Positions 1-64,000 are shown, counted from the first letter of the stretch. The stretch is 64,000 nucleotides of DNA from Nitrospirota bacterium (GCA_021840255.1 JAKBYX010000007.1:1-64000); one strand, 5' to 3'. The notes: a model not told the origin generated them from the sequence alone. Made by a program: numbers and translations.

Positions 1-299
1 AACACGAGGTTTTCATAGGCTGTGAGGTCCTTGTCCAGGGTGCTGTCCTGGAACACTATGCCAATGGAGCTTCTTACAAGCCTGGGCTCCTTTTTGCAAT
101 CGTGCCCGTTTACCAGAGCCCTGCCGGAGGTCGGGTTAAGCAGCGTGCAGAGGATGTTTATTGTTGTGGTCTTGCCGGCACCGTTTGGCCCAAGGAAACC
201 GAATATGGTCTTTTCTTCTACCTGGAAGGATATGTTGTCGACCGCGGTAAGCTGGCCGAACTTTCTCGTGAGCCCCTCTACGCTGATTACGGCGGGCAT
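1..299 (-). CDS. ABC transporter ATP-binding protein (N-terminal part, cut by window edge)
   Basis: Only the first 99 or so codons are present; the gene runs off the left edge. The reverse strand reads MPAVISVEGLTRKFGQLTAV, then a Walker A motif GPNGAGKTT near residue 37 and a Q-loop region (GIVFQDSTLD) near residue 80. This is the nucleotide-binding subunit of an ABC exporter of the DrrA/daunorubicin-resistance or NatA kind, which hydrolyses ATP on the cytoplasmic face to drive a separate membrane subunit. Its ATG (299-297) overlaps the TGA of purC by one base, so the two are probably co-transcribed and translationally coupled. The substrate cannot be told from this fragment. Confidence 0.88.
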   Translation of the reverse strand, partial: MPAVISVEGLTRKFGQLTAVDNISFQVEEKTIFGFLGPNGAGKTTTINILCTLLNPTSGRALVNGHDCKKEPRLVRSSIGIVFQDSTLDKDLTAYENLV

Positions 300-1189
300 C
301 AGGAGGTGAGGGTCTTTAGAATTTCCCTGTATCTTTCGGTGGCCTTGAGCAGCACCTCCTCAGGCAGTCTGGGGGCGGGGGGCAGCATGTCCCATCCCAT
401 CGCCAAAAGGGCGTCCCTTATTATCTGCTTGTCGAAGCTGTCCTGCCCCGCGCCCTCGCGGTAGCCCTGGGCAGACCAGAACCGGGAGGAGTCCGGTGTG
501 AGAAGCTCGTCTATGAGGATGATCCTGCCGTCCATGAGACCGAATTCCATCTTGGTGTCCGCTATGATGATGCCCTTTTTCGCTGCTATGGAGAGGGCCC
601 GCTCATATATTTTCAGGGTGTAATCCTTTAGCAGCCCGGCCTCCCTGGTCCCTGCTGTTCTCTGGCATTCCTCAAAAGAGATGTTCACGTCGTGCCCTTC
701 AGCGGCCTTTGTGCTTGGGGTGAAGATGGGCTCAGGGAGCCTGGAGGACTCTTTAAGCCCTTCGGGAAGTTTTATGCCGCAGACGGAGCCTGTTTCCCTG
801 TAAGACTTCCACCCGCTACCCGAAAGATATCCCCGGACTATGCATTCAACCGGCAGGACCTGCGCCTTTTTTGTGAGGATGCTCCGGCCTTCGAGAAGCT
901 CCCGGTGTCTGTTGAAAGGAGGAGGGAAATCCTTAACGTCCGCCGAGATTATATGGTTTTCGATTATGTCTTCCGTCTGCCGGAACCAGAAAAGCGATAT
1001 GGCGGTAAGTATCTTGCCTTTTTCGGCTATGGCGTCAGGCAGTATAACGTCAAAAGCGCTCACCCTGTCCGTAGCGACGATGATGAGCTTGTCCCCCAGG
1101 TCGTAAACGTCCCGGACCTTTCCGCGCCGCGGCTTCGGGGCGCCCTCTATCTCTGTTTTTTCCACCGCTTTCATAGCACAGGCTACCAT
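299..1189 (-). CDS. purC: SAICAR synthase (phosphoribosylaminoimidazole-succinocarboxamide synthase)
   Basis: Catalyses the ATP-dependent joining of aspartate to CAIR in purine synthesis. The 296-residue protein has the family features: RGKVRDVYDLG near the N-terminus (ATP site), ATDRVSAFDVILPD, the VECIVRGYLSGSGW segment and the DTKMEFG motif. Length is usual for the monomeric bacterial and yeast-type enzyme. The start at 1189 is followed five codons later by a second Met (1174) that could also serve; a G-rich GGGGGAA lies about 12 bases before the first ATG. No other purine gene is nearby; the downstream partner is an ABC ATPase. Confidence 0.96.
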   Translation of the reverse strand: MVACAMKAVEKTEIEGAPKPRRGKVRDVYDLGDKLIIVATDRVSAFDVILPDAIAEKGKILTAISLFWFRQTEDIIENHIISADVKDFPPPFNRHRELLEGRSILTKKAQVLPVECIVRGYLSGSGWKSYRETGSVCGIKLPEGLKESSRLPEPIFTPSTKAAEGHDVNISFEECQRTAGTREAGLLKDYTLKIYERALSIAAKKGIIIADTKMEFGLMDGRIILIDELLTPDSSRFWSAQGYREGAGQDSFDKQIIRDALLAMGWDMLPPAPRLPEEVLLKATERYREILKTLTS

Positions 1190-1300
1190 GATAACTGATA
1201 TTCCCCCAACTATTCAAATCGGTTTTTGATTGATTTAATTTGCAATTCCCTGTAGCTTGCTGCAAGGTGATTCATTTGAACTTTTAAAATATTTTTTGCA

Positions 1301-1311
1301 TCTGCTATATT
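1301..1311 (+). promoter_or_regulatory. Extended -10 promoter in front of fabG-like gene, likely leaderless
   Basis: TGC followed by TATATT (1306-1311) gives an extended -10 element. It ends six bases before the ATG at 1318, so transcription should begin at or next to the start codon. No ribosome binding site is visible between 1290 and 1317. A TTGAAC at 1276-1281 is too far away for a standard -35. Confidence 0.45.
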
Positions 1312-1317
1312 TCCAGC

Positions 1318-2043
1318 ATGACGGCAACCGGAAAAAAGAGGGCGCTTATAACGGGGGGCACGGGCGGGCTTGGAAGCAGGCTCGCCGCCAGGCTATATGA
1401 AAACGGCTACAGGGTGGCCATAAATTTCCATAGGGACAGGGCTGGGGCGGAAAGGCTTGTAAGTGAGATGGGCGGCGGGGCCTTTGCCGTTAAGGCTGAT
1501 GTCGGGGATCCGGGGCAGGTGGAGGACATGGCCCGGGCGGTAAAGGACAGGTGGGGAGGCCTTGACGCGCTTGTTAACTGCGCGGGCATAACAAAAGACG
1601 CCCTTCTTGTAAAACTGCAGCCTGCCTCCTGGGATGAGGTCATAAGGACGAACCTTACGGGGGTTTTCAATACCATAAAGGCGTTTGCTCCCATAATGGC
1701 GGAGTCCGGGGGAGGGCATATAATAAACATATCCTCTTATTCAGGGTTGAAAGGGAAAAAAGGGCAGTCCGCCTACAGCGCCTCAAAGGCCGCGCTCATC
1801 GGTCTTACTGTAAGCGCCGCCGCCGAGCTTGGCCGCCACAGTATCCGCGTCAATGCCGTTCTTCCAGGCTACATGCCCACGCGCATGGGAGAAAACGCGG
1901 AGGCGGCGATGAACAGGGCCAGGGAAGACAGTTTTTTGGGCCGGCTGTCGGACCCGGAAGAAGCGGCGTCTTTCATAACGCTGCTGGCCGGGATGGAATG
2001 CGTGACCGGCCAGGTCTACCCTATCGAAAGCAGAGTGTTTTGA
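1318..2043 (+). CDS. fabG: Short-chain dehydrogenase, 3-oxoacyl-ACP reductase-like
   Basis: A 241-residue classical SDR. It has the NAD(P) motif TGGTGGLG (residues about 12-19), NCAG (about 86-89), the catalytic Ser in NISSYSG and YSASKAA with the catalytic Tyr and Lys, and a typical C-terminal G-QVYPI segment. FabG enzymes reduce 3-oxoacyl-ACP with NADPH in fatty-acid synthesis. Here its TGA overlaps the ATG of bioD (TGATG at 2041-2045), so the two are coupled. That suggests a role in making the pimeloyl chain or an acyl precursor for biotin rather than bulk lipid synthesis; this is inference. A generic SDR of other substrate is possible. Confidence 0.8.
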   Translation: MTATGKKRALITGGTGGLGSRLAARLYENGYRVAINFHRDRAGAERLVSEMGGGAFAVKADVGDPGQVEDMARAVKDRWGGLDALVNCAGITKDALLVKLQPASWDEVIRTNLTGVFNTIKAFAPIMAESGGGHIINISSYSGLKGKKGQSAYSASKAALIGLTVSAAAELGRHSIRVNAVLPGYMPTRMGENAEAAMNRAREDSFLGRLSDPEEAASFITLLAGMECVTGQVYPIESRVF

Positions 2044-2816
2044 TGGCAAAAGGGTTTTTCATCACAGCAACCGGCACCGGCGTGGGAAAGACGGTCGTGG
2101 CCGGGGCGCTTATCCGTCTTTTAAAGGACAAAGGACTGAAGGTGGCCGCCATGAAACCGGTCGAATCCGGCTGCAGGAAAATTGAATCGGCTGTTTCCCA
2201 TGGTGGGCAAAGCGGTGGCGGGGTTTTTTTTGTCCCGGCGGACGGCGTTTTTTTAAGGGAGATGGCGGAAATGGAAGAGTCCGTACATGAGGTGGTCCCG
2301 TATTGTTTTGAGGCCCCTCTTGCCCCGATGGCGGCCGCGGAAATCGAAAGGGTAAGGATAGACATTAAAAAGATAATAAGCCGGTTTGAAAGGCTAAGCG
2401 CAGGGTATGACGCGGTCATAGTGGAGGGGATAGGGGGGCTGCTGGTCCCGATAAAGCGCGATCAGCCCTCAGGGCGCACAGGCGGGTATTACGTTCTGGA
2501 CCTTGCATTGGAGCTGGGTTTGCCGCTGGTCATAGTGGCAAGCCTGTCTTTAGGGACGATAAACCATACCCTTTTGACGGTGAGGTGCGCTCTTGGCGCG
2601 GGTGCGGAGGTGGCCGGGGTGATTGTCAACCATGGGGGCAATCAACTGGGCCACGCAGAGGGCCTGGCAGAAAAGACAAACCCCAGGATCATTAGGGAGC
2701 TTTCGCCTGTCCCGGTCATAGGCGAGTTACCGTTCCTGCATGATATTTCGGCCGGGGTGATCGGGGACGCCGCCCAAAAAAATATCGACTTTTCTCTCCT
2801 GAAGCGTTTTCTTTGA
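2043..2816 (+). CDS. bioD: ATP-dependent dethiobiotin synthetase
   Basis: BioD carboxylates 7,8-diaminopelargonate with CO2 and ATP to give dethiobiotin, the penultimate biotin step. The 257-residue protein starts MAKGFFITATGTGVGKT, with the P-loop GTGVGKT at residues 10-16, a MKPVESG motif and the EGIGGLLVPI signature. The ATG at 2043 overlapping the upstream stop is preferred over a more upstream frame opening at 1998, because the P-loop sits at its usual distance from this Met. The region around residues 60-75 is Gly/Val/Phe-rich and looks like an insertion. The gene ends 11 bases from the convergent cytochrome gene. Confidence 0.95.
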   Translation: MAKGFFITATGTGVGKTVVAGALIRLLKDKGLKVAAMKPVESGCRKIESAVSHGGQSGGGVFFVPADGVFLREMAEMEESVHEVVPYCFEAPLAPMAAAEIERVRIDIKKIISRFERLSAGYDAVIVEGIGGLLVPIKRDQPSGRTGGYYVLDLALELGLPLVIVASLSLGTINHTLLTVRCALGAGAEVAGVIVNHGGNQLGHAEGLAEKTNPRIIRELSPVPVIGELPFLHDISAGVIGDAAQKNIDFSLLKRFL

Positions 2817-2827
2817 TTCTGAAAAAC

Positions 2828-4132
2828 TCAATCCTGGATGTGGCATTTGTTGCAGAGGGAGCGCTGGAACGGAGAAAACCTGCTTGCGGGAATATCGTAA
2901 TACGCCCTGCTGGTTTCCGCCTGGGTCCTGCCCATTGCCTGCGCGGAGTCTCCTGGCACATCCGTCCCTGGCCAGACGGACTGGCCACCGGGATCCGCGG
3001 TGATAAAGGTCTGCCCGTAAGGATCGAAACGAAGCATAAAATCCCATCCGGAGGCATGAGCCCTGTGGCAGGTCAGGCACATCACATTGCTGTTTGCATC
3101 CGGCCCGGTGAGATAGGAATTATCGTTTTTTGCGTGGGATTTCAATATAGTGTAGTCTCCTGTGCCCTCTTCAAAGGGCACAAGGGAAAGATATGAGGTG
3201 GTCTTTGTACCAGAAATATCCCCTGTTTTTATGTATCTGTTATAGTTATCGGCCAAACGGCCCATTTTTGCCCCATTGCCCGCGGGATGACGGTAGGCGC
3301 CCGAGGTGCTTGGCTGGGAATTCAGGAACGCGGGATGGCAGTTGGCGCACCATTCGGACATCCCCTCGCCGTAGGCGACCCTGGTTTGGGTCACCGCTTC
3401 CGATCTGTTATAGACGGAAGGGGCGACCGCCACAGGCGGACCGGCGGTGAACGCATAACCTGGAATGCTGACAGGAGAGTACCCTATGCCCCCCAGCAGT
3501 CTGTAATCGCCGACCGGGCAGCTTACCGTCGGGTCCGGGCTTGTGTCGTAGGAACCGGAGGCGCAGGAGTTCTGGAGTCCGTCTTCGATAATTTTGCCGC
3601 CTACCGTCCTTCGGTACTCCCCATGCGGATCGTGACAGCTTATGCAGGTAAGGTCCTCCGCGGGATATGTGCCGCCTGGGGCCACGGTGCCCATGGGATC
3701 TGCGGCATACCCGTAGTCGGCAGCCACTATGTTGTGCCCGTGCGCGTATCCATGGTCGGTGTAAACGTTAGTGCCCGACATCCAGGTATAAGTTTTTTTT
3801 AGCCATCCGAAATCCCCGCCAGGCGTCATCTGCTTTGGCGGAACGCCCTGGGGCATCTCCGATTCAGGGGTGCTTATGTACCGGTCGGAGGGGCCCGTCA
3901 GGTTGGGCATCTCATGACAGTTCAGGCAGATCGAGCCCTGATCGGTCGCCCTGAGCAGATACGGGCCGCTTTGGGTCGCCGTGCCATTGGCGACGGCCGG
4001 CGCCCTGTGGACGGTGTGGCAGCCGTTGCATTCTCCCACCCCGCCATTGTGGAATCCTGCCCGCGCAAAAACGGGTTGCGCAAGCACTGCCAATAATAAA
4101 ATGGCTTTTAAGGTTTTTGTTTTTTTTATCAT
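2828..4132 (-). CDS. Exported hexaheme c-type cytochrome
   Basis: A 434-residue protein with a signal peptide (MIKKTKTLKAILLLAVLAQP, cleavage near ARA) and six CxxCH haem-binding motifs: CNGCH, CLNCH, CISCH, CANCH, CLTCH and the C-terminal CNKCH. Spacing is wide, with long Gly/Pro/Tyr-rich stretches between haems, as in the doubled-CXXCH family of periplasmic or outer-surface cytochromes. It should carry electrons in the periplasm; the partner is unknown. It stands alone, convergent with bioD, and its upstream region (4133-4258) is AT-rich with no clear ribosome binding site. No enzymatic domain was recognised. Confidence 0.88.
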   Translation of the reverse strand: MIKKTKTLKAILLLAVLAQPVFARAGFHNGGVGECNGCHTVHRAPAVANGTATQSGPYLLRATDQGSICLNCHEMPNLTGPSDRYISTPESEMPQGVPPKQMTPGGDFGWLKKTYTWMSGTNVYTDHGYAHGHNIVAADYGYAADPMGTVAPGGTYPAEDLTCISCHDPHGEYRRTVGGKIIEDGLQNSCASGSYDTSPDPTVSCPVGDYRLLGGIGYSPVSIPGYAFTAGPPVAVAPSVYNRSEAVTQTRVAYGEGMSEWCANCHPAFLNSQPSTSGAYRHPAGNGAKMGRLADNYNRYIKTGDISGTKTTSYLSLVPFEEGTGDYTILKSHAKNDNSYLTGPDANSNVMCLTCHRAHASGWDFMLRFDPYGQTFITADPGGQSVWPGTDVPGDSAQAMGRTQAETSRAYYDIPASRFSPFQRSLCNKCHIQD

Positions 4133-4258
4133 CCGGCCCAGCCTTTGAGGATCGCCCGGAGCCTGAGCGTCTTGTTTACAGGGTGTTTACACGCGCGCTT
4201 TGTTCTGAGGATATTTTTTTCTATGGGATTGAGTCTGAAGGACAACTCTTTTGCGTCT

Positions 4259-4378
4259 GATTAAAATTTACCACCTGCAGGCGCATTGTCAATCGTTGCT
4301 GGGGAGGGCTCTTGGAAAGGTCTGACAGCCCTGTTGTTCCCGATTAGAATTTAACGCTGTCCGGCGCATTGCGAAACG
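4259..4378 (+). repeat. Imperfect direct repeat in the cytochrome/tusA intergenic gap
   Basis: Two 37-base copies at 4259-4295 and 4342-4378 begin GATTA(A/G)AATTTA and share GGCGCATTG near their ends. By eye 27 of 37 positions match. They sit in the 578-base gap between the divergent hexaheme cytochrome and the tusA-like gene. They could be paired regulator sites or a decayed repeat; nothing in the sequence decides this. Confidence 0.5.
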
Positions 4379-4405
4379 CCGTAGCTCGCGGGATGGGATG
4401 TTGCC

Positions 4406-4434
4406 AATCTAAAATTAAAACTTCAGTTTAGATT
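4406..4434. promoter_or_regulatory. Inverted repeat upstream of the tusA cluster
   Basis: AATCTAAA (4406-4413) and TTTAGATT (4427-4434) form a perfect 8-base inverted repeat around a 13-base AT-rich centre. It could be an operator or a weak stem. The rest of the gap (4435-4697) is AT-rich to about 4485, then GC-rich without a gene that I can support. Confidence 0.4.
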
Positions 4435-4710
4435 TCTAAGTTATTAATTTTAAAATAAAAATTCAAAAAAATGCGGTAAAAATGTCTTGCCCGCCTGGCT
4501 GCGGGCATGGACTTTTTTTAAAATTTTGCCTGGATGCCATTCCTGTGATTTCAAGACAATATCCATTTGGGTTTCACTTCCAGTGCAGACAAGTTTCCGG
4601 CCCTGGCGAGCGAGCTTCCGGCCGGTTTGCGGGGCATCCGGAGAAACTATTGCTAAAATTTCGCTTTTTAAATAAACTAGACATTAAAATTGGGGAGAAA
4701 GGAGGTAAAA

Positions 4711-4950
4711 ATGGCCGATATTAAAATTGACAAGACCATCGACGCGCGCGGAGCGGCATGCCCCGGCCCTCTTATGGAGCTTATCAAGGCGATGAAACAG
4801 GAGAACGTCGGGTCTGTGATCGAGATTCTGTCTTCGGAAAAAGGGACGAGCGTGGACGCCCCGGCCTGGCTCCAGAAAGTAGGGCAGGAGCTTGTAAAGG
4901 TTGAGGAGCGTGGAGATCACTGGAGCATCATTGCGAAAAAAATAAAATAA
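4711..4950 (+). CDS. TusA-family sulfur carrier protein
   Basis: A 79-residue protein with the TusA signature: DARGAACPGPLMELIKAMK contains the CPxP motif whose Cys carries persulfide sulfur. TusA-like proteins pass sulfur between sulfurtransferases in the cytoplasm, for tRNA thiolation or for dissimilatory sulfur metabolism. The start at 4711 is chosen because AAAGGAGG (4698-4705) lies at ideal distance; a possible start at 4690 would put that site inside the gene. It leads an operon with an SQR-like flavoprotein and a DUF1641 protein, with DsrE/F/H-like genes opposite, pointing to sulfur transfer rather than tRNA modification. Confidence 0.9.
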   Translation: MADIKIDKTIDARGAACPGPLMELIKAMKQENVGSVIEILSSEKGTSVDAPAWLQKVGQELVKVEERGDHWSIIAKKIK

Positions 4951-4974
4951 AACAAAGAAAGGACAAGTGGGAAA

Positions 4975-6114
4975 ATGCCAAAGAGGATAGTCATTGTAGG
5001 GGGTGGCGCCGGAGGGACGATAACCGGCAATCTGCTGGCCAGGAATCTGATGCACCAGATAGAACACGGCCAGGTTATCATAAACATGATCACGGACAAG
5101 CCGGAGCATATCTATCAGCCCGGGTTCCTGTATATCGCTTTTGACAAGGTCCGTCCGGAAGAGATCATCAGGCAACAGCAGGACCTGCTCGATCCGCATA
5201 TAAACCTCTTTGTTGACCCGGCGGTAAAGATCGATCGGGAGAAAAACGTCGTCCATACAAAGGGCGGTAAGGAATTCCCATACGATTATCTGATAGTCGC
5301 CACCGGCTCCAGGATAGTCCCGGAGGCCATCCCGGGCCTTAAGGAAGGCGCCCACTGGTTCTATGACCTCCCGGGCGCTCAGAAGCTCAGGGAGGCCCTC
5401 AAAGGCTTTGAAGGGGGCAGGGTAGTCATCACTGTGGGCGTTCCGCACAAGTGCCCCGTGGCGCCCCTGGAGATCACCTTCATGCTCTATGACTACTTCA
5501 AGCAAAAAGGGATGCTCGACAAGGTAGAGCTTTACTACACCTATCCCATCAACAGGGTGCACGCCCTTGAGCCGGTTGCCAACTGGGCCGTGCCACAGTT
5601 TGAAAAGAAAGGGATAAAGTACGAAGTGCTCTTCAACATGGAAGAGGTGGACCCTGAAAAGAAGATACTCAAGTCCATGGAGGGCACGCATCTGAATTAT
5701 GACCTGCTCATCGCCATCCCGCCGCACAAGGGCGCGCAGGTGATCGAGGATTCCGGGATGGGCAAAGGCGGCTGGGTGGCCACCAACAAGCAGACCCTGA
5801 GGAACGAGGGGCACAACAATGTCTACGTGGTCGGAGACACCACGGATATACCGATAAGCAAGGCCGGCTCGACTGCCCACTTCGAATCCGATGTCGTGGC
5901 GGAGAGGATCGCCTCAGAGATACAGGAAGGCGGCACGATGACGGAGTACGACGGGAAGGTCGTCTGTTTTGTCGAGACCGGCTTCGATGAGGCCACCTAT
6001 GTGTGGTTCAATTACAAGAATCCCCCGAAGCCGACCCCGCCTTCAAAGATGCTCCACTGGATGAAGCTGGGGTATAACAGGCTGTACTGGCTGTCAGCGA
6101 GGGGGGTATTGTAA
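4975..6114 (+). CDS. FAD-dependent oxidoreductase, sulfide:quinone oxidoreductase-like
   Basis: A 379-residue pyridine-nucleotide-disulfide oxidoreductase family protein. It has the N-terminal dinucleotide motif IVIVGGGAGG (residues 5-14), a second ATGSR motif near residue 110, the GVPHKCPVAPLE segment with the conserved Cys near residue 162, and the C-terminal VVGDTTDIP FAD-binding motif. SQR enzymes oxidise sulfide to sulfane sulfur and pass electrons to quinone at the membrane surface. The SQR-DUF1641-TusA linkage is a recurrent one in sulfur-metabolising prokaryotes. Whether this enzyme uses sulfide or a TusA/DsrE-bound persulfide is not shown. Its TAA overlaps the next ATG (TAATG at 6112-6116). 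Confidence 0.85.
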   Translation: MPKRIVIVGGGAGGTITGNLLARNLMHQIEHGQVIINMITDKPEHIYQPGFLYIAFDKVRPEEIIRQQQDLLDPHINLFVDPAVKIDREKNVVHTKGGKEFPYDYLIVATGSRIVPEAIPGLKEGAHWFYDLPGAQKLREALKGFEGGRVVITVGVPHKCPVAPLEITFMLYDYFKQKGMLDKVELYYTYPINRVHALEPVANWAVPQFEKKGIKYEVLFNMEEVDPEKKILKSMEGTHLNYDLLIAIPPHKGAQVIEDSGMGKGGWVATNKQTLRNEGHNNVYVVGDTTDIPISKAGSTAHFESDVVAERIASEIQEGGTMTEYDGKVVCFVETGFDEATYVWFNYKNPPKPTPPSKMLHWMKLGYNRLYWLSARGVL

Positions 6115-6908
6115 TGGAAGAAGGTAGAAACGCGGGCACTCAGCTGGCTGAAAAGCTGTCTGACCCGGCCACTATTAACGCCCTTACCAGCCTGATAGAC
6201 AGGTTGACGGAGCTGCAGGCCACGGGCGTTATGGACTCCTTTTTCCAGGCGGTGCAGGCCATCGGTTTCATGAAAGACGGCATGACCGACACGATGGTCA
6301 ACAAGAACGCCGCCATGGCGGAAAGCCTGATGGAGATCGCCAGCGAGGCCGCAAGCCCGGAGATCATGGCATCCCTGAAGGAACTGAAGGAGATCCACCG
6401 GACGGGAAAGCTCAAGGACCTTTTTGAGCTTACAGACAACATCTCTTTCATGTTGAACTCTACTACTACCAAGATGGTCGAGAGGAACGCGGCCATAATG
6501 GAGGAGCTTTACAGCATCGCCAACGAGGCGGCTGATCCCTCCATGCTGGAAGCGGTTCGTGAGATCAAGAACCTCCAGAAATCCGGGAACCTGAAGACCT
6601 TGTCCGAGGCTTCGTACATGTTGGCTTTCATGACGAACGCAATGACGGACAGCATGGTCCAGAGGCTGGCCTCCTTCACATCGGCCTTTGTCGAGGAGGT
6701 TGCAACTCCGCACCTTACCGACATCATAAGGGGCACGCTCAGCTGTATGTCAAAGACCGTGGAAGAGGCAAAGTCCGATCCCCCGAAGCCGGGGTTCAAG
6801 GCCTTGATGTCTACCATGAGGGACCCCGAGGTGCAGATGGGCATGCAGTTCATGATGAGGCTGGCTAGGAACCTGCGCCATTGTCTTATGGCCGCTTACG
6901 ACAAGTAG
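6114..6908 (+). CDS. DUF1641 family protein with three internal repeats
   Basis: A 264-residue soluble, helical protein without signal peptide. Residues of about 22-200 consist of three copies of a unit of nearly 60 residues; each carries an L--L--TG--- segment, then F(M/L)---(M/T)T--MV and a final E-(A/S)- P--L. The last repeat is the least conserved. DUF1641 proteins are usually encoded beside SQR-like flavoproteins and are thought to act as their partner, but the biochemical role is not established. Here it overlaps the SQR-like gene by one base. The C-terminal 60 residues contain two Cys and a basic amphipathic end. Confidence 0.85.
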   Translation: MEEGRNAGTQLAEKLSDPATINALTSLIDRLTELQATGVMDSFFQAVQAIGFMKDGMTDTMVNKNAAMAESLMEIASEAASPEIMASLKELKEIHRTGKLKDLFELTDNISFMLNSTTTKMVERNAAIMEELYSIANEAADPSMLEAVREIKNLQKSGNLKTLSEASYMLAFMTNAMTDSMVQRLASFTSAFVEEVATPHLTDIIRGTLSCMSKTVEEAKSDPPKPGFKALMSTMRDPEVQMGMQFMMRLARNLRHCLMAAYDK

Positions 6909-6928
6909 GCTGGAGGGTAAAATTATCC

Positions 6929-6966
6929 AAAAAAAAGGGCGGGAATTTTTTCCCGCCCTTTTTTTT
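6929..6966. terminator. Bidirectional rho-independent terminator
   Basis: GGGCGGGAA (6937-6945), a TTTT loop and TTCCCGCCC (6950-6958) are flanked by an A tract on the left and a T tract on the right. The same hairpin therefore ends the tusA-SQR-DUF1641 unit on the plus strand and the dsrEFH-like unit on the minus strand. Confidence 0.92.
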
Positions 6967-7007
6967 GGTCTTGTTAAAGCCCAAAAAGAAAACAAAAACA
7001 AAAAAAC

Positions 7008-7172
7008 CTACCACATGATCAGTTTGTCATGGGATTCTATCAGGTCCAGTATCTCGGATGCGGATTTCTCATTGAGCCTGACAACCGTCACCTGCTGGGT
7101 AGCCTTATGCCTGTCAAGCAGCTGCTGGCCGGTCGCGTCCAGGTCTTTCTTCAAAATATATAATATCTTCAT
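7008..7172 (-). CDS. Small DsrH/TusB-like protein
   Basis: A 54-residue open frame, MKILYILKKDLDATGQQLLD at its start and ending KLIMW. It follows the two DsrE/F-like genes after 20 bases and is the last gene of that unit. Position, hydrophobic first strand and the terminal Trp resemble DsrH/TusB proteins, which form the third subunit of the DsrEFH/TusBCD sulfur-relay hexamer. It is shorter than usual DsrH (about 95 residues), so it may be a reduced form. AGGAGG lies 13 bases before the ATG, slightly far. It would be missed by length cut-offs. Confidence 0.65.
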   Translation of the reverse strand: MKILYILKKDLDATGQQLLDRHKATQQVTVVRLNEKSASEILDLIESHDKLIMW

Positions 7173-7193
7173 GGGGTAGCGTATGCCTCCTGC

Positions 7194-7466
7194 CTAATAA
7201 GGGTCTATGAAATCGTATTCGGTGAGCTTGTCCGCCATGGCGTCCGCGGCAAGGAATTCCAGCTCCGGGTTCTCCCTGCTGTTGGTGAATAACTTCAGGT
7301 CCATGTCCCTGCAGAGCTCATAGTTCCTCTGCGTGTCAGGGTCCGCCTCCACCTTCCTGTCCAGCACGAATATATCGATCACATCGTCCAGCACGATAAG
7401 GCCGGCGCTGATCCTGAATGCCTCGCTCTGCCTGTCTCTCACTAAAATAGCTATCTTTCTTGCCAT
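7194..7466 (-). CDS. DsrE/DsrF-like family protein
   Basis: A 90-residue protein, beginning MARKIAILVRDRQSEAFRIS, with the single alpha/beta fold pattern of the DsrE superfamily. It is the middle gene of three in an E-F-H order on the minus strand, 12 bases after the DsrE-like gene and with a good GGAGGGGAAGG site upstream. It has one Cys (near residue 51, in YELCRDMD), placed earlier than the usual sulfur-binding Cys. It probably is a structural partner in a DsrEFH-like complex; this assignment rests mainly on context. Confidence 0.7.
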   Translation of the reverse strand: MARKIAILVRDRQSEAFRISAGLIVLDDVIDIFVLDRKVEADPDTQRNYELCRDMDLKLFTNSRENPELEFLAADAMADKLTEYDFIDPY

Positions 7467-7478
7467 ATCCTTCCCCTC

Positions 7479-7781
7479 CTAAAAAACCAGGACCTTGTCG
7501 CACTCGTTGTGGATAAGCGCGTTCTGGTATTGCGTGCCGTTTATGATGCCCTCCGGGATTTCCTTTTCGTCCAGGTTCCTTCCTTTTGCGCTGTAATTAC
7601 AGAGGCTCATGTCCACGTTATCGAGCTTTCTCAAGTCTGCGATCGCGCAGTTTTTTACCAGGTAAATGCCGTCATCGGTCATGAACAAGCTCACGCTGTG
7701 CCCCCTCTTGACCGCCTCTTTGGTGATCTCCACGATCTTGTTGGCGTGAGGGGTTTGTGTTATGAGAATTCCAATTTTCAT
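7479..7781 (-). CDS. DsrE-family sulfurtransferase-like protein
   Basis: A 100-residue protein starting MKIGILITQTPHANKI. It has the DsrE pattern: beta strand, helix with a basic end (AVKRGHSVSLFMTDDG), then a Cys-containing strand MSLCNYSAKGRNL, where the Cys near residue 67 matches the persulfide-carrying position of DsrE/TusD, and a C-terminal CDKVLVF strand. An earlier in-frame start at 7868 would add an unrelated segment, so the ATG at 7781 is preferred, with GGGAG upstream. First gene of the dsrEFH-like unit facing the tusA operon; it is the likely sulfur acceptor from TusA. Confidence 0.78.
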   Translation of the reverse strand: MKIGILITQTPHANKIVEITKEAVKRGHSVSLFMTDDGIYLVKNCAIADLRKLDNVDMSLCNYSAKGRNLDEKEIPEGIINGTQYQNALIHNECDKVLVF

Positions 7782-7864
7782 AATGTTCTCGTCTCCCGTC
7801 CCTCCTTGATTTTTTGGTTTTCCCGGAAAATACGAAAGATTATATAAATTTATCGGGATTCCTG

Positions 7865-8068
7865 TCAATTTGCCCCCGGATAACGGAGGCCGGAACCGTT
7901 TATTATTACATGCCCCTCCCGCTTTCCCGGGAACCCCACTCTCTCCGAAATAACCCCCGCAACAAGAAACCCTGCAATAGATGGGACTCTCAATTTATGG
8001 AGCAGAAACACCACAAGAGCGGAGACTCCAAAAATGATAACCAAAGATCTGAAGAATTCAGATTCCAT
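7865..8068 (-). pseudogene. N-terminal remnant of a CPA2 cation:proton antiporter
   Basis: The first 40 residues of this 67-residue frame (beginning MESEFFRSLVIIFGVSALVV and including KLRVPSIAGFLVAGVI) match the first transmembrane hairpin of KefB-type monovalent cation:proton antiporters. The match stops at that point, and the remaining 27 residues are polar and unrelated. A full antiporter has at least 380 residues, so this is a truncated relic. It lies between the sulfur genes and a P-type ATPase. Confidence 0.7.
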
Positions 8069-8240
8069 ATGTCTTATGGTAGCATGGGATATGCTTTACT
8101 TCAGTGCATTTTGGTCCGCCTTAGTGACTTTATACAAGAAATGTCCGAAGTGCGGCAAGGTCCAATACTTCAAAGATAAGAAGAAGGGTGGCAGGGTCGT
8201 CACCTGTAAGAAATGCGTACATCAATTCGCTTTGAAATAG
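8034..8240 (+). CDS. Small zinc-ribbon protein
   Basis: A 68-residue frame with a four-Cys ribbon in its second half: CPKCG near residue 37 and CKKC near residue 58, separated by a Lys/Gly-rich turn, followed by HQFAL. The zinc knuckle spacing is that of small DNA- or RNA-binding ribbons. GGAG (8021-8024) precedes the ATG at a suitable distance, but the first 12 codons lie antisense to the antiporter remnant, so an internal Met at residue 20 may be the true start. No function can be assigned. Confidence 0.5.
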   Translation: MITKDLKNSDSICLMVAWDMLYFSAFWSALVTLYKKCPKCGKVQYFKDKKKGGRVVTCKKCVHQFALK

Positions 8241-8431
8241 TATCGTAACCGCACATTTTTAATTACTAAAAAACGGGTTTATTGACTGGCGGGAAAATGC
8301 AAAAAATTCCATCAGCTTACCGGTTTTGTTATGAACATTGGATTTTCTATTTAAATACTTGTTTGTACACAATAAGAACTTTTAAATTTCAATTATGAAA
8401 GGAAATCAGCATCAGTCTTTTGGTACTAAAA

Positions 8432-11116
8432 ATGCGTTGGTATCGACTAAATCAAAATGAGGTCTTAGAGAAACTGCAAACTTCGGAAGCCGGCCTGTCC
8501 TTAAGTGAGGCCGAGAAACGTCTTCTCCGTTATGGGCCAAACAGGATCGCCGAAGAAGAGAAAATAAACAGGCTCAAAATACTGGTGCATCAGTTTACAA
8601 GCCCGCTCATCTATATCCTGATCATCGCTGGTATGATGACCATTTACTTTCGTGAATATGTGGATGCAGGGGTAATCTTTTTTATAGTCGTTCTTAACGC
8701 TATCATTGGGTTTATCCAGGAGCACAAGGCGGAAGAGAGCGTCAGGGCGCTCAAAAGGATGGCCGTCCCCACGGCGCGCGTGCTGAGGACTGGGCTGGAA
8801 AAGGAAATTGAAAGCGGGAAACTTGTTCCGGGCGATATTGTCCTGATAGCGTCCGGCGCAAAGATCCCTGCCGATATCCGGCTGCTGCACTCAGTTGAGC
8901 TGAAGATCGACGAGGCAATGCTTACGGGCGAATCCGTGCCGGTAGAAAAGGTAATATCTCCCCTTGAGGAGGAAGAACTGATACCCGGAGACCAGATCAA
9001 CATGGCTTTTATGGGTACGATCGTAGTAAGTGGCAGGGCCCGGGGTGTGGTAGTCGAGACCGGCGCGAACACCATCCTCGGAAGCATTGCCGGCGAGATA
9101 AAAGAGATTGGCCTGGTAGAGGCACCCATTCAGAAAAAGATCGAACGCTTTGCAAAGGCCATCGGCGTGCTCGTGCTGGCGGCTTCATCTCTCCTTTTTA
9201 TCGCCGGCCTAATAGCCGGAGAAAGCATCAGGGAAATGTTCATGACGGCGGTGGCCGCCGCAGTTGCTGCAATACCGGAAGGGCTTCCGATAGTTGTAAC
9301 AATAGCCTTTGCGGTAGGTGTATCCCGGATGGCGAGGCATAATGCCATTATCAGAAAGCTTCCGGCCGTAGAGACCCTTGGCGGCACGACGGTAATCTGC
9401 ACGGACAAGACTGGCACCCTGACAAAAAATGAAATGACCGTTAAGGCCGCCTATGACGGTCAGCACGTTTACGAGTTCACCGGAAGCGGCTATGAGCCCA
9501 AAGGGGAGATACTCCACGAGGGAATGCGTGTACATCCGGCGGAAGAGGAAAGGCTTCTGCAAGTGCTCCGCATCGGACTGCTGTGCAATGAGTCCGACGT
9601 TTATGAGGAAAATGGCCAATATAAGGCGGATGGCGACCCTACGGAGGCGGCGCTCATTGTTTCCGCCATGAAAGCCGGTCTTCTGGCGGAAGCCGAAAAG
9701 GAGACATATCAGCAGACCTGGCTTATACCTTTTGAATCGGAGCGCGGATACATGGCCACTCTCTTTACCGTAAACGGCAGGAAACTGATCTTCGTAAAAG
9801 GAGCTCCAGAGCGTATTCTGGAGATGTGCGAAACGGAGGCCCATCGAGCCAGCCTCGATAAGAACGCCGTTTCGACTGTCGCCGGAAATTTCGCTGTGCA
9901 GGGGCTGAGGGTGCTCGCCTTTGCCTGGAAGGAGGCGTCAGCCGATACCGTGGAGCTTACTCATCGGGATGCCGGATCCGGCCTTGTCTTTGCCGGCCTG
10001 CAGGGCATGATAGACCCGCCAAGGCCAGAAGCGATAAAGGCCATCGAAGATTGCAAGACAGCCGGCATAAGGGTCATCATGATAACCGGAGATCACGCCA
10101 TAACCGCAAAGGCCATAGCGGAGCAAATGGGCATAAGCGGCGTCGGCGAAGGGGTGCTTACCGGCAGTGAACTGGAATCGATGAGCGACGAGGACCTGTT
10201 TCACCGGCTTATGAAAATCCCGGTTTTTGCACGCGTTGCCCCTCAGCACAAACTCAGGCTAACGGAGCAGCTAAAACGCCGCGGGGAAATCATCGCTATG
10301 ACCGGGGACGGCGTTAATGACGCCCCGGCCCTGAAAGCGGCCCACATAGGCATTGCCATGGGCAGGACCGGCACTGACGTCGCAAAGGAGGCGGCCGACA
10401 TGATCCTGGCCGACGACAATTTTGCGAGCATATTTGCGGCAGTGAAGGAGGGCCGGATCGTATTCGATAACCTGCGCAAGGTCACATTCTTTCTGATACC
10501 TACGGGGGTTGCTGCCATATTGTCGATAGCTGGCGCAATCGTACTGGGAGTGCCGATCCCCTATATGCCGGCGCAACTGCTCTGGATAAACCTGGTGACC
10601 AATGGCCTTCAGGATGTCGCTCTTGCCTTTGAACCCGGTGAAAAGGATGTACTTATGCGTTCTCCAAGACTTCCGGGCGAGGGGATAATGTCCGGGCTTC
10701 TCATCCAGAGGACCGTGCTAGTAGGACTTGTCATCTCACTGGGGGTGATTTATACATTCGTAAGGGCCTTTTGGGCGGGTGAGCCGATTGAAAAGGCCAG
10801 GTCCGTGGCAGTGACTACGATGGTCTTTTTCCAGTTCTTCCAGGCTTTCAACAGCCGCTCGGAAATGCGGTCGCTTTTCTCGATGAACCCGTTGGATAAT
10901 TCTTTTCTGTTCTTCAGCATGATTGCCGCCTTTTTTGCCCAGGTTGCATTTCTTTACATGCCAGCGTTTCAATGGGTGTTCAGGACCGAACCGATAACGA
11001 TGTCTGACTGGCTGCACATTCTTTCCGTTGCGGCGACAGTCATAATTGCCGTGGAGGCAGATAAATGGCTAAGGAGACGAAACCTTCGAATATCGTCCCG
11101 GCGCTTCCATCGATAA
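8432..11116 (+). CDS. P-type cation (Ca2+-like) transport ATPase
   Basis: An 894-residue P2-type ATPase. It shows an N-terminal cation-ATPase domain, the TGES phosphatase loop (about residue 165), PEGLP in the ion-binding helix, the phosphorylation site DKTGT (Asp about residue 325), GDGVNDAPALKAA in the hinge (about 625) and a C-terminal four-helix domain with NLVTNGLQD. These features point to export of Ca2+ or another divalent or monovalent cation from the cytoplasm. An in-frame TTG at 8420 lies nearer to AAAGGAAA (8397-8404) and could be the start, adding four residues. The gene stands alone; 8241-8419 shows no gene. Confidence 0.93.
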   Translation: MRWYRLNQNEVLEKLQTSEAGLSLSEAEKRLLRYGPNRIAEEEKINRLKILVHQFTSPLIYILIIAGMMTIYFREYVDAGVIFFIVVLNAIIGFIQEHKAEESVRALKRMAVPTARVLRTGLEKEIESGKLVPGDIVLIASGAKIPADIRLLHSVELKIDEAMLTGESVPVEKVISPLEEEELIPGDQINMAFMGTIVVSGRARGVVVETGANTILGSIAGEIKEIGLVEAPIQKKIERFAKAIGVLVLAASSLLFIAGLIAGESIREMFMTAVAAAVAAIPEGLPIVVTIAFAVGVSRMARHNAIIRKLPAVETLGGTTVICTDKTGTLTKNEMTVKAAYDGQHVYEFTGSGYEPKGEILHEGMRVHPAEEERLLQVLRIGLLCNESDVYEENGQYKADGDPTEAALIVSAMKAGLLAEAEKETYQQTWLIPFESERGYMATLFTVNGRKLIFVKGAPERILEMCETEAHRASLDKNAVSTVAGNFAVQGLRVLAFAWKEASADTVELTHRDAGSGLVFAGLQGMIDPPRPEAIKAIEDCKTAGIRVIMITGDHAITAKAIAEQMGISGVGEGVLTGSELESMSDEDLFHRLMKIPVFARVAPQHKLRLTEQLKRRGEIIAMTGDGVNDAPALKAAHIGIAMGRTGTDVAKEAADMILADDNFASIFAAVKEGRIVFDNLRKVTFFLIPTGVAAILSIAGAIVLGVPIPYMPAQLLWINLVTNGLQDVALAFEPGEKDVLMRSPRLPGEGIMSGLLIQRTVLVGLVISLGVIYTFVRAFWAGEPIEKARSVAVTTMVFFQFFQAFNSRSEMRSLFSMNPLDNSFLFFSMIAAFFAQVAFLYMPAFQWVFRTEPITMSDWLHILSVAATVIIAVEADKWLRRRNLRISSRRFHR

Positions 11117-11505
11117 TCAAAGCATTCACAGATGGAATGGTGTTCATGACGCTTAGCAAATGGAAACATTTTTCAAGTCCATGCAGCAGTTGATTTCAAA
11201 CATACGGTATGACCGCAAACACAGGCACCGGCAGGTTTTTCTCCTTGAATCCATCCAAATTCCCTCTCCTGCTTTTTTTGCTTTTTTGTCTCTTTCCGTT
11301 CAAACTTAAAATCACAACTTACCGTTTTTAAATCATTTTATGACCCCACTTGCTCAAACGCCTCATGAACAGCCGGTCCATTTTTTTTATGCCCTGCGGG
11401 CATCGAATGTAAGGATTTTCTGATTTATCATCGTTTGTTCGCTCACCGCTCGCTGCCCATTTTATGCCCCGCGGGGTGCGCTCGCCGTCCATTAGATTTT
11501 TTCCT
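11117..11505. other. Gene-free gap after the P-type ATPase
   Basis: About 390 bases without a supportable gene. The first 270 bases are AT-rich with T runs (11265-11298) but no clear hairpin terminator. The last part contains a palindromic dispersed element. A 62-codon minus-strand frame (11328-11516) reads through that element and has no family resemblance that I recognise. Confidence 0.6.
11388..11490. repeat. REP-like palindromic element, copy 1
   Basis: ATGCCCTGCGGGCAT (11390-11404) is a perfect 6-base-stem palindrome followed by CGAATGTAAGG, CTGATT and TTCGCTC. The same order of blocks recurs at 58331-58383, where the palindrome is ATGCCTTAGGCAT. A second palindrome CCCCGCGGGG (11468-11477) followed by TGCGCTCGCC lies just downstream. 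The two copies differ within the stem in a way that keeps pairing, as expected of a dispersed extragenic palindrome. Confidence 0.6.
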
Positions 11506-11534
11506 TTGACTAACACAAGGGCCTGATTTAATAT
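11506..11534 (+). promoter_or_regulatory. Sigma-70-type promoter of the yicC operon, probably leaderless
   Basis: TTGACT (11506-11511), a 17-base spacer and TAATAT (11529-11534) make a near-consensus promoter. The ATG of yicC is at 11542, seven bases beyond the -10, so the transcript should start at or within a base or two of the start codon. There is no room for a ribosome binding site. Confidence 0.75.
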
Positions 11535-11541
11535 TTTAGCT

Positions 11542-12390
11542 ATGCTTCAAGGAATGACAGGTTTCGGATCGAGCGAGAAAGGCGATTTCCGGGTAGAGGT
11601 GCGCTCCCTGAACAGCAGGTACCTGGAGATGAATTTCAGGCTGCCCTGCGGGCTGCTGGAGCAGGAGGTCCCTCTCAGAAACATCATAAAGGAAAAATTC
11701 GCGCGCGGCAGGTTCGATGTGTTCGTAAGCGTAAAGGAAGGCAGGAGGATGGTAAGCCTGGATGCGCGGAAGGCAAAAGAGCTGTACGCCGGGCTTGATG
11801 GGCTGAGGCGCGAGCTTGGGATCCCTGATTCCCCTTCCATGGCGGAGTTGATCGTGCTTAAGGACCTTTTTCTGTCCGAGGAATCGGGGCACGACCTTGC
11901 CTCTTTAAAGGATGCCTTCGACGAGTCCCTGGCACAGGTGGAAGCGATGAGGCTGGGCGAAGGGCGCATCATAGCCCAGGACATATCCGGGCGAGCGGAG
12001 ATACTGGAACGCCTGAACAGCGAGATGAAAGAGCTCCTGCCAAAGACGGCGCTGGCCCTCAGGGAGAAGTTCGCCGCGAAGATCAGGGCCATGATGGCCG
12101 AGGCGGGCATAGACGAGGGGCGCATAGCGCAGGAGGCTGCAGTGCTTGCAGAAAAAGCAGATATCGCGGAGGAGCTGACCAGGATAACCGGCCACCTGGA
12201 ACATATGAAAAAAATGATCAGCGGGAAAAATGATAAAATAGGGCGGGAACTCGATTTCCTGTTGCAGGAGCTCAACCGGGAAGCCAACACCATAGGCTCC
12301 AAGACTGGCGAGATGGAGATCACCGGCAGGGATATCCAGTTTAAAACAGAGGTTGAGAGGATAAGGCAGCAGGCGCAGAACCTTCAATAA
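11542..12390 (+). CDS. yicC: YicC family endoribonuclease
   Basis: A 282-residue protein with the family hallmarks: N-terminal [29 protein letters not shown], and the C-terminal DUF1732 segment with [15 protein letters not shown]. YicC-like proteins are cytoplasmic endoribonucleases implicated in small-RNA turnover. It is followed after one base by remA and then by gmk, rpoZ and coaBC, a gene order conserved in many Gram-positives and anaerobic Gram-negatives. The start at the first ATG fits the family N-terminus exactly, and translation appears leaderless. Confidence 0.95.
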
Positions 12391-12391
12391 C

Positions 12392-12670
12392 ATGACAGTT
12401 AAAAAAGACGATCTTGCCCCCATACTTGTGAACATAGGCTTCGGCAACATGGTTGCCGGGGCCAAGGTGGTCGCCATCCTGACGCCCGGCTCCGCACCCA
12501 TAAAGCGCCTGAGGGAAGAGGCCCGCGAAAGGGGCAAGCTGGTGGATGCCACCGAAGGCAGACGCACGCGCTCCATCCTGGTAACCGACAGCGACCACGT
12601 TATACTTTCAGCCCTTCAGGCCGAAACGATCACCCAGAGATTCCTGGGCAAGCCCATCCCTGCGGAATGA
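12392..12670 (+). CDS. remA: RemA-family regulatory protein (DUF370)
   Basis: A 92-residue protein containing the RemA core: [18 protein letters not shown], then [20 protein letters not shown] and the QAETITQR end. In Bacillus RemA is a DNA-binding ring protein that activates matrix and osmoprotection genes; in other phyla the role is less known, and it is almost always found between yicC and gmk as here. It starts one base after yicC and its TGA overlaps the gmk ATG (ATGA at 12667). Confidence 0.92.
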
Positions 12671-13395
12671 GCGGAATACATAATGCAGATGTCCCCGAAC
12701 AGGCGGGAGACCAGGAGATGGAAAAAGACCGGCAGGGGGGCCCCGCAAGTTCAATGAAAGCGGGGGGAGGGCTTTTCATAATATCCGCTCCATCCGGCGC
12801 CGGTAAGACCACGCTTGGCCGGGAGATCATGAAGATGATCAAGGGCCTGAGAGAGTCTGTCTCTTACACCACAAGGAAGCCCAGGGCAGGTGAGAGGGAC
12901 GGGGCGGATTACAATTTTATCTCCCGGGAAGAGTTCGTTCTAATGGCCGGGCGTGGCGAATTCCTTGAAAGCGCCGAGGTGCACGGTAATTACTACGGGA
13001 CCTCGCGCAAGGACCTGGAGTCGATCCTGGCCGGCGGCGAGGACGTTATCCTGGACATAGACACCCAGGGCGCAAGGCAGCTGAAAACGAAAGCGCCATT
13101 TCCTGGGGCGGTCTACATTTTCATTTTGCCCCCTTCACTTGATGTGCTAAGGCAGAGACTCACCGCGCGGAATACCGAGGGGGAGGCGCAGGTTGTGTTA
13201 AGGCTTCAAAACGCTTTGGGAGAGATAAGAGAGTATGAAATGTACGATTATGTTATAGTGAACGACAGGCTCGATGATGCGCTGGAGCGCCTGAAAGCGG
13301 TGATAATGGCTGACAGGTCGGCCCTTAAGAGGGTTGACCGGGCCTGGGTTAATAAAAATTTCAATCTTTCCAAAAAGGAGGTTTTTCCTGAATGA
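12667..13395 (+). CDS. gmk: Guanylate kinase
   Basis: Phosphorylates GMP to GDP with ATP. The kinase domain begins [19 protein letters not shown] (P-loop), followed by [19 protein letters not shown] (GMP-binding), the DIDTQGARQ motif and a lid region. With the ATG at 12667, which overlaps the remA stop, the protein has 242 residues and about 34 residues ahead of the P-loop strand. This Gln/Gly-rich extension is unusual; internal Mets at 12718 and 12754 would give a standard length. The C-terminus overlaps rpoZ by four bases. Confidence 0.95.
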
Positions 13396-13805
13396 TGGAT
13401 ATAATTTCTCTTCCAGTCAAGATGGATAAGAAAAAAATAGACAGCAGGTTCCGCCTGGTTACCATAGCGTCGCAGAGGGCAAAGGAGCTCTCCTATGGCG
13501 CAAAACCAAAGCTTCCGAGCAAGTACAGGAAGATGGCTTCCCAGGGTATACTGGAGGCGGTGGAGGACCAGCTTGAGTTCCTGACCGGGGATGAGGCCCG
13601 CACCGCACTAGAAGAGGCCAAGAAACTCGATCTCCGCAGGCTCCTTGAGACGAAGAAGCGCGAAGCCAGGGCTGAAGAGCTCTCCGAGCTGGAGCGCGAC
13701 CTCAGGGTTTACCTGCACGAGAAGGAGGAAAAGGGCAAGGAAGGCCTCGAAGAGCTGTTTACGGAAACTGAAAAGGATGCGGAAGAGGAGCCCTCTAAAG
13801 AATAA
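13392..13805 (+). CDS. rpoZ: DNA-directed RNA polymerase omega subunit
   Basis: Omega helps fold and keep the beta' subunit in RNA polymerase. The first 80 residues fit the family: KKIDSRFRLVTIASQRAKEL, then GAKPKL and an acidic IALEE-like helix (here residues 45-58). The 137-residue length exceeds the usual 70-110 because of a charged Glu/Lys-rich C-terminal tail of about 60 residues, likely a coiled or disordered helix. Tandem ATG codons at 13392 and 13395 are both possible starts. It sits between gmk and coaBC as in many genomes, and overlaps both. Confidence 0.9.
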   Translation: MMDIISLPVKMDKKKIDSRFRLVTIASQRAKELSYGAKPKLPSKYRKMASQGILEAVEDQLEFLTGDEARTALEEAKKLDLRRLLETKKREARAEELSELERDLRVYLHEKEEKGKEGLEELFTETEKDAEEEPSKE

Positions 13806-14994
13806 AAGACTACTGGTTGGCGTTACGGGCAGCGTTGCCGCTTATAAGGCGGTGGAGCTTGTCCGAAGGCTGAAAGATGAGGAAGCAGACGTCCGGGTGG
13901 CAATGACGTCTGCTTCCTTGAATTTTATAACGCCCCTTTCCCTGGAGCTGGCAAGCGGAGCGAAACCGCTGACAGGGCTCTGGGAAGAGCCCCTGGCCCA
14001 CGTAAACCTGGCGGCCTGGGCCGAATTCTTTATCGTAGCCCCGGCCACCGCCAATACTCTTGGCAAGCTGGCAAACGGCATCGCCGATGATCTGCTATCC
14101 GCTTTTTTCCTGGCATGGCATGGCCGCACTCTGATAGCTCCGGCGATGAACCCAGGCATGTACACGCATGATGCGTTCAGAAAAAATCTGGAATTCCTGA
14201 GGTCCATTGGCGTAACCGAAATAGCGCCTGAAACCGGCGCGCTTGCCTGCGGGGCTGAAGGCGTCGGACGCATGGCGGGCATTGAAAGTATCATTGAGGG
14301 CGCAAGGAGCGCTTTTATTCCCCGAGATCTGGAAGGGCAAAGCATACTTGTGACTGCGGGCCCTACAAGAGAACCGCTTGACCCCGTAAGGTTCATCTCT
14401 AACCGGTCGAGCGGCAAGATGGGGTTTGCCCTGGCAAGGGCGGCAGCCTCCAGGGGTGCTGCCGTAACCCTGGTGACCGGCCCCACGGCCCTCACACCCC
14501 CTTCCGGCATCGAAAAACTCATCCGGGTGGAAACCGCAAAAGAAATGATGGAATCGGTCCTGAAAGAGGCCCCGTCTTCCCGGATACTTGTCATGGCCGC
14601 CGCACCAGCCGATTTTACTCCGGAATCATCATCTTCAGAGAAAATAGCAAAATCTGGCCGGTACGATTTAAAACTTAAAGCAACGCATGATATTTTGCTT
14701 GAGGTCTCGAGGATGAAGCGGAGGCCCTTTACAGTCGGATTCGCGGCGGAAACGGGGCCTCTTTTTGAGCGGGCCCAGGAAAAGCTCAGGAAAAAAGACC
14801 TGGACATGATCATATTTAATGACGTTACCAAGGCGGGGGCCGGTTTTGATTGCGATACCAACCAGGTGTCAATTTTTGGCCGGGACGCTCACAGGGAGGA
14901 TGTCCCTGTCATGGGAAAGGAAGAGCTTGCGCATCTTCTCTTGGACCGGATAATGGTCTTACTGCCCGGAACGAATTTAAAAGCAAACAAATAA
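13777..14994 (+). CDS. coaBC: Bifunctional phosphopantothenoylcysteine decarboxylase/synthetase
   Basis: CoaBC makes 4'-phosphopantetheine precursors for coenzyme A. The N-terminal CoaC flavoprotein domain starts LLVGVTGSVAAYKAVELVRRL and has the PAMNPGMY motif near residue 125 and the ACGAEGVGRMA loop. The C-terminal CoaB domain shows VTAGPTREPLDPVRFISNRSSGKMG and NDVTKAGAGFDCDTN. The start at 13777 gives 405 residues and overlaps rpoZ by 29 bases; upstream codons in this frame (from 13645) translate an rpoZ shadow and are rejected. Last gene of the yicC operon. Confidence 0.95.
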   Translation: MRKRSPLKNKRLLVGVTGSVAAYKAVELVRRLKDEEADVRVAMTSASLNFITPLSLELASGAKPLTGLWEEPLAHVNLAAWAEFFIVAPATANTLGKLANGIADDLLSAFFLAWHGRTLIAPAMNPGMYTHDAFRKNLEFLRSIGVTEIAPETGALACGAEGVGRMAGIESIIEGARSAFIPRDLEGQSILVTAGPTREPLDPVRFISNRSSGKMGFALARAAASRGAAVTLVTGPTALTPPSGIEKLIRVETAKEMMESVLKEAPSSRILVMAAAPADFTPESSSSEKIAKSGRYDLKLKATHDILLEVSRMKRRPFTVGFAAETGPLFERAQEKLRKKDLDMIIFNDVTKAGAGFDCDTNQVSIFGRDAHREDVPVMGKEELAHLLLDRIMVLLPGTNLKANK

Positions 14995-15056
14995 ATAAAT
15001 AAAAAAACCCCTTTTAAACACTTGATTTTTTATGCATGGTTATTTAAAAATCTAAC

Positions 15057-16439
15057 ATGTCAGCCGAACTGGAGAGATTGAGAGAAAAGGTCCGGAAGGA
15101 CCCTAACTCCAGGCTATTCATTTCCCTTGCCGACCTCTACAGAAAAGAAGGAATGCTTGAAGAGGCGGTGCGCGTCCTTACGGAAGGTCTTGAGAGACAG
15201 CCGGATTATATGAGCGCGCGCGTCGCGCTTGGAAAAATATACCTGGAGGAAAACAAGCTCGATAACGCCCTCACCGAATTCAGCCTGGTCGCAAAGGCAA
15301 TACCTGACAACCTGTTTGCCCAAAGAAAGCTTGCCGGCATATACATGATGATGGAGGACGCTGAAAAGGCGAGGGCCGCATTTGAAACCGTTGTCCGTCT
15401 TAATCCGCTGGACACCGCGGCGGAAGAGGCCCTTCGAAGGTTAAAAGAAGGGGTTTTACCTGCGCCGGATGAAGGCGCACCGTCCGGAACTGAAGTAAAG
15501 ATGAACAGTTCTGAAGACCTGTCATTTCCCGTTTCAGGAGGGGAATCCTGGGCAAATGAGGATTTTTCCGGCGAAACAATGGATTGGGTAACCAAGGACC
15601 AGGTAACTGAGGGGGATAGCGAAATAACGGAGGGGAACCGGGAAATAGCCGGGGGCACAGCCTGGGAAGAAAAAGAGCCAAAGCCTGTTACGAAAGACCG
15701 GGCACAGGGAATAGACCAGTACCGAGCGGAGGAAAACAGAGACCTTTCGAAAGACGATGCGCCGTTCGATCTCGAAATCCATCATGCGGATGAATTCGGG
15801 CAGGCAGAGGAATTCGGCAAAGAATCCTTTCAGGAAGGGAGCCAGGGGCAAGAAAAAAACAAAGACCTCTCCGGAGGGGAAGGCCTGGAGAGTGCACCGG
15901 ATATATCCGGCCCGCGGGATATATCCTGTTGGTTCGACGAGTCTGCGCCCTCGGGCCCCGCGGATACCTCAAAGGGCGAAGAGATACCATTTAAGGAAGC
16001 CCATGAGGCGGGCCCGCCTTTTGACGCTCCCTTTAAGAGGATGCTTGAAGATGAACTTGATGAGCTGGAGAACTGGCATCTGAAGAACGGGCAGCCGGAG
16101 ACGGCGGTGTTTTCAGTCTCAGGGCCTTCAACTGGCGAGGAGATATCAGGGAGCGCCGGGGAAGGCGGTCTGGATGATAGCGCCGGGGAATTAAAGAGGG
16201 CCGATGAACTTATCCATAGTGGCCAATACGCACTGGGGTTTATGGTTCTTAGAAGGAGGCTGGAGCTTTTTCCCGGGGACCTTATGGCCATGCAAAAACT
16301 GGAAGAGCTGAAAGTGCTCATCAAGCTGCTTGGGCTGGAAAACGAGATAAGGGCCTCCATGCTGGAGTCCTTCCTTCAATCTGCGCAGAAAAGGAAGAAC
16401 GGCGCCCTGGAAGAAAAAAACAAGCAAAAACCCCAATAA
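15057..16439 (+). CDS. Tetratricopeptide-repeat protein with long acidic linker
   Basis: A 460-residue soluble protein. Residues 1-135 hold about three to four TPR units (for example LFISLADLYRKEGMLEEAVR and the A-KIYLEENKLDNAL unit), which act as protein-binding scaffolds. Residues 140-370 are low-complexity, acidic and Ser/Gly/Pro-rich, probably disordered. Residues 370-440 return to a helical, TPR-like segment (LIHSGQYALGFMVLRRRLEL). There is no signal peptide or membrane segment. No ribosome binding site precedes the ATG; AT-rich sequence TATTTA ends about 10 bases upstream, so the message may be leaderless. Function unknown. Confidence 0.8.
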   Translation: MSAELERLREKVRKDPNSRLFISLADLYRKEGMLEEAVRVLTEGLERQPDYMSARVALGKIYLEENKLDNALTEFSLVAKAIPDNLFAQRKLAGIYMMMEDAEKARAAFETVVRLNPLDTAAEEALRRLKEGVLPAPDEGAPSGTEVKMNSSEDLSFPVSGGESWANEDFSGETMDWVTKDQVTEGDSEITEGNREIAGGTAWEEKEPKPVTKDRAQGIDQYRAEENRDLSKDDAPFDLEIHHADEFGQAEEFGKESFQEGSQGQEKNKDLSGGEGLESAPDISGPRDISCWFDESAPSGPADTSKGEEIPFKEAHEAGPPFDAPFKRMLEDELDELENWHLKNGQPETAVFSVSGPSTGEEISGSAGEGGLDDSAGELKRADELIHSGQYALGFMVLRRRLELFPGDLMAMQKLEELKVLIKLLGLENEIRASMLESFLQSAQKRKNGALEEKNKQKPQ

Positions 16440-16624
16440 ATAAAAGTCCTTCAAAAAGAGCAGTTCATTCTATATAATTATTGCGTCTGGAATTCCGCTT
16501 GCTGTTTTTTTTATAAGAAAAATGCCTTGGCGGGCGTGATCTCATATTTTTTATTTTTAAAGATTTTAAATTAAGGTAAAAGTGCTTCAAAACAAAAAAT
16601 TTTTTTCGGGGGAGGACGGTCGAA

Positions 16625-16831
16625 ATGCGCGAAACTGCCTTCAGGATAGATGGGATGAGCTGCCAGCACTGCGTCATGGCGGTGAAAAAGGCGGTGGAAG
16701 GGCTCAAGGGCGTGCGAAGCGCGCAGGTGGAGATAGGCAAGGCCACCGTGAAGTACGATGAAGGGAAGGTCGGGCCTGAAGAGATCGAGCGGGCAATAAC
16801 GGACGCCGGATACAAGGTTGTGAAGGACTAA
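16625..16831 (+). CDS. Heavy-metal-associated (CopZ-like) metallochaperone
   Basis: A 68-residue HMA domain protein with the metal-binding GMSCQHC motif at residues 10-16 and the usual beta-alpha-beta-beta-alpha-beta layout ending [12 protein letters not shown]. Such proteins carry Cu(I) or a similar soft metal to P1B ATPases or cuproenzymes. GGGGGAGGA lies about 10 bases upstream. No copper ATPase is nearby; the next gene, aroQ, starts six bases later, so it is the first gene of a mixed operon. Upstream, 16440-16624 is AT-rich with no gene. Confidence 0.9.
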
Positions 16832-16836
16832 AAAAT

Positions 16837-17289
16837 ATGCCAAAGATAAAGGTTATACACGGGCCTAATTTGAACCTGCTGGGGAAACGGGAGACAATGG
16901 TTTACGGCACCGGGTCTCTGGCCGAAATAGACTCAGCCATGAAAGAACTGGCGGACCAGCTTGGACTGGAGATTTCCGCCATGCAGACAAACAGCGAGGC
17001 GGATATCATCGACGCCATACATAAAACGGATTATGACCTTCTCATAATAAATCCCGCCGCCTATACGCATACCAGCATCGCAATTAGAGACGCGATCGCG
17101 GCCGTGTCCAAACCGGTCATTGAGGTCCACCTGTCCAACATCCATAAGCGGGAAGAGTTTCGCAGGCATTCTTTCATTGCGGAGGTCGCTGTTGGGCAGA
17201 TAAGCGGTTTTGGGCCTGGCAGCTACATGCTTGCGCTCAGGGCAGCCCGGAAGATCCTCATGGACAGAGAGCCGCAAAAAAAACCTTAA
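16837..17289 (+). CDS. aroQ: Type II 3-dehydroquinate dehydratase
   Basis: Catalyses dehydration of 3-dehydroquinate to 3-dehydroshikimate in the shikimate pathway. The 150-residue protein starts with the signature [13 protein letters not shown], which supplies the catalytic Arg and, further on, Tyr (MVYGTGS), and includes NPAAYTHTS and [18 protein letters not shown]. This is the dodecameric, non-Schiff-base type. The stop is directly followed by the next ATG (TAAATG at 17287-17292). Confidence 0.95.
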
Positions 17290-18450
17290 ATGAAAAAAAC
17301 CGGGTCTCCCCATAACGTTCAGAGGCCGGACAGCCTGTCCATGAAAGGATCGATCCAAAAAAGGCTGTCCACGCTGCGAAGATCGCTTAAAAAAACGGAT
17401 GCCCTTCTTGTAAACAATATGCCTAATGTCCGTTATCTGACCGGTTTTGCCGGTTCCTCGGGCTTTGTCCTTGTCTCTCAAAAAGGGGCGCTCTTCCTTA
17501 CCGATTCCAGATATGGCAAGGACGCGCTGGGCCAGGCGGCGGACATTTATGAGACTGTTATTGTGAAGGGCGATTTTTGGGCTCTTTTAAAACGGCTCTC
17601 GGGGAAGATGGGCATCGAAAGGCTGGGATTCGAGAAGACCGCCTCCTATGCGTTCTATGAGAAGTTGTCGGCTGTTTTTGGCCGGGGTCCTTTGGTGCCG
17701 ATGGGTAATACGGTTGAGGTGCTCAGGGTCTCGAAAGACGGCTATGAGATCAGGTGCATGAAAGAGGCGGTAAAACGGGCCGAGGAAGCATTTGAAAAGG
17801 TAAAGGCCCATATAAGGCCGGGTGTAACTGAGAAAGCCCTGGCCGTGCGGCTTGAGGAGGCCCTCTTGAAAGGCGGTTCTTCGAAACTGCCTTTTCCGGC
17901 GATAGTGGCCTCGGGCGCGAACTCTGCGATCCCCCATGCAAGGCCCTCCCAGCGCAGGATGCAGCCTGGTGACCTCGTCGTAATAGATTGGGGCGGTGAA
18001 TATGAAGGCTACTTCTCCGATATGACGAGGACGTTTCTGCTTAAAGGGGATTTTGCAAATGGAGGCGGACAGCGCCTTGCGGAAAAAAGAAATATATACC
18101 GCACGGTGCTGGAGGCGCAACTTAACGCCATAGCTTTCATAACCAGTGACGGCGATGCTGGGAAAAGGCCGAAAGATATTGACAATTCAGCCAGATATGT
18201 TATAAAACAGGCAGGCTACGGGGACTTTTTCGGGCACGGGACCGGGCACGGCGTGGGTCTGGAGGTGCATGAGCTGCCGGGTCTTTCGCCGCGCAGCAAG
18301 GACAATAAGCCGCTGCCAGCTGGGGCGGTTGTTACTATAGAGCCCGGAATATACGTGCCGGGGCTGGGCGGAGTGCGGATAGAAGATATGGTGCATTTGG
18401 CATCCGGCCGGCCGGAGGTGCTTACCAATCTGCCCAAAGGCAAGATTTAG
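17290..18450 (+). CDS. M24-family Xaa-Pro aminopeptidase
   Basis: A 386-residue metallopeptidase with a creatinase-like N-terminal domain (VRYLTGFAGSSG) and a C-terminal pita-bread domain. Metal ligands are visible in VIDWGGEYEGYFSDMTRTF (two Asp), GTGHGVGLEVHE (His), VTIEPGIYV (Glu) and GGVRIEDMV (Glu). It removes N-terminal residues ahead of proline in the cytoplasm. The aroQ-peptidase-efp-accB-accC order is conserved in many bacteria. The first 20 residues are a short extension before the domain. Confidence 0.92.
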   Translation: MKKTGSPHNVQRPDSLSMKGSIQKRLSTLRRSLKKTDALLVNNMPNVRYLTGFAGSSGFVLVSQKGALFLTDSRYGKDALGQAADIYETVIVKGDFWALLKRLSGKMGIERLGFEKTASYAFYEKLSAVFGRGPLVPMGNTVEVLRVSKDGYEIRCMKEAVKRAEEAFEKVKAHIRPGVTEKALAVRLEEALLKGGSSKLPFPAIVASGANSAIPHARPSQRRMQPGDLVVIDWGGEYEGYFSDMTRTFLLKGDFANGGGQRLAEKRNIYRTVLEAQLNAIAFITSDGDAGKRPKDIDNSARYVIKQAGYGDFFGHGTGHGVGLEVHELPGLSPRSKDNKPLPAGAVVTIEPGIYVPGLGGVRIEDMVHLASGRPEVLTNLPKGKI

Positions 18451-18518
18451 CTTTTTTTGTTTTTATTTTTTAAATTTCAATCTTTCAAAAAAGAATTCGG
18501 GGGAGGTTCTATAAGACT

Positions 18519-19079
18519 TTGTATTCCACCAGTGACTTCAGAAAAGGCATGAAGATAGTTTACAAGGGAGAGCCTTGTGAGATAGTTGATTTCCAGCACG
18601 TTAAGATGGGCAGAGGCGGGGCCGTGATCCGCACCAAGATGAAAAACCTGAAGACCGGGAACGTCCTTGAGGACACGTTCCGCTCCGGGGATAAATTCGA
18701 CCGTCCGGAACTGGAGCAAAAGGCGATGCAGTACCTGTATTTCCAGGACGGGCTTTATTATTTCATGGATACGGAAAGCTATGAGCAGGTACCCTTCACA
18801 GAGGGTCAGCTTGGCGACTCGCGGCTGTTTCTTAAGGAAAACACGGTTGCATCGGTGCTCTCATACAAGGGCGTCCCGATAGGGGTAGAACTGCCCACCT
18901 TCGTGGAGCTTCAGATAGCTGAAACGGAACCCGGCTACAAGGGTGACACCGCGGCTGGCGGATACAAACCCGCCAAGCTTGAGACCGGGGCCACCGTAAA
19001 AGTCCCCTTCCACATCAACGTGGGGGACAAGATCCGGGTCGACACGAGGACCGGGGAATACGTCGAAAGGGTAAAGTAA
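18519..19079 (+). CDS. efp: Elongation factor P with arginine at the modification site
   Basis: EF-P relieves ribosome stalling at polyproline. The 186-residue protein fits the family from YSTSDFRKGMKIVYKGEPCE to the end DTRTGEYVERVK, and contains the middle LPTFVELQIAETEPG region. The start is TTG at 18519, with GGGGGAGG (18499-18506) upstream. The loop that is modified reads KMGRGGAV, so residue 32 is Arg where the EpmA-type factors have Lys. Arg-type factors are rhamnosylated by EarP in beta/gamma-proteobacteria; no earP is seen here, so modification is unknown. Followed directly by accB. Confidence 0.95.
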   Translation: MYSTSDFRKGMKIVYKGEPCEIVDFQHVKMGRGGAVIRTKMKNLKTGNVLEDTFRSGDKFDRPELEQKAMQYLYFQDGLYYFMDTESYEQVPFTEGQLGDSRLFLKENTVASVLSYKGVPIGVELPTFVELQIAETEPGYKGDTAAGGYKPAKLETGATVKVPFHINVGDKIRVDTRTGEYVERVK

Positions 19080-19520
19080 ATGGAGATAGAGGACATAAAG
19101 GCCATCCTTGAGCTGCTTAAGGAAACCGATGTAACGGAACTTGAGCTGGAGAAGGAAGGCTCCAAGATAAAAATAACGCGCGGCAGGTTCTACACTGCCG
19201 TGGAAATGCCGCAGATGCCGGCATCTCCTGCTCCGCCGCAGCTAAAGCATGTGGAGGAGGCGGGCACGGAACGCCTTGTAACTGTAACCGCCCCGCTTGT
19301 AGGGACTTTTTACAGGGCATCCTCCCCGGAGGCCCCTGTCTTTGCGGAAGTCGGCACCGTTGTGAAAAAGGGACAGGTGTTGTGCATCGTGGAAGCGATG
19401 AAGCTTATGAACGAGATCGAGTCCGAAGTGGACGGGGTGGTCGTAAAGGTGCTTGCGGAAAACGGCCAGCCGGTCGAATACGGGGAACCCCTCTTCCTCA
19501 TTGAGCCCTCGACGCCATAA
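19080..19520 (+). CDS. accB: Biotin carboxyl carrier protein of acetyl-CoA carboxylase
   Basis: A 146-residue carrier. The N-terminal part (residues 1-40) is the helical region found in BCCP, then an Ala/Pro-rich linker and a C-terminal biotinyl domain with EAMKLMNEIES, whose Lys (about 108) takes the biotin. It shuttles carboxyl groups from AccC to the carboxyltransferase for malonyl-CoA synthesis. The ATG follows the efp stop immediately. The presence of bioD in the window fits the biotin need. Confidence 0.95.
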   Translation: MEIEDIKAILELLKETDVTELELEKEGSKIKITRGRFYTAVEMPQMPASPAPPQLKHVEEAGTERLVTVTAPLVGTFYRASSPEAPVFAEVGTVVKKGQVLCIVEAMKLMNEIESEVDGVVVKVLAENGQPVEYGEPLFLIEPSTP

Positions 19521-19538
19521 AAAGAGAAAAATAAAAAA

Positions 19539-20885
19539 ATGTTCAAAAAGATACTTATTGCAAACCGCGGAGAAATAGCGGTCCGGGTGATCAGGGCGTG
19601 CCGTGAGCTTGGCATTCGCACCGTAGCCGTATATTCCGAGGCGGACAAGGCAAATATGCACGTAAGGCTTGCCGACGACGCCATCTGCATAGGGCCCGCC
19701 TCCGCTGAACAGAGTTATCTTAACGTTCCGGCCATATTGACCACCGCGGAGATAACGGATTCAGAGGCGATACATCCGGGCTACGGATTCCTTTCCGAAA
19801 ACCCCCAGTTTGCCGAGGCGTGCGCCGCCTCCGGCATCGCCTTCATAGGCCCCACTCCGGAGAACATCCGGCTTGGCGGCGACAAGTCCAAGGCCAAGCA
19901 GGTGATGAAAAGAAGGGGGGTGCCGGTAGTGCCCGGCAGCGACGGTCCGCTGAAAGACGCCGCTTCCGCCGTAAAGACCGCAAAAAAGATTGGGTTCCCC
20001 GCCATCATCAAGGCCTCCATGGGCGGCGGCGGCAGGGGGATGAAGATAATAAACAACGAGGAAGAGGTGCAGGACGCCTTTTTCATGGCCCAGAGAGAGG
20101 CGCTTGCAGCCTTCGGGTCCTCCGAACTGTACATTGAAAAATATCTACGGAACGTAAGGCACATAGAGGTCCAGGTGCTTGCCGACAACAAGGGCCGGAT
20201 CATCCACCTTGGCGAGCGCGAGTGCTCCATCCAGCGGAGGCACCAGAAACTCATTGAAGAGTCTCCTTCATCGTTCGTAACGGAGAAGCTGCGCAAGCGT
20301 CTTGGCGAACTTGCGATCAAGGCGGCCCGGGCGGTCAAGTACAAGAACATAGGCACCGTGGAGTTCATCGTCACACCCGAAGAGGAAGTGTACTTCATGG
20401 AGTTCAACACGAGGGTGCAGGTCGAGCACCCTGTAACGGAAATGGTCATGGGCATGGACCTGGTCAAGCAGCAGATACTCCTTGCGGCAGGCCAGCCCAT
20501 CACTGCAAAGAAGGTGTTCAAGCCGAGGGGGTCCGCCATAGAATGCAGGATAAACGCGGAAGACCCCGACCGTTTCATTCCATGCCCGGGGAAAATAGAG
20601 TTTTTTCATCAACCCGGCGGCCCTGGGATCAGGGTTGACACCGCCGCATATTGCGGCTGGACGGTGCCTTCCCATTACGACTCTCTCATAGCGAAGCTCA
20701 TAGCTTATGGCAGCAACAGGCAGGAGGCTATCGCCCGCATGAAGCGCGCACTGGATGAGTTTGTTATCGATGGGATAAAGACGACGATCCCGTTCCACAA
20801 GAGGGTGCTGGAAAACAAGGACTTCATTGAGGGCAGGATAGACACGGGATTCATTGACAAGCTCAATAATCCCGCCGCTTCATAA
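19539..20885 (+). CDS. accC: Biotin carboxylase subunit of acetyl-CoA carboxylase
   Basis: A 448-residue ATP-grasp enzyme that carboxylates BCCP-biotin with bicarbonate and ATP. It starts MFKKILIANRGEIAVRVIRA, has the glycine-rich loop KASMGGGGRGMK, the catalytic region EFNTRVQVEHPVTE and ECRINAEDP. Full length for the family, 18 bases after accB. The carboxyltransferase genes are not in the window. Confidence 0.97.
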   Translation: MFKKILIANRGEIAVRVIRACRELGIRTVAVYSEADKANMHVRLADDAICIGPASAEQSYLNVPAILTTAEITDSEAIHPGYGFLSENPQFAEACAASGIAFIGPTPENIRLGGDKSKAKQVMKRRGVPVVPGSDGPLKDAASAVKTAKKIGFPAIIKASMGGGGRGMKIINNEEEVQDAFFMAQREALAAFGSSELYIEKYLRNVRHIEVQVLADNKGRIIHLGERECSIQRRHQKLIEESPSSFVTEKLRKRLGELAIKAARAVKYKNIGTVEFIVTPEEEVYFMEFNTRVQVEHPVTEMVMGMDLVKQQILLAAGQPITAKKVFKPRGSAIECRINAEDPDRFIPCPGKIEFFHQPGGPGIRVDTAAYCGWTVPSHYDSLIAKLIAYGSNRQEAIARMKRALDEFVIDGIKTTIPFHKRVLENKDFIEGRIDTGFIDKLNNPAAS

Positions 20886-20937
20886 GAAAACCAGGACCGG
20901 CCCTTCTTTTTTCCTGGTAGGGCCAGCGGTTTTTCCC

Positions 20938-21609
20938 ATGACAGATTCGGGCATGAAGGAAATCAATAAAAAACAAAAACCATCCTTGTATCTGGGCGGC
21001 ATCTGCTTTCTCACCGGAGAGTGCTCCCGCTGCGGCTTGAGCGCGGCCAGTCAGGGCCGGGCCGCCATTGAAGCTGGTATAAAATGGGTCCAGTTAAGGA
21101 TGAAGGACGCTCCAAGGAAGGACGTCTGGGAGGCGGCGCTTTATTTAGGCGGGCTCGCGCGTGAGCACGGCGCGACCCTGATAATAAACGATTACCCGGA
21201 CGTTGCCCTCGCAGCCGGCGCAGACGGTGTGCACCTGGGGCAGGATGACATGCCGCTTGAAGAGGCAAGGCTTGTCATGGGCGGAAAACTGATAGGCATA
21301 TCCACTCACGACATGGCGCAGGCGAAAGAAGCCTGGGCCGGCGGGGCGGATTACATCGGCTTTGGGCCAGTTTACCGCACTGACACAAAAGACGCGGGCC
21401 CTGAAAAAGGGATACCAGCGCTTGCGGAGATCTGCGGGGCGGTCAAGATACCGGTTGTCGCCATAGGAGGCATCACATTGCAAAACGTGCGGCAGGCTAT
21501 TGGCGCCGGGGCTGGCGCCGTAGCCGTCTCCAGCGCGCTATATACCGGGGACATCCGCGAAAGTGCAGGAAGGTTTCTGGAAATATTAAAGGACCTGCAG
21601 GATCTCTAG
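20938..21609 (+). CDS. thiE: Thiamine-phosphate synthase
   Basis: ThiE couples HMP pyrophosphate and thiazole phosphate. The TIM-barrel protein of about 223 residues shows WVQLRMKDA, NDYPDVALAAGADGVHLGQDD, IGISTHDMAQA, DYIGFGPVYRT and VVAIGGITLQN in family order. The N-terminal strand carries three Cys within twelve residues (CFLTGECSRC), not usual for the family. Start choices are ATG 20938 or 20953; upstream codons overlap accC and are not conserved. The 3' end overlaps the convergent mqnB by 24 bases. Confidence 0.92.
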   Translation: MTDSGMKEINKKQKPSLYLGGICFLTGECSRCGLSAASQGRAAIEAGIKWVQLRMKDAPRKDVWEAALYLGGLAREHGATLIINDYPDVALAAGADGVHLGQDDMPLEEARLVMGGKLIGISTHDMAQAKEAWAGGADYIGFGPVYRTDTKDAGPEKGIPALAEICGAVKIPVVAIGGITLQNVRQAIGAGAGAVAVSSALYTGDIRESAGRFLEILKDLQDL

Positions 21610-22287
21610 CACCGCTTCCTGGCAGACCGCAGCGGCCTCTTCCTTCAGCCATTTTGACGGAGGCTCTCCAGTGATATTGCTTATGCCCCTTATTTCAAGA
21701 AGCGGAATGCCGTAAAACAGGGCTGTTTGGGCGGCAGCCGCCCCTTCCATGTTCTCTACGATGGCGCCGTGCCTTTCGCCCAGCCGCCCGGCCTTTCTGA
21801 CCGATCTTCCAGTGGCGCATACCGTGAGGAACGCCCCGGTGACGAGGCCCGGCATTTTTTTTGCCTTGGCAAGAAGAGGCCTGTCTAACGGAAAACTGTC
21901 AAAATATTCCTTCGGGCCCTTTTTGAGAAGCGGGAACCCAAGCGCCTCAAAGCCGCGCGACGGACCTTCTGATCCGGCGGGCCTTTGGACCACCAGGCCG
22001 CAATCGGCGTAGATCTCCACCTCCGCCGCAGCCAGTCCGCCTTTTTTGAGGCCCGAGTAGGGGTATGCCCCGCCTACTCCAAACAAGATCATGGCCTCGG
22101 GTTTCTTTCTTTCAGCCAGGATGGACACAGCCCGGGCCGCATTGGCAGCCCCGATGCCTGAGCATATGTAGGCGGCTTTTTTCCCGGAAACTGTGCCCTG
22201 GGCAAGAAGAGGAGAGACTTTATCCTCTTTGAGCTGTCCTGTTATCATACCTGCCTCGAAGGCGACGGCTGAGATTAGCCCTATCAT
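21586..22287 (-). CDS. mqnB: Futalosine hydrolase
   Basis: A 233-residue nucleoside-phosphorylase-fold protein. It starts MIGLISAVAFEAGMI and includes SGIGAANAARA, the VGGAYP loop and VENMEGAAAAQTALFYGIP, where the Glu-Met-Glu segment is the nucleoside-binding signature. Together with the cytoplasmic setting this fits MqnB, which removes hypoxanthine from futalosine in the alternative menaquinone pathway; a related MTA/SAH nucleosidase is less likely because of the length and end sequence. Upstream in-frame codons to 22611 run antisense through the rpsB leader and are rejected. Confidence 0.82.
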   Translation of the reverse strand: MIGLISAVAFEAGMITGQLKEDKVSPLLAQGTVSGKKAAYICSGIGAANAARAVSILAERKKPEAMILFGVGGAYPYSGLKKGGLAAAEVEIYADCGLVVQRPAGSEGPSRGFEALGFPLLKKGPKEYFDSFPLDRPLLAKAKKMPGLVTGAFLTVCATGRSVRKAGRLGERHGAIVENMEGAAAAQTALFYGIPLLEIRGISNITGEPPSKWLKEEAAAVCQEAVLEILQVL

Positions 22288-22552
22288 GACGATGATTCTA
22301 ACATGAAGCGGATAGGGTGTGCGGAGTCGCTCAATCCACCATCGGATGGCGGCTTTCCCGCCCATCCTGTATTTTGAAATCCAAACTGCAGCATTACCAA
22401 ATCCCTTTGCATGTTGTAAAAAAGAGGCTTGCATGCTAAAGTATAAAGCTAATTTACACACGCCCATAAAAGCGTACCCGGACTGGTCCCCTTTAAGGGG
22501 TGCCGGGGCGAGGGCGGAGGAAATTAAAACCATGAAGGAGGAGTTGGAGAAA
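22288..22552 (+). promoter_or_regulatory. Leader region of rpsB
   Basis: The 265 bases between the divergent mqnB and rpsB start codons carry no gene. CCCC-TTTAA-GGGG (22488-22500) can form a short stem about 50 bases before rpsB, followed by a G-rich stretch and GGAGGAG (22537-22543). rpsB leaders in several phyla are bound by S2 for autoregulation; whether this one is cannot be read from the sequence. Confidence 0.4.
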
Positions 22553-23362
22553 ATGGTAGCAACAATGAAAGAGCTCCTTGAGGCAGGCGTCCATTTCGGG
22601 CACCAGGTCAAGAGGTGGAACCCGAAGATGAAGCGTTACATCTTCGGCGAGAGAAACGGTATCTACATAATAGACCTTCAGAAGACCCTGAAAGGGCTTG
22701 AGGCGGCTTACAACTTCATAAGGGAAGTGGCCGCAACCAACCAGCCCATCCTTTTTGTAGGGACCAAGAAGCAGGCCCAGGATTCAATAGCGGAAGAGGC
22801 CAAAAAGGCAGGCGCATACTATGTGAACCAGCGCTGGCTTGGCGGAATGCTCACCAACTTCAAGACCATCAAGAAGAGCATCGAGAGGCTTAGAAAGATA
22901 GACGTGATGCGGGAGGACGGCACTTACAACCGTCTTACCAAGAAAGAGATATCCCGCATTGAGAAGGAGAGGGGTAAGCTGGAAAAATACTTGAGCGGCA
23001 TGAAAGATATGCCCGCTCTTCCAGGAGCCATATTTATAGTTGACCCCAGGAAGGAAAGGATAGTGGTCGCGGAGGTGCAGAAGCTTTCCATTCCCTGCGT
23101 TGCGATCGTGGACACCAACTGCGACCCTGACGAGATCGATTACGTAATACCCGGCAACGACGATGCCATAAGGGCCATAACCCTGATATCTTCCAAGATG
23201 GCCGAGGCGGTTATCGCGGGCAGGGACATATACAACAAGAAGACTGCCGAGAAGGCCGAAGAGTCGAAAATAGAGGAAAAGATCGCGGACACCGAGCCGG
23301 GAGAAGCGGCGCAAACGCCAGTCGAACCGGCTGCCCCGGCCAGCGAGGGGGCGGCTCAATGA
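22553..23362 (+). CDS. rpsB: 30S ribosomal protein S2
   Basis: A 269-residue S2. It contains [41 protein letters not shown] and the [24 protein letters not shown]-type signature. The start MVATMKELL at 22553 has GGAGGAG nine bases upstream; in-frame Mets further up (for example 22532) lack family similarity. The C-terminal 35 residues form an acidic Ala/Glu/Pro-rich tail. First gene of rpsB-tsf-pyrH-frr, overlapping tsf by four bases. Confidence 0.96.
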
Positions 23363-23955
23363 TAACTGCCGAACTGGTCAGGAACCTTAGAGAAAAGACC
23401 GGAGCCGGAATGATGGAGTGCAAAAAGGCCCTTGAGGAAACCGGCGGGGACATGGATAAGGCCGTGGACACCCTCAGGCGGAAGGGCATAGCCACGGCTC
23501 AGAAGAAAGCGGCGCGCACGGCCTCGCAGGGACTGGTGGCCTCTTACATACACATGGACAAAATAGGCGTCCTGATAGAGGTTAACTGCGAGACGGACTT
23601 TGTTGCCCGCACCGAGGACTTCAGGGACCTCGTAAAGGACATAGCCATGCACATCGCCGCGGCCAGCCCGGCATACCTTCAAAGGGAGGAAATCCCTCAG
23701 GACGTCGTCGACCGGGAAATGGACATTTACAGGACGCAGGTCCAGGGGAAGCCCGAGCACGTTATTGAGAAGATAATCCAGGGGAAGCTCGAAAAATTTT
23801 ATGAGGAGATATGCCTTCTGGACCAGATATTCGTAAAGGATCCCGAGGGTAAAAAGAAGATAAAAGACCTTATCACCGAAAAGGTGGCCAAGGTCGGTGA
23901 AAACATCCTGGTGAGGCGTTTTACAAGGTTCCAGCTTGGTGAAACGGCAAAGTAA
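23359..23955 (+). CDS. tsf: Elongation factor Ts
   Basis: The GDP-exchange factor for EF-Tu. The protein of 198 residues starts with the signature [19 protein letters not shown] followed by [15 protein letters not shown], and has the core [24 protein letters not shown]. It is the short form with a single core subdomain, as in many non-proteobacterial lineages. The ATG overlaps the rpsB stop. Confidence 0.96.
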
Positions 23956-24661
23956 GGTCGTTTTTAAAAGGCTGCTGATAAAACTTTCCGGCGAGGCCCT
24001 GATGGGCAGCCGCTCCTATGGCATAGATCCGGAGACGGTGGACTTCATAGCCCGCGAGGTCGGCAAGGCGACAAAGGCTGGCGCGGAGGTGGCCCTGGTG
24101 ATAGGAGGGGGCAATATATTCAGGGGTGTCGAGGCCTCTGCCCAGGGTATTGAGCGCTCTTCGGCGGATTATATGGGCATGCTGGCCACCGTGATAAATT
24201 CGCTTGCCGTCCAGAACGCGCTTGAGAAGCAGGACATACCCACAAGGGTGCAGACCGCGATAGAGATGCGGGAGCTTGCCGAGCCTTATATAAGAAGACG
24301 GGCTGTGAGGCACCTTGAAAAAGGCCGGGTTGTGATCTTCGCGGCCGGGACGGGAAACCCCTATTTCACCACCGATACGGCCGCTGCCCTGAGGGCCATG
24401 GAGATAAATGCGGACGTTATTTTCAAGGCGACCAAGGTAGATGGCGTTTACACCGCGGACCCCGTTAAAGACCCGAAGGCCAGAAAATATGACAGGATCA
24501 GCTATCTGGATGTCATAAAAAAAGGGCTCAAGGTGATGGATTCCACGGCCATAACTTTATGTATGGACAACCATATGCCCATTGTGGTATTTAATCTCAA
24601 AGGGAAGGGCAATATAACAGGGCTTATTGCGGGCAAAAAAATAGGCACTATAATAGAGTGA
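23939..24661 (+). CDS. pyrH: Uridylate kinase
   Basis: UMP kinase of the amino-acid-kinase fold. Motifs: [25 protein letters not shown], the [15 protein letters not shown] segment and [13 protein letters not shown] with the [13 protein letters not shown] strand. Translation starts at GTG 23939 (an adjacent TTG at 23936 is also in frame), overlapping tsf by 17 bases. Length 240 residues, normal for the family. Confidence 0.95.
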
Positions 24662-24683
24662 TGTGGCAAAGGTAAAACCAGGA

Positions 24684-24731
24684 CACTGAAGGAACGACAT
24701 GGACAAGGCACTGAAGGAATAAATATGGAAA
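24684..24731 (+). repeat. Duplicated initiation region and mini-cistron before frr
   Basis: CACTGAAGGAA occurs twice, at 24684-24694 and 24709-24719, a 25-base period. The first copy is followed by ATG at 24699, which opens a seven-codon frame MDKALKE ending at TAA 24720-24722. The second is followed by the true frr ATG at 24725, encoding MEKDLKD. The mini-cistron thus looks like a tandem copy of the frr ribosome-binding site and first codons. Confidence 0.75.
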
Positions 24732-25282
24732 AAGACCTGAAAGACAGGCTTCAGCACAAGATGGACGGCGCGATAGACGCCCTCAGGAAGGAATTCGGCA
24801 CCGTTAGGACCGGCAGGGCGTCTCTGGCCCTCCTTGATGGCATAATGGTGGATTATTACAACGTGCCCACCCCCCTTCAGCAGATTGCGGCCCTTTCGGT
24901 TCCGGAGAGCCGTCTCATAATTATACAGCCATGGGAACAGAAGATGGTACCGGAGATAGAGAGGGCCCTTATGAAATCGGACTTGGGCCTTACCCCCGCC
25001 AACGACGGCAAGTCGATCAGGCTCCCTGTGCCGCCCCTTACCGAGGAGCGCAGGAAGGACCTGGTGAAGGTGGTGAAGAAAAGGGCGGAGGAAACCAAGG
25101 TGGCGCTTAGGAATATCCGCCGGGACATGAACGAGCACGTAAAAAAACTGGAGAAAGACCAGCACATAAGCGAGGATGAAGTGAAAAAGACCATCGATGA
25201 GGTCCAGAAGATGACCGACGCTTACATCAAGAAGGTCGATGATCTTTTGCACATAAAGGAAAAAGAGATAATGGAGGTCTAA
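24725..25282 (+). CDS. frr: Ribosome recycling factor
   Basis: RRF splits post-termination ribosomes together with EF-G. The 185-residue protein shows the family core: EFGTVRTGRASLALLD, VDYYNVPTPLQQIA, ESRLIIIQPWE and LPPLTEERRKDLVKVVKK-like segments. GAAGGAA is six bases before the ATG. The start region is tandemly duplicated (see 24684-24731). The operon order rpsB-tsf-pyrH-frr is universal. Confidence 0.96.
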   Translation: MEKDLKDRLQHKMDGAIDALRKEFGTVRTGRASLALLDGIMVDYYNVPTPLQQIAALSVPESRLIIIQPWEQKMVPEIERALMKSDLGLTPANDGKSIRLPVPPLTEERRKDLVKVVKKRAEETKVALRNIRRDMNEHVKKLEKDQHISEDEVKKTIDEVQKMTDAYIKKVDDLLHIKEKEIMEV

Positions 25283-25288
25283 AGGGTC

Positions 25289-25429
25289 ATGAAATCCAAC
25301 TTCATGGTGAAAGTTGAGGACGCAAAGGCCGTGGACATACAGAAAGCGCTGCAGCAGGCCGGCATCAAGATAAAGAGCATTCAGGAGATACACAAGGAGA
25401 ACGACACCGCGCAGCAGGAGAAAAAATAA
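25289..25429 (+). CDS. 46-residue conserved-context protein of unknown function
   Basis: A short frame starting MKSNFMVKVEDAKAVDIQKA and ending with a Glu/Lys-rich tail. AAAGGG (25281-25286) precedes the ATG; it lies six bases after frr and three bases before the DksA-like gene, so it is almost certainly translated as part of the unit. The sequence suggests one beta strand, two helices and a charged end. No family recognised. It falls below usual gene-length cut-offs. Confidence 0.65.
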   Translation: MKSNFMVKVEDAKAVDIQKALQQAGIKIKSIQEIHKENDTAQQEKK

Positions 25430-25432
25430 ATT

Positions 25433-25978
25433 ATGCCCTCTAAAAAAACTGAGAAGCCGAAAGTGAAATCCGCTTCCGCGCCGAAGCAGCCGGAAAAGAG
25501 CAAGCCGGCATCTGCGGCAAAGGAGAAGCCAGCTGTGAAGGAAAAGCCATCAGAAAAGATCACTTCCGCTCAAAGAAGAGAGATAGAGGCCGCGCTTTCC
25601 GACAGGTCGTTTCAGCTCAGAAAGGAGCTTCTTGAGCAACGGGCCTCCCTTCTGGGTGAGGCAAAAAGGGAAATAAGCAGGATCATCAGCGGGGAAAACA
25701 GGCAGATCGTCGAGACCGCCCTGGACGACGGGGATTGGTCTGTTGTGGACCTTTCGGAGGACATAAGCTTCAAACAGTTAAGCACCCACCGTGAGAACCT
25801 GACCAAGATCGATGAGGCGTTAAGAAAACTCGCCGAGGGCACATACGGCATCTGTGAAGACTGCGGTGAGGAGATAGACATCGAGCGTCTGAAGGTGATG
25901 CCTTTCGCCATATACTGCAAAGATGACCAGGAGAGGCGCGAGGTCATGGAGGCTATGGAGCGGGAGTCCGGCATCTAA
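25433..25978 (+). CDS. TraR/DksA-family protein with incomplete zinc finger
   Basis: A 181-residue protein. Residues 1-45 are a Lys/Pro/Ala-rich, probably disordered arm; residues 45-135 form the coiled-coil hairpin typical of DksA; residues 138-170 hold the finger TYGICEDCGEEID, then IYCKDDQE. Classic DksA has two CxxC pairs; here the second pair is Cys162 and Asp165, so only three Cys remain. DksA-type proteins enter the RNA polymerase secondary channel and modulate initiation, often with ppGpp. Its coiled-coil tip lacks an obvious DxxDxA motif, so the exact role is open. Confidence 0.85.
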   Translation: MPSKKTEKPKVKSASAPKQPEKSKPASAAKEKPAVKEKPSEKITSAQRREIEAALSDRSFQLRKELLEQRASLLGEAKREISRIISGENRQIVETALDDGDWSVVDLSEDISFKQLSTHRENLTKIDEALRKLAEGTYGICEDCGEEIDIERLKVMPFAIYCKDDQERREVMEAMERESGI

Positions 25979-26015
25979 GAGTTTTAAGTCAAAAATTTTT
26001 GTTCGAAAAAGTGAG

Positions 26016-26057
26016 TGCCCGGGGAAAATTTTTTACCCGGGCATTTTTATTTTTTTG
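26016..26057 (+). terminator. Rho-independent terminator after the DksA-like gene
   Basis: TGCCCGGG (26016-26023) and CCCGGGCA (26036-26043) pair around a 12-base loop and are followed by TTTTTATTTTTTT. It ends the rpsB operon. The next 150 bases to 26206 show no gene. Confidence 0.92.
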
Positions 26058-26206
26058 AACTGTCTTCGTTGTCCCGCCTCATTTTGATGTCAGACCTGTA
26101 CAGGGGGGATCCGGGACTAGGGTTTTTTAAGACGAAATGGAATCCCGATTAATACCACGGGAATGAGAACACTTGAACAAGTGCAATGACCTTTTGGGAC
26201 GCCACA

Positions 26207-27010
26207 CTAGTAGTAAACCCGTTCCAGAAAAAGGCCCTTCGCGGGCGCGGAGGGACCCGCAAGCCTCCTGTCCCCGGAATCAATGATCCCTTGCACGTCT
26301 CCGGGCGTTATACGGCCCCTTCCCACCAGCAGCAGCGTGCCCACAATGTTTCTGCACATATGCCTCAGGAAGGCGTCGGCGGTGAGGCTTATCCTTAGAA
26401 AATCCCCCCTGAGGCTTGCCGTTAAAAAACCTATCTCTGCCATTCTGGCTATTTCGATCGAGAAGATATTCTTTACCGGTGTTTTTGAGCCGCATCCCGC
26501 CGCTCTGAAGGCCGAAAAATCCTTTTTACCTGCAATCAAGTGGGCGGCATCCCTCATGGCCTCCACGTCCAGCCGCCACGGTATCTCCCATGAGTACCGC
26601 CTCATGAAAACAGGGGGATCATGGGTAAGGGCCATTAGGTAGAAATAGGTCTTTTTTACGGCGTCATGCCGCGGGTGGAAATCAGGAGGGCAATCGTCCG
26701 CTTCCACTATCCGTATATCTTCCGGAAGCATCGCGTTCAGGGCTTTTTTTACCGCTTGTGGAGTATGCCCGAAGCCCGCATTAACGCTGAAGGCCGCCAC
26801 CTGCCCAAGGGCATGAACGCCGGCGTCGGTCCTGCCGGCGCAGACGACGGACACCCCTCCGGATTTAACGAGACGATTTAGCCTGTCTGCGATCTCTTCC
26901 TGCACCGTGCGGATACCGGGCATGGACTGGGACGCAGGCATCTTCTTCTGGCTTTGCCAGCCGGAGTAGCGGGTCCCGTCATATTCGATCGTCAGCCTGA
27001 TCTTTCTCAA
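26207..27010 (-). CDS. truA: tRNA pseudouridine synthase A
   Basis: Makes pseudouridine at positions 38-40 of tRNA anticodon stems. The 267-residue protein shows IRLTIEYDGTRYSGWQ at its start, GRTDAGVHALGQVAAF containing the catalytic Asp, and the C-terminal RMCRNIVGTLLLVGRG-like segment (here HMCRNIVGTLLLVG). Full length. It is on the opposite strand to its neighbours, with hflX divergent from it. Confidence 0.96.
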   Translation of the reverse strand: MRKIRLTIEYDGTRYSGWQSQKKMPASQSMPGIRTVQEEIADRLNRLVKSGGVSVVCAGRTDAGVHALGQVAAFSVNAGFGHTPQAVKKALNAMLPEDIRIVEADDCPPDFHPRHDAVKKTYFYLMALTHDPPVFMRRYSWEIPWRLDVEAMRDAAHLIAGKKDFSAFRAAGCGSKTPVKNIFSIEIARMAEIGFLTASLRGDFLRISLTADAFLRHMCRNIVGTLLLVGRGRITPGDVQGIIDSGDRRLAGPSAPAKGLFLERVYY

Positions 27011-27305
27011 TTTTTCTAGTTGTATGCGCCCATTTTTTTAATTTGAAAGGGCCACCGATCCCCCCGGTGTTCTATTTTAACATTCATGGCATTATGGGTT
27101 ATTCGTTCCGTGATATGCCTAAGTCCCGGCAAAAAATCCCGGCAAGACAAAACAAAAAAACCAAAAATGTTCTGTGATAAAATAAAAGCAGGAAAACAAA
27201 AAACCGCATGAGAGAGGGCCTTTAAAAATACCTTCCGTATCCGGCAATACATCCGGCCTGAGGGGAAGTGAACTCCACCTTCTGGAGAGGATCTCGCGCA
27301 GAAAA

Positions 27306-28877
27306 GTGCCCCCATCCGAGGTCGTTACCCTTGAACTTGCACGGCAGCTTGCCGCGCTTTCCTCCCGGTTCAGCAGGCAGATAGGCGTCCTTATAAATAG
27401 GCGTGGGTCCGTCCTGCAGGTGATAGTGGGAGACTCGGGCGGCATACTGATACCTTCCCTTGAAGATCATCCCCTTGGCAGAAAGGCGCTTAGAGGCCTC
27501 AGGCTCATTCATACCCATTTAAAGGACAAAAACCTCACACGCGATGACCTTACGGACCTTGCCCTCCTGAGATTGGATCTGATTGCGGCCATCGGGGTGC
27601 GGGATGACGGCCAGCCGGGGGCGGTGCAGGTGGCCCATCTGCTGCCCCATGGGGAGGAGCAGAAAAAAAAGATTGAGATCCTGGATTTTCCGGATATTGG
27701 CAGGCTCAGGCTTGATTTCGGGGAGTTCGTCTCCTCCCTGGAAAGCGAGATGGAGAGGCAGCGGTTTTTTGATTTTGGCCAGGCCGGCAAAGGCGAGAAG
27801 GCGATACTTATAAGCGTTTCAACCAGGCCCAGATACGAGCTGGAGGAATCGATGGAGGAGCTCAAAGAGCTGTGCCATTCCTCCGGCGTTGCAGTCCTTG
27901 GCGCCGTTATCCAGAGGATAAAGGAGATAAACCCAAAATACCTGATGGGGGAAGGAAAGATAAAGGAACTGGTCATAGACGCGCTGGACAAAGGGGCGAC
28001 ACTGCTGGTGTTCGATCAGGACCTCGGCCCTTCCCAGATAAAATCCATTACAGAGCTCACGGAGCTTAAGGTCATAGACCGCTCCCAGCTTATACTGGAC
28101 ATCTTTGCCAAGAGGGCCGGGAGCCGCGAGGGCAAGGTCCAGGTGGAGTTGGCCCAGCTTAAGTATCTTTTGCCAAGGCTCACCGGTAGAGGGACCGCCA
28201 TGTCCCGGCTCATGGGCGGCATCGGGGGCAGAGGACCTGGCGAAAGCAAGCTGGAGATAGACCGCCGCCGCGTGAGGGACCGCATTAACTTCCTTGAGCG
28301 CGAGCTTAAGGCCCTGTCTCTGGCAAGGAAACAGAGGAAGCAAAGGAGAGTGGAGAAAGGCCTTCCCATAGTATCCATAGTTGGATACACGAACGCAGGC
28401 AAATCCACTCTTTTAAATACCCTCACCCGCTCGTCCACCGTCGTGGAGGATAGGATGTTTGCCACACTGGATACCGCGAGCAGGCGTATACGCTTCCCCA
28501 GGGAGCGGGAGCTTATCATAACCGACACGGTCGGTTTTATCAGGGACCTGCCCAAGGATCTTATGGCGGCCTTCAAGGCCACACTGGAGGAACTGGAGGA
28601 TGCGGCGCTCCTTGTTCATCTGGTGGACGCCTCTAATCCCAGGTTCCCTCAGCAGATGGACTCTGTCCTTAAGATACTGGAGGACCTTGACCTCTCAAAA
28701 AAACCCAGACTGCTTGTTTTTAACAAGGCTGACAGGCTGCCCACCCGGGAGGCTGCGGCTCTCAGCAAGCGTTTCGGGGCCATCCTGATATCCGGCCGCG
28801 ACTCCTCCACTCTGGGCCCGCTGCTGGAGAACCTTGAGCAGCGGGTTTGGGAAGAGCCTGCGGGGAAATTTTTGTAA
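27306..28877 (+). CDS. hflX: GTPase HflX (ribosome-associated)
   Basis: A 523-residue protein from GTG 27306. It has the N-terminal HflX domain, a middle RLTGRGTAMSRLMGGIGGRGPGE signature and a G domain with GYTNAGKST (about residue 360), DTVGFIRDLP and NKAD. HflX splits stalled or hibernating 70S ribosomes. The frame continues upstream of the GTG for at least 26 codons with family-like content (a GNTSGLRGSELHLLER segment, 27246-27290) but has no ATG, GTG or TTG before an in-frame TAA at 27183. An ATG in another frame at 27208 would join it if one base were added near 27220. The true N-terminus is therefore uncertain. Confidence 0.92.
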   Translation: MPPSEVVTLELARQLAALSSRFSRQIGVLINRRGSVLQVIVGDSGGILIPSLEDHPLGRKALRGLRLIHTHLKDKNLTRDDLTDLALLRLDLIAAIGVRDDGQPGAVQVAHLLPHGEEQKKKIEILDFPDIGRLRLDFGEFVSSLESEMERQRFFDFGQAGKGEKAILISVSTRPRYELEESMEELKELCHSSGVAVLGAVIQRIKEINPKYLMGEGKIKELVIDALDKGATLLVFDQDLGPSQIKSITELTELKVIDRSQLILDIFAKRAGSREGKVQVELAQLKYLLPRLTGRGTAMSRLMGGIGGRGPGESKLEIDRRRVRDRINFLERELKALSLARKQRKQRRVEKGLPIVSIVGYTNAGKSTLLNTLTRSSTVVEDRMFATLDTASRRIRFPRERELIITDTVGFIRDLPKDLMAAFKATLEELEDAALLVHLVDASNPRFPQQMDSVLKILEDLDLSKKPRLLVFNKADRLPTREAAALSKRFGAILISGRDSSTLGPLLENLEQRVWEEPAGKFL

Positions 28878-28978
28878 AATTTTATAAAAAAGTGCGGTTT
28901 TATGAAATATTTAGGCGGATTTTTATGAAAATACCTTCTGTCCGGATGTCCTTAAAAGAAAAACCTGCGAAATAAAGG

Positions 28979-28984
28979 TATAAT
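28979..28984 (+). promoter_or_regulatory. -10 box of the heme operon
   Basis: A perfect TATAAT lies eight bases before the ATG of the radical SAM gene at 28993. No -35 match at the usual spacing and no ribosome binding site are seen, so the message is probably leaderless. Confidence 0.55.
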
Positions 28985-28992
28985 AAACCGTC

Positions 28993-30069
28993 ATGGAATT
29001 TGCCCCTAAATGGATAGCCTGGGAGATAACCAGGAGATGCAATCTAAGGTGCGTGCACTGCCGCTCCTCTTCGGAGGCGGAAGTGACGGGCCATCCGGAT
29101 TTTACGACCGGCCAAGCCTACAGAGCCCTTGAGGACATAGCCTCTTACGCCAAGCCCGTCATCGTTTTGTCCGGCGGAGAGCCTCTTTTGAGAAATGACG
29201 TCTTTGAAATAGCAAAGCACGGGACCGGGCTTGGGCTCAGGATGTGCCTGGCCACGAACGGTATGCTCGTTACGGACGAGATATGCGGAAAGATAAAGCA
29301 TTCCGGCATCAGGATAGTATCCTTGAGCCTGGACGGCTCCACGGAGGCTGTGCATGACGATTTCAGGAGCGTAAAGGGTGCGTTCGCGGGGATAACGAAC
29401 GCTGCCGGGCTTTTCAAAAAACACGGCATCGAGTTCATAATTAACTCCTCCTTCACAAAGCGGAACCAGGAGGAAATCCCTGCGGTCTACAGGCTGGCAA
29501 AGGAGCTGGGCGCCACTGCCTGGTACATGTTCATGATAGTGCCCACCGGAAGGGGCGAGGAGATCATGAACGAGCTTATCTCCAAGGAGCAGTACGAGGA
29601 GATACTGGATTGGCACTACCGGATGGAAAAGGATGAAAAAGACATGCTCGTGCGCCCCACTTGCGCGCCCCATTACTACAGGGTGGTGCTGCAGCGGGCA
29701 AAGGACGAGCAATCAAAGTTCGAGAGAAGAACCCTTAAATTCTCCACGGGCGGCGCCAAAGGATGCATCGCGGGGCAGCTCATCTGCCTGATAGACGTGG
29801 ACGGAAACGTCCTTCCGTGCAGCTATTTCCCCAAGTCTGCGGGCAATATAAGAGAGACCTCCTTCAAGGACATCTGGGAGAACTCGGAGCTTTTCAGGGA
29901 TTTGAGGGATTTCAAGAGCTACAAGGGCAAGTGCGGCTCCTGCGAGTATATAAACGTCTGCGGCGGGTGCCGTGCAAGGGCCTATTCCATACACGGCGAT
30001 TACATGGCGGAGGAGCCTTTCTGCAGCCATGTGCCGTTCAAGCTGGCAAAGCGAAAGATTTCTTCTTGA
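28993..30069 (+). CDS. Radical SAM heme-synthesis protein, AhbD/NirJ-like
   Basis: A 358-residue radical SAM protein with the cluster motif CNLRCVHC (residues 17-24), the GGEPL motif, and a SPASM-type C-terminal region whose Cys lie in [21 protein letters not shown] and [18 protein letters not shown]...EEPFC. The [10 protein letters not shown] segment and this tail match the AhbD/AhbC/NirJ group of heme and heme d1 enzymes. AhbD decarboxylates two propionates of iron-coproporphyrin III to give heme b. It heads an operon with hemE, hemH and hemG/Y, so AhbD is the most likely role. AhbC or NirJ remain possible. Confidence 0.8.
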
Positions 30070-30117
30070 ATTAATAAAAAGTTCATCCATTCAAGGCGGG
30101 GGGTTTTAAAAAAACTT

Positions 30118-31155
30118 ATGAACGATACTTTTCTTAAGGCCTTAAGGGGCGAGGAGACGCCTTACACGCCCATCTGGATAATGCGGCAGGCGGGCAGGTA
30201 CCTGAAGGAATACAGGGAGGTCAGGGAGGGAGTGGATTTTCTTACCCTCTGCAAGACCCCCGAGCTTGCAGCGAAGGTATCTCTCCAGCCGGTGGACATC
30301 CTTGGGGTGGACGCGGCCATCCTTTTTTCGGACATACTCATACCGGTAGAGGCCATGGGGATGAAGCTGGAATTTTCGGAAAAACACGGCCCGGTCCTGT
30401 CGGAGCCCATCAGGAGCAGGGCGCTTCTTGAGAAGCTGACCGTCCCGGATCCCGAAGACGACATGCCTTTTGTGATGGAGACCATAAAGCTGTTGAAATC
30501 GCAGCTGAAAGTGCCCCTCATAGGGTTTTCGGGTGCCCCCTTTACGCTTGCGACCTACATGATAGAGGGTGGCGGTTCAAAGAATTTTCTCTTTACGAAG
30601 AGGGTCATGTATCAGAACCACGGCGTTTTCAGCGGCCTGATGGAGAAGATATCAGACACAGTGATCTCCTATCTGCGTGCCCAGATAAGGGCCGGGGCCG
30701 ACACCGTTCAGCTCTTCGATACGTGGGCAGGCGTGCTCTCCCCGGACGACTACCGGGTCTTTGCGCTCCCATATGTGAAGAGGATAATAAAGGAGCTTAA
30801 AAGTGAAGGCGCCCCCATCATCTATTTTGTCAACGGGTGCGCGGGCCTTTTGAAAGACATAAAGACCTCCGGAGCGGACGCCATAGGCATAGACTGGAGG
30901 GTGGACATAGGCGAGGCAGCCAGGACGCTTGGCAAAAAGACGGTCATTCAGGGAAACCTGGACCCCTGCGCGCTCCTTCTGCCGCGTGAGATCATGAAGG
31001 AGAAGGTAAAAGACATCCTGGACAAGGCGCGGGGGGCCGCGAAGGGCCATATATTCAACCTGGGCCACGGCATTCTCCCTGAAATACCGGTTGAAAACGC
31101 CAAATCGCTCGTAGAGCTTGTGCACGAACTAAGCGGAAAGGCCATCGCCCGCTGA
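30118..31155 (+). CDS. hemE: Uroporphyrinogen decarboxylase
   Basis: Converts uroporphyrinogen III to coproporphyrinogen III. The 345-residue protein carries the signature PIWIMRQAGRYLKEYRE, the FSDILIPVEAMG segment with the catalytic Asp, GFSGAPFTLATYMIEGGGS and the C-terminal FNLGHGILPE motif. Second gene of the heme operon, 48 bases after the radical SAM gene, with GGCGGGG about 15 bases before the ATG. Confidence 0.97.
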   Translation: MNDTFLKALRGEETPYTPIWIMRQAGRYLKEYREVREGVDFLTLCKTPELAAKVSLQPVDILGVDAAILFSDILIPVEAMGMKLEFSEKHGPVLSEPIRSRALLEKLTVPDPEDDMPFVMETIKLLKSQLKVPLIGFSGAPFTLATYMIEGGGSKNFLFTKRVMYQNHGVFSGLMEKISDTVISYLRAQIRAGADTVQLFDTWAGVLSPDDYRVFALPYVKRIIKELKSEGAPIIYFVNGCAGLLKDIKTSGADAIGIDWRVDIGEAARTLGKKTVIQGNLDPCALLLPREIMKEKVKDILDKARGAAKGHIFNLGHGILPEIPVENAKSLVELVHELSGKAIAR

Positions 31156-31178
31156 AAGATGTCCGCCAGATAGGCGTA

Positions 31179-32141
31179 TTGCTCCTTAACTTAGGGGGGC
31201 CGGACAGCCTTGATTCAGTAAAGCCTTTCCTTCTGAACCTCTTTTCGGACAGGATGATAATGAGGCTCGGGCCAGCCCCTCTGCAAAGACCCATAGCCTG
31301 GGCCATCGCAACTGCCAGGGCAGGCAAGGCAAAGAGGGCATACGCCCTCATAGGCGGGAAGTCCCCGCTTAACGAGTTCACCGCCTCCCAGGCGCGGGCA
31401 ATCGGGGAGGCGCTTAAAGGGGAGGGCGGCTTCCGGGTCTATTCCGGCATGCGGTACTGGCGCCCTTACATATCGGATGCCGTCCGTGAGATGGAAGGCG
31501 ACGGCATACAGAGGGTCATAGCAGTGTCCCTTTATCCCCATTATTCCATTGCGACAACCGGCTCTTCCCTGCACGAGCTTGACCTTCAGATGAAGAAATT
31601 GAAAGACAAAAAAAAACCCATGGTCTGGGAATCCATAAACCAGTGGTGCGACCATCCCCTTTATATAGAGGCCCTGGCCGATACGATTGAAAAAGGGCTG
31701 GCCTCTTTCGGCAGCGATGATATATTCATACTGTTTTCCGCCCACGGCTTGCCTGTAAAGATAGCCAGAAACGACCTTTATGTGGAGCATATCAACCGCA
31801 CTATAGAGGCCGTAGCGGAGAAAATGAACATAAAGGGGTCGCCCGGGAAGTATGCCTTAAGCTATCAGTCCCGCACGGGGCCCGTAAAATGGCTCACCCC
31901 TTACACCGACGAGATGCTCAGGGATCTCGGGCGGCGGGGAGTGAAAAAAGTCCTAGTGGTGCCGGTAAGTTTTGTTTCGGACCATATCGAGACCCTTTAC
32001 GAGATAGATATATTATATAAAGGGCTTGCGGCGGAACTGGGGATAGATCTGAGGCGCACTCAGGCCTTGAACTCTCATCCGCTTTTGATCGGGGCCTTTA
32101 AGGAAATGATCCTCAGAAAGAAAAAGGAGCTTGGCTGGTGA
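31179..32141 (+). CDS. hemH: Ferrochelatase (proto- or coproporphyrin)
   Basis: Inserts Fe2+ into a porphyrin. It shows VLLLNLGGPDSLDSV at the start, the GMRYWRPYI segment, ILFSAHGLPVKI with the metal-binding His and VPVSFVSDHIETLYEID with the active Glu. The family N-terminus begins several codons before the TTG at 31179: in-frame KDVRQIGV precedes it, opened only by CTG at 31152, which overlaps the hemE stop and has GGAAAGG (31134-31140) upstream. A CTG start is thus quite possible. The coupling to an AhbD-like protein suggests coproporphyrin III as substrate; this is inference. Confidence 0.93.
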   Translation: MLLNLGGPDSLDSVKPFLLNLFSDRMIMRLGPAPLQRPIAWAIATARAGKAKRAYALIGGKSPLNEFTASQARAIGEALKGEGGFRVYSGMRYWRPYISDAVREMEGDGIQRVIAVSLYPHYSIATTGSSLHELDLQMKKLKDKKKPMVWESINQWCDHPLYIEALADTIEKGLASFGSDDIFILFSAHGLPVKIARNDLYVEHINRTIEAVAEKMNIKGSPGKYALSYQSRTGPVKWLTPYTDEMLRDLGRRGVKKVLVVPVSFVSDHIETLYEIDILYKGLAAELGIDLRRTQALNSHPLLIGAFKEMILRKKKELGW

Positions 32142-33529
32142 GCCTGAAAGTAGCTATCGTTGGCGGAGGCATATCCGGGCTGTCACTTGCCTGGTTTCTT
32201 ATGGCAGGTTCCAATCCTGGCGAGGAAAACGCAATAGAGCCGGTAGTCCTGGAGGCGGAAGAACGGCCAGGAGGAAAGATACGGACGGAGAAAGCCGATG
32301 GCTATCTGCCTGAATGGGGAGCAAACGGTTTTCTTGACAATCGCCCCCACACGCTTGAGTTTGCCCAGGGCCTTGGGCTTAAACCTCTCAGGAGTACCGA
32401 TGCCTCAAGAAAAAGGTTCATTTTTCTTAAAGGCGGGCTGAAACTCCTTCCTGAGAGCCCGAAGGCTTTCCTGGCCTCCGGTGTGCTTAGCCCGCTTGGC
32501 AAGCTGCGGATAGCGCTTGAGCCGTTTATCCGTGCAAAAATGGATGACGAGACGCTTGCAGAGTTTGCGACAAGGCGGCTGGGCAGGGAGGCGTTTGAAA
32601 ACCTTATAGACCCGATGGCCTCGGGCATATTCGCCGGGGACCCCGCAAAAATGAGCGTGGAGAGCTGCTTTCCCAGGATAAAGAAGATAGAAAGAGAGTA
32701 CGGCGGTCTTATAAAGGGGATGATGAAGCTGGGCAAGGAGGCAAAAAAGACCGGGAAAGGCCCAGTGGGGGCAGGTCCCGGGGGAACGTTGTCTTCTTTT
32801 CCTGGCGGCCTGGGGCAGCTGATAACCGCCGCAAAGACAGCCCTGGGCGATGAAAGGGTGAAACTTTGCCACAGGGTGGAGGGCATCGAAAAACTGAAAA
32901 CGGGCTACCGGGTGCATATCGGAGGGGAAGGGAAATCCTCTTTTGTGGAGGCCGACTATGTGGTCCTCGCCTGCCCGGCTTACGAGGCGTCTCTGGTGCT
33001 GAAGGATTTCGACAACGGGCTTTCAAGGCTGATTGCGGACATTCATTACCCTGCGGTTTCCGTGGTAAGCCTGGGGTTCAAAAAGGAAAAGATCCCTTTT
33101 GATGCCCAGGCCTTCGGGTTTCTTGTGCCTTTCAAGGAAGGCAGGAAGATACTTGGAACCCTGTACGATTCGAGCATCTTCCCTGAGCGTGCCCCGGAGG
33201 GCCATGTGCTTTTAAGGGTGATGGCCGGTGGCGCCAGGGCCTCCGCGCTGGCGATGCTCCCGGACGAAAAACTGCTCTCTACGGTTATGGGAGAGCTTGG
33301 AGAAATGCTGGGGCTCAAGGCGGACCCGGATTTTACAAGGATATTCCGCCATGAGAAGGCCATCCCTCAGTACCCGCTGGGACACCTGGAAAGGCTTAAA
33401 AAGATGGACGAAATGGTTGCCGCCCACCGGGGGCTTTTTATTACCGGCAACGCCTTCCGGGGCATAGCAATGAACGACTGTATCGACAATTCCTTCAAAC
33501 TGGCACAAAATATAATAAGCGTCTCCTGA
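32138..33529 (+). CDS. hemG: Protoporphyrinogen/coproporphyrinogen oxidase (HemY-type)
   Basis: A 463-residue FAD-dependent oxidase. It has the dinucleotide motif VAIVGGGISGLSLAW (residues 4-18), WGANGFLDNRP, a central DPMASGIFAGDP substrate-domain segment and the C-terminal GLFITGNAFRGIAMNDCI motif. Starts with GTG at 32138, overlapping the hemH stop by four bases. HemY-type enzymes oxidise protoporphyrinogen, or coproporphyrinogen in the coproporphyrin-dependent pathway (then called CgoX). Orthology cannot settle which; no hemN or hemQ is in the window. Confidence 0.92.
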   Translation: MSLKVAIVGGGISGLSLAWFLMAGSNPGEENAIEPVVLEAEERPGGKIRTEKADGYLPEWGANGFLDNRPHTLEFAQGLGLKPLRSTDASRKRFIFLKGGLKLLPESPKAFLASGVLSPLGKLRIALEPFIRAKMDDETLAEFATRRLGREAFENLIDPMASGIFAGDPAKMSVESCFPRIKKIEREYGGLIKGMMKLGKEAKKTGKGPVGAGPGGTLSSFPGGLGQLITAAKTALGDERVKLCHRVEGIEKLKTGYRVHIGGEGKSSFVEADYVVLACPAYEASLVLKDFDNGLSRLIADIHYPAVSVVSLGFKKEKIPFDAQAFGFLVPFKEGRKILGTLYDSSIFPERAPEGHVLLRVMAGGARASALAMLPDEKLLSTVMGELGEMLGLKADPDFTRIFRHEKAIPQYPLGHLERLKKMDEMVAAHRGLFITGNAFRGIAMNDCIDNSFKLAQNIISVS

Positions 33530-33648
33530 ATATTGTCTTTTCAATGGGTTGTATGTTACTTTTTCATTAGGAACCTGGTTCAAAAAAATTGATTTTGAAG
33601 CGAAAGAGAGATTTAACAGTATAAACAGCGTAAAAAAGGAGGCCCGAT

Positions 33649-33879
33649 ATGAGAGATGAGCAGATCGCGGAGATCCTGACCAGGGAGAATGACGAGTTCA
33701 AAAAGCTTGCAAGTGAGCACAGACGCCTGGACAGCCGGATCACGAATTTTTCTGTAAAGCACTACCTGAACGCTGAAGAAGAGCTGGAAAGAAAGAGGAT
33801 CCAGAAGTTGAAGCTCCTCAAAAAAGACCAGATGGAGGAGCTGATAATACGATACAAGAAAGACCACTCTATTAACTAA
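33649..33879 (+). CDS. YdcH/DUF465-family small protein
   Basis: A 76-residue, highly charged helical protein. The pattern F-KL---H--LD--I, then [17 protein letters not shown], is that of the YdcH/DUF465 family, a short antiparallel coiled coil of unknown role. AAAGGAGG (33634-33641) is ideally placed. It is a single-gene unit ended by a hairpin terminator. Confidence 0.85.
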
Positions 33880-33939
33880 AGCCGTTTTTCAAAAGAAAAA
33901 GAAAAAGAAAAAGAAAAAGGAAAAAACAAAAAAACGGCT
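33880..33939 (+). terminator. Hairpin with hexanucleotide-repeat loop
   Basis: AGCCGTTTTT (33880-33889) and AAAAACGGCT (33930-33939) pair across a 40-base purine loop made of AAAAAG repeats (33891-33919). A T-rich tract follows (33944-33968). The arrangement resembles a rho-independent terminator enlarged by microsatellite growth in the loop. Confidence 0.7.
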
Positions 33940-34001
33940 GGCAGTTTTTTATTTTTGCTTTTTTTTTATTCAAAAAAACGAAGGGGAGGATTCTTTTACA
34001 A

Positions 34002-35738
34002 ATGGCCCGCCTGTCAGGGAATATGAAATCTGCTTCAGGAAAGACCCGTAGTTCTGGGAAAAATAAAAAAATTTCCGCAATTAAGATGAAGTCTGAGGCG
34101 ATCAAAAAAGGGATAGAGCGCGTTCCGCACAGGGCGCTGTTGTACGCCACGGGTATCCCCCAGTCGGAGATGGGCAAGCCCTTCATTGGGGTTGCCTCCA
34201 GCTTCACGGACATAATACCTGGCCATACCGGCATGAGGGACCTTGAGCGGTTCATAGAAAAGGGCGTGCATTCCGGTGGCGGGTATCCATTTTTTTTCGG
34301 TCTGCCCGGCATATGCGACGGCATAGCCATGGGGCACAGCGGCATGCACTATTCGCTTCCTTCCCGCGAGCTTATCGCGGACATGATAGAGACGGTGATG
34401 GAGGCCCACAAGCTGGACGGTCTTGTGCTGCTTACCAACTGCGACAAGATAACGCCCGGAATGCTTATGGGCGCTCTGCGGGTGGATGTGCCTACAGTGG
34501 TGGTCACCGCCGGCCCCATGCTCTCAGGCCATTTAAAGGGCAAGCGCCTCTCCCTTGTGAACGATACCTTTGAAGCGGTGGGTAAGTATAAAAAAGGCCT
34601 GATAAGCAGCAGCGAGGTGGAGGAGCTTGAGCTCTGCGCTTGTCCCGGAGCGGGTTCCTGCCAGGGGATGTACACGGCAAACACGATGGCCTGCCTCACT
34701 GAATCGATGGGAATGAGCCTGCCCTATTGTGCGACCGCACTGGCCGTCTCCGCGCAGAAAAAGCGGATAGCCTTTGAAAGCGGAAGGCGTGTTGTAGAGC
34801 TTGTCAAAAAAGGGGTAAGGCCATCGAAGGTGGTGACCAGGGAATCACTTGAAAACGCCATCGTGGTCGATCTGGCCCTGGGCGGCTCTACCAATACATG
34901 CCTGCACCTGCCTGCCATAGCGCGGGAGGCGGGCGTGGATATGACCATCGAGCCCTTTGACAGGCTGTCCAAAAAGACCCCTCACATTGCCGACATGCTG
35001 CCTGGCGGAAGGCATTATCTTGAGGACCTGGACTACGCCGGGGGGATTCCCGCCGTAATGAAGAGCCTGAAAGGCCTCCTTAACGATCATATTACTGTAA
35101 GCGGGAAAAAGATCTTTGAGATAACGGAGGCCGCACAGGTGCAGGACCCGGAGGTAATAAGGCCCGTCAACCGGCCATATCACAAAGAGGGCGGCATCGC
35201 CGTGCTTTCAGGCAACATCGCGCCGGATGGGGCGGTCGTAAAGCAATCGGCCGTAGGCCCCGCGATGATGCGCTTCAAGGGTAAAGCCAGGGTTTTCGAT
35301 TCAGAGGAGAAGGCCATGAAGGCGATAATGGACGGGAAGATAAAAGCCGGGGATGTCGTCGTGATCCGGTATGAGGGCCCCAGGGGCGGCCCCGGCATGC
35401 GTGAGATGCTTTCTCCCACGGCCGCCATAGCCGGCATGGGGCTTGCGGAGTCGGTGGCGCTCATTACCGACGGGAGGTTCTCAGGAGGCACACGCGGGCC
35501 GTGCATAGGGCACATATCTCCGGAGGCGATGGAGGGCGGCCCGATAGCGGTAGTTCAGGAGGGGGACGTCATTTCCATAGACATACCTGGCAGGAAGCTC
35601 AATGTGGAGCTAAGCGACAAGGAGATAGCAAAAAGGCTTGAGAGTTGGAAAAAGCCCAAGCCAAAGATAGAAAAGGGATGGCTTGCCCGCTACGCAAGGA
35701 ACGTAAGCTCGGCCGCCCGCGGCGCGGTGCTTAGCTAG
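34002..35738 (+). CDS. ilvD: Dihydroxy-acid dehydratase
   Basis: IlvD dehydrates dihydroxy acids to the 2-keto acids of valine and isoleucine, using an Fe-S cluster. Cys ligands appear in [10 protein letters not shown] and [16 protein letters not shown]; other motifs are [22 protein letters not shown] and [15 protein letters not shown]. From 34002 the protein has 578 residues with a basic Ser/Lys-rich arm of 28 residues ahead of the usual MKSEAIKKG start (34086). GGGGAGG (33983-33989) supports the upstream start. It is followed by ilvB and ilvN but separated from them by a terminator. Confidence 0.95.
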
Positions 35739-35765
35739 AAAAAATCCCTGCAAAATTTGTTATGA

Positions 35766-35786
35766 AGCCGCCAGTCAATGGCGGCT
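35766..35786 (+). terminator. Terminator after ilvD
   Basis: AGCCGCCA (35766-35773) and TGGCGGCT (35779-35786) form a perfect stem with a five-base loop, followed by TTTGTTT. The same stem with a different loop occurs at 51670-51690. Confidence 0.82.
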
Positions 35787-35965
35787 TTTGTTTCCTGATC
35801 AGTGCCTCCCTTTGATAGCGCCCTCCTGTTTGATAAACGCCAAGGTTATCGTCAGTCTTTTTTTGCCTGGCATATCAAAATACATACACCCGGCTCTGGT
35901 GTCCCAGCCGCCGGGTATGATAATATATCTAGCACATCTATATTTTTAAAGAGGTTTTTCACTTT
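35787..35965 (+). promoter_or_regulatory. Upstream region of ilvB
   Basis: About 180 bases without a gene. TATGATAATAT (35917-35927) is a good -10 candidate, and AAAGAGG precedes the ilvB ATG by about 10 bases. ACACC...GGTGT can form a small stem near 35884-35899. No T-box or leader peptide was recognised. Confidence 0.35.
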
Positions 35966-37720
35966 ATGAAAGCTGGAATGAAGCTGACCGGTTCTGAGAT
36001 ACTGATAGAATGCCTCAAGCGTGAAGGTGTAAAGCACATCTTCGGTTACCCCGGAGGGGTTGTGCTCAACATCTTCGACATGCTTTATGAAGACAAGGAC
36101 GTAAAGCTGATCCTTACCAGGCATGAGCAGGGCGCAGTCCACGCGGCCGACGGCTATGCCAGGGCCACTGGCAAGCCCGGGGTCGTGCTGGTGACCTCCG
36201 GACCGGGCGCAACCAACACTGTAACCGGCATAGCCACCGCATCCATGGACTCCGTGCCCCTGGTAGTGATAACCGGGCAGGTCCCTACGATGCTTATCGG
36301 CAATGACGCGTTCCAGGAGGCGGATATTGTCGGCATCACCCGCCCCTGCACCAAGCATAATTTTCTTGTGAAGGACGTAAACGATTTGGCAACGGTCATC
36401 AAGGAGGCCTTTCATATTGCCATGACGGGCAGGCCGGGCCCCGTGCTGATAGACCTGCCCAAGGATGTAACGGCAGGCAAAACTGATTTTGTGTGGCCTG
36501 AGAAGGTCGGACTGCCTGGATACAAGCCAAAGTACGAAGGCAACAAATGGATGATAAATCAGGCCGCCCACATGATAGAGAAGGCCAAAAAGCCCGTCAT
36601 CGTGGCCGGTGGGGGCGTTATCATATCCGGCGCGTACAAGGAGTTGCGCGAGCTTGCCGAACATACCCAGGTGCCGGTGACCACTACCCTCATGGGCATA
36701 GGCTGCTTCCCGGAGACCAACAGGCTTTCCCTGGGCATGCCGGGGATGCACGGCACGTATTACGCAAACAAGGCCATTCAGGAGTCTGACCTGCTGATAG
36801 CCCTGGGGATGAGGTTCGATGACCGCGTCACCGGAAAGACGGATGCCTTTGCGCCGGCGGCAAGCATTATCCACGTGGACATAGACCCGACATCGATAAG
36901 GAAAAACGTACGGGTGGATATTCCCATTGTGGGAGACGTGAAGAGGGTGCTCACCGTGCTCAACAAGACATTGAAAACGGATGTGAAGGCCCAGTGGGGG
37001 CAGGTAAGGAAGGCTTGGCTCAAGCAGATAGATGACTGGAAAAAGGAAAGGCCGCTTACCTATACAAAAAGCGACACGACCATAAAACCCCAGTTCGTGG
37101 TCGAAAAGATCTATGAGCTCACGAAAGGGGACGCCATCATAACCACGGAGGTGGGCCAGAACCAGATGTGGGCCGCGCAGTTCTATAAATATGATGTGCC
37201 CCGCTCCTTCCTGAGCTCTGGCGGACTTGGGACCATGGGTTTTGGGTTCCCCGCCGCGATAGGGGCGCAGCTTGCCTATCCGGACAAACTCGTCATCGAC
37301 ATCGCTGGGGACGGCAGTATACAGATGAACATACAGGAGCTTGCCACGTCGGTCCTGAACAAGCTGCCCGTTAAGGTGGTAATCCTCAACAACGGGTTCC
37401 TGGGGATGGTCAGGCAGTGGCAGGAGCTCTTCTATGCGGAGCGCTATTCTTACAGCCACCTGGATGTTGTCCCCGATTTCGTAAAAGTGGCGGAATCCTA
37501 TGGGGCAGTGGGTCTCCGGGCGACTAAACCCTCCGAGGTGGAGGACGTGCTTAAGGAAGGGCTTTTCAAGATAAAAAAGACCGTCTTCATGGACTTCTCC
37601 GTGGACTGGAAAGAAAAGGTATACCCTATGGTACCCGCGGGCGCGCCGATAGACCATATGCTCTTTGAGGAAACCGAAGTGAAGGAAGAGAAAAAGAAAA
37701 GGCTGAAGGTGGTTAAATGA
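35966..37720 (+). CDS. ilvB: Acetolactate synthase large subunit
   Basis: The thiamine-diphosphate enzyme that starts branched-chain amino acid synthesis. The 584-residue protein contains [17 protein letters not shown], the catalytic Glu in [32 protein letters not shown], and the ThDP motif [17 protein letters not shown]...[12 protein letters not shown]. Full length for the family. It overlaps ilvN by four bases (ATGA at 37717-37720), so the two subunits are made together. Confidence 0.97.
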
Positions 37721-38202
37721 GACATACGATAACGCTGCTTGTTGAAAACAAGTTCGGTGTCCTTTCAAGGATATCCGGTCTCTTTAGCGGCAGGGGATAC
37801 AACATCGAAAGCCTTTCGGTCGGCGAGGAGATAGATCCGGAATACTCTCAGATGACCATAGTAACCAGCGGGGACGACCTGATAATAGAGCAGATAACGA
37901 AGCAGCTCAACAAGCTGGTGGACGTTATAAAGGTCACGGACGTGACGGAGTTCGAGCATGTCGAAAGAGAGATGATCATCATAAAGGTCAGCCCCAAGCC
38001 TGAGAAGAGGACCGAGGTTCTCAACCTGGCAGGCATATTCAGGGGAAGGGTGGTGGATTCCTCGGAAAACACGTACACCATAGAGGTCACCGGCGACGAA
38101 AAAAAGATAGAAGCCTTCATCGGGCTAATGAAGCCCATGGGCATAAAAGACCTTGTGCGCACCGGTAAGGTGGCTATCCTGAGAGAGGGATACAAGAAGT
38201 AA
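37717..38202 (+). CDS. ilvN: Acetolactate synthase small (regulatory) subunit
   Basis: A 161-residue protein with an N-terminal ACT domain ([21 protein letters not shown] and [12 protein letters not shown]) and a C-terminal ALS_ss domain ([23 protein letters not shown]-like). It binds valine for feedback control and stimulates IlvB. Also called ilvH in some genomes. End of the ilvBN unit. Confidence 0.95.
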
Positions 38203-38535
38203 CCGGCCTTTTTTCCGCATAACTGTTGCAATTGCCAGCGGCAGTTTCAGTTACCCGCATGCACGTTTTTATCATCCTGCCCTGGTTTCCCCATACGGGA
38301 ATTCATTTTCTTGAATGGGGAAGGCTGTGCGGCGAGGTTTTTTCCCCTCCTGCCTGGATCCCGCTTTGATAAAAGGCCGCAGCCGCCATAGTCCGCTGAT
38401 AAACAATTGAAAATTCCTAGCCGCCTTTTTGCGGCGGTGAAAGAAAAAGAATAACAATTTCCATGGCACAAATGATGCTTGATTACATACAGATGAGAAA
38501 AAATAAAAATAAAAATATCAGGCGAATTTTGATGG
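38203..38535. other. Gene-free gap with stem-loops before the triheme cytochrome
   Basis: About 330 bases with no supportable gene. TTCCCCAT (38287-38294) and ATGGGGAA (38315-38322) form a perfect 8-base inverted repeat around an EcoRI-like centre. CCGCC (38421-38425) and GGCGG (38432-38437 region) form a second stem. The last 80 bases are A-rich. These may be terminator or control sites for the flanking genes. Confidence 0.45.
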
Positions 38536-38551
38536 AAAGGAGGTGACCGTG

Positions 38552-38887
38552 ATGAGAACGTCTACGGTAATACTTGTTCTGGCTGCCGTCTTTTTTGCGG
38601 GTTCCGCTATGGCCATTCCCATGGGACATGCGCCTATCGTATTTAAGAACATGATGGGCGACGTAACCATGACGCCGGAGATGCACCTGAGCAAAGGTCT
38701 TAGCTGCCCGGACTGCCATAAGAACCTGAAGCCCGTACCTTTCACCATGAAATTCGGGGCTGACCGGTTTACCATGAGCGACATTAGAAACGGAAAGTAT
38801 TGCGGCTCCTGCCACAACGGCGTAAAGGCCTTTGCCCCGGCGGGCAACTGCACGAAATGCCATAACAATGGCAAGAACCTGAAATGA
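38552..38887 (+). CDS. Exported triheme c7-like cytochrome
   Basis: A 111-residue protein with a signal peptide (MRTSTVILVLAAVFFAGSAMA) and three CxxCH motifs (CPDCH, CGSCH, CTKCH). The GHAPIVF and MTPEMHLSKGLSC segments give extra His ligands, the arrangement of the c7/c(7)-type triheme domain. It should carry electrons in the periplasm. AAAGGAGG (38536-38543) places the start at the ATG 38552, not at upstream GTG codons. Single-gene unit followed by a hairpin. Confidence 0.88.
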   Translation: MRTSTVILVLAAVFFAGSAMAIPMGHAPIVFKNMMGDVTMTPEMHLSKGLSCPDCHKNLKPVPFTMKFGADRFTMSDIRNGKYCGSCHNGVKAFAPAGNCTKCHNNGKNLK

Positions 38888-38900
38888 ATCGCCGGTAAAG

Positions 38901-38936
38901 AAGAGGGGGGGCTTTTAATTTAAAAGCCCCCCTCTT
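38901..38936. terminator. Strong hairpin between the triheme cytochrome and lspA
   Basis: AAGAG plus seven G, then CTTTTAA (38901-38918) faces TTAAAAG, six C and CTCTT (38920-38936), giving a stem of about 16 pairs with one bulge. There is no T tract on either strand, so it may act as a bidirectional mRNA 3'-end protector or a weak terminator between the convergent genes. Confidence 0.6.
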
Positions 38937-39013
38937 CCCGCCCTTACGTTTCGTTGTTCCCTCTGCCGCCGGGATAGGGGGGTGAGGGTTAAATTAAAGA
39001 AGGGAGAAAAAAA

Positions 39014-39460
39014 CTACTCCTGCCCGTCTTTTGTCTTCAGAAAAGAGCTGATAAGGAGAAGGGCGATCCCTATGCTCAAATAGGAATCGGCAAAGTTGAA
39101 GGCCGGCCAGTGGTGGCTTCCCGCATGCACGTCTATGAAATCCCGCACGTGTCCCAGGGCCAGCCGGTCTACAAGGTTGCCCGCCGCCCCTGAAAGGACA
39201 AGGACAAGCCCCACCGGTTTTTTTTGCGATTTCGCCAGTATAACGATCACTACGGCTATGGCCGCCACCGAGACGATGATGAAAAAGATGTTTCCCACGT
39301 GCTGAAGGATTCCGAACGCGGCGCCGGGATTATTCAGATGCACTATGTTCAGGAAAGAGGTCAGGCGCGCGGAATCGTCCGGCCCGACCAGACGATGGGC
39401 GATGTACTTTGAGGCCTGGTCCAGCCCCACCAGTATTATGGAAAGTGCCCACATTATCAT
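39014..39460 (-). CDS. lspA: Lipoprotein signal peptidase (signal peptidase II)
   Basis: An inner-membrane aspartic protease that cleaves the signal peptides of prolipoproteins. The 148-residue protein has four hydrophobic segments and the two catalytic Asp motifs: GNLVDRLALGHVRDFID and FNFADSYLSIG. The start ATG at 39460 overlaps the ileS stop (ATGA), giving the usual length; in-frame codons upstream lie inside ileS. The ileS-lspA pairing is common. Confidence 0.95.
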   Translation of the reverse strand: MIMWALSIILVGLDQASKYIAHRLVGPDDSARLTSFLNIVHLNNPGAAFGILQHVGNIFFIIVSVAAIAVVIVILAKSQKKPVGLVLVLSGAAGNLVDRLALGHVRDFIDVHAGSHHWPAFNFADSYLSIGIALLLISSFLKTKDGQE

Positions 39461-42306
39461 GAGATGTTCCCGTAACAGCGGTCGCAGATATCCGGGGAGC
39501 CAGGCATTGTGCCCACGGTAACGCTTCTCGTCCAGCACCTGCGGCACTTTTCGCCCTCAGCCGTTCGAACGCTTACGGTAAGCCCCTTTATCTCGACGGA
39601 TTCATATGCGCCCTCAGAGTTCTCCTTCGGGATGTCCTCTTTGTGCATCAGCTCCGCCTGAGATACGATGAAGAGCACGGGAAGGAAATCCCCATAGTCC
39701 CCAAGCAGATCAAATATGTCCTCCGGGGCGTACAGGGTGACTTTCGCCTCAAGGGAATTGCCTATCATACGCTCCTGCCTCTTTAACTCGAGCGCCTTGT
39801 TCACCTCGGTTCTCACCCCGATGATGCGCCCCCATTTTTCCTCAAGCGCAAGGTCTCGCTGCCCGGCCTTTGGGAATTCGGAGAGAAACACGCTTTCCCC
39901 GATGTTTTTCCCGTCTGCGGACATTTTATTTTTCCTTATCTGTTCCCATATCTCCTCTGCCGTAAAGGAAAGGACAGGGGCCATCAGTTTTGTCATCGAA
40001 ACCAGTATCTCTTTCAGCACCCACTGGGCGCCCCTGCGCTCCGCTGAATCCTTCCTGAAGGTGTAGAGCCTGTCTTTCAGGATATCCAGATAGAAAGAGC
40101 TCATGTCCACCACGCAGAAATTGTACAGTCTGTGGTAGACCTCGTGGAACTCGAAATTCTCGTATGCCTGCTCGATGCCGGAGATGAGCCCCTGCAGCCT
40201 GGACAACGCCCAGCGGTCTATTTCCATGAGGGCGTCTCCGTGACCGCCCCCCTCCAGATCGCCCGTATCCAGATCACCCCCGTCCAGGTCACTTGTGTTG
40301 CCAAGCAGGAACCTGGCGGTGTTCCTGATTTTCCTATAAGCGTCCGTCAGGCGCTCTATTATCTCTGGGGAAAGCCTTATGTCGTCCCTGTAGTCCTCCG
40401 CGGAGACCCAGAGCCTCAGTATCTCAGCGCCGTTTTTCTTTATTATGTCCTCAGGGGAAACGACGTTGCCCAGGGACTTTGACATCTTTCTTCCCTTGCC
40501 GTCCACGACAAAACCGTGGGTGAGGACGGCCCTGTAAGGCGCGCCGCCCTTGATGCCGGTGGCCGTTATAAGCGAGCTCTGGAACCAGCCCCTGTGCTGG
40601 TCTGAGCCCTCAAGGTACATGTCCGCGGGAGAGGCCAGCCCGGCCCTCCGGTCGAGCACCGCCGCATGGCTTACGCCGGAGTCAAACCAGACGTCCAGTA
40701 TGTCTTTTTCCTTGATAAACTCCTTGCCTCCGCAGGACGGGCAGCTAAAAGACCCCTCAGGGAGGAAATCGGCGGCCGGCTTTTCAAACCATACGTCCGA
40801 GCCGTGGCTGCGGACGAGGGCCTCCGTCTTGTTCAGCACTGCGTCTTCCGTTACAGCCTTGCCGCACCCGGAGCATTTAAGCACCGCTATAGGCACTCCC
40901 CAGGACCTCTGCCTTGAAACGCACCAGTCCGGCCTTCTCTGCACCATGCCCTCTATCCGCTGCCTGCCCCATTCGGGTACCCAGCGGACCTTTTCTATCT
41001 CGGAGAGGCAGTTTTCCCTTAGCCCATTGTGCTCCATGGAGATGAACCACTGCTCGGTGGCCCTGAAGATAACGGGCTTTTTGCATCTCCAGCAGTGCGG
41101 GTAGGAGTGGGTTATCTTTTTTCCCAGCAGAAGGGCGTCTTTTTCCTTTAGCATCTCGATGATAACCGGGTTTGCCTTGAAGACGAATTCTCCGTCAAGC
41201 CGCTCTATCCCGGTGCCGGAGAACTTTCCGCGGTCGTCAACCGGGGCGTAGACCTGAAGACCGCATTCAAGGCCGGCCTTATAGTCGTCCTCCCCATGCC
41301 CCGGGGCTATATGGACCACCCCGGTGCCTTCTTCGGTCGTCACGAACTGGGCGGTTATGATGAGGGAGAGCCTGTCTATGAACGGGTGCCTGGCCCTGAG
41401 GCCTTTCAGCTCATGCCCCTTTATCGTAAGCTTTATTTCGCCATCAATGCCCAAGGCCTCTTTAAGTCCCTCATACAGGCCTGCCGCAAGTATGTGAGTG
41501 CCGCCAGCATTCGAAACGGCAACGTAATCAGTATCCGGGTTAACGGCAAGGGCCATGTTTGCCGGAAGCGTCCAGGGCGTAGTCGTCCATATGACCATAT
41601 ATGTCTCCCCGTCTATTCCCAGCTTTGCGGCGTCCTCCTCAAGCAGCCGGAAACGCACGTAAACGGAGGGAGATTCCTTTTCGGCATATTCCACCTCGGC
41701 TTCCGCCAGGGCTGTTACGCAGTTCGGGCACCAGTGCACCGGTTTTTTCCCCTGGTACACATAGCCCTTTTTCAGGAACCGGCCGAATTCCCTGACTATG
41801 GCGGCCTCGTAGTCATTGGTCATCGTAAGGTAGGGCTCGTCCCAGAGGCCGAAGACGCCAAGTCTCTTGAATTCTTCGCGCTGGATATCCACAAACTTTG
41901 CGGCGTATTCCCGGCAGAGTTTCCGCTTTTCGAGCACTCCGGTCTGGTCTTTGCTGGATCCCAGGGTTTTGTCTACCTGGGTTTCTATCGGGAGCCCGTG
42001 GCAGTCCCAGCCGGGGACATAAGGGCTCGAAAAACCCTGCATTGTCTTGTATTTAATGATGATATCTTTAAGCACTTTATTAAGGGCGTGCCCCATGTGT
42101 ATATGGCCGTTTGCATACGGCGGGCCGTCGTGCAGGATATATTTGGGTTTGTCCTGGTTCTTTGCGAGCATCTTTCCGTACAGACCTGTTTCCTGCCACA
42201 TACGGAGCATCAGGGGCTCTTTCTGGGGCAGGCTTGCCTTCATTGGGAAATCGGTTGCGGGCAGGTTGAGGGTGTCCTTATAATCCTTTTCTTCGTTCTC
42301 GCTCAT
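39457..42306 (-). CDS. ileS: Isoleucyl-tRNA synthetase
   Basis: A class I synthetase of 949 residues. The HIGH motif appears as HMGH in PPYANGHIHMGHALNK (about residue 67), the KMSKS loop in GRKMSKSLGN (about 607), an editing domain lies between, and a C-terminal zinc site is seen in CRRCW and CDRCY. This is the bacterial type with C-terminal zinc ribbon. GGGAGATTTTTTT precedes the ATG. It is co-transcribed with lspA. Confidence 0.97.
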   Translation of the reverse strand: MSENEEKDYKDTLNLPATDFPMKASLPQKEPLMLRMWQETGLYGKMLAKNQDKPKYILHDGPPYANGHIHMGHALNKVLKDIIIKYKTMQGFSSPYVPGWDCHGLPIETQVDKTLGSSKDQTGVLEKRKLCREYAAKFVDIQREEFKRLGVFGLWDEPYLTMTNDYEAAIVREFGRFLKKGYVYQGKKPVHWCPNCVTALAEAEVEYAEKESPSVYVRFRLLEEDAAKLGIDGETYMVIWTTTPWTLPANMALAVNPDTDYVAVSNAGGTHILAAGLYEGLKEALGIDGEIKLTIKGHELKGLRARHPFIDRLSLIITAQFVTTEEGTGVVHIAPGHGEDDYKAGLECGLQVYAPVDDRGKFSGTGIERLDGEFVFKANPVIIEMLKEKDALLLGKKITHSYPHCWRCKKPVIFRATEQWFISMEHNGLRENCLSEIEKVRWVPEWGRQRIEGMVQRRPDWCVSRQRSWGVPIAVLKCSGCGKAVTEDAVLNKTEALVRSHGSDVWFEKPAADFLPEGSFSCPSCGGKEFIKEKDILDVWFDSGVSHAAVLDRRAGLASPADMYLEGSDQHRGWFQSSLITATGIKGGAPYRAVLTHGFVVDGKGRKMSKSLGNVVSPEDIIKKNGAEILRLWVSAEDYRDDIRLSPEIIERLTDAYRKIRNTARFLLGNTSDLDGGDLDTGDLEGGGHGDALMEIDRWALSRLQGLISGIEQAYENFEFHEVYHRLYNFCVVDMSSFYLDILKDRLYTFRKDSAERRGAQWVLKEILVSMTKLMAPVLSFTAEEIWEQIRKNKMSADGKNIGESVFLSEFPKAGQRDLALEEKWGRIIGVRTEVNKALELKRQERMIGNSLEAKVTLYAPEDIFDLLGDYGDFLPVLFIVSQAELMHKEDIPKENSEGAYESVEIKGLTVSVRTAEGEKCRRCWTRSVTVGTMPGSPDICDRCYGNIS

Positions 42307-42800
42307 CGCAAAAAAATCTCCCTGGTCATTGGTTATCGAAACATTTTAACACAATGGGACAGCTTGTGTGCCGCTGGCGTATTCGAATCTTTATTGGACT
42401 GCATCACCCTTTTTTTGCAGTTTTTTGTTCAAGATAAAGATTTTAACTTCCTATTTTTAAATTGTTTTTTAGCCCAGGCTGTTCAAATCTCCCAATTTTG
42501 CTCAAAAAAAACTCTTTTCCGGCTTCGGCTTTTGAAAAGCCCTTCCAGTCTCATCATAATCCGCCGGGACATGGTACTGTCCACATAAACAGTTTATAAA
42601 ACAGTTTATGTGATGTGTGTATCCGCGGGAATCAGACCGGAGGTAAGGAGTTCAGCGGCCTGGTTTTTTGAGAAAAGCAGAAGGAAACAATACTCACAGT
42701 ACGTCACACCAGGCAGAAGATAGGACTTTTTGTATGTTTCTAACGGAATTTGTTGTGCGACCACTGCCAGGCGGGTAGAATTTTTACCTGCTGAACCAGA
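42307..42800. other. Gap between ileS and the toxin-antitoxin remnants
   Basis: About 490 bases without an intact gene. It is AT-rich, holds a cluster of palindromes at 42567-42612, and near its right end (42784-42813, minus strand) a nine-codon frame MAELIWFSR that resembles the first residues of a ParE/RelE toxin and then stops. This marks the left border of the accessory island. Confidence 0.55.
42567..42612. repeat. Adjacent palindromes, possible mobile-element end
   Basis: GGACA (42567-42571)/TGTCC (42578-42582) is directly followed by CACATAAAC (42582-42590)/GTTTATGTG (42604-42612), a perfect 9-base inverted repeat that also contains two direct AGTTTAT copies. Such stacked palindromes occur at ends of insertion sequences and as operators. 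No transposase adjoins it. Confidence 0.4.
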
Positions 42801-42947
42801 TCAGTTCTGCCATTTTTTTGAGAGTCTTTCATCAGCTTCCTTGTGCGGAACTGTTTTGCCCTCAGCGATATCTATTTCCCCAGCCTCGATCTTTTGAAGG
42901 AGATATAGCCGGTTCATTAAGTCTTCCACGTCCAACTTTTCGGGCAT
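42801..42947 (-). CDS. Small antitoxin-like protein (orphan)
   Basis: A 48-residue frame beginning MPEKLDVEDLMNRLYLLQKI and ending KEADERLSKKWQN. The EAGEIDIAEGKTVPHKEA segment resembles the C-terminal half of small antitoxins that pair with ParE/RelE toxins. The partner seems lost: an overlapping ATG at 42813 opens a toxin-like MAELIW start that terminates after nine codons. Upstream it overlaps the end of the frameshifted RelE gene. Confidence 0.55.
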   Translation of the reverse strand: MPEKLDVEDLMNRLYLLQKIEAGEIDIAEGKTVPHKEADERLSKKWQN

Positions 42948-43233
42948 GACCTATCAATCCAATATCGCGGTTCTCTATGCAGATGGGCGACCGCAACGAC
43001 AAGAATGGCTTCTGAATCAATGCCATAGATAACGCCGTAAGGAAAACGCGAAAGCAGGCAACGCCTCAACCCCGCCCAATTTCCGAGCTGGCGAGGGGAT
43101 ACGTCTTAATTCTCCGAATTACTCGGTCAAGGTCATCCAAAAAATACGTCCCCAGTCCCTGTGACTGAGATTGATACCAGGCGACAGCATCATCCAACTC
43201 AGCTTGGGCAGGTATTAAAAAAAGGACCTTCAT
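42917..43233 (-). pseudogene. RelE/ParE-family toxin, frameshifted
   Basis: From ATG 43233 the frame reads [20 protein letters not shown] as in RelE/ParE toxins, then ends at an in-frame TGA (43068-43066) after EIGRG. The family continues in the next frame as LRRCLLSRFPYGVIYGI and VAVAHLHREPRYW, down to a TAA at 42919-42917. Adding one G to the run complementary to 43070-43073 would restore a full-length toxin. The start overlaps the antitoxin stop (ATGA), the usual coupling. It is an inactivated or homopolymer-switched toxin. Confidence 0.82.
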
Positions 43234-43451
43234 CTGGCCCGGTGTTTTCCCATTACCTGTTCATAAGGTACAGTCTCTACCTTGCCGGCCTTATAAGCTT
43301 CCCAGCGTTTGCGAGCCTCGTCGGCCCATACACGATCAATTTCGGGATCGGGCCTATCCAATTGCGTTAAAATCGAGTCCACAAGCTCTATTTTCTCTGT
43401 GTCCGGGAGAGTTTTTATTTTTTCTGCCAGCTCTTTGCTAATAGTCCCCAT
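43230..43451 (-). CDS. Addiction-module antitoxin component
   Basis: A 73-residue protein starting [20 protein letters not shown]. The [17 protein letters not shown] helix followed by [19 protein letters not shown] and a basic end fits the family of putative addiction-module components (about 70 residues) that pair with RelE/ParE toxins. It overlaps the frameshifted toxin by four bases. Antitoxins commonly bind and repress their own promoter. Intact, so it may persist because the toxin was active until recently or because it answers a toxin elsewhere. Confidence 0.8.
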
Positions 43452-43635
43452 AATGAACTCCTTTCAAATATAGTTTAACCGTCTCTGGACTGAAAACAGA
43501 AATGCCCTCCACTATCAGGGCCGCATTCACGAAAACAGGGCAACCAGCCTCCTTAGGCAAAAACTCTCGGGCAAAGGTGGTCTTCCCCGCGCCGTTAGGC
43601 CCAGCGATGATGACTATTTTTTTGTTTTCACTCAT
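43438..43635 (-). pseudogene. Zeta-toxin-like P-loop kinase, N-terminal remnant
   Basis: A 65-residue frame starting [20 protein letters not shown], the P-loop of the zeta toxin/predicted ATPase family, and continuing [20 protein letters not shown]. Family members run to about 190 residues; here the similarity ends near FSPE, and the frame closes inside the antitoxin start. The family's catalytic Asp next to VNAD is Ala (VNAALI). A decayed relic. Confidence 0.75.
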
Positions 43636-43774
43636 ATTTCACAAAAAATGAATAGTTCTATTTTAATTTTTTGTCATGGCAGCTTATTTTTTCAGTTTCT
43701 TGCGGGAAAAATAGAACCGTCCCTTTTTATTCTTGCCCTTTATTTCGGCTTTAAAGCGTTCTCTTGCCTCGGCT
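43636..43774. other. Spacer with inverted repeat TTCTATTTT/AAAATAGAA
   Basis: TTCTATTTT (43656-43664) and AAAATAGAA (43708-43716) form an inverted repeat, and CGGCTTTAA occurs twice (near 43747 and 43772). The stretch lies at the 3' end of the truncated LysM/RHS gene and probably marks a deletion or insertion scar. Confidence 0.35.
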
Positions 43775-44656
43775 TTAAGACTCTGTTACGGACGTCAGAT
43801 TGTTGTTTGAATCGTATCCATATTTTGTGGTCGCCCCGGTGGAATCCGAATAGGATACAAGATTGCCGTTGACAAACTGATACGTGGCCGGGTCCAGGCT
43901 TGTCGTTGTATTGGTGCTCGTGGGCAAGGTTATCTGCTGCCCGGCGTATATCATGTTCGCTTTTGTTATGTCTGGATTCGCCTTCATAAGGGCTTCCATG
44001 GTGGTCCCGAACTTGTTGGCGATATCCGACAATGTATTGCCTGCTTGAACAACGTAAACCCCCGTGCTTTCTGCCTGCTGAACTGCGGCGGCAGTGACTT
44101 GCGTGAATTGCCAACTGGCGATTGACTGGGACGTGGTCGCGTCGTAGGTGCCTGCCAGGCCGCCAGGAGTGGGAGTAGTAGTAAAGCCCGTGGGCGCTGT
44201 CAAATTGGAGAGCAGAATATTTGAAGATGCCGGACTGGCAAAGAAATTTGACAAATCGGACTGAAGGTTCTGTATCAGGCTATATGTCTGCCCATTTAGC
44301 CATGTGTCAAAATCATATAGTGCACCGCCGAATTTTTCGCCTGCCAATGTCGAAAAAGTGTCAATGCCTGCCGCAATCCAGGGTGAAGCCGCAGGATCGT
44401 CTGCTAATGTTGCGGCAGACAATCCTACGATGATTTCACTTCCTACCTTGGCAATAGCCGCAGATGAAGAATACCCTTGACTGATAAAATCGTTATAATC
44501 AGTAACGGCTGTTACCCCTAACATCCCCGCCGAACCAACTCCCTTATATGCTAATGTAAGTCCCGTGGAAGTTCCTATAAAACGCAAAAAATTCGCGCCT
44601 ACGCTGATAAAATAACTATTCAGTGCGTCTGCAATATCTATTGCCGTAGACCCCAT
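43775..44656 (-). CDS. LysM/RHS-repeat protein, copy A (C-terminally truncated)
   Basis: A 293-residue protein. Residues 1-150 are hydrophobic and Gly/Ala/Ser-rich without a cleavable signal peptide; 150-195 is a Thr/Pro-rich linker (TTPTPGGLAG); 198-245 is a LysM domain (YVVQAGNTLSDIANKFGTT), which binds peptidoglycan or chitin-like glycans; 250-290 is one RHS/YD-type repeat (KYGYDSNNNLTSV) at which the frame stops. Copy B (46927-47805) continues into many more RHS repeats, so this copy has lost its C-terminal part. AGGAGG precedes the ATG. Third gene of a riboswitch-led operon; function unknown, possibly a cell-wall-anchored effector. Confidence 0.7.
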   Translation of the reverse strand: MGSTAIDIADALNSYFISVGANFLRFIGTSTGLTLAYKGVGSAGMLGVTAVTDYNDFISQGYSSSAAIAKVGSEIIVGLSAATLADDPAASPWIAAGIDTFSTLAGEKFGGALYDFDTWLNGQTYSLIQNLQSDLSNFFASPASSNILLSNLTAPTGFTTTPTPGGLAGTYDATTSQSIASWQFTQVTAAAVQQAESTGVYVVQAGNTLSDIANKFGTTMEALMKANPDITKANMIYAGQQITLPTSTNTTTSLDPATYQFVNGNLVSYSDSTGATTKYGYDSNNNLTSVTES

Positions 44657-44677
44657 TTTGACCTCCTCGTGTATTTC

Positions 44678-45316
44678 TCATGTCGTAAAATAAACTTTTT
44701 TGTTTTTTTCAGGAATCCTGTTTAAATAATCATCTAGCAACTTTTTTAATTGAGAATCCAATATCATATTTCTACTATCAAAGATTTCGATTTTCATCCC
44801 TTTCTGGTCATCATATAACCAGAAGACGATCTGTTTAGAACTTTTAACTAGCCAAACATGATTATTCAATATGAATTTTTTCGAACCATAAATGTCATTT
44901 TCCAAAATTACCGTGTTTTTAAAAAAGAGAACTCTTTTGTTATAAAATTTTATGGATCGTAAACCCAACCATATTAAAAACACGAAGCTATCGATTTTCA
45001 TTGCCCAGTAGTAAAGAACATACGATTGCGCTTTGCTCAATGAAAAAAAGGGTCTATACATCGCGTCCTGAGCGGCTGTTGATCTAGCCGCATAAAAAAA
45101 CATATATACTGCAGCCAGAAGAAGAAATACTTGCCCACGACGAAACATTTGCTTGTATTCCAAAATCAGTATAGGCTGCTCGGTTTCACCAATAATCGTT
45201 TTTTTCCCCAAGCTTGATATTTTGTAAAGCAAATATTTAAAGAAATCAGGGAGAGAACTGATTAAAAGAAATACAAACATCGGCATCAATATCAATATAA
45301 TAAGGCTTGCACTCAT
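44678..45316 (-). CDS. Membrane protein of unknown family, copy A
   Basis: A 212-residue protein with hydrophobic segments at about 3-25, 60-82 and 95-120, then a soluble C-terminal domain of about 90 residues rich in beta pattern (KVLFFKN-like start, WLVKSSKQIVFWLYDD, MKIEIF) and ending in a helical, Lys-rich tail. It is clearly paralogous to the protein at 47830-48489: both share LEY, MYR-FF, QSY-LYYWA-KIDS, NN-VWLVK and the PEK-KK end. Both are followed by a LysM/RHS gene. Base composition is visibly more AT-rich than the flanking core genes. Possible roles are immunity or export of the LysM/RHS protein; unproven. Confidence 0.7.
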   Translation of the reverse strand: MSASLIILILMPMFVFLLISSLPDFFKYLLYKISSLGKKTIIGETEQPILILEYKQMFRRGQVFLLLAAVYMFFYAARSTAAQDAMYRPFFSLSKAQSYVLYYWAMKIDSFVFLIWLGLRSIKFYNKRVLFFKNTVILENDIYGSKKFILNNHVWLVKSSKQIVFWLYDDQKGMKIEIFDSRNMILDSQLKKLLDDYLNRIPEKNKKVYFTT

Positions 45317-45426
45317 TTTATACCTTCTGCTCCTTCCGGCATGCCGGAAACTTTGTTTCCAAATACTTCTTCACCCGGCTCGCTCAATCCGTTAGCGAGG
45401 CCCGTTGGAGATATTTGATTTGCCAT
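45313..45426 (-). CDS. 37-residue peptide, first gene of operon A
   Basis: ATG at 45426 is preceded by AGGAGGGG at good distance. The frame reads MANQISPTGLANGLSEPGEE and ends EGAEGIK; the TGA overlaps the ATG of the membrane protein (ATGA). The peptide is Gly/Glu-rich with no membrane segment. It is the first coding sequence after the riboswitch terminator, so it may be a leader or a real small protein. No family recognised. Confidence 0.6.
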   Translation of the reverse strand: MANQISPTGLANGLSEPGEEVFGNKVSGMPEGAEGIK

Positions 45427-45515
45427 TTTTCCCCTCCTAAGACTTTCTTAAAAAAACAAAAATCTTTTTTAAAATAAAAACTTAATACTTTTAAAATTCA
45501 CCCTCCCATAAACGC

Positions 45516-45542
45516 AAAAAGCCCGCCTTCGAAAAGGTGGGC
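45516..45542 (-). terminator. Riboswitch-linked terminator, copy A
   Basis: On the minus strand GCCCACCTT, a TTCG loop and AAGGCGGGC (one mismatch) are followed by TTTTT (plus-strand A run 45516-45520). It lies about 15 bases after the aptamer and about 90 bases before the first start codon, the layout of a transcriptional riboswitch expression platform. Confidence 0.85.
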
Positions 45543-45556
45543 TTCCAAAAAAATTT

Positions 45557-45643
45557 CAGCCATTTCGACGGCCCCTCTACCCTTATTCAGGGCAGGTAGC
45601 TTTGCGCCGCCCGGTTACCCGGGGTTTGCCTTTTCGCTGGCTC
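45557..45643 (-). ncRNA. c-di-GMP-I (GEMM)-like riboswitch aptamer, copy A
   Basis: The minus strand shows GGCAAACC, then a stem CCCGG-GTAA-CCGGG with GNRA loop, then GGCGCAAAGC, the ordered hallmarks of the GEMM/c-di-GMP-I class. A second stem follows (CTACC...GGTAG), then GGGG, and the outer stem AGCCA/TGGCT closes the domain. The 3' part is less like the classic aptamer, so a variant specificity (for example cGAMP) or a new subclass is possible. A terminator follows directly. Ligand binding is inferred, not shown. Confidence 0.65.
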
Positions 45644-45670
45644 TGCAATTAAAAATTGCAAGCTGCCTCT

Positions 45671-45699
45671 ATTAAGCAGAATTGCTTTTAGATTGTCAA
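45671..45699 (-). promoter_or_regulatory. Promoter of operon A
   Basis: On the minus strand TTGACA (45699-45694) is followed after 17 bases by CTTAAT (45676-45671) with TG just ahead of it. Transcription would begin near 45664, about 20 bases before the aptamer. Confidence 0.8.
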
Positions 45700-45764
45700 G
45701 CATTTTTTCGAAAATTTTTATCGAATTTTGAAACAGATTTCTTGCTAATTTTCATTCGTAATCT

Positions 45765-46907
45765 TCACACTGCAGGAAAGCCCGCAAGCGCGCCCCCCAG
45801 GGAGTGCCCTGTGACATAGATGGGGTTCCCCTGGGCAATCGTCTCCACCTGGGCCGCAAAGTCCAGCGCGGAGGTATTGGCGCCAAAGCTCTGGCCCGTT
45901 TGGATAGCTTGCTCATCCGCCATCTGCCCCTTGAAAAAAGCCTGGTTGACCCCCGCCGCTGAAGACGTTGAAGACGATGAAGAGGAAACATTGCCTAAAT
46001 TCGTGCCTTCATACGCGATGACGATCTGGTGGGTGGTATCATTCTGGAAAGCGGCCGCCTGCATCCCGTTTGAAAGAGATACGTACGCGGGCGTTCCATC
46101 ATCAAACTTCATTAAGGACCAGCCCTGAGGCGGTGTTGGTGCCCCGGCGTTGGCAAGTCCATAAATAGCGGTGCTCAGAGTGAGATAATCGGCGGCGGTG
46201 GGATTCGAAGTGATGTTATTATGAACGGTAACGTTCCCGCTGGAATCCGTGTCCACTTCAGTGACCAAGCTCCCTGAAGGATTGTATTGGTCGCTTGTGC
46301 TGGAAATGAAATTGCCGTTGGAGTCAAAATTCGTTGTGGTTTTTGTTAAGCCGATTGAGCTGGAGTAATATTCCGTGCTGCTTTCATAAGAATTTACAAT
46401 ATAGTCGGTAGAAATTACAGCCCCGGTTGGATCGGTCTTGGTTTCCGTGCTCGTTAACAAATTATGGTTTGCGTCAAATGTATTAGACGTGGTATCCGTA
46501 CCATTTTGATCGGTGTAAGTGCTTTCTGTAAGATTGCCGTTGGGATCATATTTATTATTCAGGGAGCTGATTGTATTGCCGCTCTGGTCCTGCTGGACGC
46601 TCGTCAGCACGTTGCCGTTTAAATCGTAAGTATTCTCTGTTGTCGTTTTATAGCCGCTTAATTCGGTGTAGGTCTCAACGGATGAGCTAAGGACATTATT
46701 TGAATAAGTAAAGACATTATTATCCGTGTTTCCGTATGAATCCGTATAGCTGCTTTCGGTAATTTGCCCGTTCGAATATGTGTTTATCAGGGAGCTGAGC
46801 GTCTTCCCGTTCTGGTCCGTTTGGATACATGTGAGCAGATTACCGCTTGTGTCGTATGTGTTCGCAGTAACAATGCCGTTTGGAGCGGTATAGGTGGCCG
46901 ATATCAT
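45765..46907 (-). pseudogene. RHS-repeat/lipase-like C-terminal part of copy B (frameshifted and truncated)
   Basis: A 380-residue open frame that continues the LysM/RHS gene 46927-47805 in another frame. It has about ten YD/RHS-like repeats (NTYD--GN-L-S, NKYDPNGNLTE), then a lipase-like domain with IVIAYEGTNLG and the nucleophile elbow GHSLGG, and stops nine residues later with AGFPAV. Class 3 lipase domains need a further 60-100 residues with Asp and His, so the catalytic triad is incomplete. Reading frames join if one C is removed near 46930. The stop codon lies inside the duplicated repeat, which implies truncation by recombination. Confidence 0.72.
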
Positions 46908-46926
46908 GTTATTGGATGAGTCGTAT

Positions 46927-47805
46927 TTATAGGTAGTTATCGCTGGGGTCAGTTATTGACGTCAGATTGTAATTTGAATCGTAACCATATTTGGTGGTCG
47001 CCCCGGTCGAGTCCGTATAGGATACAAGATTGCCGTTGACAAACTGATAGGAGGCCGGGTCCAGGCTTGTCGTTGTATTGGTGCTCGTGGGCAAGGTTAT
47101 TTGCTGGCCAGCGTATATCATATTCGAATTTGTTATATCGGGATTCGCCTCCATAAGGGCTTCCATTGTGGTCCCGAACTGCTTGGCGATATCGGATAAT
47201 GTATTGCCGGCTTGCACAACGTAATACCCGGAACTCTCAGCCTGCTGAACAGCCGATGCGGTAACGGGTGTGAATTGCCAGGTGGCGATTGACTGGGACG
47301 TGGTTGTGTTGTAGGTGCCTGCCAGGCCGCCAGGAGTGGGAGTGGGGGTGGCCGTGAAACCGGTCGGCGCAGATAAGTAACCAAGCAGTATATTGGACGA
47401 TGTCGGGCTAGCAAAGAGGTTTGATAAACGGGTTTGCAGAGCAATACCTGACTCCGTACCAAAGTATGCAGCTATTCCAGTGGCTGCAGCTACAGGAATT
47501 GCAATATAGGGATTATCCATGGCGAGGTCGAAGAGAGAGGCAGTTCCTTTTATACCAGCGGCAGCCGCAAGTCCCCCTAAAACTCCACATCCTACTTTGG
47601 CGATTGCATCGCTAAGAGTATCCCCATTGTTAACATAGTAATCAATTTCGCCCACGCTTATAAAAGCAAGTATAGGCCCCGTCATCATTCCCGTAGCAAG
47701 AACTTGTACACCTTCTGGAGTTGCTGTTGTTTTTAAAGCGTCTCCCACCCAAGTCGAAAAAAACGTCTCAAGTGAGCCCGCAATGTCCACTGGTTGAGTA
47801 CCCAT
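46927..47805 (-). CDS. LysM/RHS-repeat protein, copy B (N-terminal part)
   Basis: A 292-residue frame: a hydrophobic Gly/Ala-rich N-terminal region (1-140) diverged from copy A, a Thr/Pro linker, a LysM domain (YVVQAGNTLSDIAKQFGTT, about 197-245) nearly identical to copy A, and the first RHS repeat. It ends at SDNYL with a TAA; just past it, frame +1 continues TYKYDSSNNM-like sequence into the 45765-46907 frame. The stop is therefore best explained by a single-base insertion. AAGGAGGGG precedes the ATG. Together the two frames would encode a LysM-RHS-lipase protein of about 680 residues. Confidence 0.72.
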   Translation of the reverse strand: MGTQPVDIAGSLETFFSTWVGDALKTTATPEGVQVLATGMMTGPILAFISVGEIDYYVNNGDTLSDAIAKVGCGVLGGLAAAAGIKGTASLFDLAMDNPYIAIPVAAATGIAAYFGTESGIALQTRLSNLFASPTSSNILLGYLSAPTGFTATPTPTPGGLAGTYNTTTSQSIATWQFTPVTASAVQQAESSGYYVVQAGNTLSDIAKQFGTTMEALMEANPDITNSNMIYAGQQITLPTSTNTTTSLDPASYQFVNGNLVSYTDSTGATTKYGYDSNYNLTSITDPSDNYL

Positions 47806-47829
47806 TTTGCCCCTCCTTAAGTTATATCT

Positions 47830-48489
47830 CTAAACCCCATATGCAATAAATTTTTTCTTTTTTTCCGGCACCTTACTTAAAAAGTCGTTCAGCAATCTCT
47901 CCTTCTGGTCATCCAATATCATTAACTTTCTGCTAAATATCGAAATTTTCATTTCCTTCGCGCTGTCATATAGACAATAAGCATTATGATTTGCATTTTT
48001 AACAAGCCAAACGTTATTATTCAGGCCGAATCTTCTGGACCAGAAATAATTTTTACGAATGATTCCATTCTTAAAAAAAAGGACTTTGCCATAAAAAGAT
48101 TTAAAAAGCAAATATACCAAAGAAATTACTGCAACAGAACTGTCTATTTTCCATGCCCAGTAATAGAGAATGTATGATTGTCCCGCAGTCAGGAAAAAAA
48201 AATGCCTATACATATCCCCGCGCGCACCAGAAGCGGCAGAAAAGAAACTACCTAAGAAAAGCGCAAGAAAAGCTATGAGTAAGCATTGGCCTTTCAGCAA
48301 CTGGCTTTTGTTATACTCCAAAACTAACAGGGGCGATTCACCTTGTCCAATGCTAAACCCGTTTTCTTCGCCGATGTGCTTAATCCGATATCTCATATGT
48401 TTAAAAAGTAGAGCAAGCGCTCTGATTGACCCATGTAAGAATATAGGCATTGATAACACAAGGACTAAACTAATACTAAAAAATGTCAT
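47830..48489 (-). CDS. Membrane protein of unknown family, copy B
   Basis: A 219-residue paralogue of the 44678-45316 protein. Hydrophobic segments lie at about 4-28, 68-90 and 100-130; the soluble C-terminal part shares VLFFKN, LNN-VWLVKN, MKISIF and the PEKKKK end. It starts 24 bases upstream of the LysM/RHS gene and follows a 32-residue peptide gene whose stop lies two bases before its ATG; AGGAG is close by. The conserved pairing of this family with LysM/RHS genes in both operons argues for a shared function such as immunity, anchoring or export. Confidence 0.7.
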   Translation of the reverse strand: MTFFSISLVLVLSMPIFLHGSIRALALLFKHMRYRIKHIGEENGFSIGQGESPLLVLEYNKSQLLKGQCLLIAFLALFLGSFFSAASGARGDMYRHFFFLTAGQSYILYYWAWKIDSSVAVISLVYLLFKSFYGKVLFFKNGIIRKNYFWSRRFGLNNNVWLVKNANHNAYCLYDSAKEMKISIFSRKLMILDDQKERLLNDFLSKVPEKKKKFIAYGV

Positions 48490-48491
48490 CT

Positions 48492-48590
48492 CTAGCTCCT
48501 GCCAAATCTTCTTTCATATACATCCCAGTCGTCAATATCATCAAAAATAAAACTTAGACTCCTATTATTCTCACATTCCTGTCTTATCAT
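48492..48590 (-). CDS. 32-residue acidic peptide, operon B
   Basis: ATG 48590 lies inside the end of the DUF3467 gene; the frame reads MIRQECENNRSLSFIFDDID and ends YERRFGRS. It occupies the same place before the membrane protein gene as the 37-residue peptide of operon A, but the two are not alike in sequence. Coupled translation is plausible since start and stop overlap or touch the neighbours. Real expression is uncertain. Confidence 0.4.
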   Translation of the reverse strand: MIRQECENNRSLSFIFDDIDDWDVYERRFGRS

Positions 48591-48921
48591 CTTTTCGGCT
48601 TTCCCCGGCAGCGGCCTTCGAAGATATTTCAAGTATCCCGTTGTTTGCCTCATATCTCCGGATAAGATCGCCCATAGCTATTGCAAGCCGTTTTGCGGTC
48701 TTCAAAGAAACCGCAACCTTCGATTCAATGCGCACCACGCCCGGATCCATCGATAGATTGCCGAAACCCAAATAAACTTCCTCCGCTCCGAAATTGATAT
48801 TGAATACGCCCGCGTACTGCGTCTGAACCCTTTCTTCTGTAAAACGTATCTGTCTCTGCTTTACCGGCCCATGATTCTGTTTTTCAGTTTGCTGATTTTG
48901 AGGTTTGGCAGCTTTTTCCAT
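48571..48921 (-). CDS. DUF3467 family protein
   Basis: A 116-residue protein whose core (QYAGVFNINFGAEEVYLGF to LKTAKRLAIAMGDLI) matches the DUF3467 family, beta strands followed by one helix. The N-terminus is Gln/Lys-rich and the C-terminus Ser/Lys-rich. DUF3467 proteins are small and uncharacterised. It is the first gene after riboswitch B; operon A has no equivalent. AAGGAGA precedes the ATG. Confidence 0.8.
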   Translation of the reverse strand: MEKAAKPQNQQTEKQNHGPVKQRQIRFTEERVQTQYAGVFNINFGAEEVYLGFGNLSMDPGVVRIESKVAVSLKTAKRLAIAMGDLIRRYEANNGILEISSKAAAGESRKDDKTGM

Positions 48922-49032
48922 AATGATTTCTCCTTCTTGCTCTCGCAGGCATTGAAATCAAAACCGATTAAATCGGTTCACGATAAAATAAAAACTTAAT
49001 ACTTTTAAAATTCATATCCCTCCCATAAACGC

Positions 49033-49059
49033 AAAAAGCCCGCCTTCGAAAAGGTGGGC
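49033..49059 (-). terminator. Riboswitch-linked terminator, copy B
   Basis: Same hairpin as in copy A: GCCCACCTT, TTCG, AAGGCGGGC, then TTTTT on the minus strand (plus-strand A run 49033-49037). It lies between the aptamer and the DUF3467 gene. Confidence 0.85.
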
Positions 49060-49073
49060 TTCCAAAAAAATTT

Positions 49074-49160
49074 CAGCCATTTCGGCGGCCCCTCTACCCT
49101 TATTCAGGGCAGGTAGCTTTGCGTCGCCCGGTTACCCGGGGTTTGCCTTTTCGTTGGCTC
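49074..49160 (-). ncRNA. c-di-GMP-I (GEMM)-like riboswitch aptamer, copy B
   Basis: Same architecture as copy A, with GGCAAACC, GTAA-capped stem and GACGCAAAGC. Here the last block matches the GEMM consensus better than copy A (GACGC instead of GGCGC). The outer stem AGCCA/TGGCT is kept in both. Differences between the copies fall mostly in loops and joining regions. Confidence 0.68.
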
Positions 49161-49187
49161 TGCAATTAAAAATTGCGAGCTGCTCCT

Positions 49188-49216
49188 ATTAAGAAGAATT
49201 GCTTTTAGATTGTCAA
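49188..49216 (-). promoter_or_regulatory. Promoter of operon B
   Basis: TTGACA (49216-49211), 17-base spacer and CTTAAT (49193-49188) on the minus strand, identical to the operon A promoter except in the spacer. Confidence 0.8.
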
Positions 49217-49298
49217 GCATTTTTTTTCAAAAATTTCTATCGAATTTTGAAACAGATTTCTTGCTAATTTTCATTCGTAATCTTCACACTGCAGGAAA

Positions 49299-49352
49299 GT
49301 CCGCATGCGCGGACTTAAGGGAGTACTTTAGTATTGGCCGCATGCCCTTAAG
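49299..49352. repeat. Palindromes between riboswitch B and the IS110 element
   Basis: GTCCGCATGCGCGGAC (49299-49314) is a perfect hairpin, followed by CTTAAGGG (49314-49321) and CCCTTAAG (49345-49352). They lie on the 3' side of the transposase and may belong to the end or the target of the insertion element. Confidence 0.5.
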
Positions 49353-49381
49353 CGTGTGGAATGGAAGTCAACTATTCCGCA

Positions 49382-50575
49382 TCACCCCCTCACTTCAAAT
49401 GTTTTCTTGGTTTGCAGCATCGAAAAGATTATGCGAACGAGCTTGTGGGCTGTCGCCAATATAGCCTTTTTAAAGGGAAGTCCTTCGGCCCGCCTTCTTT
49501 GATAATAGGCTCTGAAAATGTTATCCTGCCTGACCACGCAGGAGGTCATCAGATAAACGATATGGCGCAGATGCCTATTGCCCCGTTTTGATATCCTGCT
49601 TTTCCCTTCGAATTTGCCTGACTGCCGGACCGATGGATCGATTCCGACAAAGGCAATCAGATGCTTGTATGAGGGAAACGCTTTGTAATCTCCAATTTCA
49701 GCAAGAAACGAGGAAGCTGTCGTATCCGTTATTCCTCCAATTGAGGTGATAATCTTGATATCGTCGATCATTAAAGCCTGACACGCCTCTACGAGCGCTT
49801 CTGAAATGCGTTCCTTCTGATTTATGAGGTGATCCAAGGTGGCAATCTTCTCCGGAAGAATAAGCTCTTTAGCGGCACTACCAGAGGCCACTGATTTTTT
49901 AGCTAATCCTATCAGTTCATCTGGATCACCAATAACCCTTTTCCGTCCATCAGCATGTGTAAGGGCTTTGACAATATCGTTGCGCTTTGCAGCCCTGACC
50001 ATACGGGCCGATGGGAATTGCTTAAGAAAATCCCTCATTGTCTCGGTGAAGAGCTTCTTACAAAAGGATTCAAGCTCGGGAAAGGTGATCTGCAACATCC
50101 TCTTGATATCGTTTTTTAGACCGGCAATAAGGCACGTGAGAGATTCCTTTTCCTTAGCCAGGTCCTTTATATCCTGCAGATCTTGTACCGGGGCTGCCTT
50201 GGAAAGGGAATCTTTATGAAGCAGCAGAAATTGTGCGATGGTCAGAGCATCTTTTTTATCAGTTTCCGTCTTCCTAAGGGAAAGCTTGGAAAAATTGGCT
50301 ATGAGCAGCGGATTAATAACGAAGCAATTTACTTTCTCTGAGGCCAGAAAACAAAAAAGATTCGAGTGATAACACCCGGTGGACTCCATCGCCGCTGTTA
50401 CTTTGGAAAGGTTTTTACAATGCGCCAGTATTGCGCTCAGAAGCTTTGAAAACCCTTCTGCATTCATCGAAAACTCGATAAAAAAAAGTTTTTCCCCTTC
50501 CGGGCTTAGGCACTGGGCAGTAGATGTATCCTTTGAAACATCAATCCCGACGTAACACGCAGACAATATCCGCAC
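49382..50575 (-). CDS. IS110-family transposase
   Basis: A 397-residue protein with an N-terminal RuvC-like DEDD domain (GIDVSKDT with Asp12, AMESTGCYH with the Glu, KTETDKKDA with Asp residues) and a C-terminal transposase_20 domain containing SIGGITDTTASSFLAEIGD and the conserved Ser region GIDPSVRQSGKFEGK. IS110 enzymes recombine DNA under guidance of a bridge RNA encoded by the element. The gene looks full length and undamaged, so the element may still move. Confidence 0.92.
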   Translation of the reverse strand: MRILSACYVGIDVSKDTSTAQCLSPEGEKLFFIEFSMNAEGFSKLLSAILAHCKNLSKVTAAMESTGCYHSNLFCFLASEKVNCFVINPLLIANFSKLSLRKTETDKKDALTIAQFLLLHKDSLSKAAPVQDLQDIKDLAKEKESLTCLIAGLKNDIKRMLQITFPELESFCKKLFTETMRDFLKQFPSARMVRAAKRNDIVKALTHADGRKRVIGDPDELIGLAKKSVASGSAAKELILPEKIATLDHLINQKERISEALVEACQALMIDDIKIITSIGGITDTTASSFLAEIGDYKAFPSYKHLIAFVGIDPSVRQSGKFEGKSRISKRGNRHLRHIVYLMTSCVVRQDNIFRAYYQRRRAEGLPFKKAILATAHKLVRIIFSMLQTKKTFEVRG

Positions 50576-50800
50576 CCCCTTTAGAAGCTATTATGAGTAA
50601 AGACAGGAATGCCTCCCGACCAAACCTCCATCGTGACAAGGGCTCTTCGGCCCAATCAACCTATCAGGGTTTTGGGAGGCAGGGAACACACTTCAAGAAG
50701 GGTTCAAAGACCCAGGGGTAACCACCGTTCTCCTGCCTTCTGGATGATGGGTAAAACCCATCCGCCAATCATTTATACCATGAACGATGAGTAGGAGGGG
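50576..50800 (-). ncRNA. IS110 5' non-coding region, candidate bridge RNA
   Basis: The 225 bases upstream of the transposase hold no gene but several stem-forming blocks, among them GGGC-TCTTCG-GCCC (50639-50652) and TGCCTCCC (50610-50617)/GGGAGGCA (50684-50691), which enclose it. In the IS110 group the long 5' flank encodes the bridge RNA; a long 5' and short 3' flank, as here, fits that group rather than IS1111. No target or donor loop was matched to the flanks. Confidence 0.4.
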
Positions 50801-51064
50801 TAACAAATTTCTGGTAAGGAAGGGGTCCCGGAGCCTTGGAAAATGCATGTTTCCAGCGTAAATCCTCGGTAGTTTCTTTTTTTGGAAACTGCGGTGTATC
50901 AGGGTATGCAGTGTAAAACGTATGACTTGCCGGTTAAAGTCCGGTCGTGGGAGTTCGGTAGTTTACCCACGTAGCTTGAGGGAGGTGCAAAGGGCAACCT
51001 GAAGCACTAAGTTTCCTGACAAAGGTTCCGAAAGGGAACCCCCTCCAGGCCGTCCAAAGGAGCG

Positions 51065-51388
51065 ATGAAGCACATACGCTCAGAAATCAAGAAACTGACA
51101 ACTGAGCAATATAGTGCGATTCCGACAGAAGCCGTCATCAGAAGAGTCAACGGGGTCGTCAGAGGATGGGTGAACTATTTTTATTATGGCAACTGCACAC
51201 AAGCAATGTCGGCTTTGGAAGAGTATTTGGTCTATAGGATGCGTATATATATGCGCCGGAAACACAAGTTCCGCAGCTATGGATACAAGGCGTTTCCGAA
51301 CAGCTATTATTACGAATCCTTAGGTCTTTACCATGTACCCACGAAAGCTCCATGGACACAATCTGCGAAAACCTCTGGAGGAAGATAA
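51065..51388 (+). pseudogene. Group II intron maturase, C-terminal (X/thumb) fragment
   Basis: A 107-residue frame whose middle part (IPTEAVIRRVNGVVRGWVNY, then MRRKHKFRSYGYKAFPN and YYYESLGLY) is the maturase-specific domain found at the end of group II intron reverse transcriptases. The full protein has about 420 residues; domains 0-7 are absent. The ATG at 51065 follows an AAAGGAG site that probably belonged to the complete gene. Confidence 0.8.
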
Positions 51389-51393
51389 TCGGA

Positions 51394-51426
51394 GAGCTGT
51401 ATTCGGGAAAACCGAACGTCCAGTTC
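51394..51426 (+). ncRNA. Group II intron domain V
   Basis: GAGCTG (51394-51399) pairs with CAGTTC (51421-51426); TTCGG and CCGAA form the distal stem; an ACGT-like bulge lies between. This is the catalytic hairpin of group II introns. The apical loop reads GAAAA instead of the usual GAAA, in line with decay. Domain VI-like sequence follows to about 51480. Confidence 0.65.
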
Positions 51427-51480
51427 GATGAGGGGGAGCCGGAGATAGGGCCGTCCGGCCACTACGCCAGCTCTCTACTC

Positions 51481-51760
51481 TACTGTAAGCCGCAATTACA
51501 GGTCTGCCGTCCAGGCACGACTTCCTGGACGAATCTCTCGTCTATGGCTTGCTGCCAGATGAAGCGGATTTCGCTGCTGGCAACCGTAACAGCGGAGAAA
51601 AAAAGTTCCCCCCGCGAAATCTGATGCAAACCCGAAAGCAATGAATAAAATAAATCCGCAACAAACTAAAGCCGCCATTATCTGGCGGCTTTCAAACGAG
51701 ATCAATTTAATTTTATGCTTCCTCTCCCTGCGGGAGAGGGCCGGCGTGAGGGAGCATTTT
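51481..51760. other. Gap between intron remnant and EF-G2 with palindromes
   Basis: No gene. Stems: GTCCAGG (51509-51515)/CCTGGAC (51524-51530); AGCCGCCA (51670-51677)/TGGCGGCT (51683-51690), whose arms equal the ilvD terminator; and CCTCTCCC-TGC-GGGAGAGG (51721-51739), a widely distributed type of extragenic palindrome, 22 bases from the end of the EF-G2 gene and probably its 3' boundary. Confidence 0.6.
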
Positions 51761-53854
51761 TTACTCTTCCTTCTTCCTCTTCGCCTCCGCCTCCGCCACT
51801 ATCTTCTGGGCGATGTGCGGGGGCGTCTGCTCGTAATCGAAAAATTCCATGGTATACATCCCTCTGCCAGCGGTCAGGCCCTGCAGCTGGTTGGCATAGG
51901 TCAGCATCTCGGACATCGGCACATGCGCGGCAACACGCTGGTTATGGCCGGACTGTTCCATGCCGTGCACCTTCCCGCGCCTGGCGTTCAGGTCCCCGAT
52001 GACCGCGCCAAGCGTCTCCTCCGGCGCTATGACGACCACCTTCATTACAGGCTCAAGCAGGATGGGTTTTGCCTCCATCGCCGCTTTTTTTATGGCCATG
52101 GATCCCGCTATCTTGAACGCCATCTCGGAGGAATCGACCGTGTGGTAGGAGCCGTCAAAGAGGGTAACGCTTATGTCTATCATGGGGTGGCCGGCCAGAA
52201 TGCCTTCCTTCAGGGTCTCGATCACGCCCTTTTCCACCGCCGGTATGTAGTTTCTGGGTATCGCGCCGCCCACGATATTGTCAATGAACTCGAAGCCGCG
52301 CCCGCGGGGCAGGGGTTTTACCTCTATCCAGCAGTCGCCGTACTGCCCCCTGCCGCCGGACTGCTTTTTGTACCTGCCCTGCACCTTTGCCGTCCCTGTG
52401 ATGGTCTCTCTGTAGGGGATCTTCGGGGTTTTCAATTCCACCTCAACGCCAAATTTTCTTTTAAGCTTCTCGATTATGACCTCAAGATGCAGCTGCCCCA
52501 TTCCGGACAGTATCATCTCTTTCGTCTCCTCGTCCCGGTGGAAATGGAGGGCCTGGTCTTCCTCCAGGATCTTATGGAGGGCGTTGCTGACCTTCTCCTC
52601 ATCTCCCTTGGATCTTGAAGCTATGGCATAGGAGATCACCGGCTCTGCCAGCCTAACTTTCTCGTAGCGGGCCGGGTGGGTCTCATCGGAGAGGGTATCG
52701 CCCGTGTTGGTCTCCTTTAGTTTGGCCACCACGCCTATCTCTCCGGGGCCCAGCGTCTGGGCGTTCACCTGCTTTTTGCCGAAGGGGTAGAAGACCTGTC
52801 CCACGCGCTCCTTTGCTCCGCGGGAGGTGTTAAGCACGTTTGAGTCCGTGCCAACCTTGCCGGAGTAAACCCGGAAAAAAGAAAGCCTGCCCGTAAAGGG
52901 GTCCGCTATCGTCTTGAAAACATAAGCGGAAAACGGGGCATCCGCGGTGGGTGTCAGGGTTTCCGCCTCGCCTGTTTTCGCGTTTTGAGCGGTTATCGGG
53001 GCCACCTTCGCATGTTCTGCCGGAGAGGGCAGGCATAAGAGGACCGCGTCCATCAGCTTGTCTATTCCCATGGCCCTTGTCGCGGAACCGGCCAGGACCG
53101 GGATGAACTGTCTTGAGATGGAGCCCGTCTTTACGCCGTTTATCAGCTCATCCTCTTTTATCTCCCCGCCGTCCAGGTAGATGGAAAGCAGGTTGTCGTC
53201 GGCCTCGCATATTTTTTCGACCAGCTTCTTCCGGTATTTCCCTGTTTCGGCCTCCATGTCCGGTGGTATATCAGCGGCGCTGGGGGCTTTCCCATTCTCG
53301 TAGAGGTAGGCCTTCATACGGATGACGTCCACCAGGCCCCTGAGCGTTTTACCAGAGCCTATGGGCACCTGCAGCGGGATGGCCTCTTTGCCGAAAGACC
53401 TTTCTATTTGTTCCAGGGTGCCCTGGAAATCGGCCATGTCCTTGTCCATCCCGTTAATGAAAGCGATAACGGGGACTTCAAGCTCCGAGGCGTATTCATA
53501 TACCTTAAGGGCCTCGGCTTTTACCCCGTCAACCCCGCTTGCCACCAGCACGGCGCCATCGGCGGCCTTCAGGCTTTCGTGGGTTTCTTCTATGAAGTTT
53601 ATGAAGCCGGGTGTGTCTATGATGTCAAGCTTTGTGTCTTTCCAGTCGCAGAACGCGACAGAGGTGTCAATCGTTATCTTTCTGTTTATCTCTTCAGCCT
53701 CGAAGTCCATCACGGTGTTGCCGTTTGGAACGCTGCCCATCCGATCCAGCGCTCCCGCCGTGTAAAGCATGGCCTCCGCTACTGAAGTTTTGCCCGAACC
53801 GCCGTGCCCAATCAAAGCTACATTCCTTATCTCCCGAACCGTTAAAGTTGCCAT
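51761..53854 (-). CDS. fusA: Elongation factor G-like GTPase (EF-G2)
   Basis: A 697-residue translational GTPase with all EF-G domains. Its P-loop is GHGGSGKTS, unlike the AHIDAGKTT of canonical EF-G, G3 is DTPGF and G4 reads NGMDKD where NKxD is usual. These changes and the single-gene setting away from rpsL/rpsG/tuf mark the EF-G2 (FusA2) group, whose role is thought to lie in ribosome recycling, stress or another special step rather than bulk translocation. A proper fusA presumably lies elsewhere. GGGAGG precedes the ATG. Confidence 0.85.
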   Translation of the reverse strand: MATLTVREIRNVALIGHGGSGKTSVAEAMLYTAGALDRMGSVPNGNTVMDFEAEEINRKITIDTSVAFCDWKDTKLDIIDTPGFINFIEETHESLKAADGAVLVASGVDGVKAEALKVYEYASELEVPVIAFINGMDKDMADFQGTLEQIERSFGKEAIPLQVPIGSGKTLRGLVDVIRMKAYLYENGKAPSAADIPPDMEAETGKYRKKLVEKICEADDNLLSIYLDGGEIKEDELINGVKTGSISRQFIPVLAGSATRAMGIDKLMDAVLLCLPSPAEHAKVAPITAQNAKTGEAETLTPTADAPFSAYVFKTIADPFTGRLSFFRVYSGKVGTDSNVLNTSRGAKERVGQVFYPFGKKQVNAQTLGPGEIGVVAKLKETNTGDTLSDETHPARYEKVRLAEPVISYAIASRSKGDEEKVSNALHKILEEDQALHFHRDEETKEMILSGMGQLHLEVIIEKLKRKFGVEVELKTPKIPYRETITGTAKVQGRYKKQSGGRGQYGDCWIEVKPLPRGRGFEFIDNIVGGAIPRNYIPAVEKGVIETLKEGILAGHPMIDISVTLFDGSYHTVDSSEMAFKIAGSMAIKKAAMEAKPILLEPVMKVVVIAPEETLGAVIGDLNARRGKVHGMEQSGHNQRVAAHVPMSEMLTYANQLQGLTAGRGMYTMEFFDYEQTPPHIAQKIVAEAEAKRKKEE

Positions 53855-53883
53855 GGTAACCTCCCGGTATTTTTAATAAGGGA

Positions 53884-54318
53884 TCAGTCTAATATTTCTT
53901 CAATTATGGGCTTGTATTCCAGTTTTTTTTCGGCTCTTGAGCTCCAGATTTTAACGATCAAAAAAGAAAGGGCGAATGCCCCGAAGGCGAATATGGCGGA
54001 TATGGAGTCGGGGTCGTGTCCCTTGAGACTGCTTAAGGCGAGTTGTTTGCCGATTATGGCCCCCAGAATAAGCGCCAGGACCGGCAATCCGTAAACTATG
54101 AGGGAGCCTTTCATGTAGGACATGGGCTTAAGGACAACCTTGACCTTCTGCCCCTCCCTGGCCCCGACGAAGTTCAGGGCCTCCAACTCCTGTTTGTCTT
54201 TGTCACTGGACATATGGCAGGTCCCCATCGTGCAGTGTTCGCAAGCGCTTTTCGGTTTTTCGACGGAAACCATGGCTAGCCGTCCGATCGTTTTTATGAC
54301 AACGCCGATCTCTTCCAT
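53884..54318 (-). CDS. RseC/MucC-family membrane protein
   Basis: A 144-residue protein starting MEEIGVVIKTIGRLAMVSVE. Cys at 26, 29 and 34 (CEHCTMGTC) and two hydrophobic helices (about residues 75-95 and 105-125) are the RseC/MucC layout. Members act with Rnf-type complexes to reduce SoxR or modulate sigma-E, and in anaerobes often accompany electron-transfer genes. Neither partner is nearby. Upstream codons to 54366 lack similarity, and the ATG at 54318 fits the family N-terminus. Its start is 100 bases from the divergent next gene. Confidence 0.82.
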   Translation of the reverse strand: MEEIGVVIKTIGRLAMVSVEKPKSACEHCTMGTCHMSSDKDKQELEALNFVGAREGQKVKVVLKPMSYMKGSLIVYGLPVLALILGAIIGKQLALSSLKGHDPDSISAIFAFGAFALSFLIVKIWSSRAEKKLEYKPIIEEILD

Positions 54319-54417
54319 TCTTTTTAATTGTAACACAATCGTAACAGGGGGAAGGGAAACGATCAATTCCGGGTTGCTCGCCCTCTTTGCCTGTACCCTC
54401 TTTGCACCTGTAAAAGT

Positions 54418-55410
54418 ATGTTAAAATGCCGGATGGCCGGGAACAAAAAAAACAAAAAACTGAAACTGCTTGATATAAAAAAGATAAAGACCATTCCGCT
54501 TGCGGGCAGGAAATCCAAGGTGGAGCTTGAGCTTGCGGCCAGGCCCCCACTGGCCAGCGGAAGTTTCATGGATTTCTGGGACGGGCTTCCGGGCGTGCTG
54601 GCGGCCTCTAATATCAAAAAGATCGTGGAGGCCGTGGCCACTGCGCGCGAAAAGGGCCGGCCGGTGGTCCTGGGCATGGGGGCGCACCCCATAAAGGTGG
54701 GTTTGTCCCCCCTGATAATAGATCTGATGCGCCGGGGAATAATTACCGCCGTAGCCACGAACGGGGCCGCCATCGTGCACGATTTCGAGCTTGCGTATCT
54801 CGGCCGCACCTCGGAGGACGTGGCTGAAGAGCTTTGCAAAGGTACCTTCGGCATGGCCAGGGAGACCGGGCTTTTACTTAACCGGGCGATCAAAAATGGG
54901 GAAAAAAAGAAACAGGGATTGGGGCAGTCCATAGGCGCGCTTATAAGCAAGGGCCGCTTCCCGTTCAAGAAAAAAAGCATATTCGCCTGCGGGTTCGAGT
55001 TGGGGATACCCGTGACAGTGCATGTGACGATCGGTGCGGACATAATCCATATGCATCCAAACGCAGACGGCGCCGCGATAGGCGGGGCGTCCATGAGGGA
55101 TTTCAGGCTTTTTGCATCCGTGCTTTCAGGGCTTGAGGGAGGGGTGTATATAAATCTCGGCTCGGCAGTAGTCATGCCGGAGGTCTTCCTCAAAGCGCTT
55201 ACCGTAGCCAGGAACCTGGGCCACATGACAAGGGATATCACAACGGTCAACATGGATTTTATCCAGCATTACAGGCCAAGGGAAAACGTGCTGATGAGAC
55301 CCACCCTTCGGGGAGGCGCCTCCTACGCGCTTACCGGGCACCATGAGATCATGTTCCCGCTGCTTGCCGCCGGTATAATCGAGCGTATGGCGGACAGGCC
55401 GGGACAATAA
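54418..55410 (+). CDS. Conserved protein of unknown function, distantly deoxyhypusine-synthase-like
   Basis: A 330-residue soluble protein. Strong motifs are VVLGMGAHPIKVGLSPLIID, TAVATNGAAIVHDFELA, HMHPNADGAAIGGASMRDF and LTGHHEIMFPLLAAGI. The pattern of a strand-Gly loop followed by a region like 'no longer valid, give NAGA' recalls NAD-binding Rossmann folds and, faintly, deoxyhypusine synthase, but the active-site Lys could not be placed. ATG 54418 or 54433 could be the start; no ribosome binding site precedes either. Function should not be assumed. Confidence 0.6.
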   Translation: MLKCRMAGNKKNKKLKLLDIKKIKTIPLAGRKSKVELELAARPPLASGSFMDFWDGLPGVLAASNIKKIVEAVATAREKGRPVVLGMGAHPIKVGLSPLIIDLMRRGIITAVATNGAAIVHDFELAYLGRTSEDVAEELCKGTFGMARETGLLLNRAIKNGEKKKQGLGQSIGALISKGRFPFKKKSIFACGFELGIPVTVHVTIGADIIHMHPNADGAAIGGASMRDFRLFASVLSGLEGGVYINLGSAVVMPEVFLKALTVARNLGHMTRDITTVNMDFIQHYRPRENVLMRPTLRGGASYALTGHHEIMFPLLAAGIIERMADRPGQ

Positions 55411-55472
55411 AGCGGAACTTTAACAAGATACTTGAAATTTATTGTTTTATTATGAAATAATGTGACGCTAAG

Positions 55473-57395
55473 ATGTCCAAGAACGTACTTGTAATAGAGC
55501 GGGATTTCGAGACTTCCAGGCAGATAGCCAAGGCCCTTGAGGGCGAGGGGTACTTCGTTTTCACAGCGTCCAGCGCCGAAGCGGGGCTGGTAATGGCCAG
55601 GAGGGTAAAACCCTCCCTGCTTTTCCTTAATCTTCTAATGAGGGACGCCGGAGGGGTGGAATTTTTAAAGAAGCTCCGGGCCCTGGATTTCCTGCACAAT
55701 GTCCCCATCCTTCTTCTTACCCAAAAGCAGGAGGAATATGAGACAAAGTACGGAAACATGTACGGCATAGTCAATTTCGTGAACCTCCCTGTAGACGAGA
55801 ACGAGGTAATAGCCAAAAGCAGGGCATCTCTGGAGCAGATACCGGTTCACGATCCTTCAGTTAGGGACGAACCCGCCGCTAAGGACCCAGTCGTGGAAGA
55901 CGCTCCTCCGCTTTCGCAAGACATTGGCGCCGGAAGGTCCTTTTCCGAACATCAAGCATCCGGATATACCGGCGCGGAGGCCTCTGATCCGGCTTCCCAC
56001 GAAGACGGCATTCATCATAAAAACGAAAGCGCACCCCGGGTGAATGAAGATATTAATGAAAATTTCATTGTCAGGATAGACGTACCTTCCGTGCCTTCGA
56101 AAAGCGGCGTTTCTGATGAAGGGCCGGACGGCGACGGTGAGGATATTCATTCTGATAAGAGAGGTCCCGATGTGAGGGATATTGCCTCTTCAGGCGCAGG
56201 GCTATCATCAGGGCCCGCTGACAATGCCGGAGACTCTGGCAGTGCATTCGAGGCCAGCATGAGGGAAGAGACACTGCTTTTCGAAGAAAAAGAAATGGAA
56301 GAACAAAAAACGGAAACGAAGGCGGAAGTGCATGTGCCCATTGAGGAGTCCGTGGCCGGCCCAACTGCCGGGGACCGTCTGATACCCGAAGAACGGAAAG
56401 GGGGCATGGAGGACATCATGCCATCGGCATTTCACGTACAGAAGAAAAAGAAAAGCGTAATAAGCAAAGGTGTTCTCTGGACGCTTGGGATAGTGTTGCT
56501 TGGGGCCGCGTCTTCCTTTTTCTTTTTAATGTATATGTCGCCCAAAAAGCCTGGAAGCGGGAATGTACAGGCCGCGCCGCTTTCCTCTGAAAACCAGCCC
56601 GTTATCGTAGAGCAGAACACGCCCTCCGTTGCCGCGCCGCCAGTCAATTCAGCCGCGCCAGGACAGCAGAAGCCGCAAGCTGCCAATACGGCGTTGCAGC
56701 AAAACCAGAAGCAACCCGCCGCCCGGAATAATAACCAGACCGCTAAAGCGGGCCAGGTTGAGGCAAAAGGGCAGGCAAAGCTTAACCCGCAGGTAAAAGT
56801 GGCTGGGCCGAAAGCGGCCGCTCAAAATCAAAAGACGCAGATACTGAAGCCCGCCCCCCAAAACAAAAAAGTTATCGCGGCCTCATCCGCAGGAGCGGCT
56901 GAAAAAGAAAAAGAAAAAGAAAAAGACGTAAAGACCCGGCCGCTGAAGGCTGCCCACAAGGCCCTTTCAAATGGGAAGGAAGCGGCCTCCTCGCAAGTCA
57001 GGAAGGAGCACAAAAGCCCTGGATACTGGGCGCTTCTTGAGCAGGAAGAAGCTCAGATGAAAACCCGTGACTCGGACAAGGGAAAGGCAATAGAGGAAAA
57101 ACCGGCAAAGAAAACGGGCACGATCAGGCAAAAAAGGCAAAAACCCGCAAAAAAGATGACCGCCCACCGCTCCTATTCATTGCAGGCCGGGGCGTTTGCC
57201 AGCCGGGTTAACGCAGAGAAACTTTCAGGCAAGCTCAAAGTGGAAGGTTTTAAGACCTACGTCCTTAAATCTGAAAAGGCTGGAAAGCCCATCTATAAGG
57301 TCCTGGTGGGCAGGTTCAGCGCGCCCGCGGAGGGTGACGCCACCGCCAGGAAGCTTGAGAAGGAAGGCCTGAAGACCTTCCACTATTACGAATAA
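55473..57395 (+). CDS. Degenerate receiver domain-TM-SPOR protein
   Basis: A 640-residue protein. Residues 1-125 form a response-regulator receiver fold in which the phosphorylated Asp is Asn53 (LFLNLLM) and the conserved Lys is replaced (NLPVD), so it should not take phosphate. Residues 130-325 are acidic and disordered. A single membrane helix lies at about 333-355, then a Gln/Pro/Ala/Lys-rich stretch with an (EK)4 microsatellite, and a C-terminal SPOR domain (YSLQAGAFASRVNAEKL, about 568-640). SPOR domains bind denuded glycan strands of septal peptidoglycan. The topology is cytoplasmic receiver, periplasmic SPOR. Likely cell-division or envelope related. Confidence 0.88.
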   Translation: MSKNVLVIERDFETSRQIAKALEGEGYFVFTASSAEAGLVMARRVKPSLLFLNLLMRDAGGVEFLKKLRALDFLHNVPILLLTQKQEEYETKYGNMYGIVNFVNLPVDENEVIAKSRASLEQIPVHDPSVRDEPAAKDPVVEDAPPLSQDIGAGRSFSEHQASGYTGAEASDPASHEDGIHHKNESAPRVNEDINENFIVRIDVPSVPSKSGVSDEGPDGDGEDIHSDKRGPDVRDIASSGAGLSSGPADNAGDSGSAFEASMREETLLFEEKEMEEQKTETKAEVHVPIEESVAGPTAGDRLIPEERKGGMEDIMPSAFHVQKKKKSVISKGVLWTLGIVLLGAASSFFFLMYMSPKKPGSGNVQAAPLSSENQPVIVEQNTPSVAAPPVNSAAPGQQKPQAANTALQQNQKQPAARNNNQTAKAGQVEAKGQAKLNPQVKVAGPKAAAQNQKTQILKPAPQNKKVIAASSAGAAEKEKEKEKDVKTRPLKAAHKALSNGKEAASSQVRKEHKSPGYWALLEQEEAQMKTRDSDKGKAIEEKPAKKTGTIRQKRQKPAKKMTAHRSYSLQAGAFASRVNAEKLSGKLKVEGFKTYVLKSEKAGKPIYKVLVGRFSAPAEGDATARKLEKEGLKTFHYYE

Positions 57396-58303
57396 AGAAG
57401 TCCCTCCAGGGTAATAACAACAAGCTCTCCCAACGCCTGGGTGGCGTAACCCCCTTCAAGAACGAAGATGGCCGGAACGGAAGGGGAGGCCGAAACAATG
57501 CCGCCCACGATTCCCCTTATTCCCTCTTCTGAGACGTTTATGGACGCAAGCGGGTCTCCTGTATAAATGTCATAACCAGCCGAAACAAGGATAACGTCCG
57601 GTTTGAACCGTGTTATCAGCGGCGGCAGCAGGTCCTGGTATATCCTAAGGTACTGTTTCACGCTGGAGCCTGCCGCCATGGGCACATTATAGGTAGCGCC
57701 CATGCCCGCGCCCGCTCCCTGCTCCGAGTCTGCGCCGGTTCCTGGATAAAACGGGTATTGGTGGGTGCTGAAGTAAAAGACAGAGGGGTCTTCATAAAAG
57801 ATGTGCTGTGTGCCGTTTCCGTGGTGCACGTCGAAGTCCACGATAAACACCCGTTTCATCCCCAGCTTCTGGGCTCCCCTGGCGCCGACGGCCACATTAT
57901 TGAAGATGCAAAAGCCCATGGCACGGTCTTTTTCTGCATGATGGCCCGGCGGTCTTACCGCGCAGAAGGCCCTGTCCAGCCGGCCCTCTTTTACCAGTTC
58001 GAGCGCCCTTAAAACCGCCCCTGAGGCGTAGAGCGCCGCCTCATAGGAATCCGGAGAAACATAGGTGTCCGGGTCGTAATAGCCGGTAAAGCCGGCCATC
58101 CGGCGTACATATTCGGGATCGTGGACCGCTTCTATCTCTGAGGGGCCGGCCCTCCGGGGGCCCTCATAAACAAGCCTTGAGCTGATCTTGGAAGCATGGA
58201 CCGCTTTTGTTATCGCACTGAGGCGCTCCGGGCTTTCCGGATGCCCTGCGGGTACGGCGTGCTTGAGGAAGATATCGTCATAGATGAAACCGGTCCGTTT
58301 CAT
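57386..58303 (-). CDS. Histone deacetylase/acetoin-utilisation family amidohydrolase
   Basis: A 305-residue zinc amidohydrolase of the HDAC superfamily. Visible signatures: HPESPERL near the N-terminus, RPPGHHAEKDRAMGFCIFNN (catalytic His pair), DFDVHHGNGTQ (zinc ligands) and SAGYDIYTGDPL. Bacterial members deacetylate acetylpolyamines or acetylated lysine; the substrate here is unknown. It is convergent with the SPOR protein gene and overlaps it by 10 bases. No ribosome binding site is clear before the ATG. Confidence 0.9.
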   Translation of the reverse strand: MKRTGFIYDDIFLKHAVPAGHPESPERLSAITKAVHASKISSRLVYEGPRRAGPSEIEAVHDPEYVRRMAGFTGYYDPDTYVSPDSYEAALYASGAVLRALELVKEGRLDRAFCAVRPPGHHAEKDRAMGFCIFNNVAVGARGAQKLGMKRVFIVDFDVHHGNGTQHIFYEDPSVFYFSTHQYPFYPGTGADSEQGAGAGMGATYNVPMAAGSSVKQYLRIYQDLLPPLITRFKPDVILVSAGYDIYTGDPLASINVSEEGIRGIVGGIVSASPSVPAIFVLEGGYATQALGELVVITLEGLLYS

Positions 58304-58330
58304 GTTTATAAAAAGTATACCTCGGTTTGT

Positions 58331-58383
58331 TATGCCTTAGGCATCGAATGTGAGGGAATGGGCTGATTAACAGTATTCGCTCG
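58331..58383. repeat. REP-like palindromic element, copy 2
   Basis: ATGCCTTAGGCAT (58332-58344), then CGAATGTGAGG, CTGATT and TTCGCTC, in the same order as at 11390-11434. It lies in the 230-base gap between the HDAC-family gene and acsE. The rest of the gap is AT-rich with no gene. Confidence 0.6.
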
Positions 58384-58533
58384 CCAGCCTGGGCACGTTC
58401 ATGTTTCATTTATAAATCTATAAGAAAAATTTTTTTGAACTATTTTTTGAACTATGGTATTTTCAATACTCTCTAACTTTAAGGTTTTTTGTAGACCTAG
58501 GGAAAAATACAGGCCAAGGAGTGGATTTTTGAA

Positions 58534-59316
58534 ATGCTTATCATAGGCGAAAAACTGAGCATAATAGCCAAAAGGGTCCGCGAGGCGATGTTCAAGAAGG
58601 ACAAAGGCCCCATCCAGGAGATTGCAAAGGCGCAGTGGAATGCAGGCGCCAGGATGATAGACGCCAACATCGGTCCCGCGGAAGACGGGGGAGAGGAGTT
58701 GATGGAATGGATGGTAAGGACCATCCAGGAGGCTGTCCCATCCCCGATATGCCTGGACACCACCAACTCCAAGGCTATAGAGGCGGGCCTCAAGGCGCAT
58801 GACAACCAATGGGGCCGTGCCCTTATCAATTCCACTTCCAACGATCCGGAAAGGTTCCCGATACTGGAGCTTGCGGCAAAGTACAATTGCCAGGTGATAG
58901 GGCTCACCGTGGGTAAAGGCGGGCTTCCGGCGGACGCGGAGGAGAGGTGCGGGATAGCGGCTGAGATAATGGCAAGGGCCATGGAATACGGGGTGCCGCT
59001 GGAGGACCTCTATCTTGACCCGCTCGTGCTGCAGATAGCGACTTCGCAAGACCATGCCATGCATGTGATAAAAGCGATAAAGATGTTCCAGGAGCTCAAT
59101 GACCCGGCCATGAAGACAGTGGTAGGATTAAGTAATATCTCAAACGGCTGCCCCAAGCACGTAAGACCGCTTATGAACAGGCAGTACTTTGCCCTGCTTA
59201 TGTATCACGGTCTTTCCTCGGCCATAGCGGACGCGGTTGAACTCTCGGAGATAGCCAAGACCATGGATGTAATCATGGGCAAGACGCTTTATGCCCATTC
59301 ATATCTGGAAATGTAG
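58534..59316 (+). CDS. acsE: Methyltetrahydrofolate:corrinoid/iron-sulfur protein methyltransferase
   Basis: Transfers the methyl group of CH3-THF to the cobalt of the corrinoid Fe-S protein in the Wood-Ljungdahl pathway. The 260-residue TIM barrel starts LIIGEKLSIIAKRV and has GARMIDANIGPAEDGG, CLDTTNSKAIEAGL and VVGLSNISNG, in the pterin-binding family order. ATG 58534 matches the family N-terminus. It leads acsE-acsD-acsC with short gaps, so the three proteins that carry and receive the methyl group are made together. Confidence 0.95.
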   Translation: MLIIGEKLSIIAKRVREAMFKKDKGPIQEIAKAQWNAGARMIDANIGPAEDGGEELMEWMVRTIQEAVPSPICLDTTNSKAIEAGLKAHDNQWGRALINSTSNDPERFPILELAAKYNCQVIGLTVGKGGLPADAEERCGIAAEIMARAMEYGVPLEDLYLDPLVLQIATSQDHAMHVIKAIKMFQELNDPAMKTVVGLSNISNGCPKHVRPLMNRQYFALLMYHGLSSAIADAVELSEIAKTMDVIMGKTLYAHSYLEM

Positions 59317-59333
59317 GAGGGAAAGGAAAGAAA

Positions 59334-60278
59334 ATGCCATTTACACCGCCTAAAGAGAGCTATAACGGAAAGATCTTCGAGCTTGGCCTTGGTAACGGCG
59401 AAAAAGCGGTCGCGATAGGCGGCGAAAATGTCCTTTCGTTCCATGGCTTCGAGGGGAGCACCCCAAGAAAGCCGGTAATCGCACTGGAAGTGCAGGACAT
59501 AGTCCCCGATGACTGGCCGCAGACTGTGCGGGAAGTATATAAGGATGTCTACGGAGACCCCGTGGCCTGGGCCGTGTACTGCCAGGATAATCTTGGCGCG
59601 GAGGCCATAGCCCTGAGGCTTGCGGGCACCCACCCGGACAGGGGCGATATCAGCGCCGAGCAGGCAGCAGAGACGGTGAAGAAAGTGCTTGCCGCCATAA
59701 AGGTGCCCCTTATTATTCTGGGTTCAAACCATGCGGAGAAGGATACTGCAGTGCTGGTCAAGACGGCGGAGGCGGCAAAAGGATCTAATTGCGCCATCGG
59801 GAAGGCCCAGGAGGCGAACTACAAGACGATAGCCGCCGCGGCGATGGCCAACGATCTTAAGCTTATAGCCATGAGCGAGCTGGACATAAACCTGTCAAAG
59901 CAGCTCAATATCCTTATCACCCAGATGGGCTTCGACAGGGAGAAGCTGATAACAGACCCGATGTGTTCGGCCTTGAGCTATGGCCTTGAATATACATATT
60001 CGGTGATGGAGAGGATAAAGCTGGCGGCGCTCGCCCAGAACGATCCGGTCCTCCAGCCTCCCATGCTTGCGGATGTAGGCATGTACGTCTGGAAGGTGAA
60101 GGAGACCCAGGCCCCGGAAGCCGATCTGCCGGAGTGGGGCGCACTGGCCGAAAGGGGCATCGCATGGGAAGCGGTCACTGCCTCGTCCTTCCTTATATCA
60201 GGGGCGGAACTGCTCATTATGAGACACCCAGCCGCCGTCGAAGCGGTCAAAAAGTTCATAGCCGAGATGGAGGTCTAG
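59334..60278 (+). CDS. acsD: Corrinoid/iron-sulfur protein small subunit (CO dehydrogenase/acetyl-CoA synthase delta)
   Basis: A 314-residue TIM-barrel subunit that forms a heterodimer with AcsC. Recognisable parts are PVIALEVQDI, AEAIALRLAGTHPD, LIILGSNHAEKD, the GKAQEANYKTIAAAA segment and DPMCSALSYGLEYTYSVMERI. It contributes to binding of the corrinoid cofactor. GGAGGGAAAGG lies before the ATG, and the gene is 17 bases after acsE. Confidence 0.95.
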   Translation: MPFTPPKESYNGKIFELGLGNGEKAVAIGGENVLSFHGFEGSTPRKPVIALEVQDIVPDDWPQTVREVYKDVYGDPVAWAVYCQDNLGAEAIALRLAGTHPDRGDISAEQAAETVKKVLAAIKVPLIILGSNHAEKDTAVLVKTAEAAKGSNCAIGKAQEANYKTIAAAAMANDLKLIAMSELDINLSKQLNILITQMGFDREKLITDPMCSALSYGLEYTYSVMERIKLAALAQNDPVLQPPMLADVGMYVWKVKETQAPEADLPEWGALAERGIAWEAVTASSFLISGAELLIMRHPAAVEAVKKFIAEMEV

Positions 60279-60285
60279 ATAGAAA

Positions 60286-61626
60286 ATGGCGCTAACCGGA
60301 GTCGAAATATTCAAGATGCTCCCCAAAACCAACTGCAAGAAGTGCGGGCAGCCGACCTGCCTTGCCTTCGCCATGAAGCTTGCTCAGAGGCAGGCCTCCC
60401 TCGACCAGTGCCCGGATGTATCGGAAGAGGCAAAACAGAAGTTGGGCGAGGCCTCCGCGCCGCCCATCAGGCCTATAAAGCTGGGGACGGGGGACAAGGC
60501 TGTCAAAATGGGCGAGGAAACGGTCCTTTTCAGGCATGAAAAGAAATTCGTAAATCCGTGCGCCTTTGCCGTCAAGATAGAAGACACGCTTACCGAGGCG
60601 GATGCCGCAAAGAAAATGGAAGAAGTGCTTGCTTCCGAGATTGACAGGGTCGGACAGAAGCTGAGGGTGGATGCCCTTTTTCTTTCGAACGACTCGGGAG
60701 ACGCCGCAAAGCTGGAGGCGCTGGCTAAACTGGCTGCCCAGAAAGCGCCCGGCGTGCCGGTAATAATCTCCACGAAGAACCCGGATGCGGCAGGGGCCGC
60801 CCTGGGACATTTAAGCGGGCAGAACGCCGTGCTCTACGGAGCGGATGCGGGCAATCTGGCCGGGATGGCTGAAAAGGCCAAGGCAGCGAAGGCAACACTG
60901 GGCATAGCCGCCAAGAACCTGGACGAGCTTTCCGACCTGACCGAAAAGGCCAAGGGGCTTGGCATTGAGGACATGGTGATAGACTCCGGCGCGCGCAAGG
61001 CCGGGGAGATACTGAGAGACAACACCTACATAAGAAGGGCCGCCCTTAAAAAAGGTTTCAAGCCGGTTGGATACCCGGTCATAAACTTTGCCCTGCGCGA
61101 GGACGAGATGCTCGAGACGCTGGTTGCCGGGCTGGCGGTCGAAAAATACGGCTCCATCGTTGTTCTGGGCTCAGTCCGGAAATGGAAGGACCTGGCGCTC
61201 TTCTCTCTGAGGCAGAACGTATATACGGACCCCCAGGTCCCGATGCAGGTGCAGCAGAAGATTTACAAGATCGGGGAGCCGGGGCCCAAATCCCCCTTCC
61301 TCATTACAACTAATTTTTCGCTCACTTACTTCATAGTTTCGGGCGAGATAGAGAACTGCAAGGTGCCCTGCCGTCTTGCCGTAATGGACTCCGAAGGGCT
61401 TTCGGTCCTTACCGCATGGGCCGCGGGCAAGTTCACGGCCTCGAAGATCTCCCAGTTCATAACGGAAAGCGGCATAGAGGGAGAGCTTGAGCAGAAGGAA
61501 CTCATCATTCCGGGCTATGTGGCCATTCTGAGCGGCGCCATAGAGGACAAGCTGCCCGGCTGGAAGATAACGGTCGGCCCCAGAGAAGCAAACGGGTTGC
61601 CCGCGTTCCTGAAGTCAAGGGCCTGA
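60286..61626 (+). CDS. acsC: Corrinoid/iron-sulfur protein large subunit (gamma)
   Basis: A 446-residue subunit with an N-terminal [4Fe-4S] motif CKKCGQPTCLAFA (plus a later Cys in DQCPD), a TIM-barrel middle and a C-terminal corrinoid-binding domain. It passes the methyl group to acetyl-CoA synthase. The start ATG is seven bases after acsD. The CO dehydrogenase/acetyl-CoA synthase genes themselves are not in the window and probably lie beyond an edge or elsewhere. Confidence 0.95.
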   Translation: MALTGVEIFKMLPKTNCKKCGQPTCLAFAMKLAQRQASLDQCPDVSEEAKQKLGEASAPPIRPIKLGTGDKAVKMGEETVLFRHEKKFVNPCAFAVKIEDTLTEADAAKKMEEVLASEIDRVGQKLRVDALFLSNDSGDAAKLEALAKLAAQKAPGVPVIISTKNPDAAGAALGHLSGQNAVLYGADAGNLAGMAEKAKAAKATLGIAAKNLDELSDLTEKAKGLGIEDMVIDSGARKAGEILRDNTYIRRAALKKGFKPVGYPVINFALREDEMLETLVAGLAVEKYGSIVVLGSVRKWKDLALFSLRQNVYTDPQVPMQVQQKIYKIGEPGPKSPFLITTNFSLTYFIVSGEIENCKVPCRLAVMDSEGLSVLTAWAAGKFTASKISQFITESGIEGELEQKELIIPGYVAILSGAIEDKLPGWKITVGPREANGLPAFLKSRA

Positions 61627-61934
61627 TCCACCTGATTCCCTGAAGGTTGTCTCCCAGGGGACGGGCAGGTTAGGACTGTTTGTATTTTTTATTTCAATTT
61701 GTAAATTTGTTTATATATCAGTAAATTATACAGTTAGCTTTAAGAACCTGGATTAACGTTCTTTAACGAAGTATATCGAAACAAAGCCGGATGCGGCTGC
61801 GCAGTTTCTTTTCTTTTTATGAAAGAAACTGCGTGGTTCAATCCGGCTTTACCCTAGAAGCCATCAAGCGGCTGAAGATCTGAAATAAATCCCGAGGTCA
61901 TTTTTTTTTAAAGTCGGAGGACAAGACAAAGATC
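61627..61934. other. Gap between acsC and nuoE-like gene
   Basis: About 310 bases without a gene. TCCCTG (61637-61642) and CAGGGG (61655-61660) give a weak stem after acsC. AT-rich sequence 61677-61740 could hold a promoter. The main feature is the nested hairpin at 61783-61850. Confidence 0.5.
61783..61850. repeat. Large nested hairpin
   Basis: AAAGCCGGAT (61783-61792) pairs with ATCCGGCTTT (61841-61850), and inside it CGCAGTTTCTTT (61800-61811) pairs with AAAGAAACTGCG (61822-61833), both perfectly. Two stacked stems in 68 bases are too regular to be chance. There is no T tract after it. It could be a small palindromic mobile element, an attenuator or a processing site. Confidence 0.8.
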
Positions 61935-62435
61935 ATGAATATAGAAAATATCGATGTTGACGGCCATTACAGGGAGATAGGCGAAGTCCTCACGGACGAG
62001 CAGAAAAAAAAGGGGGTGCTAATTCACGCCCTTCAAAGGCTGCAGAAAGAGCATAACTACCTGCCCGAAGACAAGTTAAGGACCCTTTCATCGAAGCTTG
62101 GCATCCCCCTTGCCGAGATATACAGCACAGCCTCTTTTTACAAGCACTTCTACTTCAAGCCCAGGGGCAAAAACATTGTCTGTGTTTGCACCGGAACGGC
62201 CTGCCATGTGCGGGGCGCTTCCAAGGTGCTCCAGAAGATAGAAGACGAATTCGGAGTGAAAGAGGGGCAGACCACGGCCGACATGTCCCTGACGCTTGAG
62301 ACCGTCGGGTGCGTCGGATGCTGCGGACTGGCTCCTGTAGTGACGGTAAACGATGAGGTCATCGGAGAAGTGGGCACTAAAAAGATAGGGGAGATAATAA
62401 ATAAAGTGCGGACCAGGGGCGGGGAGGGCGAATAG
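61935..62435 (+). CDS. NADH dehydrogenase-like 24-kDa subunit ([2Fe-2S], NuoE/HoxE-type)
   Basis: A 166-residue thioredoxin-like ferredoxin. The [2Fe-2S] ligands lie in CTGTACHVRGA (with Cys about 80 and 85) and VGCVGCCGLAP. The N-terminal helical part (ALQRLQKEHNYLPEDKLRTL) is typical. It works with the following NuoF-like subunit to pass electrons between NAD(P)H and Fe-S clusters, in complex I, a bidirectional hydrogenase, formate dehydrogenase or electron-bifurcating enzyme. GTCGGAGGA precedes the ATG. Proximity to acs genes favours a C1-metabolism enzyme; inference. Confidence 0.9.
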   Translation: MNIENIDVDGHYREIGEVLTDEQKKKGVLIHALQRLQKEHNYLPEDKLRTLSSKLGIPLAEIYSTASFYKHFYFKPRGKNIVCVCTGTACHVRGASKVLQKIEDEFGVKEGQTTADMSLTLETVGCVGCCGLAPVVTVNDEVIGEVGTKKIGEIINKVRTRGGEGE

Positions 62436-62440
62436 AGTTT

Positions 62441-64000
62441 ATGGAAATAAAAAACCAGAAACTGCAAAGCATAGATGACCTGAAGGCGCTCAGGGCGAGG
62501 CTCGAAACTGAGCTTTTCGACCCCGGACGGGCCAGGGCGAGGGTCTGCTGCGGCACCGCCTGCACAGCCCTTGGCTCTCACAAAGTCATAAGCGCCCTCG
62601 AGGAAGATGCCGGGAAAAGGGGCATCGATGTCGAGATAATAAAGACCGGATGCCAGGGCATGTGCCAGAAGGGCCCGGTCATGAAGGTGGAGCCGGAGGG
62701 CATCTTCTACCAGAGGGTAAAGGCCGGTCAGGTGCCGGACCTCGTGGGCTACACAATGGTGGGAAAGACCCCGTACAGAAACGCCCTTTACAGAGAGGAC
62801 ATCCTGAGCGAGCCGGTAGCGGACATGCTGGAGCTGCCTTTCTATAAAAAACAGACGCGCATAGCGCTTAGAAACAATGACAAGATAGACCCTACGAACA
62901 TCCTTCACTACATCGCGGTGGGCGGGTACAAGGCTCTTGAAAAGGCCCTCTCCACCATGACCCCGGATGAGGTGATGGACGAGGTGGACAAGGCGAACCT
63001 CAGGGGCAGGGGCGGAGCGGGCTTTCCCGCCGGCAAAAAATGGAGACATGCAAAAAGCGGCCCTGAGCACACGAAGTTCGTCATAGCCAACGGCGACGAG
63101 GGAGACCCGGGGGCCTTCATGGACCGCTCCATTATGGAAGGTGACCCTCACAGCCTGTTTGAGGGTATGCTCCTGTGCGCCTACGCCATAGGGGCGAAAT
63201 ACGGTTTCGTGTATGTAAGGCACGAGTACCCGCTTGCGGTAAAGCACCTGAAGCACGCGATAGCGCAGGCCGGGGAACTGGGACTGCTTGGCGGCAATAT
63301 ACTTGGGACGGAATTCAGTTTCCATCTGGACGTGAGGGAAGGCGCCGGGGCCTTCGTGTGCGGCGAATCCACTGCGCTGGTGGCCTCGATAGAGGGAGAG
63401 CGAGGGTTTCCGAGGCCGCGTCCCCCAAGGCTCTCGGAGAGGGGCGGCGGCGTGTGGGGCTATCCCAGCAACTTAAACAACATAGAGACATATGCGTGCG
63501 TTGCGCCCATAGTGGAGAAGGGTGCGGGCTGGTTCCGGAGCATAGGCACAGAGACATCGCCCGGCACAAAGGTCTTCGCACTTACCGGCAAGGTCAAGAA
63601 CACGGGCCTCGTCGAGGTGCCGATGGGTATGACGCTGAGAGAAATAATATACGACATAGGCGGAGGGATAATAGGCGACAAGAAGCTGAAGGCCGTGCAG
63701 ACCGGCGGCCCTTCAGGCGGATGTCTTCCCGCCAGCTACCTGGACCTGAAGGTGGATTTTGACTCCCTCTGGAAGGCCGGTTCCATGATGGGCTCCGGCG
63801 GAATGGTCGTAATGGATGAGGACACATGCATGGTGGACGTGGCCAAATACTTCCTCTCCTTCACCCAGTCGGAATCCTGCGGCAAATGCCCTCCGTGCAG
63901 GATAGGCACCTACCAGATGCTCCAGATACTGGAGAGGATAACGAAGGGGCAGGGGCAGACACGCGACATAGAGAGGCTCATAAGCATCGGCCATATGGTC
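62441..64000 (+). CDS. NuoF/HndC/HoxF-like NADH-binding subunit (cut by window edge)
   Basis: From ATG 62441, 520 codons run open to the window end. Residues 1-130 form an extra N-terminal thioredoxin-like [2Fe-2S] domain (CCGTACTALG, CQGMCQKGP), as in HndC-type and bifurcating enzymes but not in standard NuoF. Then come the FMN/NADH motifs GRGGAGFPAGKKW and NGDEGDPGAF, the GAFVCGESTALVASIEG loop and the [4Fe-4S] motif SCGKCPPCRIGTYQM near residue 480. Start lies five bases after nuoE-like stop. Probably followed by a HndD/NuoG-like or formate dehydrogenase subunit outside the window. Confidence 0.93.
   Translation, partial: MEIKNQKLQSIDDLKALRARLETELFDPGRARARVCCGTACTALGSHKVISALEEDAGKRGIDVEIIKTGCQGMCQKGPVMKVEPEGIFYQRVKAGQVPDLVGYTMVGKTPYRNALYREDILSEPVADMLELPFYKKQTRIALRNNDKIDPTNILHYIAVGGYKALEKALSTMTPDEVMDEVDKANLRGRGGAGFPAGKKWRHAKSGPEHTKFVIANGDEGDPGAFMDRSIMEGDPHSLFEGMLLCAYAIGAKYGFVYVRHEYPLAVKHLKHAIAQAGELGLLGGNILGTEFSFHLDVREGAGAFVCGESTALVASIEGERGFPRPRPPRLSERGGGVWGYPSNLNNIETYACVAPIVEKGAGWFRSIGTETSPGTKVFALTGKVKNTGLVEVPMGMTLREIIYDIGGGIIGDKKLKAVQTGGPSGGCLPASYLDLKVDFDSLWKAGSMMGSGGMVVMDEDTCMVDVAKYFLSFTQSESCGKCPPCRIGTYQMLQILERITKGQGQTRDIERLISIGHMV

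What the first reader, a model, noticed from the sequence alone, without database searches (positions are those of the whole stretch)
43775..49306. Two tandem riboswitch-led operons encoding LysM-RHS(-lipase) proteins and a new membrane-protein family
Each operon has a TTGACA/CTTAAT promoter, a GEMM-like aptamer, a terminator, a tiny peptide gene, a membrane protein of an unrecognised family and a LysM-RHS protein; copy B adds DUF3467 and a lipase-like C-terminus. LysM and linker parts are nearly identical between copies while N-terminal hydrophobic regions have diverged, a pattern seen in modular surface effectors. The repeated pairing suggests one functional module under second-messenger control, perhaps a wall-anchored effector with an immunity or export partner. 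The module as a whole matches no system that I know.
Basis: partly seen in the sequence, partly recalled or inferred. Interest (0 to 1): 0.8.

Follow-up and report, generated by a model that had tools for sequence, protein, structure and literature searches.

The report
Broken c-di-GMP-controlled LysM-RHS operon pair
An uncultured Nitrospirota bacterium carries, on a foreign-looking DNA island, two related operons that are predicted to be switched off by a bacterial signalling molecule and that pair a cell-wall-binding surface protein with a membrane protein of a new, very rare family; the arrangement is real and recurs once elsewhere, but the surface-protein genes seen so far are all broken or shortened.

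Summary
Two c-di-GMP-I riboswitches (58.0 and 51.7 bits) each lead an operon with a three-TM membrane protein (MP) and a LysM-RHS protein; copy B also has DUF3467. MP matches no Pfam, NCBIfam, PHROG, PADLOC or PDB family. A third operon, in another genus of the same Nitrospirota family and at another locus, keeps the order riboswitch > DUF3467 > MP > the same N-terminal domain (NTD). MP and NTD occur together in 3 of 3 loci and nowhere else in 396 phylum genomes; MP is under purifying selection. In five leaders of this type the terminator competes with an antiterminator built on the aptamer's 5' strand, so c-di-GMP is predicted to turn the operons OFF. I read it as a rare c-di-GMP-repressed LysM-RHS-lipase module with a dedicated membrane partner for its NTD, largely decayed here. 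The partner role is inferred.

The parts
49188..49216 (-). putative promoter of operon B (TTGACA, 17 nt, CTTAAT)
   Evidence: sequence; TTGACA at a similar distance from the aptamer in the third locus; not listed by the consensus scan
49081..49157 (-). c-di-GMP-I riboswitch aptamer, operon B
   Evidence: RF01051 58.0 bits
49146..49153 (-). aptamer 5' strand CGAAAAGG, predicted antiterminator arm 1 (B)
49038..49059 (-). intrinsic terminator hairpin of leader B; its 5' arm and loop CCUUUUCG (49047-49054) is antiterminator arm 2
48571..48921 (-). DUF3467 protein, 116 aa
   Evidence: PF11950 E 2.6e-12; 56% identical to third-locus copy
48492..48653 (-). short ORF overlapping the DUF3467 end, just before MP (53 aa); gene status doubtful
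   Evidence: no evident relative in the third locus
47830..48489 (-). membrane protein (MP) B, 219 aa: 3 hydrophobic segments, predicted beta-rich C-terminal domain
46927..47805 (-). NTD - linker - LysM - first RHS repeat, copy B; reading frame ends here
46905..46930 (-). frame break inside the first RHS repeats of copy B
   Evidence: RHS sequence continues in another frame
45765..46907 (-). RHS/YD repeats and truncated Lipase_3 fragment, copy B
45792..45809 (-). GHSLGG nucleophile elbow; nothing of the lipase remains beyond 45765
45671..45699 (-). putative promoter of operon A
45564..45640 (-). c-di-GMP-I riboswitch aptamer, operon A
   Evidence: RF01051 51.7 bits
45521..45542 (-). intrinsic terminator hairpin of leader A; antiterminator arm 2 within it (45530-45537) pairs with 45629-45636
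45313..45426 (-). 37-aa ORF of operon A with strong SD, overlapping the MP start
44678..45316 (-). membrane protein (MP) A, 212 aa
43775..44656 (-). NTD - linker - LysM - one RHS repeat, copy A, then stop
42604..51529 (.). insertion between fusA and ileS that holds both operons, IS110 and intron/toxin-antitoxin remnants
   Evidence: absent from G002, G005 and G008, where fusA and ileS are about 0.15-2.3 kb apart

Best explanation
This is a rare accessory module: a c-di-GMP-I riboswitch (predicted OFF switch) leads an operon for DUF3467, a dedicated inner-membrane protein (MP), and a surface or secreted protein built as NTD - linker - LysM - RHS/YD repeats - lipase. When c-di-GMP is low, the aptamer 5' strand pairs with the terminator's 5' arm and the operon is read; when c-di-GMP is bound, the aptamer holds that strand, the terminator forms and the operon is shut. 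MP works with the NTD, holding or handing over the effector (which has no recognisable Sec signal) at the inner membrane, while LysM anchors it to peptidoglycan and the RHS/lipase end faces outward. The module arrived as an island between fusA and ileS, exists there as two old paralogues whose leaders and LysM/RHS parts were homogenised by recombination, and its effector genes are now decayed in this genome. Shown: the anatomy, the third locus, MP-NTD co-occurrence, the island site, the broken effectors, selection on MP. Inferred: OFF direction (folding only), MP-NTD partnership, export and anchoring.
For: Riboswitches at 3 of 3 loci. Same gene order at a second site in another genus. MP found in 2 of 396 phylum genomes (a third weak match, E 7.5e-4, lies in a glycosyltransferase-like locus and is taken as chance), NTD in the same 2 genomes and the same 3 loci. 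MP B vs A: pS 0.87, pN 0.34, so purifying selection during long divergence; MP and NTD diverged strongly, LysM/RHS much less. Antiterminator is the MFE fold of the transcript up to the terminator 5' arm and loop, and in all five leaders of this type, incl. the third locus and two other riboswitches, the full leader is lowest without it (the margin is only 0.1 kcal/mol in one); outer pair C-G in G008, U-A in two others. The same switching logic is described for C. difficile Cd1 (PMC9262584). Other riboswitches of the family precede extracellular beta-helix-like and lipoprotein-like genes, a fitting regulon.
Against: Only three loci, and none with an intact effector, so the full architecture is a reconstruction from pieces. 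MP and NTD are adjacent, so linkage alone could explain their like divergence. dS is saturated, so selection strength is rough. The complementarity of 8-9 nt is only moderately unlikely (3-5 of 200 shuffles), since UUCG loops and the aptamer consensus GAAAAGG are both common. MP model confidence is middling (pLDDT 69). No secretion system was identified.
Confidence: 0.5

Rival explanations
1. Polymorphic toxin and immunity: the RHS-lipase is an antibacterial toxin and MP is its membrane immunity protein.
For: RHS/YD repeats with C-terminal lipase-like hydrolases and LysM domains are known in polymorphic toxins (PMC3482391); small multi-TM proteins next to such genes are common immunity candidates (general knowledge); Lipase_3 fragment with GHSLGG.
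Against: MP lies upstream of the effector, is kept where the lipase is absent (copy A and third locus), diverges together with the NTD rather than with the RHS end, and its predicted soluble domain looks cytosolic, away from a lipase acting on the periplasmic side (inference). No PADLOC match.
Confidence: 0.2
2. Relic only: decaying surface-protein genes on an island, the co-occurrence of MP and NTD being shared descent with no present function.
For: Frame break and junction truncation in B, early stop in A, truncation beside a transposase in G008; neighbouring IS110, group II intron and toxin-antitoxin fragments; patchy presence, absent from three same-genus genomes.
Against: MP, NTD-LysM frames, SD sites and leaders are intact in both copies, and MP shows purifying selection between copies; random decay would be unlikely to spare MP in all three.
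Confidence: 0.25
3. c-di-GMP-controlled adhesin or matrix protein without toxic action: NTD-LysM-RHS is a wall-bound protein, the lipase being a nutritional enzyme.
For: Riboswitch regulon of the family looks extracellular; LysM and YD repeats also occur in adhesion proteins (general knowledge).
Against: Adhesins are mostly expressed at high c-di-GMP (general knowledge), opposite to the OFF switch predicted here.
Confidence: 0.2

Closest known systems
Cd1-type c-di-GMP-I (GEMM-I) OFF riboswitches, e.g. the C. difficile flagellar operon leader (PMC9262584)
   Same: RF01051 aptamer, terminator that can coexist with the folded aptamer, competing antiterminator
   Different: here the terminator arm is predicted to pair with the 5' aptamer strand (ligand-binding segment) rather than with the 3' aptamer strand; the genes controlled are a LysM-RHS module
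RHS/YD polymorphic toxins with peptidoglycan-binding domains (PMC3482391)
   Same: LysM, RHS repeats, C-terminal alpha/beta-hydrolase
   Different: no classical immunity gene downstream, a new NTD and an upstream membrane protein; c-di-GMP riboswitch; effector broken in every known copy
T6SS RHS effectors with prePAAR-TM domains and Eag chaperones (PMC7773334)
   Same: N-terminal hydrophobic domain with a possible dedicated partner encoded upstream
   Different: no PAAR domain; DUF3467 and MP are not DUF1795 (Eag) by Pfam; DUF3467 fold could not be modelled
YcxB/bacterial PH-like membrane proteins
   Same: predicted order strand - TM hairpin - six strands - C-terminal helix; several weak PDB fold hits are PH-like domains
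   Different: not found by the Pfam YcxB model in this genome; profile comparison with a YcxB protein negative; no significant fold match

Membership tests
c-di-GMP-I riboswitch (RF01051) | covariance-model score above gathering threshold | tested here: met
   58.0 and 51.7 bits vs 35; third locus 58.2
c-di-GMP-I riboswitch (RF01051) | guanine at the ligand-contacting position before CAAACC (G20 of Vc2), which separates c-di-GMP from cAMP-GMP binders | tested here: inconclusive
   GGCAAACC in both copies suggests c-di-GMP; the numbering is from memory and no binding test was possible
transcriptional OFF switch | terminator compatible with bound aptamer, antiterminator exclusive of it | tested here: met
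   constrained folding of five leaders; prediction only
RHS/YD polymorphic toxin | RHS repeats plus C-terminal toxin domain in one protein | tested here: inconclusive
   RHS and Lipase_3 fragment present but in two frames and truncated
RHS/YD polymorphic toxin | adjacent immunity gene downstream | tested here: not met
   downstream of B is operon A's leader; downstream of A are toxin-antitoxin fragments
Lipase_3 | complete catalytic domain (Ser, Asp, His) | tested here: not met
   profile positions 42-79 of 140, ends just after GHSLGG
DUF3467 | Pfam score above cut-off | tested here: met
   47.1 bits vs 25
YcxB / bacterial PH-like membrane protein | profile or fold match | tested here: not met
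   no Pfam hit, hhalign probability 0.2%, best fold E 0.11 with scattered PH-like hits
T6SS Eag-dependent RHS effector | prePAAR/PAAR domain and DUF1795 chaperone | tested here: not met
   no PAAR in either LysM-RHS protein, DUF3467 is not DUF1795
Type I or other secretion substrate | exporter and export signal | not tested

The most novel reading that the evidence does not exclude
MP and the NTD define a new, dedicated membrane-receiver and export-domain pair for non-Sec LysM-RHS effectors, switched by c-di-GMP through a riboswitch whose terminator is controlled directly by the ligand-binding strand of the aptamer.
Probability: 0.15. Interest if true: 0.65.

Novelty: new variant of a known kind. 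Interest (0 to 1): 0.4.

Why it matters
A c-di-GMP riboswitch in front of an RHS-type surface effector was not found in the papers searched (one search returned only two unrelated ones), and MP is a protein family with no match in the libraries used. If the MP-NTD pair is an effector-handling unit, it would be a small, testable system linking the motile/sessile decision to deployment of a wall-bound effector in Nitrospirota. Because all known copies have damaged effectors, its present importance to the organism may be small.

Tried and rejected
MP as YcxB/PH family member: suggested by the model's strand-hairpin-strand order, not supported by profile or fold searches. DUF3467 as an Eag- or SecB-like chaperone: its model was too poor to search (pLDDT 42) and no PDB relative was found. 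Other DUF3467 genes of the order stand next to unrelated genes. A giant LysM-subtilase-RTX protein in G071, also preceded by a small soluble and a membrane protein, shares LysM context only; its membrane protein was not found by the MP profile. The MP hit in G030 is in a glycosyltransferase-like locus and taken as chance. Phage, plasmid and viral-contig searches for MP and a viral-contig search for DUF3467 gave nothing; hits to the LysM protein there were LysM only. A 200-bp '100%' match is only the overlap of the two slices compared. Intact relatives of the RHS-lipase part in the order: none convincing.

Full report
What is there. The window is contig 11 (1-64000) of a 2.2-Mb, 76% complete genome; the relative with the same module is named as a Nitrospirae MAG (JAKAKS010000031.1). 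On the minus strand, operon B reads: putative promoter, c-di-GMP-I aptamer 49081-49157, terminator, DUF3467 (48571-48921), a short ORF, MP (47830-48489), and NTD-linker-LysM-RHS (46927-47805) followed, in another frame, by RHS repeats and a piece of a class-3 lipase (45765-46907). Operon A follows directly: promoter, aptamer 45564-45640, terminator, a 37-aa ORF, MP (44678-45316), NTD-linker-LysM and one RHS repeat (43775-44656).

State of the genes. The copy-B effector is broken twice: a frame break near 46905-46930, and loss of all lipase sequence after GHSLGG, where the coding sequence runs into the leader of operon A. Copy A stops after its first RHS repeat. These could in part be assembly errors of a MAG, which cannot be checked here; but the third locus is also cut after the NTD, next to a REP-type transposase gene.

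How the two copies relate. MP B and A are 43% identical with synonymous differences saturated (pS 0.87) and pN 0.34; NTDs are 31% identical, also near saturation; linker, LysM and RHS have dS 1.05, 0.50 and 0.32; the leaders are about 94% identical. So these are old paralogues whose leader and 3' parts were homogenised later, not a simple recent tandem duplication. The MP numbers indicate purifying selection.

Distribution. MP was sought with a three-sequence profile in all 176 genomes of the order held, in 396 of the phylum, and with peptide patterns in 84,980 species: only this genome (two) and G008 (one) have it. The NTD gave the same three loci and nothing else. Three genomes of the same genus and a congener of G008 lack MP. 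In G002, G005 and G008 fusA and ileS are neighbours, whereas in the window about 9 kb lies between them: the module sits in an insertion with IS110, group II intron pieces and toxin-antitoxin fragments. In G008 it sits elsewhere, near a nadA-like gene.

Control. In each of five leaders that share this layout (window B, window A, G008, the own-genome contig-26 riboswitch and one in G003), the aptamer 5' strand CGAAAAGG is complementary to CCUUUUCG, the 5' arm and loop of the terminator. Folding the transcript up to that point gives the antiterminator as the minimum; folding the full leader gives a lower minimum without it, by 0.1-3.1 kcal/mol. The 5' strand includes nucleotides of the ligand pocket, so binding and antitermination should exclude one another while binding and termination do not. 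This is the logic described for the OFF switch Cd1 (PMC9262584). The outer pair changes from C-G to U-A among leaders, slight covariation support. The prediction is an OFF switch; confidence moderate.

Proteins. MP has three hydrophobic segments in all three members. Its model (pLDDT 69, three-sequence alignment) has a long first helix, a short strand, a TM hairpin, six strands and a C-terminal helix. Positive residues flank the membrane segments on the side of the strands, suggesting a cytosolic domain (inference). The order resembles YcxB/PH-like membrane proteins, but no profile or fold search confirmed it, so it is left as a new family. The effector NTDs contain moderately hydrophobic, glycine-rich stretches and no recognisable Sec signal by eye. 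DUF3467 is a family of unknown function; the library of papers holds one mention of it.

Interpretation. MP follows the NTD, not the lipase: it is retained wherever the NTD is, with or without LysM, RHS or lipase. I therefore prefer a role as dedicated membrane partner of the NTD (holding, export or anchoring) over immunity. The whole module would then deploy a peptidoglycan-bound RHS-lipase protein when c-di-GMP is low. The anatomy and distribution are shown; the functional steps are inference.

Judgement. The module is a real, recurrent and apparently undescribed combination, built mostly of known parts, with one new protein family and a tidy predicted switch. The small number of loci and the damaged effectors limit its weight.

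Noticed in passing
window 49382-50575: IS110-family-like transposase gene directly upstream of operon B, part of the island between fusA and ileS.
   Followed up: partly
window 50927-51483: Group II intron pieces (RF02003 62.5 bits, RF00029 42.3 bits) around a maturase C-terminal remnant, without most of the reverse transcriptase.
   Followed up: no
window 43066-43635: Fragments of toxin-antitoxin genes: PF09720 antitoxin (E 5.5e-17), a short RelE-like piece and a truncated zeta/AAA-like P-loop ORF.
   Followed up: partly
L011 (G000:C26:45763-45838) and L082 (G003:C79): Two further c-di-GMP-I riboswitches share the same terminator/antiterminator layout (10-nt complementarity, 0 of 200 shuffles) but precede unrelated genes.
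   Followed up: partly
L078 (G008:C4:6446): A c-di-GMP-I riboswitch before a large beta-helix lipoprotein-like gene has a 13-nt stretch downstream that is fully complementary to the aptamer core (GAAAAGGTAAACC), an unusually long anti-aptamer.
   Followed up: no
L090 (G071:C16): A protein of over 2,000 aa with LysM, cadherin-like, subtilase, P-domain and RTX repeats, preceded by a small soluble and a 3-TM-like membrane protein of no known family.
   Followed up: partly
G168, G170, G175 and others: Some genomes of this order carry 10-15 c-di-GMP-I riboswitches, others none; 84 of 176 have at least one.
   Followed up: no
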